Source: Halalkalirubrum salinum (GTDB lineage: Archaea > Halobacteriota > Halobacteria > Halobacteriales > Haloferacaceae). Taken from it: a stretch of 64,000 nt of DNA. The translations under genes were made by a program, and so were the position numbers. This document shows, piece by piece, positions 1-64,000 of this stretch (position 1 is the first letter of the stretch; every line of letters starts with the position of its first letter). The DNA is taken from assembly GCF_005543295.1 (NCBI RefSeq), contig NZ_SRSG01000024.1, positions 1-64,000 on the forward strand, read 5' to 3'. The notes below the pieces were generated by a model. The model saw only the letters and a program-made list of their open reading frames with translations, had not been told where the DNA came from and ran no database searches.

Positions 1-34
1 TGTCACAAAACCCTCCTGAACGTTCGTATAGACC

Positions 35-628
35 GTGTTTGAGGGCCATGTGACTCTTGTACCTTCGCTACAGGTACTAGTAATACTTTCGAGTATGAAT
101 CATGCGATTAGATACTGTTTACTTCTACTTTTTGTAGCTGTTACGCAACCCCAAAGAGAGGGGGTTACGCTTGTCGTGACGCTTCTCGTTATTGCAGTTG
201 GTGTCGAGGGGCTCGTCCGTGCGGCCCTCTCGCTCGGAGCGATCTTCGGGACGTCGAGTTTTCTCTGGGGATTGACTGTGATCGCCGCTGGAACGAGTCT
301 GCCAGACGCATTTGTCAGCATTCGTGCGGCACAGAACGACGACGACGTCACGAGTCTCACGAACGTCCTCGGGAGCAATATCTTCAACCTCTTGGTCGCG
401 ATCCCGGTCGGTGTCCTCCTGGCAGGGTCTGCCACGATCAATTTCCTCGCAGCGATTCCGACGATGGGATTTCTCTCGTTCGCGACGCTCGTGTTTATTG
501 TGTTCACTCGGACTCGTCTCGAGCTCACAAACCGCGAAGCATACGTCTTTCTCGGGTTATACGGGATATTCCTCCTCTGGATGATCCTCGAATCCGTGGG
601 GATTACCGATACTATCCGGGGAATCTAG
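35..628 (+). pseudogene. 5'-truncated sodium/calcium exchanger (CaCA family) remnant
   Basis: The readable protein holds only the second half of a YrbG-type cation:Ca2+ antiporter. From about residue 70 it shows one alpha-repeat, with GTSLPD followed about 25 residues later by LGSNIFN, and about four hydrophobic segments. Full-length members have two such repeats in roughly 300-330 aa; this one has 197 codons. An in-frame TAG lies at 29-31, just before the first possible GTG start. The first 45 residues do not look like the family. I infer that the N-terminal half was lost, probably when the neighbouring defence island was acquired. A functional half-transporter is unlikely but not excluded. 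Confidence 0.7.
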
Positions 629-666
629 CAACCAGGCAAACAGCAGACACTGACGCCCAACCGACC

Positions 667-744
667 GGTGTGAGGATCTACAGAGAAAGCAAGGTGTGAG
701 GATCTACAGAGAAAGCAAGGTGTGAGGATCTACAGAGAAAGCAA
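667..744. repeat. Three perfect 26-bp tandem repeats
   Basis: The unit begins GGTGTGAGGATCTACAGAGA and occupies 667-692, 693-718 and 719-744 with no mismatch. It lies in the 203-bp gap between the truncated exchanger and the 3' end of the BREX operon, right beside a fold-back element. The lack of divergence suggests recent slippage or a selected binding array. There are no spacers, so it is not a CRISPR. Confidence 0.95.
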
Positions 745-751
745 GGCGAGT

Positions 752-828
752 GCCTCGGGGTCATACGGAAGACGAAGTATTCCGTGATGACGAGAGACGA
801 AGTTTCTCGAACCACTTGACCCCGAGGC
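752..828. other. Three-way-junction fold-back element at the BREX operon end
   Basis: A perfect 12-bp inverted repeat (752-763 with 817-828, GCCTCGGGGTCA) encloses two smaller hairpins. Hairpin 1 is ACGGAA (765-770) with TTCCGT (780-785). Hairpin 2 is CGAGA (791-795) with TCTCG (805-809). Both hairpins carry the same internal sequence GACGAAGT, and pairing can continue inside it to leave a GAA apex. The element ends four bases before the brxHII stop codon. It could be a transcript-end structure or processed RNA of the BREX operon, or the end of a mobile element. The pairing is seen directly; the function is not known. Confidence 0.75.
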
Positions 829-831
829 GGT

Positions 832-3741
832 TCACAACGGGAGGGTAAGACAGATGTTCTCGACGGTTGGTGCCATCGAGATGACCTGTGTTTTCCGTTG
901 GAGCTCGCGGCGGCGCTTTTCGATTCGCTGCTCGAGTTTCGAAAGTCGGTCCTGTTGGTTTCGAATCGCAATATCCATATCCGATCCTTGCTTTGCTTTG
1001 CGTTCGTAGTCTGCGATGAACAGCTCAATGCGTTCGCGCTCAGATTCTGCGTACGCTCGGAGATCGTCGATTTCCTGCTGTGTCTCCTCGTTGCGTCGTT
1101 TCTGAAGTTCTTCTTGTCGTGATGCGACACGCTGGCTGACGTAGCGCTCCGCAGCCGACCGTATTTCGGGCTCGTGTTCGAGAAGCGCACGGACGCGATC
1201 GCCATCCGGTGAGCCAGTAATCGTGTTCCCCTCGACGATCTGCTGACCGAGGCGGCGGTGTGGATCCCGGTGTGTCGCATCCACGAAAACGGGAAGAACC
1301 TCCTCGCGAATCACCGCACCCGTGCCGTCTTCGAACCTGACGCGGTAGTTGTATGTGATGCCGGGATTCTCAACGAATGGGAGCAATTTGAGTCCAACGG
1401 TGCCGTGTTCGGTGTCGAGCACGTGTTGCATCAGCTCTTGGACCACGTCGGCGTCAGGCGAGATGTACTCGAGTTCCTCGTGGTCCATCGCGAACGCTCG
1501 ATCGAAGGTAAACGGCCCGTAGGACCCGTCATCTCGTGATCGTCGAAGTGAGTTGGGGAGCTCAGCGCGGTAGCGTTGCTGCCCAGTCTGTTCGACGTGC
1601 CCGCCGAGCGCCGAAATACCCCGCTCGAAGAACGCACGAATGTCGGACTCGCTCCCGTAGGCGTCCGCAGAGTGATCCATCACCGCTTGAATTTTCTGAC
1701 GGCTCTCCTCGTCGAACGTGCTGGTGTCGATGAGGCTTCGCTCGTACCACTCCGCGAGTGTCCGCTGGCGCTCGTGGATGAGTTCTTCGAGTTCCGCCGT
1801 GGTCGCTCTCGCTGGTTTGTCGTTCCGGATCGACTCCATGATGAGCGAGTCAACGTTGATATTATCGAGCACCCCCAGCACGTCTGCGGTGTTCCCGAGC
1901 TGGCCGCGGATGCTTTCGACTTTGTCCTGGAGCATCTCGAAGATCTCACCCTCGCGGGTATCCTCGAACGTGAAGTTCCAGACCTTCACTTCCTGCGCTT
2001 GACCGTATCGGTGGAGCCGCCCGATCCGCTGTTCGAGCCGGTTGGGATTCCACGGTAGCTCGTAGTTGATCATAATGTGGCAACTGTGCTGGAGGTCGAT
2101 CCCCTCGCTCGCAGCGTCAGTCGCGAAGAGCAGCCGGGACTGGCCGTGGTTAAATTCGTCTTCGATCTTCGCCCGATCGTCTTTGTCGACGTCACCGTGG
2201 ATAACGAGAATCTCGTCGGCCCACGGTTCGTCTTTCACTAGCTCGAGGAGGTAATCGAGGGTGTCTCGATACTCGGTGAACAGGAGTATCTTCTCGTTCG
2301 GGTTCGCTTCGAGTAATTGCTGGATGTAGCGGCGGACTTTCTGGGCTTTTGAATCGACTGGGATTCCTTGGGCAAGAGAGAGGAGGTCACGGAGCGTTTC
2401 GATTTCTGCTTCGAGCTGGGCATCGCTCTCGGTGATGGTGAGGCCGGCGAGTTCTTCTTCTGCGTGTTGTTTGTCTGCTTCGTCGAGATCTTCGCCTTCG
2501 AGATAGGCCGTGGCCGCTTCTGAGAGCGATGTTGTCGTGGATTGCTGGTCGACCATCTTCGCCAGGCGGCGGCTGAGGGTGGCGTTGATCGCGCCAATAC
2601 TACTCACGAGGCGCTTTTGCATCAAGGCCATTGCAAACCCGACTGCGGGCTCGTTGAGCTGCTCGGAGCGATTGTAGACGTGTTTGACGTACTCGGTGAC
2701 GGCCTCGTAGAACTGCCGCTCTTCGTGTGTCCGCTCAACGGGGATTGTTCCAACGTCGCGATTGGGAAAGATCCGTTCGCCGTTATCGTCGTAGATCGTT
2801 TGCTTGCCGCGACGCATCATCACCCGATCAACAGCCGCTTTCGAGAGCTCCTGGTCCGCAGCGACGAGGAACGGATCGATGTATTCGATGAGTGAACGGA
2901 AGGCCTCCCCCTTGCCGTCGTGGGGTGTCGCACTGAGGAGCAGTAGCGAGTCGGAGTTGTCGGCGACCCGTTCGACCACCTTCGAGGTCTTGCTTGGGGA
3001 CTCGCCTCGTTTGGCCGCTTTGTGTGCTTCGTCGACGACGACGACGTCCCAGAACGCGTCATCGAGTTCGTCTCGAAACTCCGCTTGCCGGAGGAACGCC
3101 ATGCTCGTGACCAACTGCTGGTGGGTTTGTTCCCAGATGTTCGCTTCCTCACCGAGCCGGCGGCGCTCGCCTTCGACCCACTGTCGATCGGCGGGGGTGA
3201 GGGTGATGTCGAAAAACCGGTCCATGTCGCGAATCCACTTCTTTTGGAGGTGCGCCGGGACGACGAACAAGACGCGATCGGCGCGGTTGCGTGCGGCGAG
3301 TTCTTTGAGGATGAGCCCCGCCTCGATGGTCTTGCCCAACCCGACGTCGTCGGCGATGAGTGCGCGCTGGCGGAGCTTCTGCATCACCCAGTTCACGCAG
3401 GCCAGTTGGTAGGGTTCGAGGCGGACGAGGGAGTTCGAGATGCTGAGCAGCTGCCCCTGCTCGTGGGCGATCTGGAGCTGGAGCGCCTGCGATCGGAGGT
3501 CGAACCACTCGGCGGAGACGGATTCGTGTTTAGGGTGCAGTTGAGACGCAACTGCAGGTTCGAGCGCATCCAGTCGATCGCGCTTGCGCTCAATTTCGAC
3601 ATCGTCGATACAGACGGTCTTGACGCCGACGTTCTCAATGTAGGCTCTGAGATACTCGAGATCGCCGACGGCGTAGGTCTTGATGACCTCGGCGGGCTGG
3701 TTATTGAGACGGATCGCGTCTCCGGGTTCGAGATCGTACAT
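832..3741 (-). CDS. brxHII: BREX helicase BrxHII (SNF2/RapA-like DNA helicase)
   Basis: A 969-aa superfamily 2 helicase. Walker A is DDVGLGKTIEAG near residue 130 and the DEAH box is VVVDEAHKA near residue 235. The C-terminal helicase half has TDAASEGIDLQ and the arginine-finger segment QRIGRLHRYGQ, typical of HepA/RapA-like enzymes. The last 100 residues are rich in Arg, Glu and Gln and probably coiled-coil. It is the last gene of the BREX operon, with its ATG 8 bases after the brxZ stop. In BREX type 5 this gene takes the place of brxL. It is expected to move along or remodel DNA as part of the defence or methylation complex. The stop codon abuts the fold-back element. Confidence 0.85.
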   Translation of the reverse strand: MYDLEPGDAIRLNNQPAEVIKTYAVGDLEYLRAYIENVGVKTVCIDDVEIERKRDRLDALEPAVASQLHPKHESVSAEWFDLRSQALQLQIAHEQGQLLSISNSLVRLEPYQLACVNWVMQKLRQRALIADDVGLGKTIEAGLILKELAARNRADRVLFVVPAHLQKKWIRDMDRFFDITLTPADRQWVEGERRRLGEEANIWEQTHQQLVTSMAFLRQAEFRDELDDAFWDVVVVDEAHKAAKRGESPSKTSKVVERVADNSDSLLLLSATPHDGKGEAFRSLIEYIDPFLVAADQELSKAAVDRVMMRRGKQTIYDDNGERIFPNRDVGTIPVERTHEERQFYEAVTEYVKHVYNRSEQLNEPAVGFAMALMQKRLVSSIGAINATLSRRLAKMVDQQSTTTSLSEAATAYLEGEDLDEADKQHAEEELAGLTITESDAQLEAEIETLRDLLSLAQGIPVDSKAQKVRRYIQQLLEANPNEKILLFTEYRDTLDYLLELVKDEPWADEILVIHGDVDKDDRAKIEDEFNHGQSRLLFATDAASEGIDLQHSCHIMINYELPWNPNRLEQRIGRLHRYGQAQEVKVWNFTFEDTREGEIFEMLQDKVESIRGQLGNTADVLGVLDNINVDSLIMESIRNDKPARATTAELEELIHERQRTLAEWYERSLIDTSTFDEESRQKIQAVMDHSADAYGSESDIRAFFERGISALGGHVEQTGQQRYRAELPNSLRRSRDDGSYGPFTFDRAFAMDHEELEYISPDADVVQELMQHVLDTEHGTVGLKLLPFVENPGITYNYRVRFEDGTGAVIREEVLPVFVDATHRDPHRRLGQQIVEGNTITGSPDGDRVRALLEHEPEIRSAAERYVSQRVASRQEELQKRRNEETQQEIDDLRAYAESERERIELFIADYERKAKQGSDMDIAIRNQQDRLSKLEQRIEKRRRELQRKTQVISMAPTVENICLTLPL

Positions 3742-3749
3742 GGGTGGTG

Positions 3750-5900
3750 TTATTCTGGTGTGATTGTCACGAAGTTCAACACGAACTCCTGCGGGAGGAC
3801 CCCTCCGTGGTAGAACCGAGCGTCAGGGAGCCCTTGGTGGCGAAATCGCTGGATCGGATCGGCGAGAATGCTGATTTTGGCGTCCTCGTCGAGATACCCC
3901 AGATGGCTGTCCTCGTCGAGTAACACGCCCGGGGCATCGTCATCGAGGTCCGTGCCGGCGATCCACCGGCGAGTTACCTGCTCGGCTTCAGCCGGGGGGT
4001 GGAGGTCGTCAATATCGACGTGCCGTGGGAGCGAAACGAAGCCGTGATCCGAGAGAATGTAGGCGCGATCCCACTCGCCTTTCCGGAGCTTCTCGCAAAT
4101 GATCCGCGAGAGGGCGTCGATCCGATCGCTGAATAGCTCCTCGAAGTTCGTGAGCTCCTTTTCGCCGGTCTCGTCGATGTCGTTCCAGTAGTAGGCAACG
4201 CGGGTGTTGCTCCAGCCAACCTCGTCGGCTTCGTCCCGCACGATGTAGCTCCAGCCGTCGTTCTCTAGGAGGGTCTGTCGGCGGTAGTTGGTGATCTTGC
4301 GTCCGTTGCGCTCGGGGACTACCGCGCCGTCGACGAGGTCAAGGGCGAAGCTGAACTTGCTTCCGGGGGTGAGCGCGGCCTTGCCGAACTCGGTATCAGA
4401 GGGGAGGGTCCCGACCCATGTGCGCTCTTCAACTTCGAGTCGGGGGAGCTCGTGGCGGATCGACTCTGCGAGTTCGTGGGCGAGATCGAACCGCAGCGCG
4501 TCGATAATGAACAGCGCAACGCTTTGGCCGCTCTGGAGGTGCGCTTTTTCCTCTGCGAAGAACTGATGGGCGTGTTGTGCGCCGACGAACGGCGAACCGG
4601 CGTTGATCTGGTCGACGACGAGATCGCCGAGATCAGCGAGGTACTTGAGGTACTGCGATTCGACTAACCCGGTTCGGAGCGCATCGAGCGTGGCGGTCGC
4701 TGGATGTGCTTCGGGGAGTTCCGTCTCGGGGCGTCCCGAGACGACGAGGTTGAACACGGCGTTGTCGATCTGCCAGGTTCCCTCCTCAACGTCGCCGTAG
4801 AGCTCGACGACATCGCTCGTATCACCGCGATCGTCCCACGTTTGGAGTTCGTCCGCGAGCCTCGCGACGTCGATCGCCTGCTTCCAGACGTTCGTCCACG
4901 GGACGGCACCGTACGTGGCTTCGAGGCGATCGTAGCGCGTCTTCGCGTTGGAGACACAGGTCTCGTAGTCGCCGCTGTCGAACGACTGGGTCCACTCCTC
5001 GAAGAGGCGGTGTTCGAGGGAGGCAGCAACAGGGCAGCCCGCGAGCGCCCATGGATCTTCGTGGGTGCGGAAGATGTCGTGATAAAAGCGCTGGCTCGGA
5101 TCGAGATACCGAGCCGCCAGTTCGGCCGTCCGTTCGGTCTTGCTCAGCACCGATCGGAGCTTTGGCCTGGTGATCCCGAGGCCTGATTTCGGTTCGGGGC
5201 GGTACGCGTCGGGGAGCATCGACGGGTCGAGGCCCTCGTCGACGAGCCACTCGGCGACCCCCCAGCGGCGGGTTCGTTCGACGATCGTCTGCGGGTCCGA
5301 TTCGCCGTCGACGGCCGCGACCCCGGCGTCGACTAGCAGGTCGCGAATCCGCACCAGCTTCTCGCCCTTTGGGAGGGCGTGGTGGTCGTGTTCGAGGACG
5401 AACTGGATCGGATCTTCGTGGCCGTCAAGGACGATTTTGGTCTGCAGGCCCTGAAGCGTGGGGAGTCCACCGTCGCCGTTGAGTTCCTCGTAGAGCGTTT
5501 GGGCGACTTGCTGTCGGTCCTCGGCGTCCTCGTAGGCGGTGCGGATCGTCGCGGCCTGGAGGCGATCGTCCTCGAAACAGCGGGCTGCGAGCTTGCCGAT
5601 GTGCTGTTCGATCGCGCCGCCGGTGTGTTCGACGTCTTTGAACCAGTCGACGTCGTCGCGTTTGGCCTGTGGGACGTACCAGACGGTTCGCGATCGCGGT
5701 GGCTCGGTGCGGAGTTCGAGCGGCGTCTGTTCGGCCGCCCGGAACGCACAGTCGAGTTGGCGGCCGGTCCGTTCGACGATGTCGCGGAGGTAGCCGCCGT
5801 CGTCCCACCAGAGGACAGTCGGCTCGTCGTCTGCGGCGTCGTCAATCGCGCGTTCGATCGCCTCGCGGGCGCACTGGGGGAGTGTTTTCGTTGCTGGCAT
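3750..5900 (-). CDS. brxZ: BREX phosphatase-fold protein BrxZ/PglZ
   Basis: A 716-aa protein with the PglZ domain, an alkaline-phosphatase-superfamily fold and a BREX hallmark. Two metal-site motifs are visible: FIIDALRFDL near residue 466 and YILSDHGF near residue 616. The N-terminal half is a less conserved helical region that precedes PglZ in BREX proteins. ATG lies two bases after the brxX TAA, so translation is probably coupled. PglZ is needed both for host DNA methylation and for phage exclusion in characterised BREX systems; its biochemical activity (possibly nuclease or phosphodiesterase) is less settled. Length and motifs look intact. Confidence 0.9.
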   Translation of the reverse strand: MPATKTLPQCAREAIERAIDDAADDEPTVLWWDDGGYLRDIVERTGRQLDCAFRAAEQTPLELRTEPPRSRTVWYVPQAKRDDVDWFKDVEHTGGAIEQHIGKLAARCFEDDRLQAATIRTAYEDAEDRQQVAQTLYEELNGDGGLPTLQGLQTKIVLDGHEDPIQFVLEHDHHALPKGEKLVRIRDLLVDAGVAAVDGESDPQTIVERTRRWGVAEWLVDEGLDPSMLPDAYRPEPKSGLGITRPKLRSVLSKTERTAELAARYLDPSQRFYHDIFRTHEDPWALAGCPVAASLEHRLFEEWTQSFDSGDYETCVSNAKTRYDRLEATYGAVPWTNVWKQAIDVARLADELQTWDDRGDTSDVVELYGDVEEGTWQIDNAVFNLVVSGRPETELPEAHPATATLDALRTGLVESQYLKYLADLGDLVVDQINAGSPFVGAQHAHQFFAEEKAHLQSGQSVALFIIDALRFDLAHELAESIRHELPRLEVEERTWVGTLPSDTEFGKAALTPGSKFSFALDLVDGAVVPERNGRKITNYRRQTLLENDGWSYIVRDEADEVGWSNTRVAYYWNDIDETGEKELTNFEELFSDRIDALSRIICEKLRKGEWDRAYILSDHGFVSLPRHVDIDDLHPPAEAEQVTRRWIAGTDLDDDAPGVLLDEDSHLGYLDEDAKISILADPIQRFRHQGLPDARFYHGGVLPQEFVLNFVTITPE

Positions 5901-5902
5901 GG

Positions 5903-8900
5903 TTACAGGACTTTGTCGTCGACGGTCTTTGGAACGATTTCGGCCTGTGCGAGCGGTCGAATGTTGATTTCGACGCCGTGTTTGTGGTTCGGTTGGTAGC
6001 CGGCCGTTGTGATCTCCGAGAGTGCGCGATCGCTCCAGTCAGAGGGAAGCGCTGAGGAAAGCGCGTCACAGTCGTCGGCTATGGATTCGCCAAGCTCGAT
6101 ATACTCGTCAAGATCGCTCGCAAGCTGTGAGATCAGTTGTCGCTTTCGGGAGATGCCGGCGCTGTCAAGGCGGGACTGATCGGCCTGTTCGAATTTGTCG
6201 AAGTAATACGTCATGTAGAGGATGCCGTTGCTCGCGAAGTGCGAACTCCCGAGAAGATCGTTGGTGTAGTAGTTGAACAAGTCGTAGCGGTGCGCTTCCA
6301 CGGGTTGGTCCGGATCTGCCGCGTAGGCGTCGAACGCGGCTTCGAGGTCGTCCAGCGCGTCGATCCATTCGTCTCGTTGGCCCTCGATTTTCTCGTAGAA
6401 GTTCCCGGTGAACAGTTCGCCCATGTCGACGTCCGCCATCGCGGCGAGTTCGTCGACAATGTCGAGGCGTTCTTCGGTTCGACGGCGGAATTCGGCAACA
6501 CGATCGGCGGCTGTGTCGGCGGCCTGTTGCTCCTCGATCGACCACGGTCGAGGCTCGGATTGGGCCAACTCGGCGAGTCGATCCTCGAACACGGCGATTT
6601 GTTCGAGCCCGCTCTCACAGCGGGCGTACGCTTCGGCAGCCTCGGCTTGTTCGCTCGTCGAGAGCGAGTTGTCGCTTCGGCGTCGATTTGCGGCGCTCCG
6701 ACGCTCGCGCAGGAGGCTCTTTCGCGGTTCGAGGTAGCGGTTTTGGAGGCGATCGAAGACGCCCTCATCCAGTTGGTGGTAGTCGACCAGACAGCCAAAC
6801 CCTTCTCCCTCGGCGTCTGAAACGAGTCTCTTGGTAGTGAATCGCCAGAGGATCGGCGTCCGATCGAATTTCGAGATGTGGTAATCGAAGAGATCCTCTT
6901 CGAGCCACGTCCGAAGATTAGGGTAGGCCTCCTCTGCGGCGCTCTTGCTCCCAAGCACGTCATCAACCTCTGCGAGGCGATTGTCGGCGTACTCTCCCCA
7001 GACGCGATCGAATTCGGCCTCAACATGGGCCAGGAGGTCGTCCTCGCCGTCAACATCGGAGACGGGGATGGTGCCGTCGTCTTTTTTATCGACGGAGCGA
7101 AGGACGAAGTGTAGGAGGAGGTCTTTGACCTGCTCAGGCAAGTCTTCGGAGGGTTCAGTAATGGAGTCCGGATCGTACTTTTTTTGTTCGCATGGGTCCT
7201 CAATGGTTCGAAGTGCAATCTCTTGGAGAATAGTCTCTTGTTGATCTTCAGTGATGTCGAAGCAGTCAAATACTGCTATGTCGATTTGGTTGGCACACGA
7301 TTGGAGATTCTGTTCCACCTGTTCAAGATGTCGTGCCGCCTCGGTTCCGAGCGCTTCGAGCGCCTCCGACGGCGAGACAGTCTCCGGAGGTTCGTCAAGA
7401 TTGAGATCTTCGCGCAGCTCATGGTGGGGATGGTTGTATTGGGAGAGCTGATCGTCTACGCTGAGGGCTTCGAGAAGCACCGGTCCGTTGTAATGTGGCG
7501 AAATGAAGTCGTACTGCCGCTTCGAGACGAGATGCCCGACCGCCTCACGCGAGAGGGTGGCAAGTTCGTCTCTCTGTTCGAGTTCCTCGCTCCACGGGGC
7601 TTTGGAAACAAGACCCACCTCCCAATTACGTTCGGAAGTCTGTGCAAGCATCAAGTAGGTGAACAAGTGGCTGTTGGTGTATGAGAGAGTGTTCCATATT
7701 GCTTGATTTGGTATAAATACGGAGCCCATATGTGCAAATATAGAGGAGTCGTGAAGATAGCCGAATCGTCTCCCACTCCGCTTCGACATCGTATAAGTAA
7801 GAGCCTCAGTAAAGTACCAATCTTCATTTCGTGGATAAGAGCCGTCAAATCGTTTCACCTCCCTCCCCTCTGCACCCCACAAGAGCATACGGGTGACCCT
7901 CGGGAGTAACCATGCGTCTGAACCACCCTTAGAGAAGGGCTTCCAGTTCTCGTCTCCGGGTACCTCCCAAAAACGGCTAATGAAACGACTATCATCTCCG
8001 GTTTGTAGTCCTACTTTTGCCCTTCCATGACTATCGCGTTCGATCCGGCCGTTTTCTGCGTCAAGTACGACCGATGAGGAGTATAGCTTACGCAGCTCTT
8101 TGGAAACCCAGTAAGATAAGGGTGTACCAGGGACAATTCTGAATTCAGATAGATCACGTTCGTAGTATCGTTTGATGCCGGAAACCACATTATTATCGAA
8201 CGCCGCACTGAGGAACTTCGCTTCTTTATTTGCTTTTACCACATCGGGAAGACGAATGAATGTACCAGTCTGACCAACAGCGGATTCGGACCTAACAACA
8301 GTGCCAACCGTTCCAACTGTTGCGTTGTCAAGAATATTGTAGCCGAATTCAGCAAAGAAATCGAATCCTCCCTTTCCTCCGATGAAATCTTGACGGAAAT
8401 TCTCGAAAGACCGACTAAACATGAACGACCACGGAACCAACATTCCGACTCGGCCACTTCTCCCTACCAATTGATCGCACATCTCAAAGAAATTTATGTA
8501 GTACTCCTTAGTGTACTCATAGTTTTTTTCGACATACTCCTGTACGTCGTCGGGCATTCGTCCCCCCGATCCATACGGAGGATTCATTAGCGACACATCG
8601 TACTCCTGAGTCAGCACGACCAGTAGATGGAGGAAGCTTCGGAGGTTCTGTTCACCGAAAGAATCACTTGTCCGGTCCTCGACGGCTCGGCGGAGCGCCT
8701 TCAGAAACGAATTGAGCGACTGATGTGCAGCCACATTATAATCACTGAGTTCGGCTTGCGTCTTACTTGAGTCGAACGACTCCTCCAGAGTCCCGCTCAC
8801 GTCCAGCAAGCTCCCGAGCGCCTCTGTGTGCTGGAACGTCTCGATAACCTCTTTCAGTGCCTCCCGCAGATCGCTCCCTTCGCCAGTGATCTCGTCCAGC

Positions 8901-10108
8901 ACGTCGGCTGCTTCGTCGACTTCGGCGACGCGGGCATCAGCACAGACGATACCAACGTTGGGCATCTCGAACTCACCCGCTTCCTCCTCAGCCCGCGTTC
9001 GAGCCTTCAAATACAGATTAAACGCCGAAAGCTGGCACGATCGCAGATCGATATCGATCCCGTAGAGATTGTGCTCCAGCACCTTCGCCGGGATCTCGGC
9101 ACGATCGAGATCGGTCTCCGCCCACCAAATGCGCTCCAGAATGTCGAAGGCGTACAGCAAAAAGTGCCCACTGCCACACGCCGGATCGATGACACGCAAT
9201 TCTCGCGGGTGATCGAACTCCGGGGCATCGCCGTGCTCCTCGTCAGGAATGAGGTACGTACAGAGCTCCGGAACGCTGGGCGCGTCCGCCGGCGTGACCA
9301 AGCGCTCTTTTCGCTCCACTGGGGAGAGGGCTTCCGGGTCCGGGACTGCGTCCGCTTGATCGGTCGCTTCGAGATAGAGCTTTCCGAGGCTGTTGTCGGC
9401 AAGCATCCGGACGACCCAGTGGGGTGTGTAAAACTGGTTCGCTGGGCCGACGTCGTCCGGTTCGAGCGTGTTCTTCGCGTCGAGCGCCTCAACGATCGGG
9501 CGGTTGTAGTACTCGTATATCCACCCGAGCACGTCGTCCGCCCGCCAGACTTCATCAGGAATCTCGTCGAGCATCCCACAGAGTTCTTCAAACGTATCGT
9601 CGTCAGGATCGACCAGACTGTACGCCGACTCGGGATCGAACAGGATCTCGATTTCCTCGGCCAACCCTTCACACGCGTTTTGGTACGCTTGGAGGATCGC
9701 CTCGTCCTCCAACAGGAACGCATCGTAGACGAGCGTTTCTGCGGCCGGCGTCAACCCGTTGTCTTTGAAAACGGTGACCTCTTCGTCGATGAAGTTCCGG
9801 ACCTCCATACAGCGCAGTGCGGCGAGCCGGTTGACGATCGTGTACCCAACACCCGTGACGTACTTTTCGAACGCCTCCTCCCACGCGTGGCCGTCGACCC
9901 CCTCGAGGTCGATCGCCTCGACGAGCGACGACGTGCCCTCCTCGAGCGCGTCCGTGTCAGCAGGCTTGGTGTCGAGACCCTGCTGTGTGAGCTGGAATCG
10001 GACGTTATCCTCGACGCGATCGCGCATTTCGGTGACGACGTCCTCGAGATGTTCGCGTTCAGCCTTGTCCAATTGCGCCTTCCGTTGAGAAAGTCGATCG
10101 CCTTCCAT
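5903..10108 (-). CDS. brxX: BREX adenine-specific DNA methyltransferase BrxX/PglX
   Basis: A 1401-aa class I N6-adenine methyltransferase. The AdoMet motif DPACGSGHFLLYAFDIL is near residue 307 and the catalytic NPPY is near residue 509 (SLMNPPYGSGG). About 870 residues follow, with target-recognition and helical regions. BrxX methylates the host at a non-palindromic site and marks self DNA. Codons for roughly residues 440-810 (about 7680-8780) are much more AT-rich than the ends, suggesting that the specificity region was exchanged by recombination. A 110-bp gap separates it from the accessory module. A TATA-like ATTAAAG at about 10151-10157 could give a separate promoter with a short leader. 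No frameshift is seen. Confidence 0.92.
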   Translation of the reverse strand: MEGDRLSQRKAQLDKAEREHLEDVVTEMRDRVEDNVRFQLTQQGLDTKPADTDALEEGTSSLVEAIDLEGVDGHAWEEAFEKYVTGVGYTIVNRLAALRCMEVRNFIDEEVTVFKDNGLTPAAETLVYDAFLLEDEAILQAYQNACEGLAEEIEILFDPESAYSLVDPDDDTFEELCGMLDEIPDEVWRADDVLGWIYEYYNRPIVEALDAKNTLEPDDVGPANQFYTPHWVVRMLADNSLGKLYLEATDQADAVPDPEALSPVERKERLVTPADAPSVPELCTYLIPDEEHGDAPEFDHPRELRVIDPACGSGHFLLYAFDILERIWWAETDLDRAEIPAKVLEHNLYGIDIDLRSCQLSAFNLYLKARTRAEEEAGEFEMPNVGIVCADARVAEVDEAADVLDEITGEGSDLREALKEVIETFQHTEALGSLLDVSGTLEESFDSSKTQAELSDYNVAAHQSLNSFLKALRRAVEDRTSDSFGEQNLRSFLHLLVVLTQEYDVSLMNPPYGSGGRMPDDVQEYVEKNYEYTKEYYINFFEMCDQLVGRSGRVGMLVPWSFMFSRSFENFRQDFIGGKGGFDFFAEFGYNILDNATVGTVGTVVRSESAVGQTGTFIRLPDVVKANKEAKFLSAAFDNNVVSGIKRYYERDLSEFRIVPGTPLSYWVSKELRKLYSSSVVLDAENGRIERDSHGRAKVGLQTGDDSRFISRFWEVPGDENWKPFSKGGSDAWLLPRVTRMLLWGAEGREVKRFDGSYPRNEDWYFTEALTYTMSKRSGRRFGYLHDSSIFAHMGSVFIPNQAIWNTLSYTNSHLFTYLMLAQTSERNWEVGLVSKAPWSEELEQRDELATLSREAVGHLVSKRQYDFISPHYNGPVLLEALSVDDQLSQYNHPHHELREDLNLDEPPETVSPSEALEALGTEAARHLEQVEQNLQSCANQIDIAVFDCFDITEDQQETILQEIALRTIEDPCEQKKYDPDSITEPSEDLPEQVKDLLLHFVLRSVDKKDDGTIPVSDVDGEDDLLAHVEAEFDRVWGEYADNRLAEVDDVLGSKSAAEEAYPNLRTWLEEDLFDYHISKFDRTPILWRFTTKRLVSDAEGEGFGCLVDYHQLDEGVFDRLQNRYLEPRKSLLRERRSAANRRRSDNSLSTSEQAEAAEAYARCESGLEQIAVFEDRLAELAQSEPRPWSIEEQQAADTAADRVAEFRRRTEERLDIVDELAAMADVDMGELFTGNFYEKIEGQRDEWIDALDDLEAAFDAYAADPDQPVEAHRYDLFNYYTNDLLGSSHFASNGILYMTYYFDKFEQADQSRLDSAGISRKRQLISQLASDLDEYIELGESIADDCDALSSALPSDWSDRALSEITTAGYQPNHKHGVEINIRPLAQAEIVPKTVDDKVL

Positions 10109-10218
10109 AGAATGTAATCCAGTATGCTAACACCGACTGACAGGAGTGTCTTTAATGTTGCCGAAGGCCGGGGGAGTTCCTGTCGTAGAGGTAGCCTGCA
10201 CTACTACTGCTGACGTGC

Positions 10219-10497
10219 CTACTCCTCGGCATCTGAGTCGCCGATTATCGGCCACACAGGCGCATCAGGACGGGGAATTTCGTCGACGAGTTCTTTTTCG
10301 AACTTCGAGGCCCGCCACGCGATGACGTTCTCTTTCCGCTGGACGTACTTCGGGTCGGTCTGCAGCCAACGAGCGATCTCTTGGTAGCTGTGGCCAGCGG
10401 AGAGTAACACCAGTAGCGCGAAATCGAATCTGTCGAGGTTGCTCTCGTTCGCATCTGCATCGACGCGGTCGAGAAGTGCATCAGCAGCATCACCCAC
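10219..10497 (-). CDS. Small helix-turn-helix protein in the BREX island (possible C-terminal part of the upstream gene)
   Basis: From the GTG at 10497 the product is 92 aa. The centre (about residues 36-66, SAGHSYQEIARWLQTDP) resembles a sigma-70 region 4 or similar DNA-binding helix-turn-helix; the C-terminus is acidic. The reading frame stays open for 33 codons upstream of this GTG, straight back to the TGA (10597-10599) of the HEPN-like gene in the same frame. Those 33 codons have normal acidic haloarchaeal composition. The HTH may therefore be the C-terminal domain of one 465-aa protein, cut off by a stop mutation or made by readthrough. No convincing ribosome-binding site precedes the GTG. 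The function is unknown; autoregulation of the module is a guess. Confidence 0.55.
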   Translation of the reverse strand: MGDAADALLDRVDADANESNLDRFDFALLVLLSAGHSYQEIARWLQTDPKYVQRKENVIAWRASKFEKELVDEIPRPDAPVWPIIGDSDAEE

Positions 10498-10596
10498 AAA
10501 CTCATTTAATGTCGCGTACAGGTCTTCGTCGTCGAATCCCTCGAAATCGAAACCATCCGTGAGGCAATATGTCTTCGAGGTACTGTCTTGGCTATC

Positions 10597-11616
10597 TCAT
10601 CGAATCGCTTCGAGCGTTGCTCTTTCACAGTCTCGAAGTGTCGATAGACGCTCTCCGTTCTCGTGCTTCCACGTTTCAATGGTGTCGGCGATTGCTTCCC
10701 CTTGAGCGTGATTGAGGTACGCGCTGCATCCTCTTTTTGCGATTATCGGCTCAATGTGCTTCCCAGAAAGTGTAAGCAGCACCGACGCACATCGGTCAGT
10801 CTTCTCAAGAACCTGTGCGACGTCGCGGCGTGACTCAAGTCCGTCGAGGCCTGCTCGTTTCTGCGCGTCGTGAACGAGGTTGTTCCGACGGTCTTTGACG
10901 TCTTTGAGGTCGCCATAGTCACCACCAGTCAACATCTGAATCTCGGAGAGCGTCTCCAACCGTTTCGCGTGGCCCATGCTTCGAACATACTCTGCGATAC
11001 TGTGGAACCGAGTTTCCTCACGGAACAACTCGTTGAGAACGGTTTCGGTGGTTAATTCCTCGATGAGCGCAGATGCCAGAAGCAAATACGAAAAGAACGC
11101 TCGTTCAATTTCACCACCGATGTCATCGCTGCCCTGGAGGGCGCTCGCAATCTCGTCACGCTGTTCAAGGTAATATTCCAGAACGTTGTCTGAGTGCCCC
11201 ACCAAGGAATGTTGCCGTTCGACGTAGGCTACTTGAAGGAGTAACTCTTTGTCAAAGGGCGTACTCTCACTCAACTCTTGACACTTCTGTAAGGCCTTTG
11301 TTGGAAGATGGCGTGTCAAGTAATCAATATCGTCGTAGACGAGTGGCGTATTTGTTGGACAGTTGTCTACAATCGACTGGAAGGCATCGTTGTTAGATAA
11401 TTCTTCGAGTGCTGCCCGTATGTCATCGACGCCCAGTTCCCGGACGTCTTCCGATTGTTCGTCCTCTTCTCCAACTGGTACGACGCGGTAAGAAGCATCT
11501 CCAACATCGACCACAGGGCCCCTAATATCGAGAACCAGATATCGGCCGATGGGACTCAACGAGATAGAATCTGAATCGATAGTAAACGAGATATCAAGAT
11601 CGGTGTCGTCACTCAC
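10597..11616 (-). CDS. HEPN-like accessory protein inside the BREX operon
   Basis: A 339-aa protein starting at GTG, 22 bases after the 40-aa gene. The first 60 residues look beta-rich. The middle is all-helical (about 168-193, FFSYLLLASALIEELTTET) and is followed by RRNNLVH near residues 244-249. That is an R-x4-H motif, the signature of HEPN RNases found in many toxin and abortive-infection proteins. I do not recognise it as a standard BREX component. It sits between brxC2 and brxX. I infer a possible RNA-cleaving backup effector, or a protein that modifies the complex. Base composition is less GC-rich than in brxC2. The HEPN call rests on one motif and its helical context, so it is tentative. 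Confidence 0.5.
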   Translation of the reverse strand: MSDDTDLDISFTIDSDSISLSPIGRYLVLDIRGPVVDVGDASYRVVPVGEEDEQSEDVRELGVDDIRAALEELSNNDAFQSIVDNCPTNTPLVYDDIDYLTRHLPTKALQKCQELSESTPFDKELLLQVAYVERQHSLVGHSDNVLEYYLEQRDEIASALQGSDDIGGEIERAFFSYLLLASALIEELTTETVLNELFREETRFHSIAEYVRSMGHAKRLETLSEIQMLTGGDYGDLKDVKDRRNNLVHDAQKRAGLDGLESRRDVAQVLEKTDRCASVLLTLSGKHIEPIIAKRGCSAYLNHAQGEAIADTIETWKHENGERLSTLRDCERATLEAIR

Positions 11617-11638
11617 GCGTCAGAAACTGCAAAGGACT

Positions 11639-11761
11639 CTATTCGACCTGGGCTTCGTACTCGTCGCAAAGCGTATCGATGTCTGTCCCGGTCTCCTCGG
11701 CAATATGACGCAGGAGCTGCGCCTTGTTTTCGAATCGCCGAAGTTGGCCCTTTGCACTCAT
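11639..11761 (-). CDS. 40-aa small protein opening the accessory module
   Basis: A short open frame starts at ATG 11761 and ends at TAG 11639. Its product begins MSAKGQLRRF and ends DEYEAQVE. It is charged, predicted helical, with a basic start and acidic end. The case for a real gene is positional. A TATA box (11787-11793) lies about 29 bases upstream, as for a leaderless transcript, and the next gene starts 22 bases after its stop. I do not recognise the family. It might be a small antitoxin or DNA-binding partner of the HEPN-like protein, but nothing in the sequence proves this. Confidence 0.5.
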   Translation of the reverse strand: MSAKGQLRRFENKAQLLRHIAEETGTDIDTLCDEYEAQVE

Positions 11762-11786
11762 ATCAGGATATACGTGCCACTGTTGG

Positions 11787-11793
11787 TATAAAT
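11787..11793 (-). promoter_or_regulatory. TATA box of the BREX accessory module
   Basis: On the minus strand the sequence reads GATTTATACCAAC. The box centre is about 29 bases from the ATG at 11761, so the mRNA would be (almost) leaderless. A similar string, GATTTATACTACCAAC, lies upstream of brxA, so the two transcription units may share control. Confidence 0.6.
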
Positions 11794-11806
11794 CACGGGG
11801 TACACT

Positions 11807-14800
11807 TCATTCGCGCTTCCGACCCTCAATCAGCACGATACCCCCCTCATCAACGTCGTTCAGTGCCTCTCTGACCTCTCGGATTCGAGCCAACAGTTCT
11901 TCAGCCTCGTCGAGTAGCTCCGTCGCTCGTTCGTCGGTGGGTCGGTCGTCGGCGTCAACTAACCCCGTCACATCGTCAGTAACAGCCGCATTCGGAAGCT
12001 CCTGCCGCAGTTCCTCGGCAACGCGCTGCAGCGCTGCCCACGCGTCATCGTCAGCGTCCGGTTGCTTGGGGTCGTTTGCTTCCTCGATGAGCTGTCGAAC
12101 CCGATCGATCGACGGCGGCCGCGACACAGACAGCACCGTTGTGACTGACTCGGTCGTCGGCGAGTCCGGATGATTCGCCTCAAGCTCCGCGTGCGCGGAC
12201 TCCAACGCCGACCACAGACTCAAATCGCCGTCGAGAAGCGCGCGAACCCGCTCGTACGCCTCGGCCTGCTGGCGTATCGACGAGTCAACCAACGCCCCCT
12301 CTGTGATCCGATCGCCCGCCCAGGCCGCATCAAAGATCGACGCGAGCGCACCGAGCGAGACGCCGTCGAACGTTGCTGTGGCGTCCGCAAGAAGCGCCTT
12401 CACCGCTGACTCGTGCTCCCGAAGCCACTCGCTCAACGCGTGACAAATCTCGTCGGGAGCTGTCGCGTCCGTGGTTTCACCACTCACGCGACGGTACTGC
12501 GCGGAGAGTTCCGCAACTCGGTGGCCTCTCGCATCCACAAGGCGCGAGGTAACCGTCGACTTCGTCGGAACGGACCCGCTCTCGGCGGTGGACTGCATCC
12601 GACCAGTGATTGTGGCCCCGGGATACCACGCCTCAAGCAGTTCGAGCGTCTCGGTGAACTGCTCCCAGAGCGGTTTCTCCCCGTCGCCCGCAGCGAAGAG
12701 TTCGCGAGCGTCTGCGAACGTTTCTGCCTCCGAGTAGACACCGTCGGCGACTAACTCCGACGTGGCGATCTCGCCGCCGTGGTATGCAGGTGACAACACG
12801 GCCTCGAGTCGATCCAGAGAGACACCGAACTCCCGAGAGACGCCTTTGAACGTCCGCTTCACAAGCACGCTGTTGTCCGCAACCCACGACTCAACTTCGG
12901 CCACCCACACGTCGGGATCGCTCCCGTCGGGATCGTGGCCGAGAATCGTCGAAACTACACGCTGAATATCTTTCGGGTTGACTGTGTCGACGCCGAATCG
13001 GACCTGAAGCGAGGTGAGCCCGCCTTTCGTCCGCACCTGCCGACCGATCGCCGCAGGGTCGGTGACGTAGTCCGTGTCCTGTTTGAGTGCGACTGTCTCG
13101 TTCGACGCAGCGAGCGTGATGAGCAACGCCGCGATCGACTCCTGTGGGGTGCCACGGTAGTTACCGTTCGCAGTCCGCGTCTGCTGAAGCAACGCCTCGA
13201 CGTCGACGGCCGTCTTGGATTCGTACTCGTCGATAAACTCACGACACCAGCCCGTCGATTCGATCTCGGCGGTCCCCGTATCCACACCCAGCATCACGGC
13301 GTCACCGTCTGAGAGCGGCCATGTACCGCTTCCGCGGAAGAACGTCGCCATCGCCTTCGCGTCGTCGACTTCGACGAGCGGACGCGAGAGAATCCGCCGC
13401 GTCGAGCCGAAGACTGTCTGGACGTGGCTTTCGATGACATCGTCAAGCACGTTCGGCCGTTCGCCCTCGTACCCGTCAACTGTGTATACCGACGCATTTT
13501 CGAGCAGATCGCGTACCGACGACTCCAGACGGCGTTTATTCGTTCGGTGCTCGCGTTCGAGCTCCTTGTGACTCTCTGTTTCTTCCTCGAGGACCTGACC
13601 CATCCCGATGACGCTTCGGATCCTATCGAGCGTGAGCTCTGGCACGGCAATCGAAATGAGGATGTGCTCTCCGCCGTCTCGACCGCCGTTCACGTCCTGC
13701 CAGGTCTCGACCTGCTCCGCGATCGTGTCGGGGTCGTCTGCGAGCACGCGAACCCGAATCGAATCGTACGCTGTCGTCGGTGCTCTGGCAACCGGCTCGA
13801 GTGTGGAGTACTCGTATCGCAGCGGGACGAGCCGCTCGTCGCCGATATCTGCCTCGTGGAGCGTGCCGTCGCTTCGGAAGAAGCTATCGTTCTCGCGAAG
13901 GCGCGTCTCGAGCCAGGCAGAAAGCTGGTGCGGCGAAATCTGCTCCGCCTTCGTTTGGGCACGACTCAAGATACTCTCTTGCTCTTCGGAGACCAGCGTG
14001 TACACCTCGTCGCCCGTAGTGTTGGTCTCCGTGAGCACCTTCCGTTTGTCGACGAGCGTGTGCAGTGCAGCTTCCGTCTCTGCAATGGTATCGGCTAAAG
14101 AGCCCTCGACGCTGTCGAGCAGCAATCGACCCAGGTTCGCTGGCGTCGCCGGGACCGCAGGGGCCTGATTAAGCAGGTACAGCGCCTTCGAGACGCGCAC
14201 CTCCCACGCGTTCTCGTTCCCGTCGAACGTCGGGATCAACGTGTTCTCGAGCATCTCCTGGACCCAAAGCGGGACGTACGTCGTCTCCTCGACCAAGAGA
14301 TCGAATAGTTCGTCCCAGGTAACGAGATCGCCCTCCTCCGCAGTAGCCCAGCCGAATTTGGTGAAAAGCGATCGAACCAGTACCAACAGTGCCCGCCCCT
14401 GGATATACTCTTGGTCTGTGGCCCGTCCCTGCGTGATCAATTCCTGCATCACCGTCCGTAAGAGCGTCAGGTCATATTCGCGGAACGGATAGGATTCGAT
14501 CGGATCAGGATCCGAACTCCCGATCGGCGCGGACGTCACCAATGAGAGGTCAGGCATCATCGAAAGGAGAGACTCGACGCGATCGCTCCCCGTGCCGTCT
14601 TTTTGCAGCCACCGCTTTCGGACGATGATCTCGGTATCAGCTCCTTCGAGCGGCACTTGCTGATGGGTCCAGTGGTCTTCGGGTGGCTCGCCGATGAGGC
14701 TCGCTCTCGTCAGTGGGAGTGAGTATTGTCCAGTGGTCACGACAACCGGGTTCGGGCCGTACTGCAGCGCCTCCATCGTCTCCTCGAACTCGCGATAGCG

Positions 14801-15625
14801 GTGCCGGCTGTCGCCGACGAACAGCGCGACCTCGTCTAGCCCAAGCAGCAGTTCTGTGCGCGGCCCATCTTCGTTCAGTGCGGCGGTCACCTCCTCGACT
14901 CGGGTGACCAACTCAGCCGGATCGAACGATCCAGGGTCGACCGCCGCTTCAGCCCGTTCGATAGACGCTTTCACGCCCGCACGACTGTCGAGATCTGTCC
15001 CCGACGCCTCTGTCATCGACGGCAGCGTCTCGTAGAGCCACTTTCGCAGGGATGCACGCTCATCGATACGGGCAGCGAACGCTTCGCCGCGCTCGCCCGA
15101 GGTGAGTGCGTTCCACACCCCATCGTACTCCATCTCCACGGTCCACGCCCACTCGAGCAGCCAGTTGGGGTCGGTCGGATAGCCGAGTTCGCGGCCAATT
15201 GCCTCGAAGATGAGAAATGGGAGTGGCGGCTCTTTCGAGGCGTCTCGATCGAGGAGATTCAAGAACACGGGCTTGAGCCGATCGACATGTGAGCCGTCGA
15301 TCGACTGCGCCAGGTTGTCAAAGCCAGGCCATTGCGCCGCTAGCTGCTCACCCAGGTGGGCGGACGCAGTATTGTCAGTAACGAGCCCGATCAACTTCAG
15401 CAGGTGTGTCTTCCCTGAGCCGAACGTCGCGTGCAAGTAGAGGAACCGAGCTGCCTCCCCGGGATGTGTCTGAATGACTGCCCCAAGTTCGGTGAGGACA
15501 CGCTTGGCGCTTGCTGTTTCGTAGAACTCAGCCACGTCACGCGCAGCTCGTTCGCGGGCGTTGACCTTCTGGACCTCTTCGAGCTGGCGGGTTGGATTGC
15601 TGCGGAATAGTTCTTTGATACTCAT
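11807..15625 (-). CDS. brxC2: BREX P-loop ATPase BrxC, second copy
   Basis: A 1272-aa protein of the BrxC/PglY (DUF499-like) family of large AAA-type ATPases. Walker A is FGSGKTHLL near residue 72 and Walker B is LLGLDEVALF near residue 263. The rest is long, helical and acidic. Its ATG overlaps the brxB TGA by four bases (ATGA), indicating translational coupling. The first copy, brxC1, lies on the other side of brxB, and the two are clearly diverged. They could form a hetero-oligomer or have separate roles. Two brxC copies in one operon is a trait I associate with BREX type 5. The gene ends before an independently promoted accessory module. Confidence 0.85.
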   Translation of the reverse strand: MSIKELFRSNPTRQLEEVQKVNARERAARDVAEFYETASAKRVLTELGAVIQTHPGEAARFLYLHATFGSGKTHLLKLIGLVTDNTASAHLGEQLAAQWPGFDNLAQSIDGSHVDRLKPVFLNLLDRDASKEPPLPFLIFEAIGRELGYPTDPNWLLEWAWTVEMEYDGVWNALTSGERGEAFAARIDERASLRKWLYETLPSMTEASGTDLDSRAGVKASIERAEAAVDPGSFDPAELVTRVEEVTAALNEDGPRTELLLGLDEVALFVGDSRHRYREFEETMEALQYGPNPVVVTTGQYSLPLTRASLIGEPPEDHWTHQQVPLEGADTEIIVRKRWLQKDGTGSDRVESLLSMMPDLSLVTSAPIGSSDPDPIESYPFREYDLTLLRTVMQELITQGRATDQEYIQGRALLVLVRSLFTKFGWATAEEGDLVTWDELFDLLVEETTYVPLWVQEMLENTLIPTFDGNENAWEVRVSKALYLLNQAPAVPATPANLGRLLLDSVEGSLADTIAETEAALHTLVDKRKVLTETNTTGDEVYTLVSEEQESILSRAQTKAEQISPHQLSAWLETRLRENDSFFRSDGTLHEADIGDERLVPLRYEYSTLEPVARAPTTAYDSIRVRVLADDPDTIAEQVETWQDVNGGRDGGEHILISIAVPELTLDRIRSVIGMGQVLEEETESHKELEREHRTNKRRLESSVRDLLENASVYTVDGYEGERPNVLDDVIESHVQTVFGSTRRILSRPLVEVDDAKAMATFFRGSGTWPLSDGDAVMLGVDTGTAEIESTGWCREFIDEYESKTAVDVEALLQQTRTANGNYRGTPQESIAALLITLAASNETVALKQDTDYVTDPAAIGRQVRTKGGLTSLQVRFGVDTVNPKDIQRVVSTILGHDPDGSDPDVWVAEVESWVADNSVLVKRTFKGVSREFGVSLDRLEAVLSPAYHGGEIATSELVADGVYSEAETFADARELFAAGDGEKPLWEQFTETLELLEAWYPGATITGRMQSTAESGSVPTKSTVTSRLVDARGHRVAELSAQYRRVSGETTDATAPDEICHALSEWLREHESAVKALLADATATFDGVSLGALASIFDAAWAGDRITEGALVDSSIRQQAEAYERVRALLDGDLSLWSALESAHAELEANHPDSPTTESVTTVLSVSRPPSIDRVRQLIEEANDPKQPDADDDAWAALQRVAEELRQELPNAAVTDDVTGLVDADDRPTDERATELLDEAEELLARIREVREALNDVDEGGIVLIEGRKRE

Positions 15626-16212
15626 TGTTGGAGGTGCACCTCTCGAATCTTGCCGTCAATCTGATGCGCTGGGTAGTAGTGCCGCGAGTCCCCGCCGAAG
15701 AAACTCAGCTTTCCGCCGACGACGTCGCCTGGGAACGGAATCCCGATCGTCGACCTGACGTTTCGGCGATCGAGTTCGTCCAAGAGCTCAGACGCACGCG
15801 TGAACGGATAGAGGCTGCCGAGGTTGAGCAGGAGTACGACGTGGCTCTGTCGCTCCAGATTGGCAGCAGCGATCTCGGTGGTGACCATCGCCTCGACGAG
15901 CTCTTCGGCGAGACGGTCTTGCATCGTGCCCTCGATACGGGTCGGGCTCGTCTCGCCACCGAGCGCCACACATAGGTTGTACACCGTGGTCTGTGGGAGC
16001 AGTTCGTCGAGCCAGATCGGTTGGACAGAAATGCCGTCGTCGATCACTGGTAGTTCATCGGCTCCCCTCGCCCAGGCGTAGAGCCGCTCAGCACTTCGAT
16101 GCTCGACAGCAGGATCGACAGCGACGATGACGAACGGATTTCGGATTCCTGCCTGCCCCTGCGCGAACGTACAGAGCTTCTCTTTGAAACGCCGATAAGG
16201 CGAACCAGTCAT
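15622..16212 (-). CDS. brxB: BREX protein BrxB (DUF1788 family)
   Basis: A 196-aa protein. The segment VVLLLNLGSLYPFTRASELL (about residues 124-143) matches the BrxB signature of a hydrophobic strand, then GS-x-YPF-x-R, followed by a GIPFPGDV loop and an FFGG motif. BrxB is a small core component of most BREX types and is required for defence; its activity is unknown. Start and stop both overlap neighbours by four bases (brxC1 upstream, brxC2 downstream), placing it in one tightly coupled unit. Confidence 0.85.
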   Translation of the reverse strand: MTGSPYRRFKEKLCTFAQGQAGIRNPFVIVAVDPAVEHRSAERLYAWARGADELPVIDDGISVQPIWLDELLPQTTVYNLCVALGGETSPTRIEGTMQDRLAEELVEAMVTTEIAAANLERQSHVVLLLNLGSLYPFTRASELLDELDRRNVRSTIGIPFPGDVVGGKLSFFGGDSRHYYPAHQIDGKIREVHLQQ

Positions 16213-19200
16213 CGAACGATCACCCCCGAATCCGTCGGTTCGATATCCAGCTCACACTCCTCGACGAGTCGTTCGAGCCGCGTATCCACTGTTTGTCGGT
16301 CGCCAGGAAGCACACCGATTTGGTCCACGTCCGCGGGCGTTCGATCGCCAACGATCTCAGAGAGCCGGTCGAGTCTATTGGCCAACGCTGTCACGTCGCC
16401 ATCGATTTTCCCAGCAAGTGGACCCACATCCGCAAAGTCGTCAGTGGCCGACAGGAGAGAATCCTCGTCGCCCGACGAGAGCGACGCGATCGCTTCGTCG
16501 ATCGTCTCGTACCACAACTGGAGTTCCCGCAATGGGGTGATGTAGGCTCGCTCGAACGCGATCTGCACGCCTGCGGGCAGTTCCGTCGCGGGAACGATCC
16601 AGGAGTGGGCGCTAGTCCGGCCGACAAGATCGGAAATGCCTCGCTTGGCAGCATACCCATCCCAGCCCGCCTGCATAGCCTCGTCGAGTCCCGTTATCGT
16701 TTCACTCGCGAGCGCGTTCCAGCCATCCGTCGTCCACCAGTCCCCTGCAAAGGACTCGAGAGCCTCACGCTGTGTGTCGATAGCCGATCGAACGTCTCGG
16801 TCTATCCACTCGAATTGAGTAGCACCGGCGGTGAGCTGCGCATCGAATCGATACAGCGACGCAAGCCGCCGGGACCAGACGTCTTTCACCTCGTCGAACC
16901 ACTCCCGTGTGTCGTTCGTTTGCTCGATTGCATCTCCGAGCCCGTCTCCCTGCGATCGAACGACTGCCAACCGATCGGTAGTTGCCGCTGCACGCTCTGC
17001 CAGCGCGTCAATAAATGCGTCGAGAAGTCCCGAGACAGCAGCTGAATGGATGTCCGTATTGGCGACCAACTGGACATCCTCTCGCAATCCGGTAATCGAC
17101 GATCGTACGTTCTGGTTCGCTTCTTGGAGGTTGATAAGGCCGTCTGCAACCGTTTCTGTGGTTTCTTTGAACCCGCCTTTCTCGAGGAGTTTGCCGATTG
17201 GCTGCCGCGGGAGCAGCTTCAGTCTGGTCGTCGACAGCCGATTCTGATCGAGAACGGTCTCGTTTTCGAGCGTGTTGCCGTCCTCGTCGACGGGGACTAA
17301 CCGACCCGCTCGACAAAACCCCCAGATGATTGCACAAAGCGCAGGACGCGTCTCGTCGTAGAACGGTTTCTTCGAGACGATCCCGTCGAGGACAGTATTC
17401 AGTGTAAGACCAGTATCACGGCCGTTCAGTTGTCTACCCGTCAGCGCCATCACGTTACTTTGGATCGTTTTCTTGCCTTGATTGGCAGCAGGATCTGACG
17501 ATGGCACCTGAATCGTATGCGCCCACGCTGGCAGTGGAGCATCCGCAGAAAGTTCTGCCAACTCCTGTAGACGATCAGCGGTCACCTGCAGCATCATCGG
17601 GTGAAAGTCGTCAGGATAGCCGACGTCGATCGCAGTCTGGACTGCGTTGGACAGGCCCCCGATATTCGTTCGGTCCTTCACCGTGTACGAACCGCTCCCC
17701 ATTGCACTCACGAGCTTACTCCGGACAGTGTCAGCTCGGTGAGAGAGGTCTCGATCGACTGCTGGGGGCGTCGTGTGTGTCGAAACCGCATCACGGAGTG
17801 CCCACCATCGAACGAGGTGGTTGCGAAGGTCATCCAGCCCGGCGGTATCGATTGACCAGTAAAGCGTCTCTGTCTCTCCCGTAGCTGCGGTCACGTCCGG
17901 CCGAACGCCCTGAATCTCGATGCAGACCTCAAGCCCGCCTTCGGCGTCGAGAGTCGTTTCGAACTCGGTGCCGTCAAGTCTGAATCTGTACGTGATGGGG
18001 TACTCCTCGCCAGAGTCACCGTATGGAACTGACTCCGGTAGCGAGAGATCTCGTATGAGACGACTCCAGAGGTGCTCGTCTAACGAACGCATGACGGCGT
18101 CCCAGTCAGGGTTCCGCTCGTTTTCTTCTGCCTCGTCGTAGATGAGCCGTTCCTCCAGGGTAGCAAATCGGTATCGTGCCCCGCTCTCGTCTTCGTTCGG
18201 TCGGATGAACTTCTGGAGCCTGTTGAGGGATGCTTCGACTTGATTTTGTGTGCTGATCCAAGATTCCCCATTGAGATCCGACATCACTGAGACTGCGATG
18301 TTGCCCTCGTTGAGTGGAACGATGTCGTGAACGTGCTGCAACAGTACGATCGCCTTTGCGACTTTGAGATCGAACGGTTCCAGTTCACCATCTCTGACCT
18401 CATCAGCGATTCCACGGCCCACATCAAGGTCTTCAAGATCATCGTCTCGATCTGTGGACTCGGTACCATCGAACTCCCGATCGGTGCCCTCAATCACACG
18501 CATATCCTGCGTGAGTATTTCGCGGAGTTCCGGCTCGATTTGCTCATAGAAGTCAACGAGTGAAATGAGGTGGTCTGCTTCGTCGGTTTCGATCCACGAC
18601 TGCAAGAGATTGTGCATGAGCGCAAGGATCGCACGCGCAGTACCCGAAAAGATCGACTTCGCGGGGTCGCTCGCCTCCTGGCGGAGATTGAACAAGATTT
18701 CGAGAAACAGCGGCGCGTGATACGGTAAGAACGGATAGAACTCGACGAGCAACTCGTCGTCGATCCCATTGAGCGGCGGTTTCGTGTTCTGTTTGATCTC
18801 GTTGTACACGAGCGACTCCGTGGGTTTCACTGATGCCTGTTCGAGTACCGTCTGTACGGCCGTTTGCCCAGCAGCAGACTTCTCGAACAGACGCCGCTTT
18901 GCGATATCTCCGACGTGTTTGCTGGGAAGTTGGTATCGGTGCGGGAAGCGATCTTTGACAATGCTGAAGTCCGCACCGTGTGCGGCAAACTTCGGTTGCA
19001 CGTCTTCGATTTTCGCCTGAGCAGTCGCAACGAGCTGGATGTCGCCGCCCCCGATGTCGTCGACGTTTTCAGCCAGTGTTTGGAGTTCGGTCAATCGCTC
19101 GAAGTCGGTTCCAATGAAGAGACTCACTTCGTCCAACAGTAACACGAGCTTCACGGGTTTTTTTAGCTCGTCGGCTCGTTCGGATCGGAGTGCTTCGAGC

Positions 19201-19985
19201 CGACCGACCACTTCTTCGGGATCGATGTCCGACGGCTGTAGGTCGGTATACCCGTCCCGCGTTCCGTTGACCTCCTCGAAGAGCCGCGGGAGAACGACAT
19301 CGGCTAACGCACCGTACTGCTGGATGTCTTTCCAGAGAGTATCGGTCTCGCGATCGGACGCACTGAATGCGGCCGTCGTCTCTTCCATGATGGCCGTAGC
19401 CCGGGCTTGGCGTTCTGGCCATGCCTCAGTCATGCGGAGCCAGTGTTCGAAGTATGCAACATCAAGCTGTGATGACAAGCCCGTCGAGATGGCATCGTTG
19501 ACACCAGTGAGGTCGGGAGCTTGGTGTGCGTGCCTGAGCACAATTTCACTGAAGCTCCGCTGTTTTTGTCCCTGGTACTTCAACAAATTAATCGATATCG
19601 GGATCACGTAATACTCGTCGTGAATCTCTCGCCAGTGGCTCCGGAGCTGGGCTCCTTTCTCGTCGGTCACATCCCCAACGAGAGCAGCCCAGACCGAATC
19701 ACGTCGTCCATCGAGCCAATCAGTGTCCAACAGCCCGTCAAGAACCGTCAACAGGTGGCTCTTCCCGCTTCCGTAGTAGCCGTAGAGCCAGTAATTCGAA
19801 CCGGACCGCATATCGTCTGCCTGGCCGAGCATCCGATCGACAAAGTCTTCGATAAACCGCTGTGAGTCAGCCGTCACATGGTACGATCGAATCGCTCGCT
19901 CGCGGTGGTCTCGTTCGTCTCGATCAATACGGACAGACTCCTCAAAGTCATTTGGCAGATCCGCAAACCACCCCGTATTCACCAT
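16209..19985 (-). CDS. brxC1: BREX P-loop ATPase BrxC, first copy
   Basis: A 1258-aa DUF499-like ATPase. Walker A is YGYYGSGKSHLL near residue 71 and Walker B is LVLLLDEVSLF near residue 285. I place the start at ATG 19985 (MVNTGWFADL), which overlaps the brxA TGA by one base. An upstream in-frame ATG at 20072 would add 29 residues read through brxA with poor composition. The long C-terminal part is helical, as in other BrxC proteins. BrxC is thought to couple ATP hydrolysis to assembly or movement of the BREX complex on DNA. Both ATPase motifs are intact, so neither brxC copy looks degenerate. Confidence 0.87.
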   Translation of the reverse strand: MVNTGWFADLPNDFEESVRIDRDERDHRERAIRSYHVTADSQRFIEDFVDRMLGQADDMRSGSNYWLYGYYGSGKSHLLTVLDGLLDTDWLDGRRDSVWAALVGDVTDEKGAQLRSHWREIHDEYYVIPISINLLKYQGQKQRSFSEIVLRHAHQAPDLTGVNDAISTGLSSQLDVAYFEHWLRMTEAWPERQARATAIMEETTAAFSASDRETDTLWKDIQQYGALADVVLPRLFEEVNGTRDGYTDLQPSDIDPEEVVGRLEALRSERADELKKPVKLVLLLDEVSLFIGTDFERLTELQTLAENVDDIGGGDIQLVATAQAKIEDVQPKFAAHGADFSIVKDRFPHRYQLPSKHVGDIAKRRLFEKSAAGQTAVQTVLEQASVKPTESLVYNEIKQNTKPPLNGIDDELLVEFYPFLPYHAPLFLEILFNLRQEASDPAKSIFSGTARAILALMHNLLQSWIETDEADHLISLVDFYEQIEPELREILTQDMRVIEGTDREFDGTESTDRDDDLEDLDVGRGIADEVRDGELEPFDLKVAKAIVLLQHVHDIVPLNEGNIAVSVMSDLNGESWISTQNQVEASLNRLQKFIRPNEDESGARYRFATLEERLIYDEAEENERNPDWDAVMRSLDEHLWSRLIRDLSLPESVPYGDSGEEYPITYRFRLDGTEFETTLDAEGGLEVCIEIQGVRPDVTAATGETETLYWSIDTAGLDDLRNHLVRWWALRDAVSTHTTPPAVDRDLSHRADTVRSKLVSAMGSGSYTVKDRTNIGGLSNAVQTAIDVGYPDDFHPMMLQVTADRLQELAELSADAPLPAWAHTIQVPSSDPAANQGKKTIQSNVMALTGRQLNGRDTGLTLNTVLDGIVSKKPFYDETRPALCAIIWGFCRAGRLVPVDEDGNTLENETVLDQNRLSTTRLKLLPRQPIGKLLEKGGFKETTETVADGLINLQEANQNVRSSITGLREDVQLVANTDIHSAAVSGLLDAFIDALAERAAATTDRLAVVRSQGDGLGDAIEQTNDTREWFDEVKDVWSRRLASLYRFDAQLTAGATQFEWIDRDVRSAIDTQREALESFAGDWWTTDGWNALASETITGLDEAMQAGWDGYAAKRGISDLVGRTSAHSWIVPATELPAGVQIAFERAYITPLRELQLWYETIDEAIASLSSGDEDSLLSATDDFADVGPLAGKIDGDVTALANRLDRLSEIVGDRTPADVDQIGVLPGDRQTVDTRLERLVEECELDIEPTDSGVIVR

Positions 19986-20824
19986 CAGACAGCACCTCCG
20001 TCTTGGACCCACGAGTAGGGACTGTCTGTGGGCCGGAGGGTGAGCGCTCCATGAAGTTCGAGATATTCCCACGCGTCGGTGCTGGCGGCGCGGTCGAAAA
20101 GCTCCTTCCAGCGACTCTCAGATTGAAAGAGATACAGGAGTCCACGCGGTGCAGCGATCCACTCCTCGTCATCGACGCCGAATGAATAGTCCATGGACAC
20201 GAGCAGGGGTGTATCACCTATCGACGGCTGTTTGCCCAGCGTTGACTGGTGCCCCCCAAGCGCTCCGATTTCGCGCATCACGGATCGAAAGCCTGCACAC
20301 CACCGTTCTGTGGTCGAAGCTGCGTAGTCGAATCTGGTGCGGTCGACGTATTCAAGCTGAGAAAGGATTTGATTGAGTGTGTTGTTCGAAAACTCGAGCG
20401 GCTCGGCCACAGCATTCTGAAGCCGATCGACGTATTCGGAGACGACATACTGAACCAACAAATCGTCTGCCACGAGGTACAAATAGAGAATCTGTGCTTT
20501 GTCTTGTGATGTGGCGCATCTGTCGAAAATCGCTGGCAATGCGCTCGGATTCGGGAGCGCAGGAGGCGCGTTTTTGAACCGTGAAGTCAGTATTCGATAG
20601 ATCTTCTGAGAACTCCCCCGCGTACTTCGATTCGCTAGCCGCTCGTCGAACCACACGTCTTTGACATCATTCCAGTTGCCATGTTCGGCGTAGCGCTGTG
20701 TGAGTTCCTCGGCCCGGTCAACGAGGAGACCACATGCAGTCAAATCCATAGTTACATTTTCTGGAGAAAGCCGGCGAGACAACGACAAATGAGGCGGACC
20801 GCTCCCGTCAGATACATCCATCAT
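19985..20824 (-). CDS. brxA: BREX protein BrxA (DUF1819 family)
   Basis: A 279-aa protein, first gene of the BREX operon. The family-like region starts at TACGLLVDRAEEL (about residue 28). It is followed by the DVWFDERLANRSTRGSSQ stretch that corresponds to the conserved Ser/Thr-Arg region of BrxA, then helical segments. BrxA is a small DNA-binding core component of BREX. Two starts are possible. ATG 20824 has an AT-rich TATA-like element 30 bases upstream (leaderless). ATG 20749 would begin just before the conserved region, with the nearer TATA box at 20835-20841. I keep the longer form with moderate confidence in the start. Confidence 0.8.
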   Translation of the reverse strand: MMDVSDGSGPPHLSLSRRLSPENVTMDLTACGLLVDRAEELTQRYAEHGNWNDVKDVWFDERLANRSTRGSSQKIYRILTSRFKNAPPALPNPSALPAIFDRCATSQDKAQILYLYLVADDLLVQYVVSEYVDRLQNAVAEPLEFSNNTLNQILSQLEYVDRTRFDYAASTTERWCAGFRSVMREIGALGGHQSTLGKQPSIGDTPLLVSMDYSFGVDDEEWIAAPRGLLYLFQSESRWKELFDRAASTDAWEYLELHGALTLRPTDSPYSWVQDGGAV

Positions 20825-20834
20825 ACGTTGGTAG

Positions 20835-20858
20835 TATAAATCGGTCTACTTTATTTTT
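20835..20858 (-). promoter_or_regulatory. Core promoter of the BREX operon
   Basis: On the minus strand two TATA-like boxes lie close together: AAAAATAAA (20850-20858) and ATTTATA (20835-20841). The first is 30 bases from ATG 20824, which would be leaderless. The second would direct transcription to near 20812 and favour the internal start at 20749. Confidence 0.5.
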
Positions 20859-20900
20859 CGTCTCTCCCGAAGCGGTGCGGTACTTGCAGATATCGTCGCG

Positions 20901-20918
20901 GTTCTAACGCGTTAGAAC
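20901..20918. promoter_or_regulatory. 18-bp perfect palindrome between divergent promoters
   Basis: GTTCTAACGCGTTAGAAC is its own reverse complement. It sits about 45 bp upstream of the brxA TATA elements and about 120 bp upstream of the divergent SBP56-like gene. Its size and symmetry fit an operator for a dimeric repressor or activator. Which regulator binds, and which gene it controls, cannot be told from the sequence. Confidence 0.65.
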
Positions 20919-21040
20919 AGCCATCTAATTCGGTTCGAGAGCGTTTGCGTCGGCAGTTCCTGAACAGCAAGGCGAACAGACGACCAAACGCGACGACAGA
21001 TTTCCATCAGGACAGGAGTAATACACGAAATCTTACTGAT

Positions 21041-21052
21041 TAATTATTAATA
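21041..21052 (+). promoter_or_regulatory. TATA box of the SBP56-ferredoxin operon
   Basis: TAATTATTAATA stands out in a GC-rich setting. Its centre is about 29 bases before ATG 21076, which supports that start and a leaderless mRNA. Confidence 0.6.
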
Positions 21053-21075
21053 ATACGGCTGTGTGCATATCTACC

Positions 21076-22479
21076 ATGAGTACTGACGAACCCAATCAGT
21101 CGACTGACGCACACATCCACGAACATCATGAAGTGGAGGGCCCCGGATATCCGACGCCAGCAGCAATGCGTACCGAGTCCGAACGCGAGAAGACTGCCTT
21201 TGTCATGGGCCCCCGGGTCGGGATGGATGTCGATGGACCGGACTTCATCGGCGTCGTCGACGTGGATCCAGATTCAGCGACGTACAGCGAACTGATCGAC
21301 ACGATCGAGATGCCGAACAAGGGCGACGAACTCCACCACTTCGGCTGGAATACCTGTTCGTCGTCTTGCCACGCTGAAGGCCTCGTCCGAGACCACCTGA
21401 TCGTCCCCGGACAGCGCTCCTCGCGCATCCACATCATCGACGCATCCGATCCGAGAAGTCCAACAATCGAGAAAGTAATCGAACCAGAGACGGTGTTCGA
21501 ACACAATCTCTCAGCGCCGCACACGGTCCACTGCGTTCCCGAAGGAAAGATCGTCATCAGTATGCTTGGCAACGCCGACGGCGAACTCCCCGGTGGCTTC
21601 CTCCAGCTCAACCAGGACGACTTCTCCATCGATGGCCACTGGGAGGTCGATCGCGGCGACATGGAGATGAACTACGACTACTGGTATCAGCCCCGCCACG
21701 GCGTAATGTTGTCGACGGAGTGGGCAGCGCCGGAAACCTACTACCCGGGCTTCGACCTAGACGACGTTGAAGCCGGCAAGTACGGCAATAGCATCCACGT
21801 TTGGGATTGGGAGACAAAAGAACACCAACAGACCCTGACCTTCGGTGATGAGGGACTCATCCCACTGGAGATCCGGATGCCCCACAATCCAGAAGAGACT
21901 GAAGGTTACGTCGGTGCTGCGCTCTCTTCGAACATCATCCGATTTTGGGAAAGCGATGACGGACACTGGGAGTGGGAGACGGTGATAGACGTTGAGGATC
22001 GCGAACATCCCGACTGGGATATGCCCGTGCCGGGACTGGTGACAGACATCCTTCTTTCGCTCGACGACCAGTACATGTTCTTTTCGAACTGGCTCCACGG
22101 CGACGTGCGGATGTACGACATCAGCGATACGGGGAATCCGCGGTTTGTCGATCAGTGCTGGGTCGGCGGCAACTTCGCCGATCGCCAGTCTGTCGACGGC
22201 CACGACGTCCGGGGCGCGCCGCAGATGCTCCAGCTCTCTCGAGACGGCCGACGGCTCTACTGGACCACCTCGCTTTTTTCATCATGGGACAACCAGTTCT
22301 ACCCCGAAATTGGTGAACAGGGCTCGCTGATGATGAAAGCAGATGTGTACCCTGAAGAGGGCCGGATGGAACTCGACAAGGAGTTCGTCGTCGACTTCGG
22401 AGACGCCCCCGGCGGCCCGGCCCGCGCCCACGAGATTCGCTGGCCCGGCGGCGACTGTACCAGCGACGTCTGGCAGTAG
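21076..22479 (+). CDS. Selenium-binding protein SBP56 / methanethiol oxidase family
   Basis: A 467-aa cytoplasmic beta-propeller of the SBP56 family. It keeps the family stretch HHFGWNTCSSSCH (about residues 88-100), with the Cys linked to selenium binding, and His-rich motifs such as HNLSAPHTVHC and IRMPHN. Bacterial members are methanethiol oxidases that turn methanethiol into formaldehyde, sulfide and peroxide. The enzymatic role here is inferred from family only. I use ATG 21076 rather than GTG 21061 because of the TATA spacing. The ferredoxin gene follows after 6 bases, which suggests electrons from the reaction enter a 2Fe-2S carrier. Confidence 0.88.
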   Translation: MSTDEPNQSTDAHIHEHHEVEGPGYPTPAAMRTESEREKTAFVMGPRVGMDVDGPDFIGVVDVDPDSATYSELIDTIEMPNKGDELHHFGWNTCSSSCHAEGLVRDHLIVPGQRSSRIHIIDASDPRSPTIEKVIEPETVFEHNLSAPHTVHCVPEGKIVISMLGNADGELPGGFLQLNQDDFSIDGHWEVDRGDMEMNYDYWYQPRHGVMLSTEWAAPETYYPGFDLDDVEAGKYGNSIHVWDWETKEHQQTLTFGDEGLIPLEIRMPHNPEETEGYVGAALSSNIIRFWESDDGHWEWETVIDVEDREHPDWDMPVPGLVTDILLSLDDQYMFFSNWLHGDVRMYDISDTGNPRFVDQCWVGGNFADRQSVDGHDVRGAPQMLQLSRDGRRLYWTTSLFSSWDNQFYPEIGEQGSLMMKADVYPEEGRMELDKEFVVDFGDAPGGPARAHEIRWPGGDCTSDVWQ

Positions 22480-22485
22480 CCGACG

Positions 22486-22803
22486 ATGCCCCACGCAGTC
22501 ACGCTAGAGTGGCGCGACGGCCGATCGGCCACGGTCGACGTCCGGGAGGATGAGACGGTTATTGAAGCGATCGAACGTGCTGGTCTCGGCGTCCCATACG
22601 GCTGTCTATACGGTGCCTGTGCCACTTGCACGGCCCGCCTGCTAGAGGGTGATCTCGTTCACGTCAAACGGCCACGGGGATTGAAACCCCAACACAGCCT
22701 TGACGGGTACGTCCTGCTCTGTGTGGCTGAGCCGCGATCGGACTGCCGGATTGAGGTGGGTGCGGTGATACAGGCAGACCTTGTGCAGAATCCGTGGAAG
22801 TGA
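22486..22803 (+). CDS. Plant-type [2Fe-2S] ferredoxin
   Basis: A 105-aa protein with the cluster motif CLYGACATC (C-x4-C-x2-C, about residues 40-48) and the fourth Cys in YVLLCVAEP. The fold and spacing match plant/haloarchaeal-type ferredoxins, but the protein lacks the acidic N-terminal insertion of the main haloarchaeal ferredoxin. It is therefore probably a dedicated partner of the upstream oxidase, with which it forms a two-gene operon (6-bp gap). Confidence 0.88.
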   Translation: MPHAVTLEWRDGRSATVDVREDETVIEAIERAGLGVPYGCLYGACATCTARLLEGDLVHVKRPRGLKPQHSLDGYVLLCVAEPRSDCRIEVGAVIQADLVQNPWK

Positions 22804-23102
22804 GGCCGATCGGCACACCCAGAGCGGTGGGCTGTGTGGATTGATCAGAGGTGTGCGATTGCGCTGCTTAGGCCGCATTGAAATCCGCAGGATCTGAGAG
22901 GCCCCAACGGGCGTGTTGTAAACAGAGCGCACATTCAGTACGTCGCTCACTTAAAACCAGAAGTTGTCTGATTCGATCCGTATACCGAATACTGCTAGCT
23001 ACAACCGGGGGATATTTGCCAGATAAAAGCCTTATGATGAAAATAAATTTTTGGGAAATAAAATATATGTTTACATTACTACAACATGTATCTGCTAATG
23101 CA

Positions 23103-23333
23103 ATGGTAGTTGAAACAGCGGAGCTTCAATCGGAGCTCGAAGCGAAGGGAGAACTGATGCTCGCCGTCTCAGAATTTGACGAACCACTGGAGATGCACCT
23201 CCATGATACAAACATAGAGGACGGTGTCATAACAATCGACTTGACTGATGGCGTACTCACTTTCGATATTGATGAGGTAGTGGCCGTCTGGCACCACACA
23301 CACTCACTCGCAGATTTCGGACTGGAAGACTAA
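23103..23333 (+). CDS. Small acidic haloarchaeal protein of unknown function
   Basis: The product from ATG 23103 is 76 aa (MVVETAELQS...), very acidic, with alternating hydrophobic residues that suggest beta strands. A longer in-frame reading back to 22878 is basic and unlike haloarchaeal protein, so I reject it. An AT-rich TATA-like stretch (about 23060-23069) precedes the chosen start with a short leader. I do not recognise a functional domain. The 299 bases between the ferredoxin and this start hold no other supported gene. Confidence 0.6.
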   Translation: MVVETAELQSELEAKGELMLAVSEFDEPLEMHLHDTNIEDGVITIDLTDGVLTFDIDEVVAVWHHTHSLADFGLED

Positions 23334-23802
23334 TTTCCACAGGGGGTAGGTCGCTGCCCACCACATCCCGTTAGACGAACAAAAGGTCAGACCCAACTCT
23401 ATTTATTGGGCTATTCACCAGCAAATAGCTGAAATCGAGCAACATGTGCTGGCTGCAACTCCGCTGTTCAGCACGACTACAAAAATGTGTCACTTTCTAT
23501 GGACTTCACTAGTGCCGCTGCGTATTTTTGCCGGCCAGTAAAAGAAATTGTATTGTACAAAAAGCACATTATCAAACCACGCTAAAATATTTGCTTACTT
23601 GAATACAATCAAAAACAAGGATCTATTGACGCAGATAATCCGATATGAGTACTTGTATAAACGTTTATCGTGGGCTGAGTGTAGCGATATATAATTCGGA
23701 TCAATTATATTGTGTGTATTGTGCAAACTTATAAGTATACACAGCCGATACAATTCATCGGACGCGTTGTCACAGTTTATTCACGTGACGGCGCGACAAA
23801 CG
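23334..23802. other. Long AT-rich intergenic region before the MMPL transporter
   Basis: No convincing gene is visible in these 469 bases. The second half is much richer in A/T than its surroundings. A short hairpin is GCTATT (23410-23415) with AATAGC (23424-23429). A good TATA box, TTATAAG, is at about 23729-23735 and would start transcription near 23758, giving a leader of about 45 bases. The low GC content may mark a decayed insertion. Confidence 0.5.
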
Positions 23803-26358
23803 ATGACTGACGAGTGGAAATCAAAACAGGTACTCAGTCGTATCGGACGCAAAGCAGCGACGAATCGGAAGGCAGTGTTCGCCGCCGTGTTCCTCCTGAT
23901 CGGCGTGTCGGTTGTCGGCGCTGCCGGCGTACAGATGAGTCTTGGGATGGAGTTGTATCTCGAGGACGACTCTGAGACAATGCATGACTGGAACGAGATT
24001 CAGTCAGACTTCAATAAAGGGAACGTGATCTTTGTGGTTGTCGAAACCGACGAGGATACCGACCTACAGGATCCTGAAACGATGCGTGCGTTCTCATCGC
24101 TCTATCAGTCGTATTACGATGAGATCGACTCCGCAGCGCTTGTGACAAGTCCCGCACATCCAGTCAAAGCGGGGCCGGGGGGCGGCGAGATCCCTGACAC
24201 GAAAGACGGGGTGCTCCACTCCCTTGAGCATACCTTCGGCGACCACCGTTCGAACATGGCCGTGATCGCTAACCTTTACCCCGACATGCAAGACCACGCG
24301 GAGTATCAGCGCGTTCAGGCCGAACTCGAATCGGAATCATACCCTGTCGCCGTCGAGAACGGCGAAGAGATGTTTGACAGCGCCGACACCGGCGTCATCA
24401 TCATCCAGTACGGCGACGTCGAAATTCCTGACGATCGCGAGGGCGATGCCTTCGGATTCCTTCCCCCGAGCGAGGACGAGATCGTCGAAGAGCAGGTCCG
24501 CGAGGTGACTGCGGCGTCTGATTTGCCCGAGGGCACCGAGGTCACAGTTACCGGTTCGCCAGTGTTTGAAGAGGCGGCCTTTGGGCTGTTATTGCCCGAG
24601 ATGATCCAGCTGTTCGCGCTTGCGCTATTCGTTATCGTCGCACTGGTTACCGTGTTGATGCACGGTCGGCTCCGACGCACTCGCCGCGTCGCGTTACCCC
24701 TCGCGACGACGCTCGTGGCGCTCGTCGCAATGCTCGGGATGATGGGGTACGTTGGCTTCCAGTTCAACGCGATCATGCTGGGCGTGATGCCGGTCGCGCT
24801 GGGTCTTGGCATCGACTACGGGCTGCAGGTTCAGACGCGATATGTCGAAGAGCGCGAGGCCGGGCAGTTACCAGTCGCCGCGGCTGAAACCGCTGCGAGG
24901 ACAACTGGTCACGCTTTACTCTTAGCATTTGGGACGACTGTGGTCGGACTCGGCTCGCTGCTCGCTGCCGAAGTCCCACCTGTTCGACAGTTCGGCGTGA
25001 CGACGGCCTTCAGCGTGGGCGTCGCAATGATACTATCGCTCACCCTGCTTATTGCACTGCTCGTCACCTTCGACGAGGGTGATCCAGAGCCGATCGCCTC
25101 GAGCGACGACCGAGGTCACTTTGGCGCTCGGGCGGACGGTGGATCGCCAAGGCCGGACGGTGACACCAGCATCGACACCCGAGACACCAGTGACACCAGT
25201 GTCGATTCGGCGTCTGACGGTGCGCTAGAGCGCGGCTTTGACCGCATGGCAGGGCTTCTCTCCGTTCGAACCGCACTTGTCGTGCTGTTGGCGTCTGGGC
25301 TCATCATCGGTGGCGCGTCAGCGTACCCAGCGGTCGACACGCGAACTGACATGCTAGACTACTGGCCCGACATCGAAGAGCGCCAGGACATCCGAGAGCT
25401 CGAAGCGACAGTGCCGACGCCTAATGTGGTGTATGTCATCGTTGAAACCGATGACGCGTACACGCATGAGACGTTCACCGACGTGCAGGGGTTCCAACAT
25501 ACGCTTGAGGAGCACGATCAAATCGAGACAGTAATGAGTACGCCACGGGCAATGGAAGTCGGCGAGTCGAGCCCGCCGGCCGCCGGTCCGTCAAGCGATC
25601 AAATCACCGAAGAGGGTGAACCGTTCCGCGAGCAGCTGGAGCTTCGCACGCGCGTGGACCGCCCGCCGCAACTCGGGTTGACTCCTGAGGATCACCCCGA
25701 TCGGCTTGTCATCCAGGTGTTCGTCGAGGACATCGAAGGACAGACCGAACGCGAGGTGATTGACTACATTGACGACACCGCCGCCGATGAGCTACCCGCC
25801 GGGTACGAGTCGCGGGTCACCGGCCAAATGGTGATCAACCGCAACGTGATCGAGAACGTCACCTCAGGACTGACCCGCACAACGCTCGTGAGCTTCGGTC
25901 TTGGTGCCCTCTTCCTCGGCCTCGTGCTTCGGTCACCACGCGAGTCGGTGGTGCTTGTCGGGACCGTCGCTGGGAGCGCATTCGCGCTGACTGCTGGCGG
26001 AATGTACCTGCTCGGCGTGCCGTGGAATCCGCTCACAGTCACCACCGCGGCGATCGTCCTCGGTGTCGGTGTGACCTACGGTATCCACGTTTACGAGCGG
26101 TTCCGAGAGGAGGTCGATAACGGCAAACCTGTAGAGGCCGCGATCCGCACCGCAATCGTGCGGAAGTCGCGTCCGGTGTTGGGCTCCGGTGCCACGACGA
26201 TGCTCGGGTTCGGTGTCCTGTCTATCTCCGCATTCCCGGTGTTGTCGAACTTTGGGATCGCCGTTGCTCTCGCTATGGGGATGTCGCTGCTGACGGCGTT
26301 CGTTTTCATGCCGGCCGTCGTGTTGGCACTCGCTCGCCGTGGATGGCTTCCCGCTTGA
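23803..26358 (+). CDS. MMPL/RND-family membrane transporter
   Basis: An 851-aa protein with the two-fold RND layout. Each half has one N-terminal membrane helix, a large outer domain of about 220 residues, and a cluster of about five helices. Helix 4 of each half carries the family pattern (GLGIDYGLQVQTR and GVGVTYGIHVYERF). The two halves are joined by a Ser/Thr/Asp-rich cytoplasmic linker made of near-repeated DTS units (about 440-475). Family members export lipids, hopanoids or hydrophobic compounds using the proton or sodium gradient; the substrate here is unknown. The start at ATG 23803 removes a non-conserved leader. It appears to be transcribed alone. Confidence 0.85.
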   Translation: MTDEWKSKQVLSRIGRKAATNRKAVFAAVFLLIGVSVVGAAGVQMSLGMELYLEDDSETMHDWNEIQSDFNKGNVIFVVVETDEDTDLQDPETMRAFSSLYQSYYDEIDSAALVTSPAHPVKAGPGGGEIPDTKDGVLHSLEHTFGDHRSNMAVIANLYPDMQDHAEYQRVQAELESESYPVAVENGEEMFDSADTGVIIIQYGDVEIPDDREGDAFGFLPPSEDEIVEEQVREVTAASDLPEGTEVTVTGSPVFEEAAFGLLLPEMIQLFALALFVIVALVTVLMHGRLRRTRRVALPLATTLVALVAMLGMMGYVGFQFNAIMLGVMPVALGLGIDYGLQVQTRYVEEREAGQLPVAAAETAARTTGHALLLAFGTTVVGLGSLLAAEVPPVRQFGVTTAFSVGVAMILSLTLLIALLVTFDEGDPEPIASSDDRGHFGARADGGSPRPDGDTSIDTRDTSDTSVDSASDGALERGFDRMAGLLSVRTALVVLLASGLIIGGASAYPAVDTRTDMLDYWPDIEERQDIRELEATVPTPNVVYVIVETDDAYTHETFTDVQGFQHTLEEHDQIETVMSTPRAMEVGESSPPAAGPSSDQITEEGEPFREQLELRTRVDRPPQLGLTPEDHPDRLVIQVFVEDIEGQTEREVIDYIDDTAADELPAGYESRVTGQMVINRNVIENVTSGLTRTTLVSFGLGALFLGLVLRSPRESVVLVGTVAGSAFALTAGGMYLLGVPWNPLTVTTAAIVLGVGVTYGIHVYERFREEVDNGKPVEAAIRTAIVRKSRPVLGSGATTMLGFGVLSISAFPVLSNFGIAVALAMGMSLLTAFVFMPAVVLALARRGWLPA

Positions 26359-26520
26359 TCGAGCTGAGATCGTCTACCGATCATCCCTTCGATACTCGAT
26401 CGATCGGTCTGCTGCCCATCTAATCCAATGGCATCGACTGATACTACGTCTCTGGATTGGATCTTTTGGGTTTAGTGGCTGAGAATAGCAACGCGTTGTT
26501 ATCGACCTCTGGGGCGCGAC

Positions 26521-26952
26521 CTACTCGACTGTTTCTCGACCGATAACAGTCTCCATCACCAACTCATACAGGGAGAACTCGATGTTTTCGACTGCTTCGT
26601 CGAACAGCCGAAACGGCTGAAACCACTCGTTGAGTGTCGTCTCGTCCACATCGCCTTCCCACCTCTGGATCGGTCCGCGAACGTGGATACTCCACGACTC
26701 CTTCGTTGATGCCTCGTAGCACACGAACGTGGCAGTCTCGGTCGTCTTGAGGAATTTGCCCTTCTCAGTATCGTCGTCGTGTTCGCTTACTCGAAGGAGA
26801 AACCGGTCACCATCGTAGTGATAGCTCAATGGAATCGCGTACGCCTCGTTATTCGCTGCCAATCCGAGGACACCGTGTTCGCCTGCTCTGAGGGTTTCAT
26901 CGATATCGGACTCTGTCATTCCGGTGGTGTATACGTATTCGACGTGCTCCAT
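26521..26952 (-). CDS. Pyridoxamine 5'-phosphate oxidase-like FMN-binding protein
   Basis: A 143-aa protein with the split-barrel flavin fold common in haloarchaea. Visible signs are GVLGLAANNEAYAIPLSYHY and FVCYEASTKESWSIHVRG, which correspond to the strand pairs around FMN in this family. ATG 26952 is preferred over the upstream TTG. Such proteins are often called general-stress or nitroimidazole-resistance-like proteins; the substrate is unknown. It converges on the MMPL gene. Confidence 0.8.
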   Translation of the reverse strand: MEHVEYVYTTGMTESDIDETLRAGEHGVLGLAANNEAYAIPLSYHYDGDRFLLRVSEHDDDTEKGKFLKTTETATFVCYEASTKESWSIHVRGPIQRWEGDVDETTLNEWFQPFRLFDEAVENIEFSLYELVMETVIGRETVE

Positions 26953-27030
26953 AGGGCACGGTACGTGACGGATACCCAAATAGGCACCTTGGCTACGAGT
27001 TCGACTGGGGAGTTGATCTTCTTTAACTGA

Positions 27031-27735
27031 TTAGGATCTCATCGAACTTCCGAGTCCAACCAGTAGAGCCAGCAAGACAGAGCCACCAAGGACTATCCAG
27101 GCACTTCCAACCAACACGTCTGCAGTCACGTCTGGGAACTGTTCCATGAGCGGGACGAATATACGCAGGTCAGCACCGATTACGATGAGTGCTCCCACGA
27201 CATCGAAAACGAGATCAAGGATCGTGTCACGCCAGCCGTAATGGACCAGCACCGGCTCGATGTCAAACCGCTCGCTGACCTCGCGTGCAATCAGCTCAAT
27301 AAGCTCCCAGAAGACACCGACTGCAAAAGTGCATACGACAGTTGCGGTCACGATGATCCCAGATGAGCCACCGACCCCCGCAATGTCCGGGAGAGTGACA
27401 ATAAAACCAGCATAGAGCAGTGCTGCGACGAGTGCAGCCGAAAGGGTGTGAGTGAGGTGATCCCACCACCATATGGATTCGTATAGCCCAAGCATCCCAA
27501 GCGAGTGAAGGAATCCAGCGGCTGCAAGCCATAAGGGGAACACTGGACCAAATATAACACTTTGCGTGAGCGTTACCGGGAGGACGATCGGGATGATAAC
27601 TGGCAGCAGTGCCAGAACAAACGCTCCGGCTGTGTTAACCGCTGCGGCAATGTTCCGGCGTCGAACGGCAATAATAAACAGCCCGAAAATGGCACTCTGC
27701 AGCAAGAAAACAGCAAGTGCTGTGTCAGTAGTCAT
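27031..27735 (-). CDS. Multi-pass membrane protein, DUF2238/YjdF-like
   Basis: A 234-aa protein with about seven hydrophobic helices. The motifs WWDHLTHTLSAAL (about 90-102), FWELIELIARE and DTILDLVFDVVGAL match the pattern of YjdF/DUF2238-type proteins, which have conserved Asp, His and Glu in the membrane. The role of the family is unknown. It is separated from the FMN protein by 78 bp and from the next membrane protein by 133 bp, and all three are on the minus strand. Confidence 0.7.
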   Translation of the reverse strand: MTTDTALAVFLLQSAIFGLFIIAVRRRNIAAAVNTAGAFVLALLPVIIPIVLPVTLTQSVIFGPVFPLWLAAAGFLHSLGMLGLYESIWWWDHLTHTLSAALVAALLYAGFIVTLPDIAGVGGSSGIIVTATVVCTFAVGVFWELIELIAREVSERFDIEPVLVHYGWRDTILDLVFDVVGALIVIGADLRIFVPLMEQFPDVTADVLVGSAWIVLGGSVLLALLVGLGSSMRS

Positions 27736-27868
27736 CAGCTCTTCGAACTTGCGGTTAACTCGGAGTCGTCAAAATCCTTTGGTGGTTGCGTATTTGTGCT
27801 CCGATCGAGAGCATATGGGTCACGTGCCCACGACAGTATGCGAAGCCGGTTGAAATACGACCACTATG

Positions 27869-28498
27869 TTATCTGGGGCTCGTTTCGCGGTATCGAGCGG
27901 GCACATACGTCAGTAGGTGATCGGGGAGACGAGGTGTGAGCACATCGTTGACGATTGCTGCGGCGAGTGTTGGCAAGACACGCCGAAGTGCTGTGTACAC
28001 AAACGCTACGGCCAAGGTCACGATTACGATCTGATGCAGTAGCCCATTGAGTGTTAGCAGTAGCGGGACAGCGAGTGCGATCGAGAGGAGGAGATCATCG
28101 GGTGATCCATCGTAACGAATCCAGTGCCGAGGTGCAATCCACCGGTTTCGGTAGTGGTCGTACACGGCACGGCTGGAAGTCGCTTCCCATGGACGGAGCT
28201 CCAGTCCACCGCCGAGGATATCAGCAACGCTGTGGACGGCGGCCCCGATGAGGAGAAACGCGATAAAAATACTCGTCATCGACGGGGAGAGACCTGCAAT
28301 TACTAGTGCCGGGAGTACGAGAACGGAGTAGTATACGGGATAGTGAAGCGACTTTCGGTGCCCGCTATACATGTCTAAGTCCGGGAGAACTCCGCCCAGA
28401 AACCCTGCAATGAGGGCAATGCCAGTGAACTCCGGCGCAACGAAGGTTACTGACAACGCGAGCGTCATTCCTCCGAGAGCGTGAGTTGGGAGCATCAT
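27869..28498 (-). CDS. Membrane-bound metal-dependent hydrolase, YdjM/DUF457 family
   Basis: A 209-aa protein with about five hydrophobic segments. It begins MMLPTHALGG, with the His typical of this family, and continues with GGVLPDLDMYSGHRKSLHYP, which supplies the conserved Asp-x-Asp and His residues thought to bind metal. HSVADILGGG follows. Family members are often LexA-regulated in bacteria; their reaction is not established. A TATA-like GATTTAG about 29 bases upstream supports the chosen start. Confidence 0.78.
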   Translation of the reverse strand: MMLPTHALGGMTLALSVTFVAPEFTGIALIAGFLGGVLPDLDMYSGHRKSLHYPVYYSVLVLPALVIAGLSPSMTSIFIAFLLIGAAVHSVADILGGGLELRPWEATSSRAVYDHYRNRWIAPRHWIRYDGSPDDLLLSIALAVPLLLTLNGLLHQIVIVTLAVAFVYTALRRVLPTLAAAIVNDVLTPRLPDHLLTYVPARYRETSPR

Positions 28499-29009
28499 TA
28501 TGTCGTATTTGAGGGGACACAACTAAATCAGTGTGTCGGTTACAAATATCGTGTCTCGACTGCTGAAGCATCCTCAGTCGATCACCTTGAGAATCTCTCC
28601 ATCGCCTCCAGTAGGTACTAATTGGGGGGCAGCTACCGGAAGAACCGACTGTCGATCGGTTGGTTCGATGGAACAACTCGACGAACTCCGAGTGCTATCC
28701 AGCCTGCACGGAGTACCAGCTGGTATAATCCTACGATCGATCTTCCAAGAGGCGGCCCTTCACTGCGGGGGCACTGCCCCGTACATCCCTGTGTGGGACC
28801 GGATGTGAACTGGACGACGACGTGCTCACCTTTTGTTCATGCGTGGGGACAACGCGGCAAGTGTCGCTTGATAATCAAACAATCCGACGTGCTCACCTTT
28901 TGTTCATGCGTGGGACCGGATTTGAACCCCGATCGCTCACTTCGTTCGCTCTCTGCTTCAAATCCGCCCGTCACGCATACACGTCTCTCACTGGCGTTCG
29001 AGACGGAAT
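28499..29009. other. Gene-poor region with decayed integration-site material
   Basis: About 510 bases between the YdjM-like gene and tRNA-Leu. No supported gene is present; the short open frames here have no haloarchaeal character. It holds the promoter of the YdjM-like gene, duplicated tRNA-Leu 3' ends and a 30-bp direct repeat, which are listed separately. Confidence 0.6.
28791..28928. repeat. Array of duplicated tRNA-Leu 3' ends (att-like sites) with a 30-bp direct repeat
   Basis: The 22 bases at 28907-28928 are identical to the 3' end of the tRNA-Leu gene (29009-29030). A degenerate copy with changes is at 28791-28810. A separate 30-bp sequence starting CGACGTGCTCACC is repeated exactly at 28818-28847 and 28885-28914, and both copies end in GCGTGGG, the tRNA terminus. 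Archaeal integrases commonly use tRNA 3' ends as attachment sites. I infer several past integration and excision events at this tRNA, but no integrase gene remains. Confidence 0.8.
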
Positions 29010-29092
29010 GCGTGGGACCGGATTTGAACCGGCGGACTCCTACGAGACAGCGTCCTAAGCGCTGCGCCGTTTCCTGGCTTGGCTACCCACGC
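29010..29092 (-). tRNA. tRNA-Leu (anticodon UAG)
   Basis: An 83-base gene. The acceptor stem GCGTGGG (5') pairs with CCCACGC (3'). The anticodon stem CAGCG/CGCTG holds the loop CTTAGGA, giving anticodon UAG. There is a long variable arm as expected for Leu, and the T-arm has GGTTCAAAT. No intron and no encoded CCA. Confidence 0.95.
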
Positions 29093-29162
29093 GCACCTAC
29101 ACGTACGATCGAACGATCGTAAGTACCTTCCGTTCTCTTCGACCCACGAGGCCCAAAAGCGC

Positions 29163-30926
29163 TCACAGCGACGACACGGCGTCGATCGTCGCCGCCTGTA
29201 GCTGCTCACGTACTCGGTGGCTTGCCTCGGCGTCAGTCTGGACCTCAATCAGGTCAGAGCCTTCAGTTCGAACTGACTCGCGGTAGGCGTTCGCAAACGC
29301 CTCGATCGACTCGACCCGCTCAAATGAGCAGCCGTAGAGCTCAGTAGACGGCTCGAAATCGAGTCCGTGCGGCGTCTTGAACTGGGCGGTAAACGGCGGG
29401 TCGAACGCCTCGATCGGCAACATATGGAAGATTCCGCCGCCGTCGTTGTTGATGAGCACGATCGTCGCGTCCACCGCACAGCGCTGCAGGGCGAGCAAGC
29501 CATTCATGTCGTGATAGTACGCGAGATCGCCAATTACGAGCGTGAGCCGATCGGTGGTCGCGCTGGCCGCTCCCAGCGCGGTCGAGACAATTCCGTCGAT
29601 CCCCGACGCCCCACGGTTGCCAAGCGCCGTGATCGACGTCGTCGTCGGCTCGCCGAATCGATCGAGATCCCGGACGGGCATGCTGTTCGAGACGACGATC
29701 GTCGCCGGATCAGGTGACTCCTCGACGACTGTCGAGAGGACGGCCCCCTCGTACGTCGTATCCGGATTCGCATCTGCGATCGCCGCCCAGTGTGCCTTGT
29801 CAGCGTCCGCCCAACGCGATCGCCACTCGCTCGATCCGCCGTGACGCACGAGCCGCGAAAGGTCTCCACAGAACGAGGAGGGATCGGCAACGACGAGATC
29901 GGTGGCTGTGAACTCCGCCTCTCGCCACTCGCTAGTCGCGTCGACAACTAGCTGACGCGCATCGACTCCGGCGAGATACTTCCGGAGGGGTTTCGAGGTT
30001 GGCGACGCGCCGACCCTGACGACAACCTCCGGATCCGGCCACTCCACAACGGCATCGGTGTTGAGGTACGCGTCGTAGCCGCCGATCACCGGCGCGACGC
30101 GGGTATGTCCGCCGAAGCGAAGTCCCGACAGCGGGTCCGCGAGAATCGGGAAGCCGGTCGCGTGCGAGAGCGCGACGATAGCTTCCGTGTCGAACCCTGG
30201 CGGATCGGCAGGGCCGGCAACGAGCAGGCCGCGATCGACCGCAAGTATCTCCGCGAACCGCTGGAGGTCGCGATCGCCCAGCCGCACTGAGCCTGTCGTC
30301 GTTCGGACGTAGGGCGTCTCGTCGTCTCCCCTGCCGTCGACTGCAACTGCCGAGAGGTCGTCTGGGACGTCTCCGGGTACGGGAGTCGGTTCGAGTGGTT
30401 TGCGAAAGGGGACGTTCAGATGGACTGGCCCTGACGGCGTCCCGGTTGCCGCGGCGAGCCCACGGGCGATGTCTGTCCGAAGCGATCGCAGCTTCCGATC
30501 GGTCGACTCAGGCTCAGGGAGGTCTTTGTACCACCGAACGGCGTCTCCGTAGAGCTTCTCTTGATCGACGGTCTGGTTCGCCCCTGAATCGCGAAGCGCT
30601 GGCGGGCGATCGGCGGTTAAAAGCACCATTGGAACTCGCCCGTTGGACGCCTCTACCACCGCTGGGTGGTAGTTTGCCGCCGCGGTCCCGGACGTACAAA
30701 TTAGCGGTGTGACGTCGCCGGTGCGGCGCGCCCGCCCGAGCGCGAAGTACGCCGCCGATCGCTCATCGAGTGCAGAAAAGACGTGGAGGTCCCCGTGGGC
30801 GGCACACGCGACCGTCAGCGGTGTCGATCGACTGCCCGGCGACACGCAGACAGCGGAGACACCCGAGCGAACGAGCTCGTCGGCGATCGCCCGCGCCCAC
30901 AGCGTGTTCCGGTTTGGTGCGGTCAT
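29163..30926 (-). CDS. menD: 2-succinyl-5-enolpyruvyl-6-hydroxy-3-cyclohexene-1-carboxylate synthase
   Basis: A 587-aa thiamine-diphosphate enzyme of menaquinone synthesis that joins isochorismate and 2-oxoglutarate. The N-terminal domain has VSPGSRSTPLT (about 24-34), the MenD signature; ICTSGTAAANYHPAV follows. The C-terminal cofactor site is GDLAYYHDMNGL with NNDGGGIF about 30 residues on. ATG 30926 matches the family start; an upstream reading adds 19 unlikely residues. It lies 80 bp after menF, so the two are probably one operon. Confidence 0.95.
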   Translation of the reverse strand: MTAPNRNTLWARAIADELVRSGVSAVCVSPGSRSTPLTVACAAHGDLHVFSALDERSAAYFALGRARRTGDVTPLICTSGTAAANYHPAVVEASNGRVPMVLLTADRPPALRDSGANQTVDQEKLYGDAVRWYKDLPEPESTDRKLRSLRTDIARGLAAATGTPSGPVHLNVPFRKPLEPTPVPGDVPDDLSAVAVDGRGDDETPYVRTTTGSVRLGDRDLQRFAEILAVDRGLLVAGPADPPGFDTEAIVALSHATGFPILADPLSGLRFGGHTRVAPVIGGYDAYLNTDAVVEWPDPEVVVRVGASPTSKPLRKYLAGVDARQLVVDATSEWREAEFTATDLVVADPSSFCGDLSRLVRHGGSSEWRSRWADADKAHWAAIADANPDTTYEGAVLSTVVEESPDPATIVVSNSMPVRDLDRFGEPTTTSITALGNRGASGIDGIVSTALGAASATTDRLTLVIGDLAYYHDMNGLLALQRCAVDATIVLINNDGGGIFHMLPIEAFDPPFTAQFKTPHGLDFEPSTELYGCSFERVESIEAFANAYRESVRTEGSDLIEVQTDAEASHRVREQLQAATIDAVSSL

Positions 30927-31006
30927 ACCCTCCCTAGACACTACGGATACAATATACCGATGAAACTGATCTGTGAGAAACACACCACACCGCTGGGCTC
31001 GATCGC

Positions 31007-32377
31007 CTACTCGTCGGCCTCAAGCTCGTCGAGGATCGGACGGTACTTTAGTTCGACTTCATCCCACTCCTCGTCGGGATCGCTGTCTTCGACGATTCCG
31101 ACGCCGGCGAAGAGCGTGGCTGTCCGGTTTGCGACGACAGCCGATCGGAGCGCGACCGCGAACGTGCCGTTGCCCGCAGCGTCGATCCACCCGACAGGCG
31201 CGGCATACCAACCGCGATCGAACGGCTCGGTCCGACGGATCGTCTTGAGTGCGACCTCGGGAGGGAGGCCACCGACTGCGGGGGTCGGATGCAAGGCCTC
31301 AACCAACGAGAGTACGTGCTCGTCGCCAGCCAACTCCGCTGTGATCGGCGTGTGAAGGTGTTGAACGGTTGCGAGCCGCTTGACGGCACGATCACCAACC
31401 GACACCGACGCGGCGAATGGCTCGAGCTGTTCGCGGATCGTCTCGGCGACGAGTTCGTGTTCGTGGACGTTCTTCGGATCACTCATCAGCTCGTCGGCCA
31501 ACCACTCGTCCTCTGCTGGGGTTTCTCCGCGCCCTGTGGTTCCCGCGAGCGCTGCGGTCCGTACTGTGCGTCCGTGGACTGAAACAAGCCGTTCTGGGGT
31601 CGCTCCGAAGAAACTCACCCGTTCGGGCGTGTCGGGTTCGACAAGGAATCGATAACAGGAGGGGTAGGATTCGGCGAGCCGCGAGAGGGTGTCTCCGATC
31701 GATGGCGTACGCGTTAGTGTAGCCGCCAGCGCCTGCGCGAGCACGACTTTTCGGAGCTCACCGCTTGCAATTCGATCGGTCGCCTCGATGACACTCTTCC
31801 GCCACGCCTCGCGTGTCGTCGTCCGATGGGTTTCGAGAATTCCCGGCCGGGGGTCGTATCCGAGCGTTGACGGAAGCGCAGACAGTCGATCGCGCTCTGT
31901 GTCGAGCAGTGTCTCAACCGCGTCTGGAGAAACGTCAGGACCTACTGCGTTGATAGTGAGCCACGCGCCCGTGTCGGTGTAGGTGACCTGCTTTCTGGGA
32001 AACACAAAGCGTGCGTCGGGAAATGCACTCCAGGGTTGCTCATCGACGGCTGCGTGCGGACTCGATTCCGTAGATGCGGCCCCGTCGTGAAACGAGAATC
32101 CACCGAAGAGTCGCGGCCGTGCGGCCTCGGTTCCAGCGTGGACATTTCCTGATGAAAACAGCGTCTCAGCGGCCTCGCGGATCGCCGTAAACCGATCGGG
32201 CCCGTCGGCGGTGAGTGTTGCGGCAGCTCCCCAGCCGACGACGGTCGATTCGGTTGGCGCACTCCAAACAAGCCGCGGTTCAGACACACTCTGGAGCACG
32301 GCCCGGAGGTCCGGGGCGTCGATCGGCGCCGCGCGGCTCACGAGTGCCGATCGGTCCGTGCTCCGGGGAGAACTCAT
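31007..32377 (-). CDS. menF: Isochorismate synthase
   Basis: A 456-aa chorismate-binding enzyme. The C-terminal catalytic domain (about 190-450) has GATPERLVSVHGRTVRTAAL and AGTTGRGETP, then the Mg-binding EHELVAETI. It converts chorismate to isochorismate, the substrate for MenD encoded next. The N-terminal 170 residues are less conserved, as usual for MenF. An anthranilate or aminodeoxychorismate synthase is less likely because menD follows. Confidence 0.92.
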   Translation of the reverse strand: MSSPRSTDRSALVSRAAPIDAPDLRAVLQSVSEPRLVWSAPTESTVVGWGAAATLTADGPDRFTAIREAAETLFSSGNVHAGTEAARPRLFGGFSFHDGAASTESSPHAAVDEQPWSAFPDARFVFPRKQVTYTDTGAWLTINAVGPDVSPDAVETLLDTERDRLSALPSTLGYDPRPGILETHRTTTREAWRKSVIEATDRIASGELRKVVLAQALAATLTRTPSIGDTLSRLAESYPSCYRFLVEPDTPERVSFFGATPERLVSVHGRTVRTAALAGTTGRGETPAEDEWLADELMSDPKNVHEHELVAETIREQLEPFAASVSVGDRAVKRLATVQHLHTPITAELAGDEHVLSLVEALHPTPAVGGLPPEVALKTIRRTEPFDRGWYAAPVGWIDAAGNGTFAVALRSAVVANRTATLFAGVGIVEDSDPDEEWDEVELKYRPILDELEADE

Positions 32378-32481
32378 ACCTCTGTAGGTAGCGCCGCCGT
32401 ACTCTTTAGCGTGACTATCATTCGATTGGTGACTGAGACAGAAACCACATTACAGCCGAATTCGGCGACCAAGCCGGCGTC

Positions 32482-33072
32482 CTAGCTGTAGCGCTCTTCA
32501 GCCCATGGGTTCGCTGAATCCGAATATCCCCGAAGTTCCCAGTAGCCGCGTTCGGGTTCAGTCAAGAACTCGACACCAGTAACCCACTTGGCTCCCTTGT
32601 ACGCGTACTTTTGGGGCGTAACGACGCGGAGCGGTCCGCCGTGATCGCCCGGGAGGGCTTCGCCGTCGTAGTCGTAGGCGAACAGGACGCCATCTTCGAG
32701 ACACTCCGACAGCGAGAGGTCTGTCGTGTAGCCGTCCAGCGAGTGGAACATGACGTGTTCGGCCTCCTCGCGGACGCCCGCGCGATCGACGATCTCTGCG
32801 AACGGAACCCCGGTGAACTGACAGTCGAACTTGCTCCACCCTGTGACACAGTGGAAATCCTGCAGGTGTGTCTCTGCAGGGAGGTCGCGGAACTCCTCAT
32901 AGGTATACGCAAGCGGGTCTGAAACAGCGCCCCACACCTCGAACGTCCACTCTTCGGGCGTCCATGACGGCGTGCCGCTTTTCGAGAGCACTGGAAACCG
33001 ATCGGTTTCGCGCTGTCCTGGCGGCAGCCGATCATCCCCATACCCACGGTACAGGTCGGTGAGATCCTTCAT
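32482..33072 (-). CDS. Sulfite oxidase-like molybdopterin oxidoreductase
   Basis: A 196-aa protein with the sulfite-oxidase Mo-domain fold, short form like YedY/MsrP without the dimerisation domain. The Mo-ligating Cys is in DFHCVTGWSKFD (about residue 78); HGGPLRVVTPQKYAYKGAKW corresponds to the conserved cofactor-binding stretch. There is no Tat signal, so it should act in the cytoplasm. I choose ATG 33072 since residues before it are polar and unlike the family. The substrate is unknown. It is divergent from the RHH gene, and the TATA-like TTTTAAAT at about 33147-33154 may serve that gene. Confidence 0.85.
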   Translation of the reverse strand: MKDLTDLYRGYGDDRLPPGQRETDRFPVLSKSGTPSWTPEEWTFEVWGAVSDPLAYTYEEFRDLPAETHLQDFHCVTGWSKFDCQFTGVPFAEIVDRAGVREEAEHVMFHSLDGYTTDLSLSECLEDGVLFAYDYDGEALPGDHGGPLRVVTPQKYAYKGAKWVTGVEFLTEPERGYWELRGYSDSANPWAEERYS

Positions 33073-33183
33073 ACTGTTTATATGGAGGTCGGGACGTGTA
33101 GGCGTACCGTTTTGGGTCTGTGAATGTGTTTTTTTCACGCCGGTAGTTTTAAATCAACCACCCGTTAAGCCCCGAATGATCAG

Positions 33184-33396
33184 ATGCCACAAGTCGAGAT
33201 CAACATCCCTGAGCACCTCGAAATGCAAGTGACCCAACTCGTCGAACAAGGCGAATTTCTCAACAGAGAAGACGCGATCGAAGACCTGCTGTCGACCGGA
33301 CTGAAAGCGTACAAAACGAGCGGTCCGCTTGACGACGAAGCACCGGAGTTCGAAGACGACGGCATGATGGGCCACGAGGACGAATACGTCTTTTGA
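33184..33396 (+). CDS. Ribbon-helix-helix type small regulator
   Basis: A 70-aa protein. The first 45 residues (MPQVEINIPEHLEMQV then a helix-turn-helix) match the CopG/MetJ ribbon-helix-helix fold: one beta strand followed by two helices, with NREDAIEDLLSTGL as helix 2. The tail is acidic. Such proteins bind DNA as dimers or act as antitoxins; no toxin gene is beside it. Confidence 0.8.
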   Translation: MPQVEINIPEHLEMQVTQLVEQGEFLNREDAIEDLLSTGLKAYKTSGPLDDEAPEFEDDGMMGHEDEYVF

Positions 33397-33500
33397 TCGC
33401 AGCGAGTGTACCGATCGTTCGATGCAACACGCAGAACGTGCTATTCGCGTGATACGAAGTCCCAATAACGCTTAACACGCCACCTGTCGTATGCGGGGAC

Positions 33501-33779
33501 ATGCACAAAGACGAACTGCTCGAACTCCACGAGCAGATGGTGAAAATTATGGAGTACTTCCGGGCCCGCGAAGACGTCGATTCTGCGCTGTTTGAACCCT
33601 ACGAGCAGTTGACAGTCGACCCTTCACACGTCCACAAGTCGAAAAGTGAGCACAAACACGCGGTGTTTGTTCTTGGTAATGCATTGGCAACTGCGATGAG
33701 TGAAGACGAATTCTCCAGTGCAGGCCGCGTGGGCAAGCGGATGAAAGAGCTCGCCGAGGACGCCGAAAACAAAATCTGA
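33501..33779 (+). CDS. UPF0058 family protein
   Basis: A 92-aa helical protein beginning MHKDELLELHEQMV, with SHVHKSKSEHKHAVFVLGNA in the middle, as in the archaeal UPF0058 family. Function unknown. A paralogue is encoded at 54573-54812. It is followed after about 110 bp by the APC transporter. Confidence 0.85.
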   Translation: MHKDELLELHEQMVKIMEYFRAREDVDSALFEPYEQLTVDPSHVHKSKSEHKHAVFVLGNALATAMSEDEFSSAGRVGKRMKELAEDAENKI

Positions 33780-33888
33780 CCACAGTCAACGGGGACTGCT
33801 TTTCGCAAATCCCAATACAGATTAGGGTTCGTGTGAAACGGCGAGTCAAGCGGAGTCGATTGCCGACGATCGGCCTCGTCCATAGGCC

Positions 33889-36126
33889 ATGACACGAAAC
33901 GAACTCGCGGCTGATCTCAGGACGCGTGCAGCGGCGACCATCGGGATTGGGACGATGCTTGGTGCGGGCATCTTTGTACTGCCCGCGATTGTCGGCGGAC
34001 AGATCGGATCACTCGTTCCGCTTGCGTTCCTCCTGGCGGGCGTCATCGCATTTTGTAACGCGCTTACGGTAAGCGAACTCGGGACGGCGATGCCGACCGC
34101 CGGTGGTAGCTACCACTGGACGAACCGGGCGCTCGGGCCGCTTTTCGGATCGATTTCGGGGATTGGTGACTGGGTTGGTCTCGCGATCGCCTCCGCATTT
34201 TATACGCTCGGATTCGGCCGCTATCTCGGCGTGTTTCTTTCCCTTCCACCGCTTGAGCTCGGCGTAGTCACGCTTTCTGGCACGCAGCTCGGGGCGGTCC
34301 TCGCTGGGAGTGCCTTCGTTGGACTAAACTATCTCGGCCGGCGGGGAATTGGGTGGGCACAGACCGCGATCGTCGCGACGATCGTCGGCATCCTCATCAT
34401 ATTTATTCTCGACGGGCTCACCGCAATACGGCCCGCCGCGCTCGTCGCCGAAACGTCGATAAGGCCGTCCTCACTGCTATCGGCCACTGCACTCGTATAC
34501 GTCTCCTACCTTGGCTACGGCAAGATCGCGACGATGGGCGAAGAGCTGCAGACTCCAGAGCGATCGATCCCGATCGCCGTCCTCGGAAGCGTTGTCGTTG
34601 TCGCTGTACTATATGTCCTTCTCACAGCGATCGCGGTCTCCGTGCTCGACTTTTCGGCGCTTTCCGGTGAAACTCCTGCGGTACTAGCGATCGCTGACCT
34701 CGCGTTTGGGGCGACCGGTGTCGCTCTCATGGCCATTGCAGGGCTTTTGGCGACGGCCTCGAGCGCGAACTTTTCGGTACTTTCTGCCTCGCGGATCACG
34801 TTCGCGATGGGTCGCCAACGACTGGTTGGGTCATGGCTCACAAAACTGCATCCACGCTTCGGGACGCCGTATCGATCGCTGCAAGTAACTGGCGTACTCA
34901 TCGTTGGCCTCATTCTCTTCGACGACATCGTGTTGCTCGCGCTCACCGCCAGTGCGTACCACCTCGTCGTCTACGGGTTGTTGAACGTCGGACTCGTCGT
35001 GCTCAGGCGAACTGACGATTCGTATGCCCCCTCGTTCACTGTGCCGCTGTATCCGCTGTCTCCGGTCGCAGGCGTGGTCGGATCGCTCGCGCTCCTGGCA
35101 GTAATGCCCGCACCGGTTCTGCTCGCAACAGGAGCGATGATCGTCGCTTCGGTCGTGTGGTACCTGGAGTACGGCAAGGACCGAACCAACGAGGAGGGTG
35201 CACTGAGTCGGCACATCCTCCGGCGATCGTCTACGATGCCGGATTCCGCGGTCGCCGCCGCCGAGCGGGCCAGACCAGAAAGAGCGGCCTACAGTGTGAT
35301 GGTCTCGTTGTCGAACCCTCGTACCGAGGGCGATCTCATGGCACTTGCGTGCAATGTCGCTGCCGCGAACGATGGAATGGTCCACGCCGTTCACGTGGTA
35401 CAGGTCCCAGATCAGGTGCCGCTCGATCGCGGCCCCGAACAGCTCGATCGCTTCGACGATCAGTCTGAATCTCTGCTCGAAGCCGCAGAAGCCGACGCAA
35501 ATAACTACGATGTCCCAGTTGAAACCCATCTCATCTACTCTCACCGAACGGTCGAGGAGGTGTTCGACGCCGCATCTATCCTGGACGTTGACCTGTTGGT
35601 CTCGGGGTGGGGACAATCATCGTGGATCCAACAAAGCACACGTCCAGATGGGATTCTCGATGAACTCGCCCACGATCTCCCGTGTGACATTCTCGTGTTA
35701 CGCGGGGATCGGTTCGATCCCGAACGGATCGTTGTCCCGACGAGCGATGACGAAAACTCTGCAATGTGTGCGGCGATCGCCGCCGATCTCGGAGAGACGA
35801 TCGACAGTGCACTTACCCTCCTGCACGTCGTTGATGGCGAGAGCCAACGACCCGGCGGTGAGCGGTTTCTCGCAGACTGGATCAATACCCATGACCTCGA
35901 AGGAGCGACCCCGCTCGTCGACACGCGCGGGGACGTCGAAGCAGCGATCGCGGCAGCGACCGCCGATCACACGACACTTCTTATTGGAGCGACAGAACGA
36001 GGGCTGTTGTCGCGGCTCGTCAGGCGATCGCTGGTGTTCGACATCGTCGAAGAGGCAGACTGCTCGGTCATTATTGCTGAACGAAAACAGGATCGTGGCG
36101 TTGTTCATCGGCTGTTTCGGCGATAG
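33889..36126 (+). CDS. APC-family amino acid permease fused to universal stress domains
   Basis: A 745-aa protein. Residues 1-430 form about 12 membrane helices of the amino acid-polyamine-organocation family; helix 1 has TIGIGTMLGAGIFVLP, the substrate-binding GxGxxxGxGIF-type motif. Residues about 460-745 are soluble and hold two universal-stress-protein domains; the second contains RIVVPTSDDE and ends LLIGATERGLLSRLVRRS. The USP part probably senses nucleotide or energy state. The fusion is common in haloarchaea. The amino acid transported is unknown. Confidence 0.88.
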   Translation: MTRNELAADLRTRAAATIGIGTMLGAGIFVLPAIVGGQIGSLVPLAFLLAGVIAFCNALTVSELGTAMPTAGGSYHWTNRALGPLFGSISGIGDWVGLAIASAFYTLGFGRYLGVFLSLPPLELGVVTLSGTQLGAVLAGSAFVGLNYLGRRGIGWAQTAIVATIVGILIIFILDGLTAIRPAALVAETSIRPSSLLSATALVYVSYLGYGKIATMGEELQTPERSIPIAVLGSVVVVAVLYVLLTAIAVSVLDFSALSGETPAVLAIADLAFGATGVALMAIAGLLATASSANFSVLSASRITFAMGRQRLVGSWLTKLHPRFGTPYRSLQVTGVLIVGLILFDDIVLLALTASAYHLVVYGLLNVGLVVLRRTDDSYAPSFTVPLYPLSPVAGVVGSLALLAVMPAPVLLATGAMIVASVVWYLEYGKDRTNEEGALSRHILRRSSTMPDSAVAAAERARPERAAYSVMVSLSNPRTEGDLMALACNVAAANDGMVHAVHVVQVPDQVPLDRGPEQLDRFDDQSESLLEAAEADANNYDVPVETHLIYSHRTVEEVFDAASILDVDLLVSGWGQSSWIQQSTRPDGILDELAHDLPCDILVLRGDRFDPERIVVPTSDDENSAMCAAIAADLGETIDSALTLLHVVDGESQRPGGERFLADWINTHDLEGATPLVDTRGDVEAAIAAATADHTTLLIGATERGLLSRLVRRSLVFDIVEEADCSVIIAERKQDRGVVHRLFRR

Positions 36127-36176
36127 ATTGACCCGCTTTTGATAACCGAATCCCAATCTGTGGACAGAATCGCCGA

Positions 36177-37445
36177 TTAATTGTCGCTGGATCGGGTTGC
36201 GGCGTCCGCCGTGACCACAGTCACCTCGATCGACCGACCGGTGTCGGCTTCGACGGCAGTCGCGATTGACTCCGCTAACTCGTCGGGTCTGCGGTCGGTT
36301 CTGACGTGGATCGTCACCCCCGTCGGAGTCTGGGAGACGAGATCGGCGCGATAGGTGTAGTCGACAGCAATGATGTCTCCTTCTGTCTCGCGATCGATCG
36401 TCTCTTGCATGGTCGATTCGAACGCGGCGTTCTCGCGCGCGTCGATCGAACTCACAGCGAGAAATGAGGTCAAAAGCAAGATTGCAAGCCCGAACGTCAC
36501 GAGCCGTTCGAGAGTTACGCGGCGGGCCCGCCGCACGTCGTACCAGTGGCTCGGACGGTATCGTTTGATCCAGATCGTCGCGATTCCCGCCGCGTTGATC
36601 GACAGGAGATTCACGAGCACCAACACTCCCGCGCCGAACGCCAACGCAGGTTCGGCGTAGGCGATCCCGAGCCCGACTGACGCGGTCGGCGGCATCAACG
36701 CGACCGCGATCATCACGCCGACGAGTGCCTCATCAGCGCCGGAGGTGAGAGACAGCGCACCCGCAGTCCCCGCGCCGATCGCGATCGCCAGCGCCAACAG
36801 CCCTGGATGGGCGCGTTCGGCTACCTGCTGGATCAACAGCAACTCGAGTTCTGGGGCGAGAAAATACCGATACGCGAATGCAAACAGGGTGGCACTGACC
36901 AGCGCGACCGCGAGCCCGACTGCCTGCGATCGGATCCCCTCCCAGAACAGATCGTCGTCGTTGATCACCGTCCCGACGCAGGAGGCCATTGCAGGGCCGA
37001 TAAGCGGGGCGATCACCATCGATCCGACGACGACCGACGCGCTGTTTTGTAACAGCCCTGCGGCGGCCACGACCGCGCTGATCACCGTCAAGGCGACGTA
37101 GTTGGGCGTGCTCCGCGAGAGATTTCGCGCTTTCGTGCGAAGTTCGTCTCGGGAGATTCGCTCGCCATTCGGTTCTCCGGTCGCCTCCGACTGGGCTTCA
37201 AAGCGATCGGAGACGATCGTTTCCGCCTCGCTCACGACCATATAGCCGTCGCGCTCGATGCCAACGTCCCTGAGCAGCTCGACAATTCGTTCGACCTCGT
37301 CCCCGTCGACTGGAATGTAGACGACGTCGCTGTAGGCCGAATCGGATGTCTCTTCGGTCATCGCGAAGTCGATCGACTCGGTGGTCAGGGTATTGACGAC
37401 CACATCGTGTTTGCCGGTCGGCACCAACGTTTGGATCACGCGCAT
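36177..37445 (-). CDS. DUF389/TIGR00341 family membrane protein
   Basis: A 422-aa protein. A soluble N-terminal domain (about 1-115, starts MRVIQTLVPTGK) is followed by about six membrane helices with the family motif ASVVVGSMVIAPLIGPAMA near residue 145, then a soluble C-terminal domain. The function of the family is unknown. It converges with the APC transporter, with 50 bp between stops. Confidence 0.88.
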   Translation of the reverse strand: MRVIQTLVPTGKHDVVVNTLTTESIDFAMTEETSDSAYSDVVYIPVDGDEVERIVELLRDVGIERDGYMVVSEAETIVSDRFEAQSEATGEPNGERISRDELRTKARNLSRSTPNYVALTVISAVVAAAGLLQNSASVVVGSMVIAPLIGPAMASCVGTVINDDDLFWEGIRSQAVGLAVALVSATLFAFAYRYFLAPELELLLIQQVAERAHPGLLALAIAIGAGTAGALSLTSGADEALVGVMIAVALMPPTASVGLGIAYAEPALAFGAGVLVLVNLLSINAAGIATIWIKRYRPSHWYDVRRARRVTLERLVTFGLAILLLTSFLAVSSIDARENAAFESTMQETIDRETEGDIIAVDYTYRADLVSQTPTGVTIHVRTDRRPDELAESIATAVEADTGRSIEVTVVTADAATRSSDN

Positions 37446-37612
37446 GCGAAGCTACACGCCGGTATCTACGGCCACGGGACAAAAACGTGTGCGTCTACGG
37501 CGATCGGATCGCTAATCTACTGGTTCGACCAGAAGTGAGCATGCTTTATCAAAATACAGATCGACAGCTGCAGTTATACAGTAATATTACGATTTGACGG
37601 AATTGACATGCC

Positions 37613-37631
37613 GACGGAGGGATTGTGAACC
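37613..37631. repeat. Degenerate copy of the tRNA-Trp 3' end
   Basis: GACGGAGGGATTGTGAACC matches the tRNA-Trp terminus (from 37717) except for one inserted base. It lies about 85 bp beyond the tRNA 3' end, as expected for a decayed attachment site. The rest of 37446-37713 holds nothing I can support. Confidence 0.5.
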
Positions 37632-37713
37632 ACGGTTGCTCAAACCGCTATTTGGTTCAATCTCTCAGTCGACTAATACGCAACCGCTCGCAGTCGCTCG
37701 CGGTAGAAGTAAT

Positions 37714-37890
37714 GGGGACGGAGGGATTTGAACCCCCGATCGACTGATATCTCCGGTATGCGCCTCGGAACTCCAGAGGGTCGTCAACGCGATCGATGAT
37801 CAGTCGACCGCTCGGTATATCAGTCTGGAGTGTCGTCCCGGGCGCGTGGCCTCTGGAGTCAGTCGCCATGCCTGGCTTGGCCACGTCCCC
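37714..37890 (-). tRNA. tRNA-Trp (anticodon CCA) with a 104-nt intron
   Basis: The exons give a 73-nt tRNA. The acceptor stem GGGGACG pairs with CGTCCCC; the anticodon loop is CTCCAGA after splicing, with stem ACTGA/TCAGT. I place exon 1 at 37853-37890 and exon 2 at 37714-37748, so the intron lies between positions 37 and 38, as in other haloarchaeal tRNA-Trp genes. Removal would be by the tRNA splicing endonuclease. Confidence 0.93.
37749..37852 (-). ncRNA. tRNA-Trp intron, likely box C/D methylation guide
   Basis: In haloarchaea this intron guides 2'-O-methylation of C34 and U39 of the same pre-tRNA. The sequence agrees: CTCTGGAGT in the intron is complementary to ACTCCAGAG around the anticodon, and GACTGATAT is complementary to ATATCAGTC at the start of exon 2. 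Two CTGA strings (box D-like) are present. Clear box C motifs are degenerate. Confidence 0.65.
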
Positions 37891-37979
37891 GCTATCTCTT
37901 CATAACGCGATCGGTACTAAATGGGTTTCGATCGTGATCGCCCTCCGGGCCACAGAACAAATGGACTACTGTCCAACGG

Positions 37980-38204
37980 TCACTGCGCGTCGCGATTGCT
38001 CCACGCACAGTCTTGACACTTGTAGCCCGTAACGAACGCGGTTACGCTCGGCATGTACCCCACAGAGATGACATTGCCGCCGCAGTCGGGACACGCACGA
38101 TCGGCGTCTTCGATCGCAGTGGCCTCCATCGGGCGTTCGCCCTCGATCAGTTCGGCAAGTCGCTCGGGTGTTACCATTCGTCCTTCAACGACGCGATTAC
38201 TCAT
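37980..38204 (-). CDS. Small zinc-ribbon protein (DUF5795-like)
   Basis: A 74-aa protein with two Cys pairs, CPDCGG (about 38-43) and CQDC, forming a likely zinc ribbon. It is a haloarchaea-specific family as I recall it. The neighbour at 38367-39302 belongs to a similarly restricted membrane family. Function unknown. Confidence 0.78.
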   Translation of the reverse strand: MSNRVVEGRMVTPERLAELIEGERPMEATAIEDADRACPDCGGNVISVGYMPSVTAFVTGYKCQDCAWSNRDAQ

Positions 38205-38243
38205 ATTATTGCATACGCGGGCGCAAAGTAATGGGTTGCGATG

Positions 38244-38357
38244 GTACTGGGGAGTGGTACGCCGGGTACCGGAGGTGTGTCACACCAAGTACAGGATGGG
38301 TATCACACCAGATACAGGAGATGTATCACGCCAGGTACAGTGAGTGTATTGACTCAG
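38244..38357. repeat. Five degenerate 23-bp tandem repeats
   Basis: Units start at 38244 (22 bp), 38266, 38289, 38312 and 38335, with consensus GTACAGGAGGTGTATCACAC followed by CAG. Each unit contains a partial palindrome such as GGTGTGTCACACC. They fill the gap upstream of the zinc-ribbon gene and downstream of the membrane-protein gene. They could be an array of regulator sites or a decayed minisatellite. Confidence 0.8.
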
Positions 38358-38366
38358 TGACGGTTC

Positions 38367-39302
38367 TCACAGCCACGGCGCTCTCGATTCATCCTCACCG
38401 GGATAGCCGTACCCAGCCTCTTCGAACTCCTCTCTGTCGTCTTTTTGCTCACCGAGTTCGTCGATCGAGGCGTTCGCCTCATCGGACGCATCAGCGTCAA
38501 CAGCGTCAGCAGCTACCGCGGCGTCGCCGCCGTCGGTCGCTGCCGACACGTCTGTTGAAGCACCCTCGAAGTCTGCGTCGGGATCGTACGCGAACAGTCC
38601 CGCGACGACAAGCACCGCGAGCGCGATCGGTGCGTTGGTGTTCAACAACCCGAGGATCGGTAGCGCGAGTACACCCAGCGCGACCGAACTCCCAAAACGG
38701 AACCGATCGATGTCGACATTCCCCCGCAGCGTCGGGGCGAACGCCGCGATCGACAGCGCGAACAGCACACCGACGCCCGCGGCCGACACAGCCCGGACGA
38801 TCAGCCATGGGTCAAGAATGAACCCAACGGTGAAGCCGTTCGGTTCGACGCTTGCGACCAGCCCGAGTGCGATGATCACACCGGGACTCGGGAGATACTC
38901 ACCGACCTTCGAGCTGGCGGTCTTTGCGGCGATCGCGAGGATCACCAACCCAGCGAAGCGGGTGAAAATCTCCATGTTCAACACGCTCTCGATCATCGGC
39001 GCGAGCGCTGCTTCCACGGCCGCGAGTGGAAGTACGAGCGCTGCGATGACCAGCACAGACGTCACCTGCTCTTTGCGGGTGCCATCCATTTCCGCGAGGA
39101 TGACTGCGAGCGTCGCCGAACCGCCGAAAATCAGCAGGCCGGTCTCGACGATCCCGAAGATCGTGTCGAGCGTGCCCGCGAGCACGAGCGCAACAAAAAT
39201 GCCGTCGATGAGCGGCAACGCCATGACGGTCGCTAACAGTCTGGTTGCGCCGCCAACACGGTTCTCTAACCGAAGCGCGACTGGGTGGCGTGAGACACTC
39301 AT
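38367..39302 (-). CDS. Haloarchaeal membrane protein (DUF5794-like)
   Basis: A 311-aa protein with about seven hydrophobic helices (residues 20-240) and a low-complexity acidic tail rich in Ala and Asp. No catalytic motif is visible. I recall the family as haloarchaea-specific, often beside the small zinc-ribbon protein found next to it here. Function unknown. Confidence 0.75.
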   Translation of the reverse strand: MSVSRHPVALRLENRVGGATRLLATVMALPLIDGIFVALVLAGTLDTIFGIVETGLLIFGGSATLAVILAEMDGTRKEQVTSVLVIAALVLPLAAVEAALAPMIESVLNMEIFTRFAGLVILAIAAKTASSKVGEYLPSPGVIIALGLVASVEPNGFTVGFILDPWLIVRAVSAAGVGVLFALSIAAFAPTLRGNVDIDRFRFGSSVALGVLALPILGLLNTNAPIALAVLVVAGLFAYDPDADFEGASTDVSAATDGGDAAVAADAVDADASDEANASIDELGEQKDDREEFEEAGYGYPGEDESRAPWL

Positions 39303-39973
39303 CCTACTTATCGATGGCCGTCACCATCGGCCAAACGGCGATGTGAACCCAGCGCATCAGCAGGTGGACGGTGGGATCGGAACACGTCGAACCGTTTTCC
39401 TCCCAGTTTATTGAAAATAAATGTCCACATCGTTGTAGCGCAGGTCCCGAGAATCGAGGATTGGTGACCAACGGTGCACGATGCAGCGAACTGCTGGGAG
39501 TTCATATCCGATGATTACATGACTGAGGTATTAAAACTTGTGTGAGACGACAGGACATACAATTACGAATTACTGCGTTATTTATATATGACGGCGATGA
39601 TCCATAGCTTCATGCCGCGACTCACCGGTGATACACCAGTTAGGATGGGTCGATCGTTCATTTTTAATCATATTCTCTGTTCCAAATTGCGGTAGTGTCC
39701 ATTATTTGCGGTCCATTTTCATCAATACAAAATCAATCAGCCGATATTCATGTTGAACAGTCCGGGCTCTCGGTAGTATTCATGTACATGAACACATCAG
39801 ATCTGGTCTCGCGGCAGCCGTTTGGCAAATACTGACACCCACATTCAGCGAAGGTATCCTACACTCGGCGAATGTATCCAAGATAATGCACATATACATG
39901 AATTCGTGTGCAGATCATCTGCACAGAGATGCCAACTCGGAACGTTTTTAGACGTTCCCAAAGGACGATTTAT
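39303..39973. promoter_or_regulatory. Long regulatory region upstream of guaB
   Basis: About 670 bases without a supported gene. It holds several symmetric elements. TTCATGTACATGAA (39779-39792) is a perfect palindrome. TGTGCAGATCATCTGCACA (39907-39925) is a 19-bp palindrome around one central base. Two 20-bp near-copies containing GCGAA-x-GTATCC lie at about 39841-39880. A hairpin, GGAACGT (39939-39945) with ACGTTCC (39952-39958), encloses the TATA box TTTTTA, 26 bases before ATG 39974. The upstream half also has an AT-rich TTATTTATATATG near 39580. This density of operator-like sites is unusual for a purine gene. Confidence 0.65.
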
Positions 39974-41467
39974 ATGGCGAACGACGTTCCCGAGTTTTCC
40001 GAAAAGTTACGAGTACCGGAGGCGCTGACGTTCGACGACGTGTTGTTGCGGCCAATGGAGAGCCGCGTCGAACCGGACGAAGCGGACGTTGCAACTCACG
40101 TTTCAAAAAACGTACGGCTCCAAATTCCGATCCTTTCGGCGGCAATGGACACCGTCACCGAGAGTGATCTCGCGATTGCGATGGCCCGAGAGGGCGGCCT
40201 CGGTGTGTTGCATCGAAATATGACTGTCGAAGAGACCGCCGAGGAAGTTCAACGCGTAAAACGCGCCCACGAACTCGTCATCCGACGAGAGAACGTCGTC
40301 ACGGCGGCCCCCGAACAGACCGTCAGCGATGTCGACGAAATGATGAGCCGTGAGGGCGTCTCCGGTGCGCCTGTTGTCGACGAAGACGACACTGTCCTCG
40401 GCATCATCTCTGCAACCGACATCCGGCCGTACCTCGAAGTCGGCGAGTCAGACGCCGTCCGCGAGGCGATGACGGACGAGGTTATCACCGCCGCCAAGGA
40501 CATCACCGCCCGCGAAGCCCTGGAACTGATGTACGATTACAAGATCGAGCGCGTTCCGATCGTCGACGAGGACGATCGGCTTGTCGGCCTTGTCACGATG
40601 CAGGGAATCCTCGCGCGCCGCGAGCACGAACACGCTGCAAGAGATGAACGCGGTCGACTACGAGTCGGCGTCGCAGTCGGCCCCTTCGAGACCGATCGTG
40701 CGACCGCTGCCGACGAGGCCGGCGCGGACGTGTTGTTCATCGACTGTGCGCACGCACACAATCTCAACGTCATCGAATCAGCGCGCGACATCAAAGCCGA
40801 AGTCGAGGCTGACGTGGTCGTCGGGAACGTCGGGACCCGTGAGGCCGCCGAGGAAGTTGTCGGCTTCGCCGACGGGGTCAAGGTCGGGATCGGCCCCGGA
40901 TCGATCTGTACGACCCGTGTCGTCTCCGGGGCAGGGATGCCCCAAATCACTGCCGTCGCGGAGGTCGCGGACGTTGCCAGCAAGCACGGCGTGCCCGTAA
41001 TCGCCGATGGGGGGATTCGCTACTCGGGCGATGCGATCAAGGCGATCGCCGCAGGAGCGGACGCGGTCATGCTTGGCTCGTACTTCGCCGGGACCGACGA
41101 AGCCCCCGGCCGCATCATCACCATGAACGGCAAGCGATACAAACAGTACCGCGGGATGGGCTCTGTGGGCGCGATGAAATCCGGCGGCGGCGATCGGTAT
41201 CTCAAAGACACCGAGGACGCCGAAGAGGAGGATTTCGTCCCCGAGGGCGTCGAGGCAGCAACGCCGTACAAGGGTACAATCGCCTCTGAGCTACACCAGC
41301 TCGTCGGCGGGATGAAATCCGGAATGGGCTACGTCGGTGCAGCGACGGTTCCGGAAGTCAAATCCCACGCCCGGTTCGTCCGCGTCTCGTCGGCCGGGCA
41401 GACCGAAGGGCACCCACACGACGTGATGATTACCGACGAAGCACCAAACTACAGCCCGAACGAGTAA
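39974..41467 (+). CDS. guaB: Inosine-5'-monophosphate dehydrogenase
   Basis: A 497-aa enzyme converting IMP to XMP with NAD in guanine nucleotide synthesis. It has the N-terminal barrel start TFDDVLLRP, two CBS domains (about 95-215), and the active-site loop [11 protein letters not shown] with the catalytic Cys near residue 310. The start at ATG 39974 follows from the TATA spacing (leaderless). The longer reading from 39908 would overlap the promoter hairpin. Confidence 0.95.
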
Positions 41468-41548
41468 CGGGGCACCGAGCGCTCAGTTTTTTGCTGGCGG
41501 AATTGTCGGACCGCGTTCTCTTTACTCCTCGAAGTGAAATCGAGTGGT

Positions 41549-42007
41549 ATGGCGCTGGACGTCGAACTTCCCGATCCACCCGAACCGACAGATATCGACC
41601 CGAATGAGTACGACGACGCGGAGATCGTCGGCGACACGGATTACCATCGCGACGAGATCCGCGACCTTCTCGCGGAGGGTGCGTGGGCAGATGCGTTCGA
41701 GGAATGGGCCGAAACGACAGACGTGACCGCCGAAGACTGGGCGATCGTCGAAGACCTCTCGATGCTCGAAGCGTTCGACTTTTTCTGGGATGACTTCGCT
41801 GACAGAGTCGGCTACCATGCGCCGGGGATCCCCGAAGACTGGAAGGAACGAGACCTCCACCCGGAACTCAACAGCTGGGAAACCGTTTCGTCGATCAATG
41901 CCGGGCTGACCGAACTGGGCCAGATCGTCTGTGACATCCTCAAAGCGGAGTACATCGACTGGGAGGCCAGCTACGAGGCACCCGACGATCTTCCGGACTT
42001 CGAGTGA
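41549..42007 (+). CDS. Conserved acidic haloarchaeal protein of unknown function
   Basis: A 152-aa soluble protein rich in Asp, Glu and Trp (MALDVELPDPPEPTDIDPNE...). No domain recognised. A TATA-like CTTTA about 27 bases before ATG 41549 supports that start over ATG 41534. cobT follows after 6 bases, so it is probably co-transcribed with the cobalamin gene. A role in that pathway is only a contextual guess. Confidence 0.65.
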   Translation: MALDVELPDPPEPTDIDPNEYDDAEIVGDTDYHRDEIRDLLAEGAWADAFEEWAETTDVTAEDWAIVEDLSMLEAFDFFWDDFADRVGYHAPGIPEDWKERDLHPELNSWETVSSINAGLTELGQIVCDILKAEYIDWEASYEAPDDLPDFE

Positions 42008-42013
42008 TCGGGC

Positions 42014-43087
42014 GTGGAGAGGCTCAACCCGATCGACGTCCCAGCGATCGACGAGGATGCAGCCCAAGCCGCAAGCGAACGCCAGGAGTCGCTCGCAAAG
42101 CCACCCGGTAGCCTCGGCCGACTGGAGGCACTCGCAGTCAAAATCGCTGGGATGCAGGCAGATTCGCAGCCGTCGATCGATCCCGCGACGATCGTCACCG
42201 CAGTCGCCGACCACGGTGTTGCCGATGCGGGCGTGAGTGCATACCCGAGTGCGGTCACAGGAGGTATGCTCACGGCGTTCCTCGAAGGTGGCGCAGCGGT
42301 GAACGCGATCGCCGCGGCAAACGGGGTCGAAACGATCGTCTGCGATTTTGGTGTAACCGACGGGCCAGCCGCAGTCGGACCCGAGCGCTACGATCAAGCG
42401 GTCATCGACTGTCGGATTCGCGACCGACCAGACGGACGTGTCGGGACGGATAACCTGGCTGCGGGCCCGGCTATGTCTCGAGAGGAGGCGATCGATGCGA
42501 TCGAGCGGGGCCGATCGGTCGTCCGCACATACCTCCCAGACGTGCGGTGCGTGGGGCTCGGCGAGATGGGGATTGCCAACAGCACTGCCGCCGCGGCAAT
42601 CACCGCGGTCATGACCGACAGACCGGTGTCCGAGGTCACCGGTCGTGGGACTGGCGTCGATGACGACGCGTACGCGCACAAACGAAGCCTGATCGCCGAC
42701 GCAATCGAGGCGAGAAACCCAGATCCTGCGGATCCGATCGATGTGCTCCGCTGTGTTGGCGGCTTCGAGATCGCCGGCCTCGCCGGTGTCACGATTGAGG
42801 CAGCCGCCCGCCGCGTCCCAGTCGTGGTTGACGGATTTATCGCTGGCGCGGCCGCGCTGCTCGCAGTCGCGATCGACGATCGAATTCGATCATATCTGCT
42901 CGCTTCGCACGCCTCCGTAGAACCCGGTCACACCGTGCAACTCGCCTCGCTTGGGCTCGAACCCCTCTTCGACCACGGGATGCGGCTCGGAGAGGGAACT
43001 GGCGCGGCGCTCGCGATCGGGACGTATCGTTCGGCCTGTCGGGCCCACGGGGAGATGGCGACGATCGATGATGTCCTCAACAGATGA
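42014..43087 (+). CDS. cobT: Nicotinate-nucleotide-dimethylbenzimidazole phosphoribosyltransferase
   Basis: A 357-aa enzyme of cobalamin lower-ligand activation. The family hallmarks are KPPGSLGRLEALAVKIAG (about 30-47), the TAVADHGVADAGVSAYP segment, and the C-terminal GMRLGEGTGAALA carrying the catalytic Glu near residue 325. Start is GTG 42014. It follows the acidic hypothetical gene with 6 bp between them. Confidence 0.92.
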   Translation: MERLNPIDVPAIDEDAAQAASERQESLAKPPGSLGRLEALAVKIAGMQADSQPSIDPATIVTAVADHGVADAGVSAYPSAVTGGMLTAFLEGGAAVNAIAAANGVETIVCDFGVTDGPAAVGPERYDQAVIDCRIRDRPDGRVGTDNLAAGPAMSREEAIDAIERGRSVVRTYLPDVRCVGLGEMGIANSTAAAAITAVMTDRPVSEVTGRGTGVDDDAYAHKRSLIADAIEARNPDPADPIDVLRCVGGFEIAGLAGVTIEAAARRVPVVVDGFIAGAAALLAVAIDDRIRSYLLASHASVEPGHTVQLASLGLEPLFDHGMRLGEGTGAALAIGTYRSACRAHGEMATIDDVLNR

Positions 43088-43161
43088 CGATCGACGAAGT
43101 CCTGACAGATGAGGGTCGATGAAATCTCTGGTGGGTGACGAGCGCTATACTCAAACCGTAG

Positions 43162-44373
43162 TTATCCGGTCGTTCTGCGGAGCAGTACCCCTGCGATCGC
43201 CGAAACGACGACTGCCAATCCAGCGAGTGTTGCGAACAGCGCCGGCGTCCCGCCTATTTGGAGCACTGCACCGGCGATCGCCGCACCGACCGCCCCAACA
43301 CCGAACGTCCCGAAGTAGACGAGACCGAACGAAAGCCCATGAGCGACATCAGGCGCGTATTCTGCGACGAGGCTCTGTGCGATCGGAGCGAACGCGTAGA
43401 TAAAAAATCCGAGCAGCGCACACACCGCAAGCAGCGGCCAGATGCCAAACTGCGATGCCGGGACAAACAACAGTGTCGATCCGACTAACACTACCGCCGT
43501 CGTGAGAAGCATTCGTTCAGGGTCGAATCGATCGCTCGCGACTCCGCCTGCGTACTGGCCGAACACGCCGACGAGCAACAGCCCCGAATACGCCAGTTGG
43601 CCCGTCTCGACGGTTCGATCGCCGATCGAAACCGGCTCAAAGAGTGGAATATCTGCGAGCACGTCCGGGAGAAACGTGAAAATCCCACGATAGTACATCC
43701 CGTACACCATCTGGATCGCCAACACGATCGCGAATCCGCCGACGAGGAGCTGCCGGGCGTCTGGAACAACCGCCGCGAACGCGGCCCCAAGTGATCGAGA
43801 GCCATCCCCAGACGCGCGTCCGGCGTCGGTGACCCGAAGGACGGCACCGATGAGGAATGCGATCACGGCTGGAATGGTGAGAAGGACGATCGCGAGCCGC
43901 CACTCGACAGTCGTCAGTAGCCCGATCGCAATCAGCGGGACGAGTACCGTCCCAAGGTTTCCACCCGCGCCGTGGACTGCCAGTACCGTTCCCCGCCGAT
44001 CGGCGTTTCGGCTGATCAGCGATAGGCCTGCGGGATGATAGATACTGCCGGCGGCCCCCCAGACAATGAGCGCGAGCGCGATCGCATAGATTGATCCTGC
44101 ACGGCTCACCGCCGCGAACGAAACCGCCATTCCAGCGATTGATGCGAGTACGAGTCGTTTCGATCCATATCGATCAGCGAGCACGCCCGCAATTGGCGAT
44201 CCTAATCCGATGATCGCGTAGCCCGCGCCGACGACGATGCCGATCGCCGTCGGAGAGACGCCGAATTCGGCGATCCAGATCGGGACAAACAGCGGAATCG
44301 ACAGCTCAAACCCGTGGAACGTCCCGTGTGAAAGCCCGGTGAACCCGGCGATCGCGCGATCCGATCGATCCAT
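43162..44373 (-). CDS. Major facilitator superfamily transporter
   Basis: A 403-aa protein with about 12 hydrophobic segments. The loop after helix 2 has AGVLADRYGSKR, the MFS motif A. ATG 44373 gives a normal MFS N-terminus (MDRSDRAIAG then helix 1); the open frame upstream is Arg- and Cys-rich and not membrane-like. The substrate is unknown. The gene is divergent from ileS. Confidence 0.85.
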   Translation of the reverse strand: MDRSDRAIAGFTGLSHGTFHGFELSIPLFVPIWIAEFGVSPTAIGIVVGAGYAIIGLGSPIAGVLADRYGSKRLVLASIAGMAVSFAAVSRAGSIYAIALALIVWGAAGSIYHPAGLSLISRNADRRGTVLAVHGAGGNLGTVLVPLIAIGLLTTVEWRLAIVLLTIPAVIAFLIGAVLRVTDAGRASGDGSRSLGAAFAAVVPDARQLLVGGFAIVLAIQMVYGMYYRGIFTFLPDVLADIPLFEPVSIGDRTVETGQLAYSGLLLVGVFGQYAGGVASDRFDPERMLLTTAVVLVGSTLLFVPASQFGIWPLLAVCALLGFFIYAFAPIAQSLVAEYAPDVAHGLSFGLVYFGTFGVGAVGAAIAGAVLQIGGTPALFATLAGLAVVVSAIAGVLLRRTTG

Positions 44374-44491
44374 ACTCGCCGATCGGCACGACCACGTAAT
44401 TCCACATGGCTTCCGGCAATACACCCACACGTGACCTCGCGTAGGCGATGTCGCTTGGCTCGAACGAATGCTATCGACGGCAAGATCACGG

Positions 44492-44501
44492 TTTTGATAT
44501 A
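44492..44501 (+). promoter_or_regulatory. TATA box of ileS
   Basis: TTTTGATATA centred about 27 bases before ATG 44524, implying a leaderless ileS mRNA. Confidence 0.6.
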
Positions 44502-44523
44502 GACGGGCGAATAGCCTCTTCAT

Positions 44524-47500
44524 ATGGATGAGATCGGAGACCAGTACACGCCTGCCGACGTTGAGGAGGCAGTGACGGCGTACTGGGACGAACACGACGC
44601 CTATGAGGCGACAAAAGAGGCACACGCGGACGATCCGTCGTTCTTCTTCGTCGACGGACCACCGTACACCTCCGGGCAGATGCACCTTGGTACCGCCTGG
44701 AACAAGACGCTGAAAGACGCGGTGATCCGCTACAAGCGGATGACCGGCCACAATGTGACCGATCGCCCCGGCTACGACATGCACGGGCTGCCGATCGAGG
44801 TCAAGGTCGAGGAGGAACTCGGCTTTGAGTCCAAACAGGACATCGAGGAGTACGGCATGGAGGCGTTCATCGAGGAGTGCATGCGGTTCGCCGAGGAAAA
44901 CCGCGAGGCGATGGACGAGGACTTCAAGTCAATCGGCGCGTGGTTCGACTGGGACGATCCGTACAAGACGATCTCCCCGGAGTACATGGAAGCAGCGTGG
45001 TATGCCTTCAGCCAAGTCGCCGATCACGGCCTCGTCGAGCAGGGCAAGCGATCGATCTCACAGTGTCCGCGCTGTGAGACCGGACTCGCGAACAATGAGG
45101 TCGAGTACGATGAGGTCGTCGACCCCTCAATCTACGTGAAGTTCCCGCTCGCCGATCGCGAAGGCAGCGTCGTCATCTGGACGACAACCCCGTGGACGAT
45201 CCCCGCAAACACGTTTGTCGCCGTTTCTGAGGAACTCACCTACGCCGCTGTCCGTGCGGAAAAAGACGGCGATGAGGAGCTCATCTACGTCGCCGAGGAG
45301 TGCGTCGAGGGCGTTCTGAAAAAAGGTCGCTACGACGACTATGCGATTGAGGAAACGCTCTCGGGTGAAGAGATGGTCGGGTGGACGTACGAGCACCCAC
45401 TGGCAGAGGAGGTCCCCGATCACCCGAGTTTCGAGGGCGCGCGGACGATCTACACGGCCGAGTACGTCGAGGCCGATCGAACCGGACTCGTCCACTCCGC
45501 GCCGGGCCACGGTGAGGAGGACTTTGAGCGCGGGACCGAACTCGGCTTGGACATCTTCTGTCCGGTCGATAGCGACGGGACGTACACCGACGCTGCCGGC
45601 AAATACGCCGGGCAGTTCGTCCGCGAAGCAAACGAGGATATCCGTGCAGATCTCGAGGCGAACGGCGCGCTATTGGCCGACGAAACCTACGAGCACTCCT
45701 ACGGACACTGTTGGCGCTGTGACACCGGCGTCATCCAGCTCGTCACCGATCAGTGGTTCATCTCGATCACCGACATCAAAGACGAACTGCTCGAGAACAT
45801 CGAGGACGCCGAGTGGCATCCGCAGTGGGCTCGTGACAACCGCTTCCGAGACTTCATCGAGAACGCCCCCGACTGGAACGTCTCCAGACAGCGCTACTGG
45901 GGGATTCCGATCCCAATCTGGGTGCCGAGCGGCGGAACGCCACGAGACGAAGACGCCGATCGAAGCGACCTCACCGAGGACATGATCGTCATCGACAGCC
46001 GCGAAACGCTCGCGGCGGCTGTTGATCAGGACGTCGATCCAGAGTCGATCGATCTGCACCGCCCGACTGTTGACGATCTCACCATCACTCGTGACGGCAC
46101 AACCTACCGCCGGGTGCCAGATGTCTTCGATGTGTGGCTCGACTCCTCAGTTGCGACGTGGGGGACACTCGGCTACCCTGGCGAGACCGAGGACTTCGAG
46201 GAGCTGTGGCCAGCGGATCTCATCATCGAAGCCCACGACCAGACTCGCGGATGGTTCTGGTCACAGCTCGGGATGGGCACCGCAGCGTTCGGCGAGAGTC
46301 CGTACAAAGAGGTTCTGATGCACGGGTTCGCAAACGACAAGAACGGCCGAAAGATGTCCAAGTCGCTGGGCAACATTGTCACGCCCGAGGAGGCGATCGA
46401 TCGCGCCGGCCGTGATCCGTTGCGGACGTACCTGTTGAGCCACGACCAGCAGGGCGTGGATCTCTCCTTCGAGTGGGACGGCCTCGGAGACACCGTCGGA
46501 CGATTCAATATCCTCTGGAACGTTTTCCGCTTCCCGCTGCCGTACATGGAACTCGATGGCTACGATCCTGCCGACGCGGACATGAACGACGGCGAGCTGT
46601 CGATCGTCGACGAATGGGTCCTCTCGCGGCTGCAGACCGTCAAAGCCGAGATGGACGACGCATGGGACGATTACGCCGTCCACGACGCGCTGAACACGCT
46701 CTTGGACTTTGTCACCGAGGACGTCTCGCGGTTCTACGTGAAGGCGATCCGCGAACGGATGTGGGACGAATCCGAGTCTGAATCGAAACTCGGCGCGTAC
46801 GCGACGCTGTCTGTCGTTCTCGATGAGGTAATCCGGCTGCTTGCGCCGTTTGCGCCATACATCACAGAGCGGATGTACCAGCGCTTCGACGGCGAGGCGA
46901 CGACGGTCCACGCGCTGTCGTACCCCGAGGTCGATTCGGAGTTCCACGACCCAGACCTGGAGGACGACATTGCTGTGCTCCGGGCCGCCGAGGAGGCTGC
47001 GGCAACCGCCCGTCAGCAGGGCGGCCGAAAGCTCCGCTGGCCCGTCGATCGGGTGATCGTCGCCTCCGAGGACAAAGCGGTCCGCGAGTCGATCGATCGA
47101 CTCAGCGAACTGTTCCTCGATCGCGTCAACAGCCGATCGGTCGAAATCGTCGATACCTTCGATGAACTCGTTGCAGTCGCTGAACCACAGATGAGTGCGG
47201 TTGGCCCGGCCTTCGGCGCGGACGCACAGAAAGTCATGCAAGCGGTTGAGGGCACAACCCGCGGGGAGATCGATGCCGGGATCGAAATCGACGGTGAGAC
47301 GATCGAACTCGCCGACGAGATGGTCGAGTACCGATCGGAGACGCCACCGGGAATCACCGGCGCTGCCTTCGAAGGCGGTACCGTCTACGTCGACACGACC
47401 CTCACTGACGAACTCGAAGCGGAGGGATACGCACGCGACGTGATCCGACGGGTCCAGCAGATGCGAAAAGACCTCGATCTCGACGTTGAGGAGTCAATCG

Positions 47501-47685
47501 ACGTCGGTCTCGCGATCGACGACGACCGGATCGCTGGACTCGTTGACGAACACCGAGAGCTGATCGCGGAGGAGGTTCGCGCTGAGACGTTCGGCGACGA
47601 TCCCAAAGCGGCCGAAGATGCTGTCGAGACGTGGGATGTTGAAGGCATTTCGGTGACGATCGGGATCGATCGGCGACGCGAATAA
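44524..47685 (+). CDS. ileS: Isoleucyl-tRNA synthetase
   Basis: A 1053-aa class I synthetase. The ATP-binding HIGH-type motif is MHLGTAWNKT (about residue 56) and the KMSKS loop is GRKMSKSLGN (about residue 615). Between them are the editing domain and the zinc-binding or insertion regions; the C-terminal anticodon-binding domain is complete. Length and motifs are normal for the archaeal/eukaryotic type. CGATCG hexamers are very frequent. Confidence 0.96.
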   Translation: MDEIGDQYTPADVEEAVTAYWDEHDAYEATKEAHADDPSFFFVDGPPYTSGQMHLGTAWNKTLKDAVIRYKRMTGHNVTDRPGYDMHGLPIEVKVEEELGFESKQDIEEYGMEAFIEECMRFAEENREAMDEDFKSIGAWFDWDDPYKTISPEYMEAAWYAFSQVADHGLVEQGKRSISQCPRCETGLANNEVEYDEVVDPSIYVKFPLADREGSVVIWTTTPWTIPANTFVAVSEELTYAAVRAEKDGDEELIYVAEECVEGVLKKGRYDDYAIEETLSGEEMVGWTYEHPLAEEVPDHPSFEGARTIYTAEYVEADRTGLVHSAPGHGEEDFERGTELGLDIFCPVDSDGTYTDAAGKYAGQFVREANEDIRADLEANGALLADETYEHSYGHCWRCDTGVIQLVTDQWFISITDIKDELLENIEDAEWHPQWARDNRFRDFIENAPDWNVSRQRYWGIPIPIWVPSGGTPRDEDADRSDLTEDMIVIDSRETLAAAVDQDVDPESIDLHRPTVDDLTITRDGTTYRRVPDVFDVWLDSSVATWGTLGYPGETEDFEELWPADLIIEAHDQTRGWFWSQLGMGTAAFGESPYKEVLMHGFANDKNGRKMSKSLGNIVTPEEAIDRAGRDPLRTYLLSHDQQGVDLSFEWDGLGDTVGRFNILWNVFRFPLPYMELDGYDPADADMNDGELSIVDEWVLSRLQTVKAEMDDAWDDYAVHDALNTLLDFVTEDVSRFYVKAIRERMWDESESESKLGAYATLSVVLDEVIRLLAPFAPYITERMYQRFDGEATTVHALSYPEVDSEFHDPDLEDDIAVLRAAEEAAATARQQGGRKLRWPVDRVIVASEDKAVRESIDRLSELFLDRVNSRSVEIVDTFDELVAVAEPQMSAVGPAFGADAQKVMQAVEGTTRGEIDAGIEIDGETIELADEMVEYRSETPPGITGAAFEGGTVYVDTTLTDELEAEGYARDVIRRVQQMRKDLDLDVEESIDVGLAIDDDRIAGLVDEHRELIAEEVRAETFGDDPKAAEDAVETWDVEGISVTIGIDRRRE

Positions 47686-47830
47686 TCTAATTTGGTTCTG
47701 CTGAAATAGAGAATATTTGATAATTTCTATCTGTTGTATTGAATACGATGCGCGTATCTCGCACTCGTCTTCACACTTGCCGTAGTAATAAACTGACATT
47801 ATTACTCAAACAGTACAATCAGTGTTGATT

Positions 47831-48766
47831 CTACTGTATAACAGAATGATACTTCGAACAGACCCGACGGATACCCTCCTCGAAAGTGATCTGTGGTTCC
47901 CACCCAGTTGCCTCGTTCATTTTCGTGGCATCAGCACACGTATCATGAACATAGATATCGTCGGATATGGGATTTTCTACGTAGTTAGGTTCGATGTCGG
48001 TTCCAAGTTCTTGATTTAATAAATCAACGACGGTGTTGAAACTGTAGGCATTTCCAGTGCCGAGATTATAGATCCCGTTTAGCCTATGGCGAGCGGCTTG
48101 TTCTAACCCCCTCACAATATCATTGACATGGGTAAAGTCACGGGTTTGCTCGCCGTCACCATACACTTTCGGTGGCTGTCCATGTGCCATATCATCAGCG
48201 AATTGGGCGATCACGTTAGCATACTCTCCTTTGTGTTCTTCTGCACCGTTATACCCCTGATAAACCGAAAAAAAGCGCATTCCAGCCATAGAGAGGTCAG
48301 CATAATAGTTCTGGAAGTATTCCGCATATATTTCCCGAGCCATCTTGGATGCCTCATAACCAGTATTGACAGTCACATCCATCTCTTCAGGCGATGGTTC
48401 AGTACGACTTCCATAGATCGATGAGGTTGACGCGTACACGACTGTATCACAGCCGTCCTCAAGCGCTTGCTCAACGACGCGAATGAATCCCTCAACGTTG
48501 ACTCTTGCACCCAGTGCAGGATCTTCCTCATGCATATTCAGCGACGATAGCGCTGCTAAATGGAACACGATATCAACCTCCGTAGGCAAGTCATCATCCA
48601 AGACGCTTGCCTCAATAAACTCGACACTCTCTTGAAGATTCTGTGGTGTTCCCAAGTAACCGTCGTCGAGTGCAATTACGTCATTGTGCTCAGTCATGTG
48701 GTTAGCGAGATTCGAACCGATGAATCCCGCACCGCCCGTCACCAGTATCTGCTTGTTTTTGATCAT
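47831..48766 (-). CDS. NAD-dependent sugar-nucleotide epimerase/dehydratase
   Basis: A 311-aa extended short-chain dehydrogenase. The NAD motif is VTGGAGFIGSNLA near residue 9, and the catalytic Ser and Tyr-x3-Lys appear as STSSIYG and GYEASK. It resembles UDP-glucose/UDP-GlcNAc 4-epimerases or UDP-glucuronate-using enzymes. It is the last gene of a minus-strand group with the glycosyltransferase and UDP-glucose dehydrogenase, pointing to supply of a sugar for an extracellular polysaccharide. GC content is lower than in flanking genes. Confidence 0.87.
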   Translation of the reverse strand: MIKNKQILVTGGAGFIGSNLANHMTEHNDVIALDDGYLGTPQNLQESVEFIEASVLDDDLPTEVDIVFHLAALSSLNMHEEDPALGARVNVEGFIRVVEQALEDGCDTVVYASTSSIYGSRTEPSPEEMDVTVNTGYEASKMAREIYAEYFQNYYADLSMAGMRFFSVYQGYNGAEEHKGEYANVIAQFADDMAHGQPPKVYGDGEQTRDFTHVNDIVRGLEQAARHRLNGIYNLGTGNAYSFNTVVDLLNQELGTDIEPNYVENPISDDIYVHDTCADATKMNEATGWEPQITFEEGIRRVCSKYHSVIQ

Positions 48767-48800
48767 AGTTGTGTTGTATGTGTTTAATGTGTATTTGTTA

Positions 48801-50111
48801 TCAGTACCTGAACCGGAGGAGTAAGCCGATGTAAATCGTCATTGTGAGGATCACCAGCAGAATCGAGCCGGAAGTCACCACCCGTTGCCGTAGTTGATCG
48901 AATCCAAAGCGACTGTCGTCACCACGCGTGAGCCAACCCTGTGTGTTAGCACTGAATAGTGCGTACAAATATACAGGAGACATTACGAACGATCCCAGCG
49001 TGTAGATTGGCACCAGTACAAATCCGCCTTTGTGCTCCCGCAGATACGGATACATCTTGATACTTCGTGAGATGGCCCACCAAATAAGGATCGCAGCAGC
49101 AATCGTATACGCGGTACGAGAGAGCGAAAGCGAAAAATAAAGCGGTGCCAGCAAGATCGCAAACATCGAAATGAATCGATCAAGGTTGTAGTACGCTAGT
49201 GCCTTTCTTTTAAATACCCATCCTTCGGACATCGCTTTGAGATCTGATCTGATTGTGTTCCGTGTCCACCGAACTGTTTGACTGAGAAATTCACTGGCAG
49301 ATGGCTCAGCACCGATGTCGATAACGCTGGTTGATTGGTAAACGACATCCCAATTCCAGTCGGATGCTTGGACTGCCCGAGTGAGGAATTTGTCATCACC
49401 CGAAATCACTTGTTTGCCTAAGAACGTTTCTTCAGTGAGATCATCAATCACTGGAAGAAGTGCATTCCGACGGTAGACAGCGGTCCGTCCAGAGACGCAA
49501 GACGATGATTGTGAAACTGCTGACAATGCAGGATAATCTATGGCAAACTGGAGGCGCATCTGTGCTTCATACAGCTTTTGCGAAAGCGATGATTGGGTTC
49601 GGACGACTTGCTTCGGGCTCACAGCCCCGATTTTTGGGTCAGAAAACGGTTTGAGAAATTCTTCAAGCGTGTCATCACGCCATCTCACGTCGTCATCAAC
49701 GAGAGCGATAATCTCTCCTTCAGTGGCATGGACTCCGTCTCGAAGTGCCGGCCGCTTCCCCGGTGTGGACGTAACTATACAGGAGACATTACTGTGGTTG
49801 TCAGCGAGTGCTTGGAACCGCTCAATAATCTCCGTGTCCCCGTGATCGATAACTGCTATCAATTCATGGGGATCATTTGCAATCCACGTTTTGGTAGTCT
49901 CCATAAAATCGTCTGGATCTGCACGATAGACGGGAACGACAATAGAGACTGACAGGTCTGGCGCGATACCGTTATACGGATCGTACAACTGCGCCAGGGC
50001 GACTTTCAAAACCCAGACTCCCCAGCGCCAGATGCCAATAAGCGCCAGCGGCATATACGCCACCGCATTCGTGGGTATATTAATCATCGAGTGATAACGA
50101 TATGGGGACAT
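48801..50111 (-). CDS. Membrane glycosyltransferase family 2, hyaluronan-synthase-like
   Basis: A 436-aa processive-type glycosyltransferase. One N-terminal helix precedes the GT2 domain, which has SIVVPVYRADP (about 56-66), LVDDDVRW (about 136-143), SGDDKFLTRAV and QTVRWTRN. The last two match the GDD and Q-x2-RW signatures of hyaluronan, NodC and cellulose synthases. About four to five C-terminal helices follow and should form the export channel. The start may be ATG 50111 or 50087. With the upstream UDP-glucose dehydrogenase, the most likely product contains glucuronate, as in hyaluronan-type polymers. The exact polymer cannot be told. Confidence 0.85.
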   Translation of the reverse strand: MSPYRYHSMINIPTNAVAYMPLALIGIWRWGVWVLKVALAQLYDPYNGIAPDLSVSIVVPVYRADPDDFMETTKTWIANDPHELIAVIDHGDTEIIERFQALADNHSNVSCIVTSTPGKRPALRDGVHATEGEIIALVDDDVRWRDDTLEEFLKPFSDPKIGAVSPKQVVRTQSSLSQKLYEAQMRLQFAIDYPALSAVSQSSSCVSGRTAVYRRNALLPVIDDLTEETFLGKQVISGDDKFLTRAVQASDWNWDVVYQSTSVIDIGAEPSASEFLSQTVRWTRNTIRSDLKAMSEGWVFKRKALAYYNLDRFISMFAILLAPLYFSLSLSRTAYTIAAAILIWWAISRSIKMYPYLREHKGGFVLVPIYTLGSFVMSPVYLYALFSANTQGWLTRGDDSRFGFDQLRQRVVTSGSILLVILTMTIYIGLLLRFRY

Positions 50112-50130
50112 CCCCGAAGTTATTCTGATC

Positions 50131-50970
50131 CTACAGGGTCATCAACTCATTTTCAGCAATGGTTCCCGAAAGTTGTGGAGCAGGCACCGAAGGATCGTTT
50201 TCGGCCCATGCGCGCAGCCCATTGGTGTCTTTCGGGAGACAGTGCCCGCCATACGGCCAGCCGCCCTCCATTCCCATATCGGGACCGAACCACGGTGAAA
50301 TTTGACTGATTCCTTTAAGAACGCCATCCGGATATAAATTCACCGTATCAGATGTGTTGTTGGTGTGTGAGGCGAGTCGCCATATCTCGTTGGAGAATGA
50401 GATTTTAGTGGCGGCAAATAAATTGCTTCCAAATTTGATGAACTCGGCCTCTGTCGGTTGTACCTCGATGAATGTGGACACCTGCGGTGAGAAGGCCTGC
50501 TTTATCGTCTCTCTTGCTTTAGTGCTGTTTGTCCCGACTACAATCTTTTCCAATTCCTCTAAGTCTTGACGAGCGCTGTCTTCGAATAGGAACTCCGGGA
50601 CCATCCCATAGTGATCCAACCCGTATTTGTCGGCGAGATGCTCTGTCGTGGTCGGCGGGACTGTACTTCTTATTGCCACGACGTTGGGGTCCTGCTCCGA
50701 CAGCGTCTCAACCGCTTTTTCTACCATGTGCGTTACCATGGTGCCTTTCTTTTCATCGTAGGGCGTCGGGACTGAGACCATCGAGAGATCTGCATCAGTA
50801 GCTTCGCTTGGGTCTGCCGTTCGGTAACCCTGTTTAGAGAGGTCTGCAAGAACGGTTTCGTCAATGTCGCTGAATATGACCTCATGGCCCCAGTCAGAGA
50901 GCGCACGACCAGTGGCACTTCCGACTGTTCCAGAACCAACTATTTCGATCGTGAGTTGGTCTTGAGTCAT
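50131..50970 (-). CDS. UDP-glucose/GDP-mannose dehydrogenase, short form
   Basis: A 279-aa protein. The NAD-binding N-terminus has IVGSGTVGSATG, then STVPPTTTEHL, and the central domain carries the catalytic Cys in GGHCLPKDTNGL (about residue 242). The family usually continues for another 100 or more residues with a C-terminal UDP-binding domain; this protein stops just after the central domain (NELMTL). So either it is a compact version or the 3' part has been lost. The glycosyltransferase starts 19 bp after its stop, so operonic use is likely. It would make UDP-glucuronate or a similar acid sugar. Confidence 0.8.
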   Translation of the reverse strand: MTQDQLTIEIVGSGTVGSATGRALSDWGHEVIFSDIDETVLADLSKQGYRTADPSEATDADLSMVSVPTPYDEKKGTMVTHMVEKAVETLSEQDPNVVAIRSTVPPTTTEHLADKYGLDHYGMVPEFLFEDSARQDLEELEKIVVGTNSTKARETIKQAFSPQVSTFIEVQPTEAEFIKFGSNLFAATKISFSNEIWRLASHTNNTSDTVNLYPDGVLKGISQISPWFGPDMGMEGGWPYGGHCLPKDTNGLRAWAENDPSVPAPQLSGTIAENELMTL

Positions 50971-51315
50971 GTTGTGCACACCCCGACAGCGACCGCTTGG
51001 CTGTCTTGACTGTGGTTTTCATAACGATCGACCGTGCCCGAGTAGCATTCTATGTTGGGCTTCCCTTCGCGCGGTGTTTTAATTGGTGACCCCTTCTCAA
51101 ACAGGCAATCTCGATTCCTGGAGTTCACAAAGGGAGGTTGGGCTATACTTGTATTGTAATAACTACCGTTATGAAGAGTAATAACATCATTATGAGAAAG
51201 TCATGGGTTAAGTGACTGTCATTGAGTTTCACTTCAGTTAATTTCTCATCTGAACATTATCATATATGGTATTTTGGAAATAAAGTTTATAAACTGTATT
51301 ATTGAAAAAAAGAAT
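50971..51315. other. AT-rich divergent promoter region
   Basis: About 345 bases between the divergent polysaccharide genes. No supported gene. The half from about 51150 is strongly AT-rich. It contains the TATA box of the beta-helix gene (TTTATAAA, 51286-51293), centred about 26 bases before GTG 51316. Confidence 0.6.
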
Positions 51316-52479
51316 GTGTCGAATACAAGTAGACGAGGATTAATGAGTGGTATAGTAGCTATTAGTGGTGCCGGCCAACTCAACTACATGACTCAAAACG
51401 GAAAAGGAGAGACGAAAAAAAACACCCGTGTCGAGTATGTTGATCCAGCTGACGGGTATCAAGGTCTGCTCGACGCGCTTGAGACTGTTGGCGATGCGCC
51501 TAGTACCGTTATTATTGGTCCAGGCCAAATAGATGATATTGATGGGAATATCGCGATCCCTGCCAATACATGGCTCAGAGGGCAGGGTGCGTACAGTACA
51601 AGCCTGAAATTTTCTTCGAAAGCAAATCTCGACATTGCAGGAATGATCCGCGTTGCGGACAATAATGTTGTTATTAGTGACGTCGAACTCGACGGAAATC
51701 GGAAGCACCTCAACAATACAGGGCAGGAATACGGGTTCTACACATCGGGAGCCCGCCGGGTGGCTGTCGAGCGAGTGTACGCTCATGATTTTCCTGGGTA
51801 CGGGTTTGATCCACATGCAGCTGGAGAAGATCCGTCTCAACAAATCTCAATCACGAATTGTGTCGCAGAGCATAATGGATTAGATGGATTTACTTTTGCA
51901 GCTGTTGAGGATGGAGTTCTCTCGAACAATACATCAATAAGAAACGATCGGCACGGATTCAACGCAACCGATGAAGAAGGAGTGAGTATTACTATGACAA
52001 ACAATGTTTCACGAAGCAACGGGTCCGCTGGTGTCGTCGTTCAGAACCAAGCAGACAATGTCGCGATTACTGGGAATTTATTCGTTGCAAATGACGCAGA
52101 TGGGATTCGTGTAGGAAACGGTGACGACACCAGCAGATGCGTCATTATCGACAGCAATATTATCCGTGCAAACGGGGGGTACGGAGTGAGCCTCCGTGCC
52201 TGTCATTCGATTACTATTTCTAACAACCAATTTGACGAAAACAATCGACACAAACAATCGAGTGCTGAGATTGCGACAACTGCTGATGGCCCATGGGCGC
52301 GTGATATCGTTATCACTGGCAATCAGTTGCACGCTCGGTCGGATACAACGTATGGCATTGATGAGCGTGATGGGAATGGCCCCTGCCTTGTTACCAACAA
52401 TCTTGTTCGGGGAACAGACTCGTCCAGTATTCGAACGTCTAATTCAAAGACCATCAACAATGCTAATCTGACGACATAA
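51316..52479 (+). CDS. Tat-exported right-handed beta-helix protein
   Basis: A 387-aa protein starting at GTG 51316, the position that the TATA box predicts for a leaderless mRNA. With this start the N-terminus is a short twin-arginine signal (NTSRRGLMSGIVAISG). The rest is Asn-, Gly- and Val-rich with repeated strands such as NVVISDVELDGNRKH, AITGNLFVAND and ITISNNQFDENN, typical of pectate-lyase-like beta-helices. These are often polysaccharide lyases or C5-epimerases. Since it lies next to a likely exopolysaccharide synthase operon on the opposite strand, action on that polymer outside the cell is a reasonable inference. Catalytic residues are not certain. Confidence 0.75.
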   Translation: MSNTSRRGLMSGIVAISGAGQLNYMTQNGKGETKKNTRVEYVDPADGYQGLLDALETVGDAPSTVIIGPGQIDDIDGNIAIPANTWLRGQGAYSTSLKFSSKANLDIAGMIRVADNNVVISDVELDGNRKHLNNTGQEYGFYTSGARRVAVERVYAHDFPGYGFDPHAAGEDPSQQISITNCVAEHNGLDGFTFAAVEDGVLSNNTSIRNDRHGFNATDEEGVSITMTNNVSRSNGSAGVVVQNQADNVAITGNLFVANDADGIRVGNGDDTSRCVIIDSNIIRANGGYGVSLRACHSITISNNQFDENNRHKQSSAEIATTADGPWARDIVITGNQLHARSDTTYGIDERDGNGPCLVTNNLVRGTDSSSIRTSNSKTINNANLTT

Positions 52480-52752
52480 TGGATTGCTATTTTGAAATTA
52501 TGCTATTCAATACTGGTAACCGTGTTGAGAAACATCCTCGCCAGCCGTAAACGACGTGAATTTCTCGCTGATTAAACATAGTGTATTTCCGAATATGACT
52601 CGATTCCCGTGCTGACTACAGCCTCTGTATGTAGTAAGCGGTTCCGCCGATCTTCTGAGAAATTTGACAGAGACCCAATTGTAGTTTGTCGCTGGCGTCG
52701 CCCGAGTAATAAGTCGTCCCTGCGCGTTCTTGGGACTCAAGAATCCAACAGC

Positions 52753-54504
52753 TCACTCGTTCCAGCGCACGTCAGACAGCGTTCGCTGGACCGCCTCCTG
52801 TCCGACAGCGGCCGCAAACGCCTCGAAGCCAGCGCGTTCGGCCCGATCGCTCGCGTTCGCGACGAGCCGCGAGACGATGAACTCCGGCGTCGATTTGCCA
52901 ATGGTCCCGAATCGTGGCTGGTAGTCGACCCGCAGTTCAAGGTCTTGGGTGAGCCCTTCCGCGAAGATCCCGTCGATTCTGGCGGTGTCCGGAAGCGGAC
53001 TGAGATCTTCGGCCAGATGCGTGACGTACACGCCGAGTGCGCCCTTTTCAACAGTGAGCTCGACGAGGCCGTTGAGCAGGTCTGCGGCCCGGCCGGGTTC
53101 GGTGATCGCCTCGAACTCGTCGACGAGCATGAGCGTGTTGCCGTCAGTCGTCAGCGGTGGCACGATCGACTTCAGGGTCGACTCGAGCACGCCAGCGTTG
53201 AACGAGGCGTGTCTGCGGTGAAAGACGATCGTCTCGAAGCGGCCGATCTCCGCGGCTGCTGCAGGGACGGGAAGCCCCATCGACGCGAGCAGCGCGACCT
53301 GACACAGCGTCTCTAAGAGCGTCGTCTTCCCCCCGGAGTTCGCGCCAGTCAACACCGCAACCCGATCCCCGGACGGCGGTGTCAACGAATTGTCGTCGAT
53401 CGAGTGGGTCCCGACCCCATACGTCACTGGCTGCACCGTCTCATCCAATAGCAGATTCCGTGCCTGCCGCACTGCGAGCCCGTCCTCGACGAACGTCGGC
53501 CGTGTGAGATCATATTCGACGGCGAATCGGCCCAATGAAAGCTCAAAAGCGATGTCTGACACCGCATCAATCACGACATCCACGTCGCCCGCGGCGTCAT
53601 CGATCGTTGACTGAAGCTCCCCGACGACTGTCTCTCGTCGATCGGCGACAGCGTCGTCGAGTTCAGTTGTTAGCGATCGAAGTGTGGTACTCACAAAGTC
53701 TGCAGCGTCTGCGGGATCGTCCGCGGCAGCGCTGCGGATTCGTTCGCGGTCAATCCCGGTTTCGGCGGCGACGTGGCGAATGACTCCATTTTTGAACGAT
53801 TCGAGGTCTCGCGCACCTTCAGATCGAACCGTCTCGATTACGTCGAACGCCGCGTTTTCAATCGACTCGGCTGCGGCGTACTGTTCGCGAAGTCGATCGA
53901 GCTCGGCATCTGCCCCCGGTTCGACGCGGACGCCCTCGTCGGTCTCTCTGAGTTTGCCCAGCGCCGCCGCGGCCGTCTCGAGTGTCTCAGTGTCGGTCGA
54001 CGAGAGCACCTCGAACGTCTCTCCGGATAATCCCACAGTCACGAGCGCGATCGCGGTCTCGACGGCGGCACGGTCAGATCCCCCAGCTGCGTCGTACGCG
54101 TCGAACGCCTCGATGACCGTCGCACGATCCTTCGCGGACAGCGCCGCCCATGCGGTCTTCGCCGCGAGCACACGATCCAACCGCTGTTCGCGGGCGGTTT
54201 GCTCCGATCGGGGCGTCAGCACGCGAATACGATCTGCCGCATGCGCGGTGAGTGCGTGTTCGCTCGCAAGCGTGAGCAGATCGTCGTATACGTGTCGAGT
54301 ATCCGCAGTGCCGAGCACAGCCATCCCCTCGCCACCGGTTGCTCGCCGGAGAATCCGAACTGCCCGGCCACGCGGAATCCCCGCGTCAGTAAGCGTCCGA
54401 ACGGAGCCGGCCTCGATCGCCGCTATTGCCTCGGCCTCACCGATCGAGCCGCGGAGCTGTTCGGCCGTCTTCGGACCAACCCCCCAAAACTCCTGCAGTC
54501 GCAT
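52753..54504 (-). CDS. MutS-like DNA-binding ATPase (archaeal MutS5/MutS2-type)
   Basis: A 583-aa protein. The first 60 residues form a helix-hairpin-helix pair (LQEFWGVGPKTAEQL and TLTDAGIPRGRAVRIL). A long helical core region follows, then the MutS ATPase with Walker A TGANSGGKTTLL (about residue 390), Walker B LMLVDEFEA (about 460) and a following VYVTHLAEDL. It lacks the mismatch-recognition domain I of MutS1. The family may act in recombination or repair; the role in haloarchaea is not established. Confidence 0.83.
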   Translation of the reverse strand: MRLQEFWGVGPKTAEQLRGSIGEAEAIAAIEAGSVRTLTDAGIPRGRAVRILRRATGGEGMAVLGTADTRHVYDDLLTLASEHALTAHAADRIRVLTPRSEQTAREQRLDRVLAAKTAWAALSAKDRATVIEAFDAYDAAGGSDRAAVETAIALVTVGLSGETFEVLSSTDTETLETAAAALGKLRETDEGVRVEPGADAELDRLREQYAAAESIENAAFDVIETVRSEGARDLESFKNGVIRHVAAETGIDRERIRSAAADDPADAADFVSTTLRSLTTELDDAVADRRETVVGELQSTIDDAAGDVDVVIDAVSDIAFELSLGRFAVEYDLTRPTFVEDGLAVRQARNLLLDETVQPVTYGVGTHSIDDNSLTPPSGDRVAVLTGANSGGKTTLLETLCQVALLASMGLPVPAAAAEIGRFETIVFHRRHASFNAGVLESTLKSIVPPLTTDGNTLMLVDEFEAITEPGRAADLLNGLVELTVEKGALGVYVTHLAEDLSPLPDTARIDGIFAEGLTQDLELRVDYQPRFGTIGKSTPEFIVSRLVANASDRAERAGFEAFAAAVGQEAVQRTLSDVRWNE

Positions 54505-54572
54505 ACAGGGTAGTCATCGAGGAGCTGCTTAGCGTTTTATGTCCGGAAAAGCGCTGATTCGAGCTGCTTCTG

Positions 54573-54812
54573 TTACTGCGCGCTAACTGTCTCGCGTTCG
54601 TCCGTCTCTTCATCGATCGCCGATACGACGAGCGATGCGAGAAGTAACACCGCCTCCTCGTGGCGATCGCGCCGGACGCGGAAGTCCACCGGCGACACCT
54701 CAAGCTCGCGATAGGCGTCGAAGTGGGAGGGATCGACCACGCCGCGATCGAGGAGGTCCTCGACGACCTGGACCAAGAGCGCGTGGACGTGCATCAGTTC
54801 GTTCTTTTTCAC
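54573..54812 (-). CDS. UPF0058 family protein (second copy)
   Basis: A 79-aa helical protein, start GTG 54812 (MKKNELMHVHALL), which aligns with the start of the paralogue at 33501 (MHKDELLELHEQM). The conserved central His pattern (RRDRHEEAVLLLA) is partly kept. Function unknown. Confidence 0.78.
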   Translation of the reverse strand: MKKNELMHVHALLVQVVEDLLDRGVVDPSHFDAYRELEVSPVDFRVRRDRHEEAVLLLASLVVSAIDEETDERETVSAQ

Positions 54813-54908
54813 ATAAACGTATACGCCGTGGAACGGCCTAAAACCACCGCCGAACGGATTTTCCGGCGTTCACCGCGTTTTCGCTGAACTGCCGTAGAAG
54901 AGTTCTAC

Positions 54909-54995
54909 GACGACAACTTTGTGTCGATCCGACCTAAGACGACAATTCGGCGTCAATCCGACTTAGGACGATAACTCGGCGTCGATCGATTGGAA
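54909..54995. repeat. 29-bp degenerate triplicate spanning a gene end
   Basis: Copies at 54909-54937, 54938-54966 and 54967-54995 begin GACGACAA or GACGATAA and share the core GTCGATCCGA. The third copy encodes the last residues of the metallo-beta-lactamase (SIDAELSS) and the stop codon lies at the junction, so the coding tail was duplicated into the 3' flank. Confidence 0.75.
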
Positions 54996-55763
54996 CACAG
55001 ACAGATCGTGGCCGTACAACACCATCGCGTCTGTCTGTCGATCGATCTCTCGGAGGCGCTCACGACTTGTACGCCACGCGCAGCTATCCCACAACAGCCC
55101 TGGTCCCAGCGGCACGCCGTCGGTATAGTTTGCCTCGACGTACGCCTCGTCGCCGGCGATAAGGAGCGTTTCTTCGTCAGGGAGAGATACTTGTAGCCCC
55201 ATCAACCCCGGCGTGTGGCCGGGGAGGTGCAACAGTCGTACAGACGGATCGAGCGTGTGGGTCTCGCCGTGGACCAATTGCCAGTTGTATCCCCCATCGA
55301 AGTCGGCGGCGAGGTAGGCGATCGATCCCTCATTGGTGTGTGCGCTCATGAATGCGAACGGCAGTTCGTCCTCGTGGACGTAGATCGGAACGTCAGTTCC
55401 CTCGAAGACCGACAGCTCGCCGGCGTGGTCCAGATGTAGATGCGTCATCACGACAGCGTCGATGTCATCGATCGCATATCCGACCGCGTCCAGATCCGAC
55501 TGGAGGAATCGATCGGCCGCGTCGTACGCCTCAAAGGCATCGTATAACGGATCGGGCCAGTACGATTCGGCGTTCGATGGCGGGCCAGTGTCAACGAGCA
55601 CGGTCTGGCTGTCAGTTTCGATCACGGCGGCCCAGACGACGAAGTCGCCGATTTCGTGGTCGGGATTCGGCTCCGCTGCACCGCCCATTGTGTAGCCGCT
55701 CAGTACGTATCCCATGTCGGCGCGGACCCGGCCGCGATCGACGAGCGTGACTCTCGTGCTCAT
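54963..55763 (-). CDS. Metallo-beta-lactamase fold hydrolase, lactonase-like
   Basis: A 266-aa protein with the zinc-site motif THLHLDHAGE (about residue 107), HLPGHTPGLMGLQ, IAGDEAY and a final His in LYGHD. The spacing and the N-terminal MGYVLSGYT resemble the AttM/AiiA group of N-acyl-homoserine lactonases, though many relatives have other ester or lactone substrates. No signal peptide. ATG 55763 is chosen by family likeness. Its 3' end is duplicated downstream. Confidence 0.82.
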   Translation of the reverse strand: MSTRVTLVDRGRVRADMGYVLSGYTMGGAAEPNPDHEIGDFVVWAAVIETDSQTVLVDTGPPSNAESYWPDPLYDAFEAYDAADRFLQSDLDAVGYAIDDIDAVVMTHLHLDHAGELSVFEGTDVPIYVHEDELPFAFMSAHTNEGSIAYLAADFDGGYNWQLVHGETHTLDPSVRLLHLPGHTPGLMGLQVSLPDEETLLIAGDEAYVEANYTDGVPLGPGLLWDSCAWRTSRERLREIDRQTDAMVLYGHDLSVFQSIDAELSS

Positions 55764-55874
55764 GGGGTGTGTACGCAATCGAGCGTGTTAATGACACCGC
55801 TGGGCACACAGTATCATTTGTGATTCTTTCAACCGTACGCTATTTGTGCACGCCTCCTGAAGCGTACCCAAGCG

Positions 55875-57290
55875 ATGGATCGGAGTTCGGACACCCGGAC
55901 GGCCGAGGAACTTTTGGCCGATGCGATCAATCGGCCAGAGTCGTACGGCCAACCCGAGACTCGTCGGCTGATTAGACTACTGCGAAGCCGTGATCCAAAG
56001 GCTCGTCTGAGCGCGTCGTGGGCAATCGGACTGGCTGTCGAGCATAATCCGGCCCTTGTCGATTCAAATATTCGACGGCTGGCGCGGAGTGTCGAGTCTG
56101 AAATTGCAGAAACCGACGCAATCCGAACGATCGCGTATATAGCCGAACACCGGCCAGACGTGGTGGAAAAAGTGCTGTCGCTCGCGAACGTCGATCGCGA
56201 GCAGGCTGTCGAACTTGCCCCCCAGATTGTGCGGATCTACCGCGACACCGACCGTGGTCCAGCGTCGGTCGTCGGTGACCACCAATCGCAACTTGGGCGC
56301 AAGCACATGTCACACCGCGCTGAGGAGACCGCAAACGAATCCGATGACGAGGTAGATCCAGACGACCCTGATGACCCGAAAGATCGATCGCGATCGGTGG
56401 CGGCCACCGGCGATCAACCACCAAAATCGCCACCGGAACCACCACCGCCACGATCGCTCCGCTACAGCGAGTTTGTCGTTGAGGGACCGATGCTATCACA
56501 GGGACCGATTGAGGCGATGAAAGCCAAATATCAGGCAGAGGGACGTCAGTATCCAGTCACGCTCAAACGTCTTAGAAACCGTCTGTCGCCAACTGATACC
56601 CGCCGAATTGCCGAGGAACTGTCGGACTGGGACAGCGTGGGCACTCACCCAGCAGCCGTCTCTGTTGTTGGGTGGGGGATCGCTCCCGGTGGGTGGATTG
56701 CCCACCAGTACATCGACGGCGGGACCGTTGCGGATCGTCGCGGCCCCGTTCCACCACGGGAAGCCTACTGGATAGTTGAGCGGGTTAGCGATGCCCTCCG
56801 GTACGCCCACGGCCAAGGCCTTGTCCACGGCTGTTTGTCCCCGTCCTCGGTAGGATTCGGCGTAAGCTTCGGTGTGTCCAAAACCGGAGACCCCTGGAAT
56901 TACCCGTTTGTGATGGACTGGGGCTGTCTGCGACTGTACGATGTGGATGTCGCGACGGCAATTGGACATCCAGTAAAGTACGCCGCTCCCGAGCAGATCG
57001 CCCCCGATCGGTTCGGTCGCGTCGATGCACTGACCGACGTGTACCAGTTAGGTGCACTCGCCTACCGGCTATTCACCGGACGCGCCCCGTATCAGTCAAC
57101 GGGCCCGACAGCCGTGACTGAGGTGATTGGCCGCCAGCCACCGCCACCGAGTGGGGTTCATCATGCGGTACCAGAAGCACTCGATCCGATTCTCCAGACC
57201 TGTTTGGCGTCGTCGAAGCTCGATCGGTACGAAACTGTCGAGGCGTTTCGCCGGGAACTCGCCGCTGTTCGCTCGGAGGTTGGCCTGTGA
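55875..57290 (+). CDS. HEAT-repeat protein fused to a degenerate protein kinase
   Basis: A 471-aa protein. Residues 1-130 are HEAT-like helical repeats (RSRDPKARLSASWAIGLAVE). Residues about 155-195 are a charged and proline-rich linker. Residues 200-470 have a Ser/Thr kinase fold. The ATP-Lys is kept (YPVTLKRL) and so are YAAPEQ and the DVYQLGALAYRLFTG helix. The catalytic loop, however, reads VHGCLSPSSV, lacking the HRD Asp, its Lys and the Asn, and the Mg loop is MDWG. It is therefore probably a pseudokinase that binds partners or nucleotide. The next gene overlaps by four bases and encodes a membrane protein. Confidence 0.78.
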   Translation: MDRSSDTRTAEELLADAINRPESYGQPETRRLIRLLRSRDPKARLSASWAIGLAVEHNPALVDSNIRRLARSVESEIAETDAIRTIAYIAEHRPDVVEKVLSLANVDREQAVELAPQIVRIYRDTDRGPASVVGDHQSQLGRKHMSHRAEETANESDDEVDPDDPDDPKDRSRSVAATGDQPPKSPPEPPPPRSLRYSEFVVEGPMLSQGPIEAMKAKYQAEGRQYPVTLKRLRNRLSPTDTRRIAEELSDWDSVGTHPAAVSVVGWGIAPGGWIAHQYIDGGTVADRRGPVPPREAYWIVERVSDALRYAHGQGLVHGCLSPSSVGFGVSFGVSKTGDPWNYPFVMDWGCLRLYDVDVATAIGHPVKYAAPEQIAPDRFGRVDALTDVYQLGALAYRLFTGRAPYQSTGPTAVTEVIGRQPPPPSGVHHAVPEALDPILQTCLASSKLDRYETVEAFRRELAAVRSEVGL

Positions 57291-58012
57291 GTGCCGTTGC
57301 ACCCGCCTCAGGGTTACTGGCCCGGTTTATTGGATGGGTCTTACTGGCTCTTTCGTGCTTTGTGACTTCCTACTACGCTTGGACAACCGCCGAACGCTTC
57401 GAGAGCGATCGGCTGGTGTGGCGATATCTCGCCGTCGCGACCGGTGTCGGGGGTGTGTTTGGGTTCGTGGCGATCGCGTCGTTGCTATCTCCACGATCGA
57501 CGCTGTGGGCAGCGCTCACCGGGGCAGTGGGGCTGTTTTTTGTGATTTTGTTGTCGCTGTCAATCCGCGAACTGTACTTCGAGTCGGCGGCAGCCGATCG
57601 ACACGATGAGTGGATCTCGCTTGCGACCGCCAGACGAATCGAGACCGCATTTATGCTCGTCATTCTCCTCGAACTTGCCGTGCTCGTCAGCACTGGATTC
57701 GTGTGGGTTACAGACTTCGTGCAGGTCATCGGTGCCATTGCCTTCGCCAGCTACGGCGTGTCCTTCGCCTACTATGTCCGCGTCACGACGGCCGCTCGAG
57801 GCACCGTCATGGACTCTGTGTTGACCTACGCCGTTGCCGTGCTCTTGACGATCAGTGTTGCGTTAGCAATTGAACCGACGACGCGCTTCGGTGTCTACCC
57901 AGCGCTGAGCGACAGCGTGGTCACCGTGTTGGTTGTCATGAGCGCGAGTTTTCTGATCGTGCTCATAGTTCGATTCCGCCAGACGGCCGCTGCTGGTGCG
58001 GCTGGGCGATGA
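57287..58012 (+). CDS. Seven-helix membrane protein coupled to the pseudokinase
   Basis: A 241-aa protein with seven clear hydrophobic helices and short loops; no family recognised. It starts at GTG within a GTGA overlap with the pseudokinase stop, so the two are translationally coupled. I infer a membrane sensor whose cytoplasmic partner is the pseudokinase; no sensory motif is visible. Confidence 0.65.
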   Translation: MSAVAPASGLLARFIGWVLLALSCFVTSYYAWTTAERFESDRLVWRYLAVATGVGGVFGFVAIASLLSPRSTLWAALTGAVGLFFVILLSLSIRELYFESAAADRHDEWISLATARRIETAFMLVILLELAVLVSTGFVWVTDFVQVIGAIAFASYGVSFAYYVRVTTAARGTVMDSVLTYAVAVLLTISVALAIEPTTRFGVYPALSDSVVTVLVVMSASFLIVLIVRFRQTAAAGAAGR

Positions 58013-58031
58013 ATACCGCCGATGGATTTTT

Positions 58032-59180
58032 TTACCGACTCTGCCGGTAGATTAGGTTTCGCTGGACCTCGTTTGCGCCCTCGTAGATCACCGGGATCCG
58101 CACGTCGCGGTACACTCGTGAGATCCGGCGCTCGTTGAGGATCGATCGGCCGCCGTGCAGTTGCATCCCACGCTCGGCGCAGTCAGTTGCCACCTCGGTG
58201 GCCTTCGTCTTCGCCAGCGCGGCCCAGTAGCCGGCGTTCTCACCGTTTGCAACCTTCTCGGCCGCACGCCAGGTGAGCGCACGAGCAGATTCGAACTCCA
58301 ATCGCATGTCGGCGATCGAGTGTTGCACTGCCTGAAACTCAGAGATCGATCGGCCAAACGCCTCGCGCTCGGCGACAAACGCCTCGGCCTCTTCGATCGC
58401 CGCAGCGGCGAGTCCGAGCCCGTGGCCGCCGACGATTATCCGCCCGTGGTTGAAAAAGTCCGCAAGCATGTAGAAGCCCCCACCCTCCGTGCCGACCAAG
58501 TTCTCCTCGGGGACAAAACACTCGTCTAGGACAATGTGGCCCTGTTTCGAGGCGCGCATGCCGATCTTCTCGGGGATGTGTTCGGCCTCGTATCCTTCGG
58601 AGTCGGTTTCGACAATAAACATCGAATAGTTGCTGTAGCGATCCTCGCTGTCGCCGGTCTTCGCGTAGAGGGTGAGCCAGTCGGCCTCGACCGCGTTGCC
58701 AACCCAGTACTTCTCGCCCGTAATCTCGTAGCCTCCCTCGACTTTCTCGGCGGTCGTGTCCATGCCGGCCAGGTCCGATCCAGTCTCTGGCTCTGATACC
58801 GCAAGTCCCGAGATTTGTTCGTTCTCGGCAACCGGCCGGAGGTACTGTTCTTTCTGTTCGTCGCTGCCGTACGTTTCGACCAGCTCACAGCCGAAGCTGG
58901 CGAGCTGCAGCGTCAGGGCGATCCCGGCGTCTGCGCGGTAGAACTCCTCGGCGATCGCCAAAATTTGGGTCAAATCGAGCCCTTTGCCGCCGTACTCCTC
59001 ACCGATATCTTGAGCGATCAACCCGGCGTCCATCCCCGCCTCAAGCACTTCCCAGGGATACTCGCCGTTGTCGTAGTACGCTTCAGCGTTCGGGGCGATA
59101 TGCTCGTTCGCGAACGTGCGTGCGTCCGCCTTGATCGCTCGTGCGTGTTCCGGGACGATGCTGTCATCAAGTAGCTCCAT
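58032..59180 (-). CDS. Acyl-CoA dehydrogenase
   Basis: A 382-aa flavoenzyme. Typical features are GLAVSEPETGSDLAGM (about 125-140), the FAD-binding KYWVGNAVEADW stretch, RMQLHGG-like RGMQLHGGRS and the C-terminal PVIYEGANEVQRNLI, whose Glu position is common in the family. It oxidises an acyl-CoA to the enoyl-CoA and passes electrons to ETF. Chain-length preference cannot be read. Same strand as menE, which lies 65 bp upstream. Confidence 0.9.
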   Translation of the reverse strand: MELLDDSIVPEHARAIKADARTFANEHIAPNAEAYYDNGEYPWEVLEAGMDAGLIAQDIGEEYGGKGLDLTQILAIAEEFYRADAGIALTLQLASFGCELVETYGSDEQKEQYLRPVAENEQISGLAVSEPETGSDLAGMDTTAEKVEGGYEITGEKYWVGNAVEADWLTLYAKTGDSEDRYSNYSMFIVETDSEGYEAEHIPEKIGMRASKQGHIVLDECFVPEENLVGTEGGGFYMLADFFNHGRIIVGGHGLGLAAAAIEEAEAFVAEREAFGRSISEFQAVQHSIADMRLEFESARALTWRAAEKVANGENAGYWAALAKTKATEVATDCAERGMQLHGGRSILNERRISRVYRDVRIPVIYEGANEVQRNLIYRQSR

Positions 59181-59245
59181 ACCTCATTTCAGGAGGCAGG
59201 AGGCAAAACATCGATGGAATCACAAACAACCAGTTTACGATTTAT

Positions 59246-60871
59246 TTACGACGCTTTTTTGTCATCTGGCTGAGATTGCGGATTGGTTTCCTGGTCTCTC
59301 GACTCAGGGTGTTCGTCCCCGGCAATGAGATCTTCGGGCACGAGTACGTCCTCGGTTTCGGCGTCGGGAATGCCGTGTGCCTCACGGGCACGATCGGCGA
59401 ATGCTGCAAGTCGATCGCGGACCGCCTCCCGGTCGATCGTTCCTGACACGGTCCGTGGAATTTCGGTGGCAAACACCAGAAATCGCGGGATCTTGTAGCC
59501 GGCGAGCCGCTCGCGACAGTAGGAATCCACCGCTTCGGCAGTCAACGAGTCGTCGTTTCTCACAACAAGGGCGGCGACCCGTTGGCCCCACGTTTCGTCG
59601 TCGATGCCGACAACTGCTGCGTCCTCGATTTTCGGTTCAGCGCACAGTACTTCGGCTACTTCGCCGGGATCGACGTTTTCCCCGCCGGTAATGATCCGAT
59701 CGTCGATCCGGTTTGAGACGAATAAGTAGCCCGTGTCATCGACGTAGCCGATATCACCAGTTCGGAGGCCATAATCGGAAAATGCTCCGGGGACAGCTTC
59801 GCCGTAGTATCCGGGCGTAACAGTCGGGCCAGAAACGTGGATTTCTCCGGGCGTTCCGGGCTCGGCGACTGTGCCATCGTCACTGACAATTGTCACGTCT
59901 GTCCACATGAGTGGTTGCCCGACAGTGTCAGGCCGCTCAAACGCCTGTTCAGGGGTTGCAGTTGCGATCTGTGAGGATGTTTCGGTCATGCCGTATGTCG
60001 GATAGACTGGAATCGAGTAGTTCCGACAGCGATCGATGAGCTTCGCCGAGGCGGGCGCACCGCCGAGTAACACCGCTCGCAGGGATTCAGAGAGCGTACC
60101 ACGGCTGTCAAGCATTTCAGTCAACATCGTCGGAACAAGTGACACAACAGTGATCCCGTAGCGATCGATATCGTCGGCCGCACCACCTGGATCGAAGGAC
60201 GGTCGGATAACTACCGTTGTTCCGTACAGGACCGATCTAAACAGCGGTGCGATACCACCCATGTGCGAAAGCGGGAGCGTGACGAGCCAACGGTCATCGG
60301 GATCAATGCCGAGTTTGAACCCCGAAGCTACTGCGCTGGCAAGGAGGTTTCCCATCGTGATTGGAACGAGCTTCGGCGCTCCCGTTGATCCAGATGTCGA
60401 CAACAAGAGCTGGGTGTCTTTTCGGGACCACTCGTAATCGTCACCCGCTTCGGGATCGATCTCGGGCAGACATGCAACACTCTCCCACTGTGGGTCCCCG
60501 GTCGTTGTCACAGGAATGTCTCCAGCTGCTTCGATCGCCACCGATTCGGTTTCCTCACTGCAGATGAGGATCATCGCATCGCTCCGCTCGAGACGTTCGT
60601 GTAATTCACGAGGAGTAAGCCGCGTACCGAGCGGGACAACAACCGCGCCGATTCGCATACTCGCGTGAAATAATCCGACCATGGTGACCGACGGTTCGAG
60701 GAGCAACGCGACGTGATCGCCGGAACGAACGCCCAGCGCCCGGAGCCGTCCTGCAGCCTCCTCAACCGCCCGATCGAGCCCAGCGTACGTCCACGCTTTA
60801 TCGCCATCTGCGGCCACGATCGCGCTCGCGTCGGGCGTCGATCGAGCGCGGTGGGTCAGCCAGTCGCGCAT
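59246..60871 (-). CDS. menE: o-Succinylbenzoate-CoA ligase
   Basis: A 541-aa adenylate-forming enzyme. The P-loop-like STSGSTGAPKLVP (about residue 150), YGMTETSSQ (about 300), TGDIGY and NRIDDRIITGGENVDPGEVE-type hinge are present, as is the catalytic Lys in AGYKIPRF. The best fit is MenE of menaquinone synthesis, given its N-terminus MRDWLTHRA and the presence of menD and menF in the same window. Another acyl-CoA ligase is possible. ATG 60871 has a TATA-like AAAATTG about 26 bases upstream. The C-terminal tail (about 30 residues) is polar and acidic. Confidence 0.82.
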   Translation of the reverse strand: MRDWLTHRARSTPDASAIVAADGDKAWTYAGLDRAVEEAAGRLRALGVRSGDHVALLLEPSVTMVGLFHASMRIGAVVVPLGTRLTPRELHERLERSDAMILICSEETESVAIEAAGDIPVTTTGDPQWESVACLPEIDPEAGDDYEWSRKDTQLLLSTSGSTGAPKLVPITMGNLLASAVASGFKLGIDPDDRWLVTLPLSHMGGIAPLFRSVLYGTTVVIRPSFDPGGAADDIDRYGITVVSLVPTMLTEMLDSRGTLSESLRAVLLGGAPASAKLIDRCRNYSIPVYPTYGMTETSSQIATATPEQAFERPDTVGQPLMWTDVTIVSDDGTVAEPGTPGEIHVSGPTVTPGYYGEAVPGAFSDYGLRTGDIGYVDDTGYLFVSNRIDDRIITGGENVDPGEVAEVLCAEPKIEDAAVVGIDDETWGQRVAALVVRNDDSLTAEAVDSYCRERLAGYKIPRFLVFATEIPRTVSGTIDREAVRDRLAAFADRAREAHGIPDAETEDVLVPEDLIAGDEHPESRDQETNPQSQPDDKKAS

Positions 60872-61179
60872 TGCCCGTACTTTCGTCGGAGAGTACAATT
60901 TTCTTTCCCCCGCGGCGATCGACACGACCATGGGCCCAATTTTGATCCAATAGCGCACGCAGTGTGGGTCGGTTCTAACCGTCACGTTTATTATCGAACG
61001 ATGTGTCGAACGTTGCGGTTCGGTCTGGGTATCAAATTCAGCAATACCGACGACGTATGTGTGTTTTGTGATTCCTAACAGTAAGTAGATTTAAATAGTT
61101 TAGGCGCATTACTTATTGTAAGGACAAATCCCCGCGATCGTCTGTTTTCTCCTCTCCGTGGGATGTCCAAAAGACAACT
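60872..61179. promoter_or_regulatory. Divergent promoter region of menE and tfb
   Basis: About 308 bases with no supported gene. The menE side has its TATA-like element near 60893-60900. The tfb side has TTTAAATAG near 61090-61098, which would leave a leader of about 60 bases, and a second AT-rich ACTTATTG near 61111. Confidence 0.5.
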
Positions 61180-62157
61180 ATGAGCGAAAGCGAATCCACC
61201 ATACGAACGTACACCCGCGAGGACGAATCGGAGACCTCGCGATCGCAACGAGAATCGAGTACCGTCTGCCCCGAATGCAGCGGCCAGCTGTTGACCGACG
61301 AAGAACACGGCGAGACCGTCTGCAGTGACTGTGGACTCGTCGTCGAAGACGACGCCGTCGATCGCGGCCCCGAGTGGCGTGCGTTCGACAGCGCCGAGCG
61401 AGACTCGAAGTCACGGGTCGGTGCACCGACGACGAAGATGATGCACGACAAGGGCCTGTCGACCAACATCGGCTGGCAGAACAAAGACGCCTACGGCAAG
61501 TCACTCTCGTCGAGACAGCGCCAGCAGATGCAGCGACTTCGCACGTGGAACGAGCGGTTCCGCACCCGCGATTCGAAAGAGCGCAACCTCAAACAGGCCC
61601 TCGGCGAGATCGATCGCATGGCCTCCGCACTGGGGCTCCCCAAGACAGTCCGTGAGACCGCGTCGGTGATCTACCGTCGCGCGCTGGGTGAGAACCTCTT
61701 GCCCGGCCGATCGATCGAGGGCGTTGCCACCGCGGCGCTGTACGCAGCAGCCCGTCAGGCAGGCAATCCGCGCAGCCTCGATGAGTTCACCGCCGTGTCG
61801 CGCGTCGACAAGATGGAACTTACTCGGACGTATCGCTACATCGTTCGAGAGCTGAAACTGGAGATTCAGCCGGCCGACCCAGAGAGCTACGTCCCACGAT
61901 TCGTTTCGCGACTCGAGCTGTCCGACGAGGTCGAACGAGAAGCCCGAAAGCTCCTCCGCGGGGCAAAAGACACCGGACTCACGAGCGGGAAGTCTCCGGT
62001 TGGACTTGCGGCTGCGGCGGTCTATGCTGCAGCGCTTTTGTCTAACGAGAAGGTCACCCAAAGCCAGGTCGGCGACGTCGCCGACATCTCTGAGGTGACG
62101 ATCCGGAACCGATACAAAGAACTGCTCGAGATCGATCACACCGGCGTGTTCAACTAG
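61180..62157 (+). CDS. tfb: Transcription initiation factor IIB (TFB)
   Basis: A 325-aa archaeal TFIIB. The N-terminal zinc ribbon has CPECSGQLL and CSDCGLVVEDD (about 29-55), then the B-reader/linker (GPEWRAFDSAERD) and two cyclin-like repeats (about 125-320) with AAALYAAARQAG and AAAVYAAALLSNE. It recruits RNA polymerase to TBP-bound promoters. Haloarchaea have several TFBs; this one looks complete. Its mRNA seems to have a leader, unlike many neighbours. Confidence 0.95.
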   Translation: MSESESTIRTYTREDESETSRSQRESSTVCPECSGQLLTDEEHGETVCSDCGLVVEDDAVDRGPEWRAFDSAERDSKSRVGAPTTKMMHDKGLSTNIGWQNKDAYGKSLSSRQRQQMQRLRTWNERFRTRDSKERNLKQALGEIDRMASALGLPKTVRETASVIYRRALGENLLPGRSIEGVATAALYAAARQAGNPRSLDEFTAVSRVDKMELTRTYRYIVRELKLEIQPADPESYVPRFVSRLELSDEVEREARKLLRGAKDTGLTSGKSPVGLAAAAVYAAALLSNEKVTQSQVGDVADISEVTIRNRYKELLEIDHTGVFN

Positions 62158-62224
62158 GACGGAAATCTGTAGTGTGTCATCACTACACAAGATTTTACTC
62201 CACGGGGGTTCTCACTCACGGCGT

Positions 62225-62404
62225 ATGGTTGAAGCGTTTGTACGGCTGTTGTGCCCTGAATGTGGGAAAGAGTGGCAGGAAACCCCGACTGAGCTGCCAG
62301 CGGTTCGGAAGAACTTCTCCTGTCCAGCGTGTCACGCAACGCGACGATTGACAGAATTCATGCGGACTGAGCGGGATCTCGAGGCTGTAAAACAGTTCCA
62401 GTGA
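62225..62404 (+). CDS. Small zinc-ribbon protein
   Basis: A 59-aa protein from ATG 62225 with Cys pairs CPECGKEW and CPACHATR, forming a likely zinc ribbon. A TATA-like GATTTTACT lies about 30 bases upstream. A longer frame from 62174 reads through that promoter. Function unknown; it follows tfb directly. Confidence 0.75.
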   Translation: MVEAFVRLLCPECGKEWQETPTELPAVRKNFSCPACHATRRLTEFMRTERDLEAVKQFQ

Positions 62405-62435
62405 AGCCTTTTATTAGCGTGAACAAGAGAGACAC

Positions 62436-63164
62436 ATGAAAATCCGTGGCAAGCGCGAGTGTCAATCCTGCGGAGAGTCGTGGTCATATTACGACACCGG
62501 CAGCGTCGCCTGTCCGGGGTGTGGGAGTCTCAAAAGTGTGGGCACAGACGACACTCGAACGCTGCACACCGACACGCCTGCCACACTCGATCTGACGCCG
62601 ATCGTCGCACAGCTTGCCGAGGACGATGTCCAGATTAAAGAGTGTCACGAGGAGCTGTCAGATCGCCTGCGCGAGTACACCAGAAAGCGTGGGTTCATTC
62701 GCGGCGGCGAGCTCCAAGAGCTTGACGAGCAGTACCTTGGCGCGCGAGAGCTCCTACACGCGGTCGACATCTTCACACGACAACGAGATCCATCCGACCG
62801 TGAGCGGTTGTACATTCTCGATCTACTCCGCACGGTCGCTACCGGCGACCGACTCGCCGATACAGAGCCGCCGGAGGCGCTCCTCGGAGCTCGCGGGGCA
62901 GGCGTCGCCGATGCGGTCGGCGCGTACCACCGTGACCTCCGATCGTGGTTCGACGAATATCCCTACCCCGAAGCAGAGCGCACGCTCTCGGCGCTTCGTG
63001 ATCGAGTCAAGCGTGCCGAAGCACTCAACGGAGCGATCGAAAGCGACGAAGCGAAAGCACTGGTCGCTGTTGCCCGGTCGCTCGGAGCGGCCGCCCGTGA
63101 AGGACAACAGGAGAGTGACAAACGGCTCATAGATGCTCGTGATCGCCTCGACGAACTGAGCTGA
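62436..63164 (+). CDS. Zinc-ribbon protein with helical domain, haloarchaeal
   Basis: A 242-aa protein. The N-terminus has CQSCGESW and CPGCGS (about 9-30), like a TFIIB-type ribbon. The remaining 190 residues are helical and charged with no recognised domain. A TATA box (TTTATTA, about 62410-62416) lies 24 bases before ATG 62436, so it has its own leaderless promoter. Possibly a transcription-related factor by analogy only. Confidence 0.7.
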   Translation: MKIRGKRECQSCGESWSYYDTGSVACPGCGSLKSVGTDDTRTLHTDTPATLDLTPIVAQLAEDDVQIKECHEELSDRLREYTRKRGFIRGGELQELDEQYLGARELLHAVDIFTRQRDPSDRERLYILDLLRTVATGDRLADTEPPEALLGARGAGVADAVGAYHRDLRSWFDEYPYPEAERTLSALRDRVKRAEALNGAIESDEAKALVAVARSLGAAAREGQQESDKRLIDARDRLDELS

Positions 63165-63221
63165 GCGATCGCCTGGAGTCGCGTTTGCAACGCTTTTGTC
63201 TCCGGATTCATCAATATGTGT

Positions 63222-63452
63222 ATGACCGACACGTTCGAGATCCACGATCACAGACACGAACTCAAACAGCTCCGCGACAGCGGCGACACAAAGCTGTTTG
63301 AAAACCGCGATGGGCTGTCCTGTCCGGTCTGTGGAACGGCGTTTCGTCGGCTCCTCATGACGGCGAACCAAGCGGTACAGTTTCCGGAAAACGACGGGTC
63401 ACGGTTTTGTATCCTCCGACAGCCTACCGAAATCGTCGTGTTTCGGCATTGA
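63222..63452 (+). CDS. Small haloarchaeal protein with one Cys pair
   Basis: A 76-aa protein (MTDTFEIHDHRHELKQL...) with LSCPVCGTAF in the middle and a later Cys in RFCIL, suggesting a partial zinc site. I recall relatives labelled as flagella-cluster proteins in haloarchaea, but no archaellum gene is here. ATG 63222 is preferred over ATG 63216 because of the TATA-like CTTTTG 26 bases upstream. Confidence 0.65.
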   Translation: MTDTFEIHDHRHELKQLRDSGDTKLFENRDGLSCPVCGTAFRRLLMTANQAVQFPENDGSRFCILRQPTEIVVFRH

Positions 63453-63524
63453 GTCGTCTCCCAGACTATATTTATTGTGAGATGAGAAAAATTAAGTATA
63501 CATTGTCTCTTGTTTCAACATATA

Positions 63525-64000
63525 ATGTGTGCGAATTTACTTGACGACTCGGTGCAGGCGGTGATGCAGTCGGCACTCGCAACTGCTGAGACAGACGTGA
63601 TCGCAGTCGCGCCATCCGAACAGATGCTTCGAGCAATTGTCGATGTAGTCACAACAGCCGATCGGACCCTACCGCCGGTGGCTGTGCTCGTTTCTGAGCG
63701 AGTGCTCAAATTAGTTACCGACGACTTTCTCGCCGCGAGCCGCATGGCCGATTTGGTCGACGACGGGGCGCTCTCGCTGTCATCGCTGTCTGTGCCCGCG
63801 GACAACTCACTTCTCGTCTGGCCGGATGGCGTCTACGCGATCGTCTCGGCCGGTGATCAGGTGGCTGCGCTTGCAGCGGATGACGAATCGTTCATTAACG
63901 CGATTAATACGACCTACCGGACGACGCTGGAGGGGACTGCAGCCGTCTCACTGCGGACGCCACCCCTTTCGGCCGTCGAAGAGGCGCTCATTGAGGATAT
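63525..64000 (+). CDS. TbsP-like transcriptional regulator (partial, runs off the window)
   Basis: An open frame from ATG 63525 to the window end, 158 codons so far. It starts MCANLLDDSVQAVMQSALAT and continues with VIAVAPSEQMLRAIVDVV, VSERVLKLVTDDFLAASRMA and LVWPDGVYAIVSAGD. This pattern matches my memory of the haloarchaeal DUF5821/TbsP family, linked to TrmB in control of sugar metabolism. The C-terminal part, where DNA binding would be expected, lies outside. Confidence 0.65.
   Translation, partial: MCANLLDDSVQAVMQSALATAETDVIAVAPSEQMLRAIVDVVTTADRTLPPVAVLVSERVLKLVTDDFLAASRMADLVDDGALSLSSLSVPADNSLLVWPDGVYAIVSAGDQVAALAADDESFINAINTTYRTTLEGTAAVSLRTPPLSAVEEALIED

Follow-up and report, generated by a model that had tools for sequence, protein, structure and literature searches.

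The window analysed here, a 64,000-nucleotide stretch of Halalkalirubrum salinum DNA, carries a BREX operon whose BrxHII helicase (832–3741, minus strand; PADLOC BrxHII, 1904.9 bits) has PglZ, PglX and BrxC as upstream neighbours. At the 3′ end of brxHII lies a 106-bp element (730–835), the gene upstream of which encodes a Na/Ca exchanger. Within it, positions 752–828 were originally predicted to form a perfect 12-bp outer stem around two hairpins, a geometry that is confirmed: the outer arms GCCTCGGGGTCA (752–763) and TGACCCCGAGGC (817–828) are fully complementary, and the hairpins (765–785 and 791–809, plus strand) are supported by both folding and covariation. The plus strand folds at −44.1 kcal/mol versus −27.9 (sd 3.0) in dinucleotide shuffles (z −5.4, reached in 0 of 200), and the minus strand has a z of −4.4. 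Since 17 of the 633 tiles (101 nt) of this GC-rich window have a lower fold energy, the raw energy is not extreme; it is the comparative record that sets the structure apart, and energy alone would not suffice.

What had been read as a single structure is really two nested mobile elements, an outer one with IS605-type ends and a 54-bp unit inserted into it. The 12-bp stem is accordingly composite, with 9 bp coming from an IS605-type palindrome and 3 bp from the TCA start of the inserted unit; these extra pairs exist because the unit in the window happens to begin with TCA, most copies beginning with TCG and having a G-U closing pair instead. The GACGAAGT shared by the two hairpins, which was thought to be a repeated exposed motif, is indeed present in both hairpins of the window copy, but as a conserved loop motif it had to be rejected, since only 2 of 243 copies of the unit have it in both hairpins, and its double occurrence here is a coincidence.

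The outer element is a terminal-only PATE, that is, what is left of an IS200/IS605 transposon once everything between its two near-terminal palindromes has been deleted and the left end is fused to the right, and its 106 bp (730–835, plus strand) comprise a 52-bp PATE and the 54-bp insert. Its limits come from flanks aligned on the palindrome. In 107 left flanks, information rises from about 0 to 0.5–1 bit exactly at (T)CTAC (729–733 in the window), an analogue of the IS200/IS605 target/cleavage sequence, and in 75 right flanks conservation ends exactly after TTCAC, that is, at position 835, where the right terminus GGTTCAC (829–835) stops. Beyond both boundaries the flanks are random sequence, and because of these conservation limits the copy in the window is taken to run from 730 to 835. 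The near-terminal palindrome consists of a left arm, GCCTCGGGG (752–760), recognised from unit-free palindromes of the same genome, and of the rest of the loop (CTTGA) followed by the right arm CCCCGAGGC (815–828), all on the plus strand. Besides the window copy, the genome holds 11 such unit-free palindromes (GCCTCGGGGCTTGACCCCGAGG), and three of these lie just downstream of PF07282 TnpB domains, a position that corresponds to the right end of IS200/IS605-type elements. The flank AGCAAGGCGAGTGCCTCGGGG is also found again in this genome. In relatives, structures of the window type occur downstream of TnpB genes, one locus has the left end, TnpA (PF01797), TnpB and the right end in order, and intact TnpA and TnpB elements share the PATE ends. 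The suggestion that the structure might be a mobile-element end was thus well founded, the element having sharply bounded IS605-type ends together with an inserted mobile unit.

As in other PATEs, the near-terminal palindrome is related to IS605 transposon ends, the boundaries are defined, with a targeting oligonucleotide and unrelated flanks, and no transposase is encoded in the 106 bp; with no ORF between 730 and 835, this is not an autonomous IS200/IS605 element. No inverted repeat was seen between the PATE ends, and the empty site is deduced from diverged orthologues only. Across the left junction, a 26-bp sequence (GGTGTGAGGATCTACAGAGAAAGCAA; 667–746, plus strand) occurs three times in a perfect tandem array, a triplication that covers the flank and the first 17 nt of the PATE left end. 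A second, truncated window-type copy of 48 identical bases (L002, C19:98000-98047) is present in the same genome, cut inside hairpin 2 and beside a low-complexity stretch near a contig end. At two further loci (L085, at C62:123002-123344 in the same genome, and L007), the element measures about 340 bp; both palindromes are present along with a conserved core that does not code for protein (GGGTCGTGGTGGAGCGACC...CACGGACACA...GTGTTCGGGTG) and is met again in several genera, and this may be a separate non-coding PATE or an RNA.

The association with the BREX operon, at whose end the original prediction located the structure, is accidental. The PATE landed on the final codon of brxHII, where the GTGAA at its end restores the stop codon of the gene (TGA, 834–832), the window protein ending in LTLPL. 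None of ten BrxHII orthologues with readable 3′ ends has such an element; their proteins finish with ...LALPV, ...LTLPI or a similar sequence and the genes have stop codons of their own, and because of this the PATE is an insertion and not a part of the operon. A stable hairpin this close to the 3′ end of brxHII would, to be sure, suit a terminator or regulatory RNA of the operon, but the orthologues lacking the element led us to reject this, and it is extremely unlikely considering also that the same element, partial or full length, is found next to unrelated genes in 135 of the 171 genomes of the family and that an Rfam search of the region returned nothing at the gathering score (the sole sub-threshold match, TCL6_1 with 23 vs 60 bits, lies off the structure). 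At brxHII, the unit probably has no cellular role other than that of a tolerated insertion at a gene end. Elsewhere in the genome, at four loci (L003, L004, L005 and L007), PATE ends also appear to supply the stop codon of a neighbouring gene (on one side through the TGA of GTGAACC, on the opposite side through CTACAGATGA or CTACAGATAA), and PATE insertions may be tolerated or favoured at gene ends.

The inner element, TCATACGG...CTCGAACCA (761–814, plus strand; a match to model R1, with 243 copies), sits at a G^C step of the PATE palindrome loop and is a discrete, separate entity, as comparison of IS605 right ends from the same and from foreign genomes has shown. Among ends with identical flanks, some have 54 extra nucleotides between GGGG and CTTGACCCC and others do not, the insert having the layout TCGTWCGG-hairpin-CCGTGATSACGAG-hairpin-CTCGAACSA. 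For the whole class, the consensus is TCGTT-hairpin-CGTGAT/SACG-hairpin-AACSA, which is near two-fold symmetric; the version with GATCA/ACGA is two-fold symmetric, and the symmetric form has 7-bp terminal inverted repeats (TCGTTCG/CGAACGA). Insertion is precise and leaves no visible duplication of the target: of 243 distinct copies, 230 are flanked by G on the left and C on the right, and the length of the unit is exactly 54 bp in 173 copies and 52–62 bp in nearly all.

Covarying copies of the structure, for which the original prediction had proposed a search, do exist elsewhere, and the covariation is strong. Over 78 copies, 96.1% of the cells in the three stems are paired, a figure that falls to 53% or less when the partner is shifted by one column, and there are 166 doubly changed cells versus 53 in shuffles (0 of 500 shuffles as high). 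Beyond the stems, linker bases 788–789 pair with the terminal bases 813–814 (GATSA with ACSA, plus strand): GATGA goes with ACCA (G-C) in 195 of the 243 copies and GATCA with ACGA (C-G) in 32, and G-G or C-C is found in none of the 243. The shuffle test points to a structure under constraint, and part of the covariation may have a mutational origin: template-switch mutation can produce covariation in perfect inverted repeats without selection, and at the hairpin tips GAA and TTC frequently interchange, as expected from template switching. Counts of G-U and A-C (45 vs 38) do not single out a functional strand. Larger palindromic elements with two twin-hairpin units, one per arm, were also seen (L258 and L257).

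A covariance model built on the insert alone, with which 171 family genomes and a phylum sample were scanned, matches 138 of the 171 family genomes and, in the phylum sample, 76 of the 81 genomes from Halobacteriales and none of the 312 from outside this order; in viral contigs, no exact match was found. IS605-type palindromes hold 190 of the 243 copies and the other 53 lie elsewhere with the same ends, the sites including left and right IS605 ends, sequence resembling the tnpB 3′ end, tnpA, unrelated repeats and, again outside palindromes, long GC-rich repeats and positions adjoining tRNA ends. At one site, the unit is found in either orientation (L284 and L304). Junctions are known in Haloquadratum both with and without the unit, and the adjoining sequence, when read in translation from unit-free copies, seems to resemble a tnpB 3′ end. 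Because the same ends are found in so many unlike contexts, the unit is a repeat of its own. Outside IS605 palindromes, a preference for hairpin loops was considered and is unsupported, insertion sites being no more hairpin-like than other GC sites (6.1 vs 5.2 expected enclosing pairs). Long hairpin-rich haloarchaeal repeats with AAAGCCCC...GACTGAAAGGGGC or CCCCTTTCAGTCCC (L274-L276, L281-L283, L287, L296 and L307) often bear the unit after GCTCGCTG.

This range of sites is hard to reconcile with the idea that the twin hairpins were never inserted but belong to the IS605 end itself and are selected there, be it as a Y-shaped structure recognised by TnpA or as an enlarged form of the right-end hairpin in the TnpB guide RNA. 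Such a role would agree with the strong covariation, with the occurrence of the unit in many genera at left as well as right ends of complete elements and next to TnpB genes, and with the right-end hairpin that exists in haloarchaeal guide RNAs (PMC12558985). The same tnpB right ends also occur without the unit, however, as do most palindromes of this genome, and the unit has the same ends in tnpA, tnpB-like sequence and unrelated repeats. A three-way junction evolved as an IS605 end was in fact our first idea, which was dropped on account of the copies in tnpA and unrelated repeats, and an integral end, now largely refuted, is very unlikely.

Nine tnpA genes bear the unit at one exact site, directly before the HUH-coding stretch LHISPDHVHLF, and 12 are unit-free. 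On a tree of these 21 genes, parsimony requires 8 gains or losses, at least 4 of which well supported branches make unavoidable, and the nine unit-bearing genes form one clade in none of the bootstrap trees. Since they are scattered on the tree, the unit has entered or left this site on several occasions (the pattern could stem from precise losses rather than gains). This recurrence weighs against a passive spread in which palindromes exchange the unit through gene conversion and template switching, with no transposase involved. The 190 copies in related palindromes would make homologous exchange easy, and the inversion-type changes at the hairpin tips point the same way, but exact unit ends in unrelated contexts, where the common flank is G and C only, and the repeated use of one tnpA site call for a step in which the unit is ligated by its ends, and we therefore regard passive spread as unlikely.

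In tnpA, the unit brings in an in-frame TGA just upstream of the HUH-coding sequence. In eight of the nine genes this is the sole stop codon within the compared stretch (one of the eight, L321, is altered at its C-terminus), which fits recent insertions and occasional removal of the unit alike. These open frames, together with the scarless unit ends, could mean that the unit is removed from RNA in an intron-like manner, or precisely from DNA, so that unit-bearing tnpA stays functional. Scattered recent gains account for the intact frames equally well, though, many copies are in non-coding DNA, and the flanks when checked by hand have no bulge-helix-bulge of the kind found in archaeal introns (the tnpA junction has no 4-bp helix with 3-nt bulges, and such an intron was rejected), all of which renders removal highly improbable. 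Selection on unit-bearing tnpA after insertion (dN/dS) was set aside as a line of evidence, the ratio being uninformative given scattered gains. Haloarchaeal tnpA genes also have double-hairpin inserts of two further, unrelated types, about 45 and 49–51 nt long, at two other sites, after VWC (L078, L079, L080 and L337) and after CPK (L079, L080, L081 and L319); in the genome studied here (C6:51273 and C10:210968) one such insert is 49 nt long and shifts the frame. In L371 (G096:C2:487019-487469), tnpA is split at residue ~70 by another insertion of ~45 bp.

The reading that we favour, and hold to be rather probable, is that a terminal-only PATE at the end of brxHII contains a nested mobile twin-hairpin unit of a class of its own, which would move as single-stranded DNA. 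The two hairpins of the unit would replace the left- and right-end hairpins recognised by an IS200-type Y1 (HUH) TnpA, presumably supplied in trans. We infer this mobilising enzyme from the scarless insertion, the presence of both hairpins on the same strand and the close association with IS200/IS605; archaeal TnpA is known only in the IS200-type subclass 1.1 (PMC6006769). The usual effect of the unit would be to interrupt IS605 elements, either via the tnpA stop codon or by enlarging the end palindrome. A bolder proposal, which is unlikely, is that the unit homes to IS200/IS605 elements (their ends, the tnpB 3′ region and one tnpA site), moves as single-stranded DNA and suppresses these transposons order-wide; in its strongest form, the unit would be removed from RNA or DNA and the host gene would stay usable.

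PATEs were already known, and what is new is a nested, order-wide and site-recurrent twin-hairpin repeat. Owing to its minimal size, its recognition by a covariance model, its presence in nearly all Halobacteriales and its repeated use of one exact tnpA site, the movement of transposase-free small mobile repeats in haloarchaea becomes testable with one enzyme and one 54-nt substrate. In addition, nested elements often remodel haloarchaeal IS605 ends and guide-RNA hairpins, which bears on the annotation of TnpB guide-RNA ends.

No description of the 54-bp unit was found in the openly accessible literature, which was the scope of our search. For the outer element there is a clear precedent in the 52-bp terminal-only PATEs of Haloquadratum walsbyi, which Dyall-Smith and colleagues attributed to deletion between two near-terminal palindromes (PMC3119063). 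The window copy is like them in its near-terminal palindrome, its IS605-type ends, its non-coding nature, the loss of its core and its length of 52 bp without the insert, and it differs in the additional 54-bp twin-hairpin insert in the palindrome and in the adjoining BREX operon. The right-end hairpin of omega RNA (PMC12558985) equals the outer palindrome where this lies next to tnpB in relatives. At the window locus, by contrast, there is no tnpB and the twin-hairpin insert is additional.

Two inverted hairpins with outer tags (GTAG/CTAC) occur in REPIN or BIME elements, which are associated with TnpA_REP (RAYT). The unit has the same arrangement, with TCGT/ACGA as tags, but it has neither GTAG nor CGTC, its conserved outer bases being TCGT and ACSA, and unlike REPINs it is often inside transposon genes. 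Short mobile two-hairpin units are also known from fungal and algal mitochondria as double-hairpin elements (DHE), which are organellar and were likened to the unit by description. The nearest described relative, also compared by description, is SMR-A of Haloquadratum (HqIRS42/43/55, PMC3119063); the movement of such small repeats in haloarchaea was described as enigmatic in 2011 (PMC3119063). Like the unit, SMR-A is transposase-free, has terminal inverted repeats and no target duplication seen, and prefers the near-terminal palindromes of PATE/IS605 elements, where most copies of the unit are found. The unit also inserts in tnpA and tnpB-like sequence, and whereas SMR-A is ~110 bp long and near-identical within its family, the unit falls short of that length at 54–62 bp and is variable in sequence, conserved in structure and order-wide in distribution.
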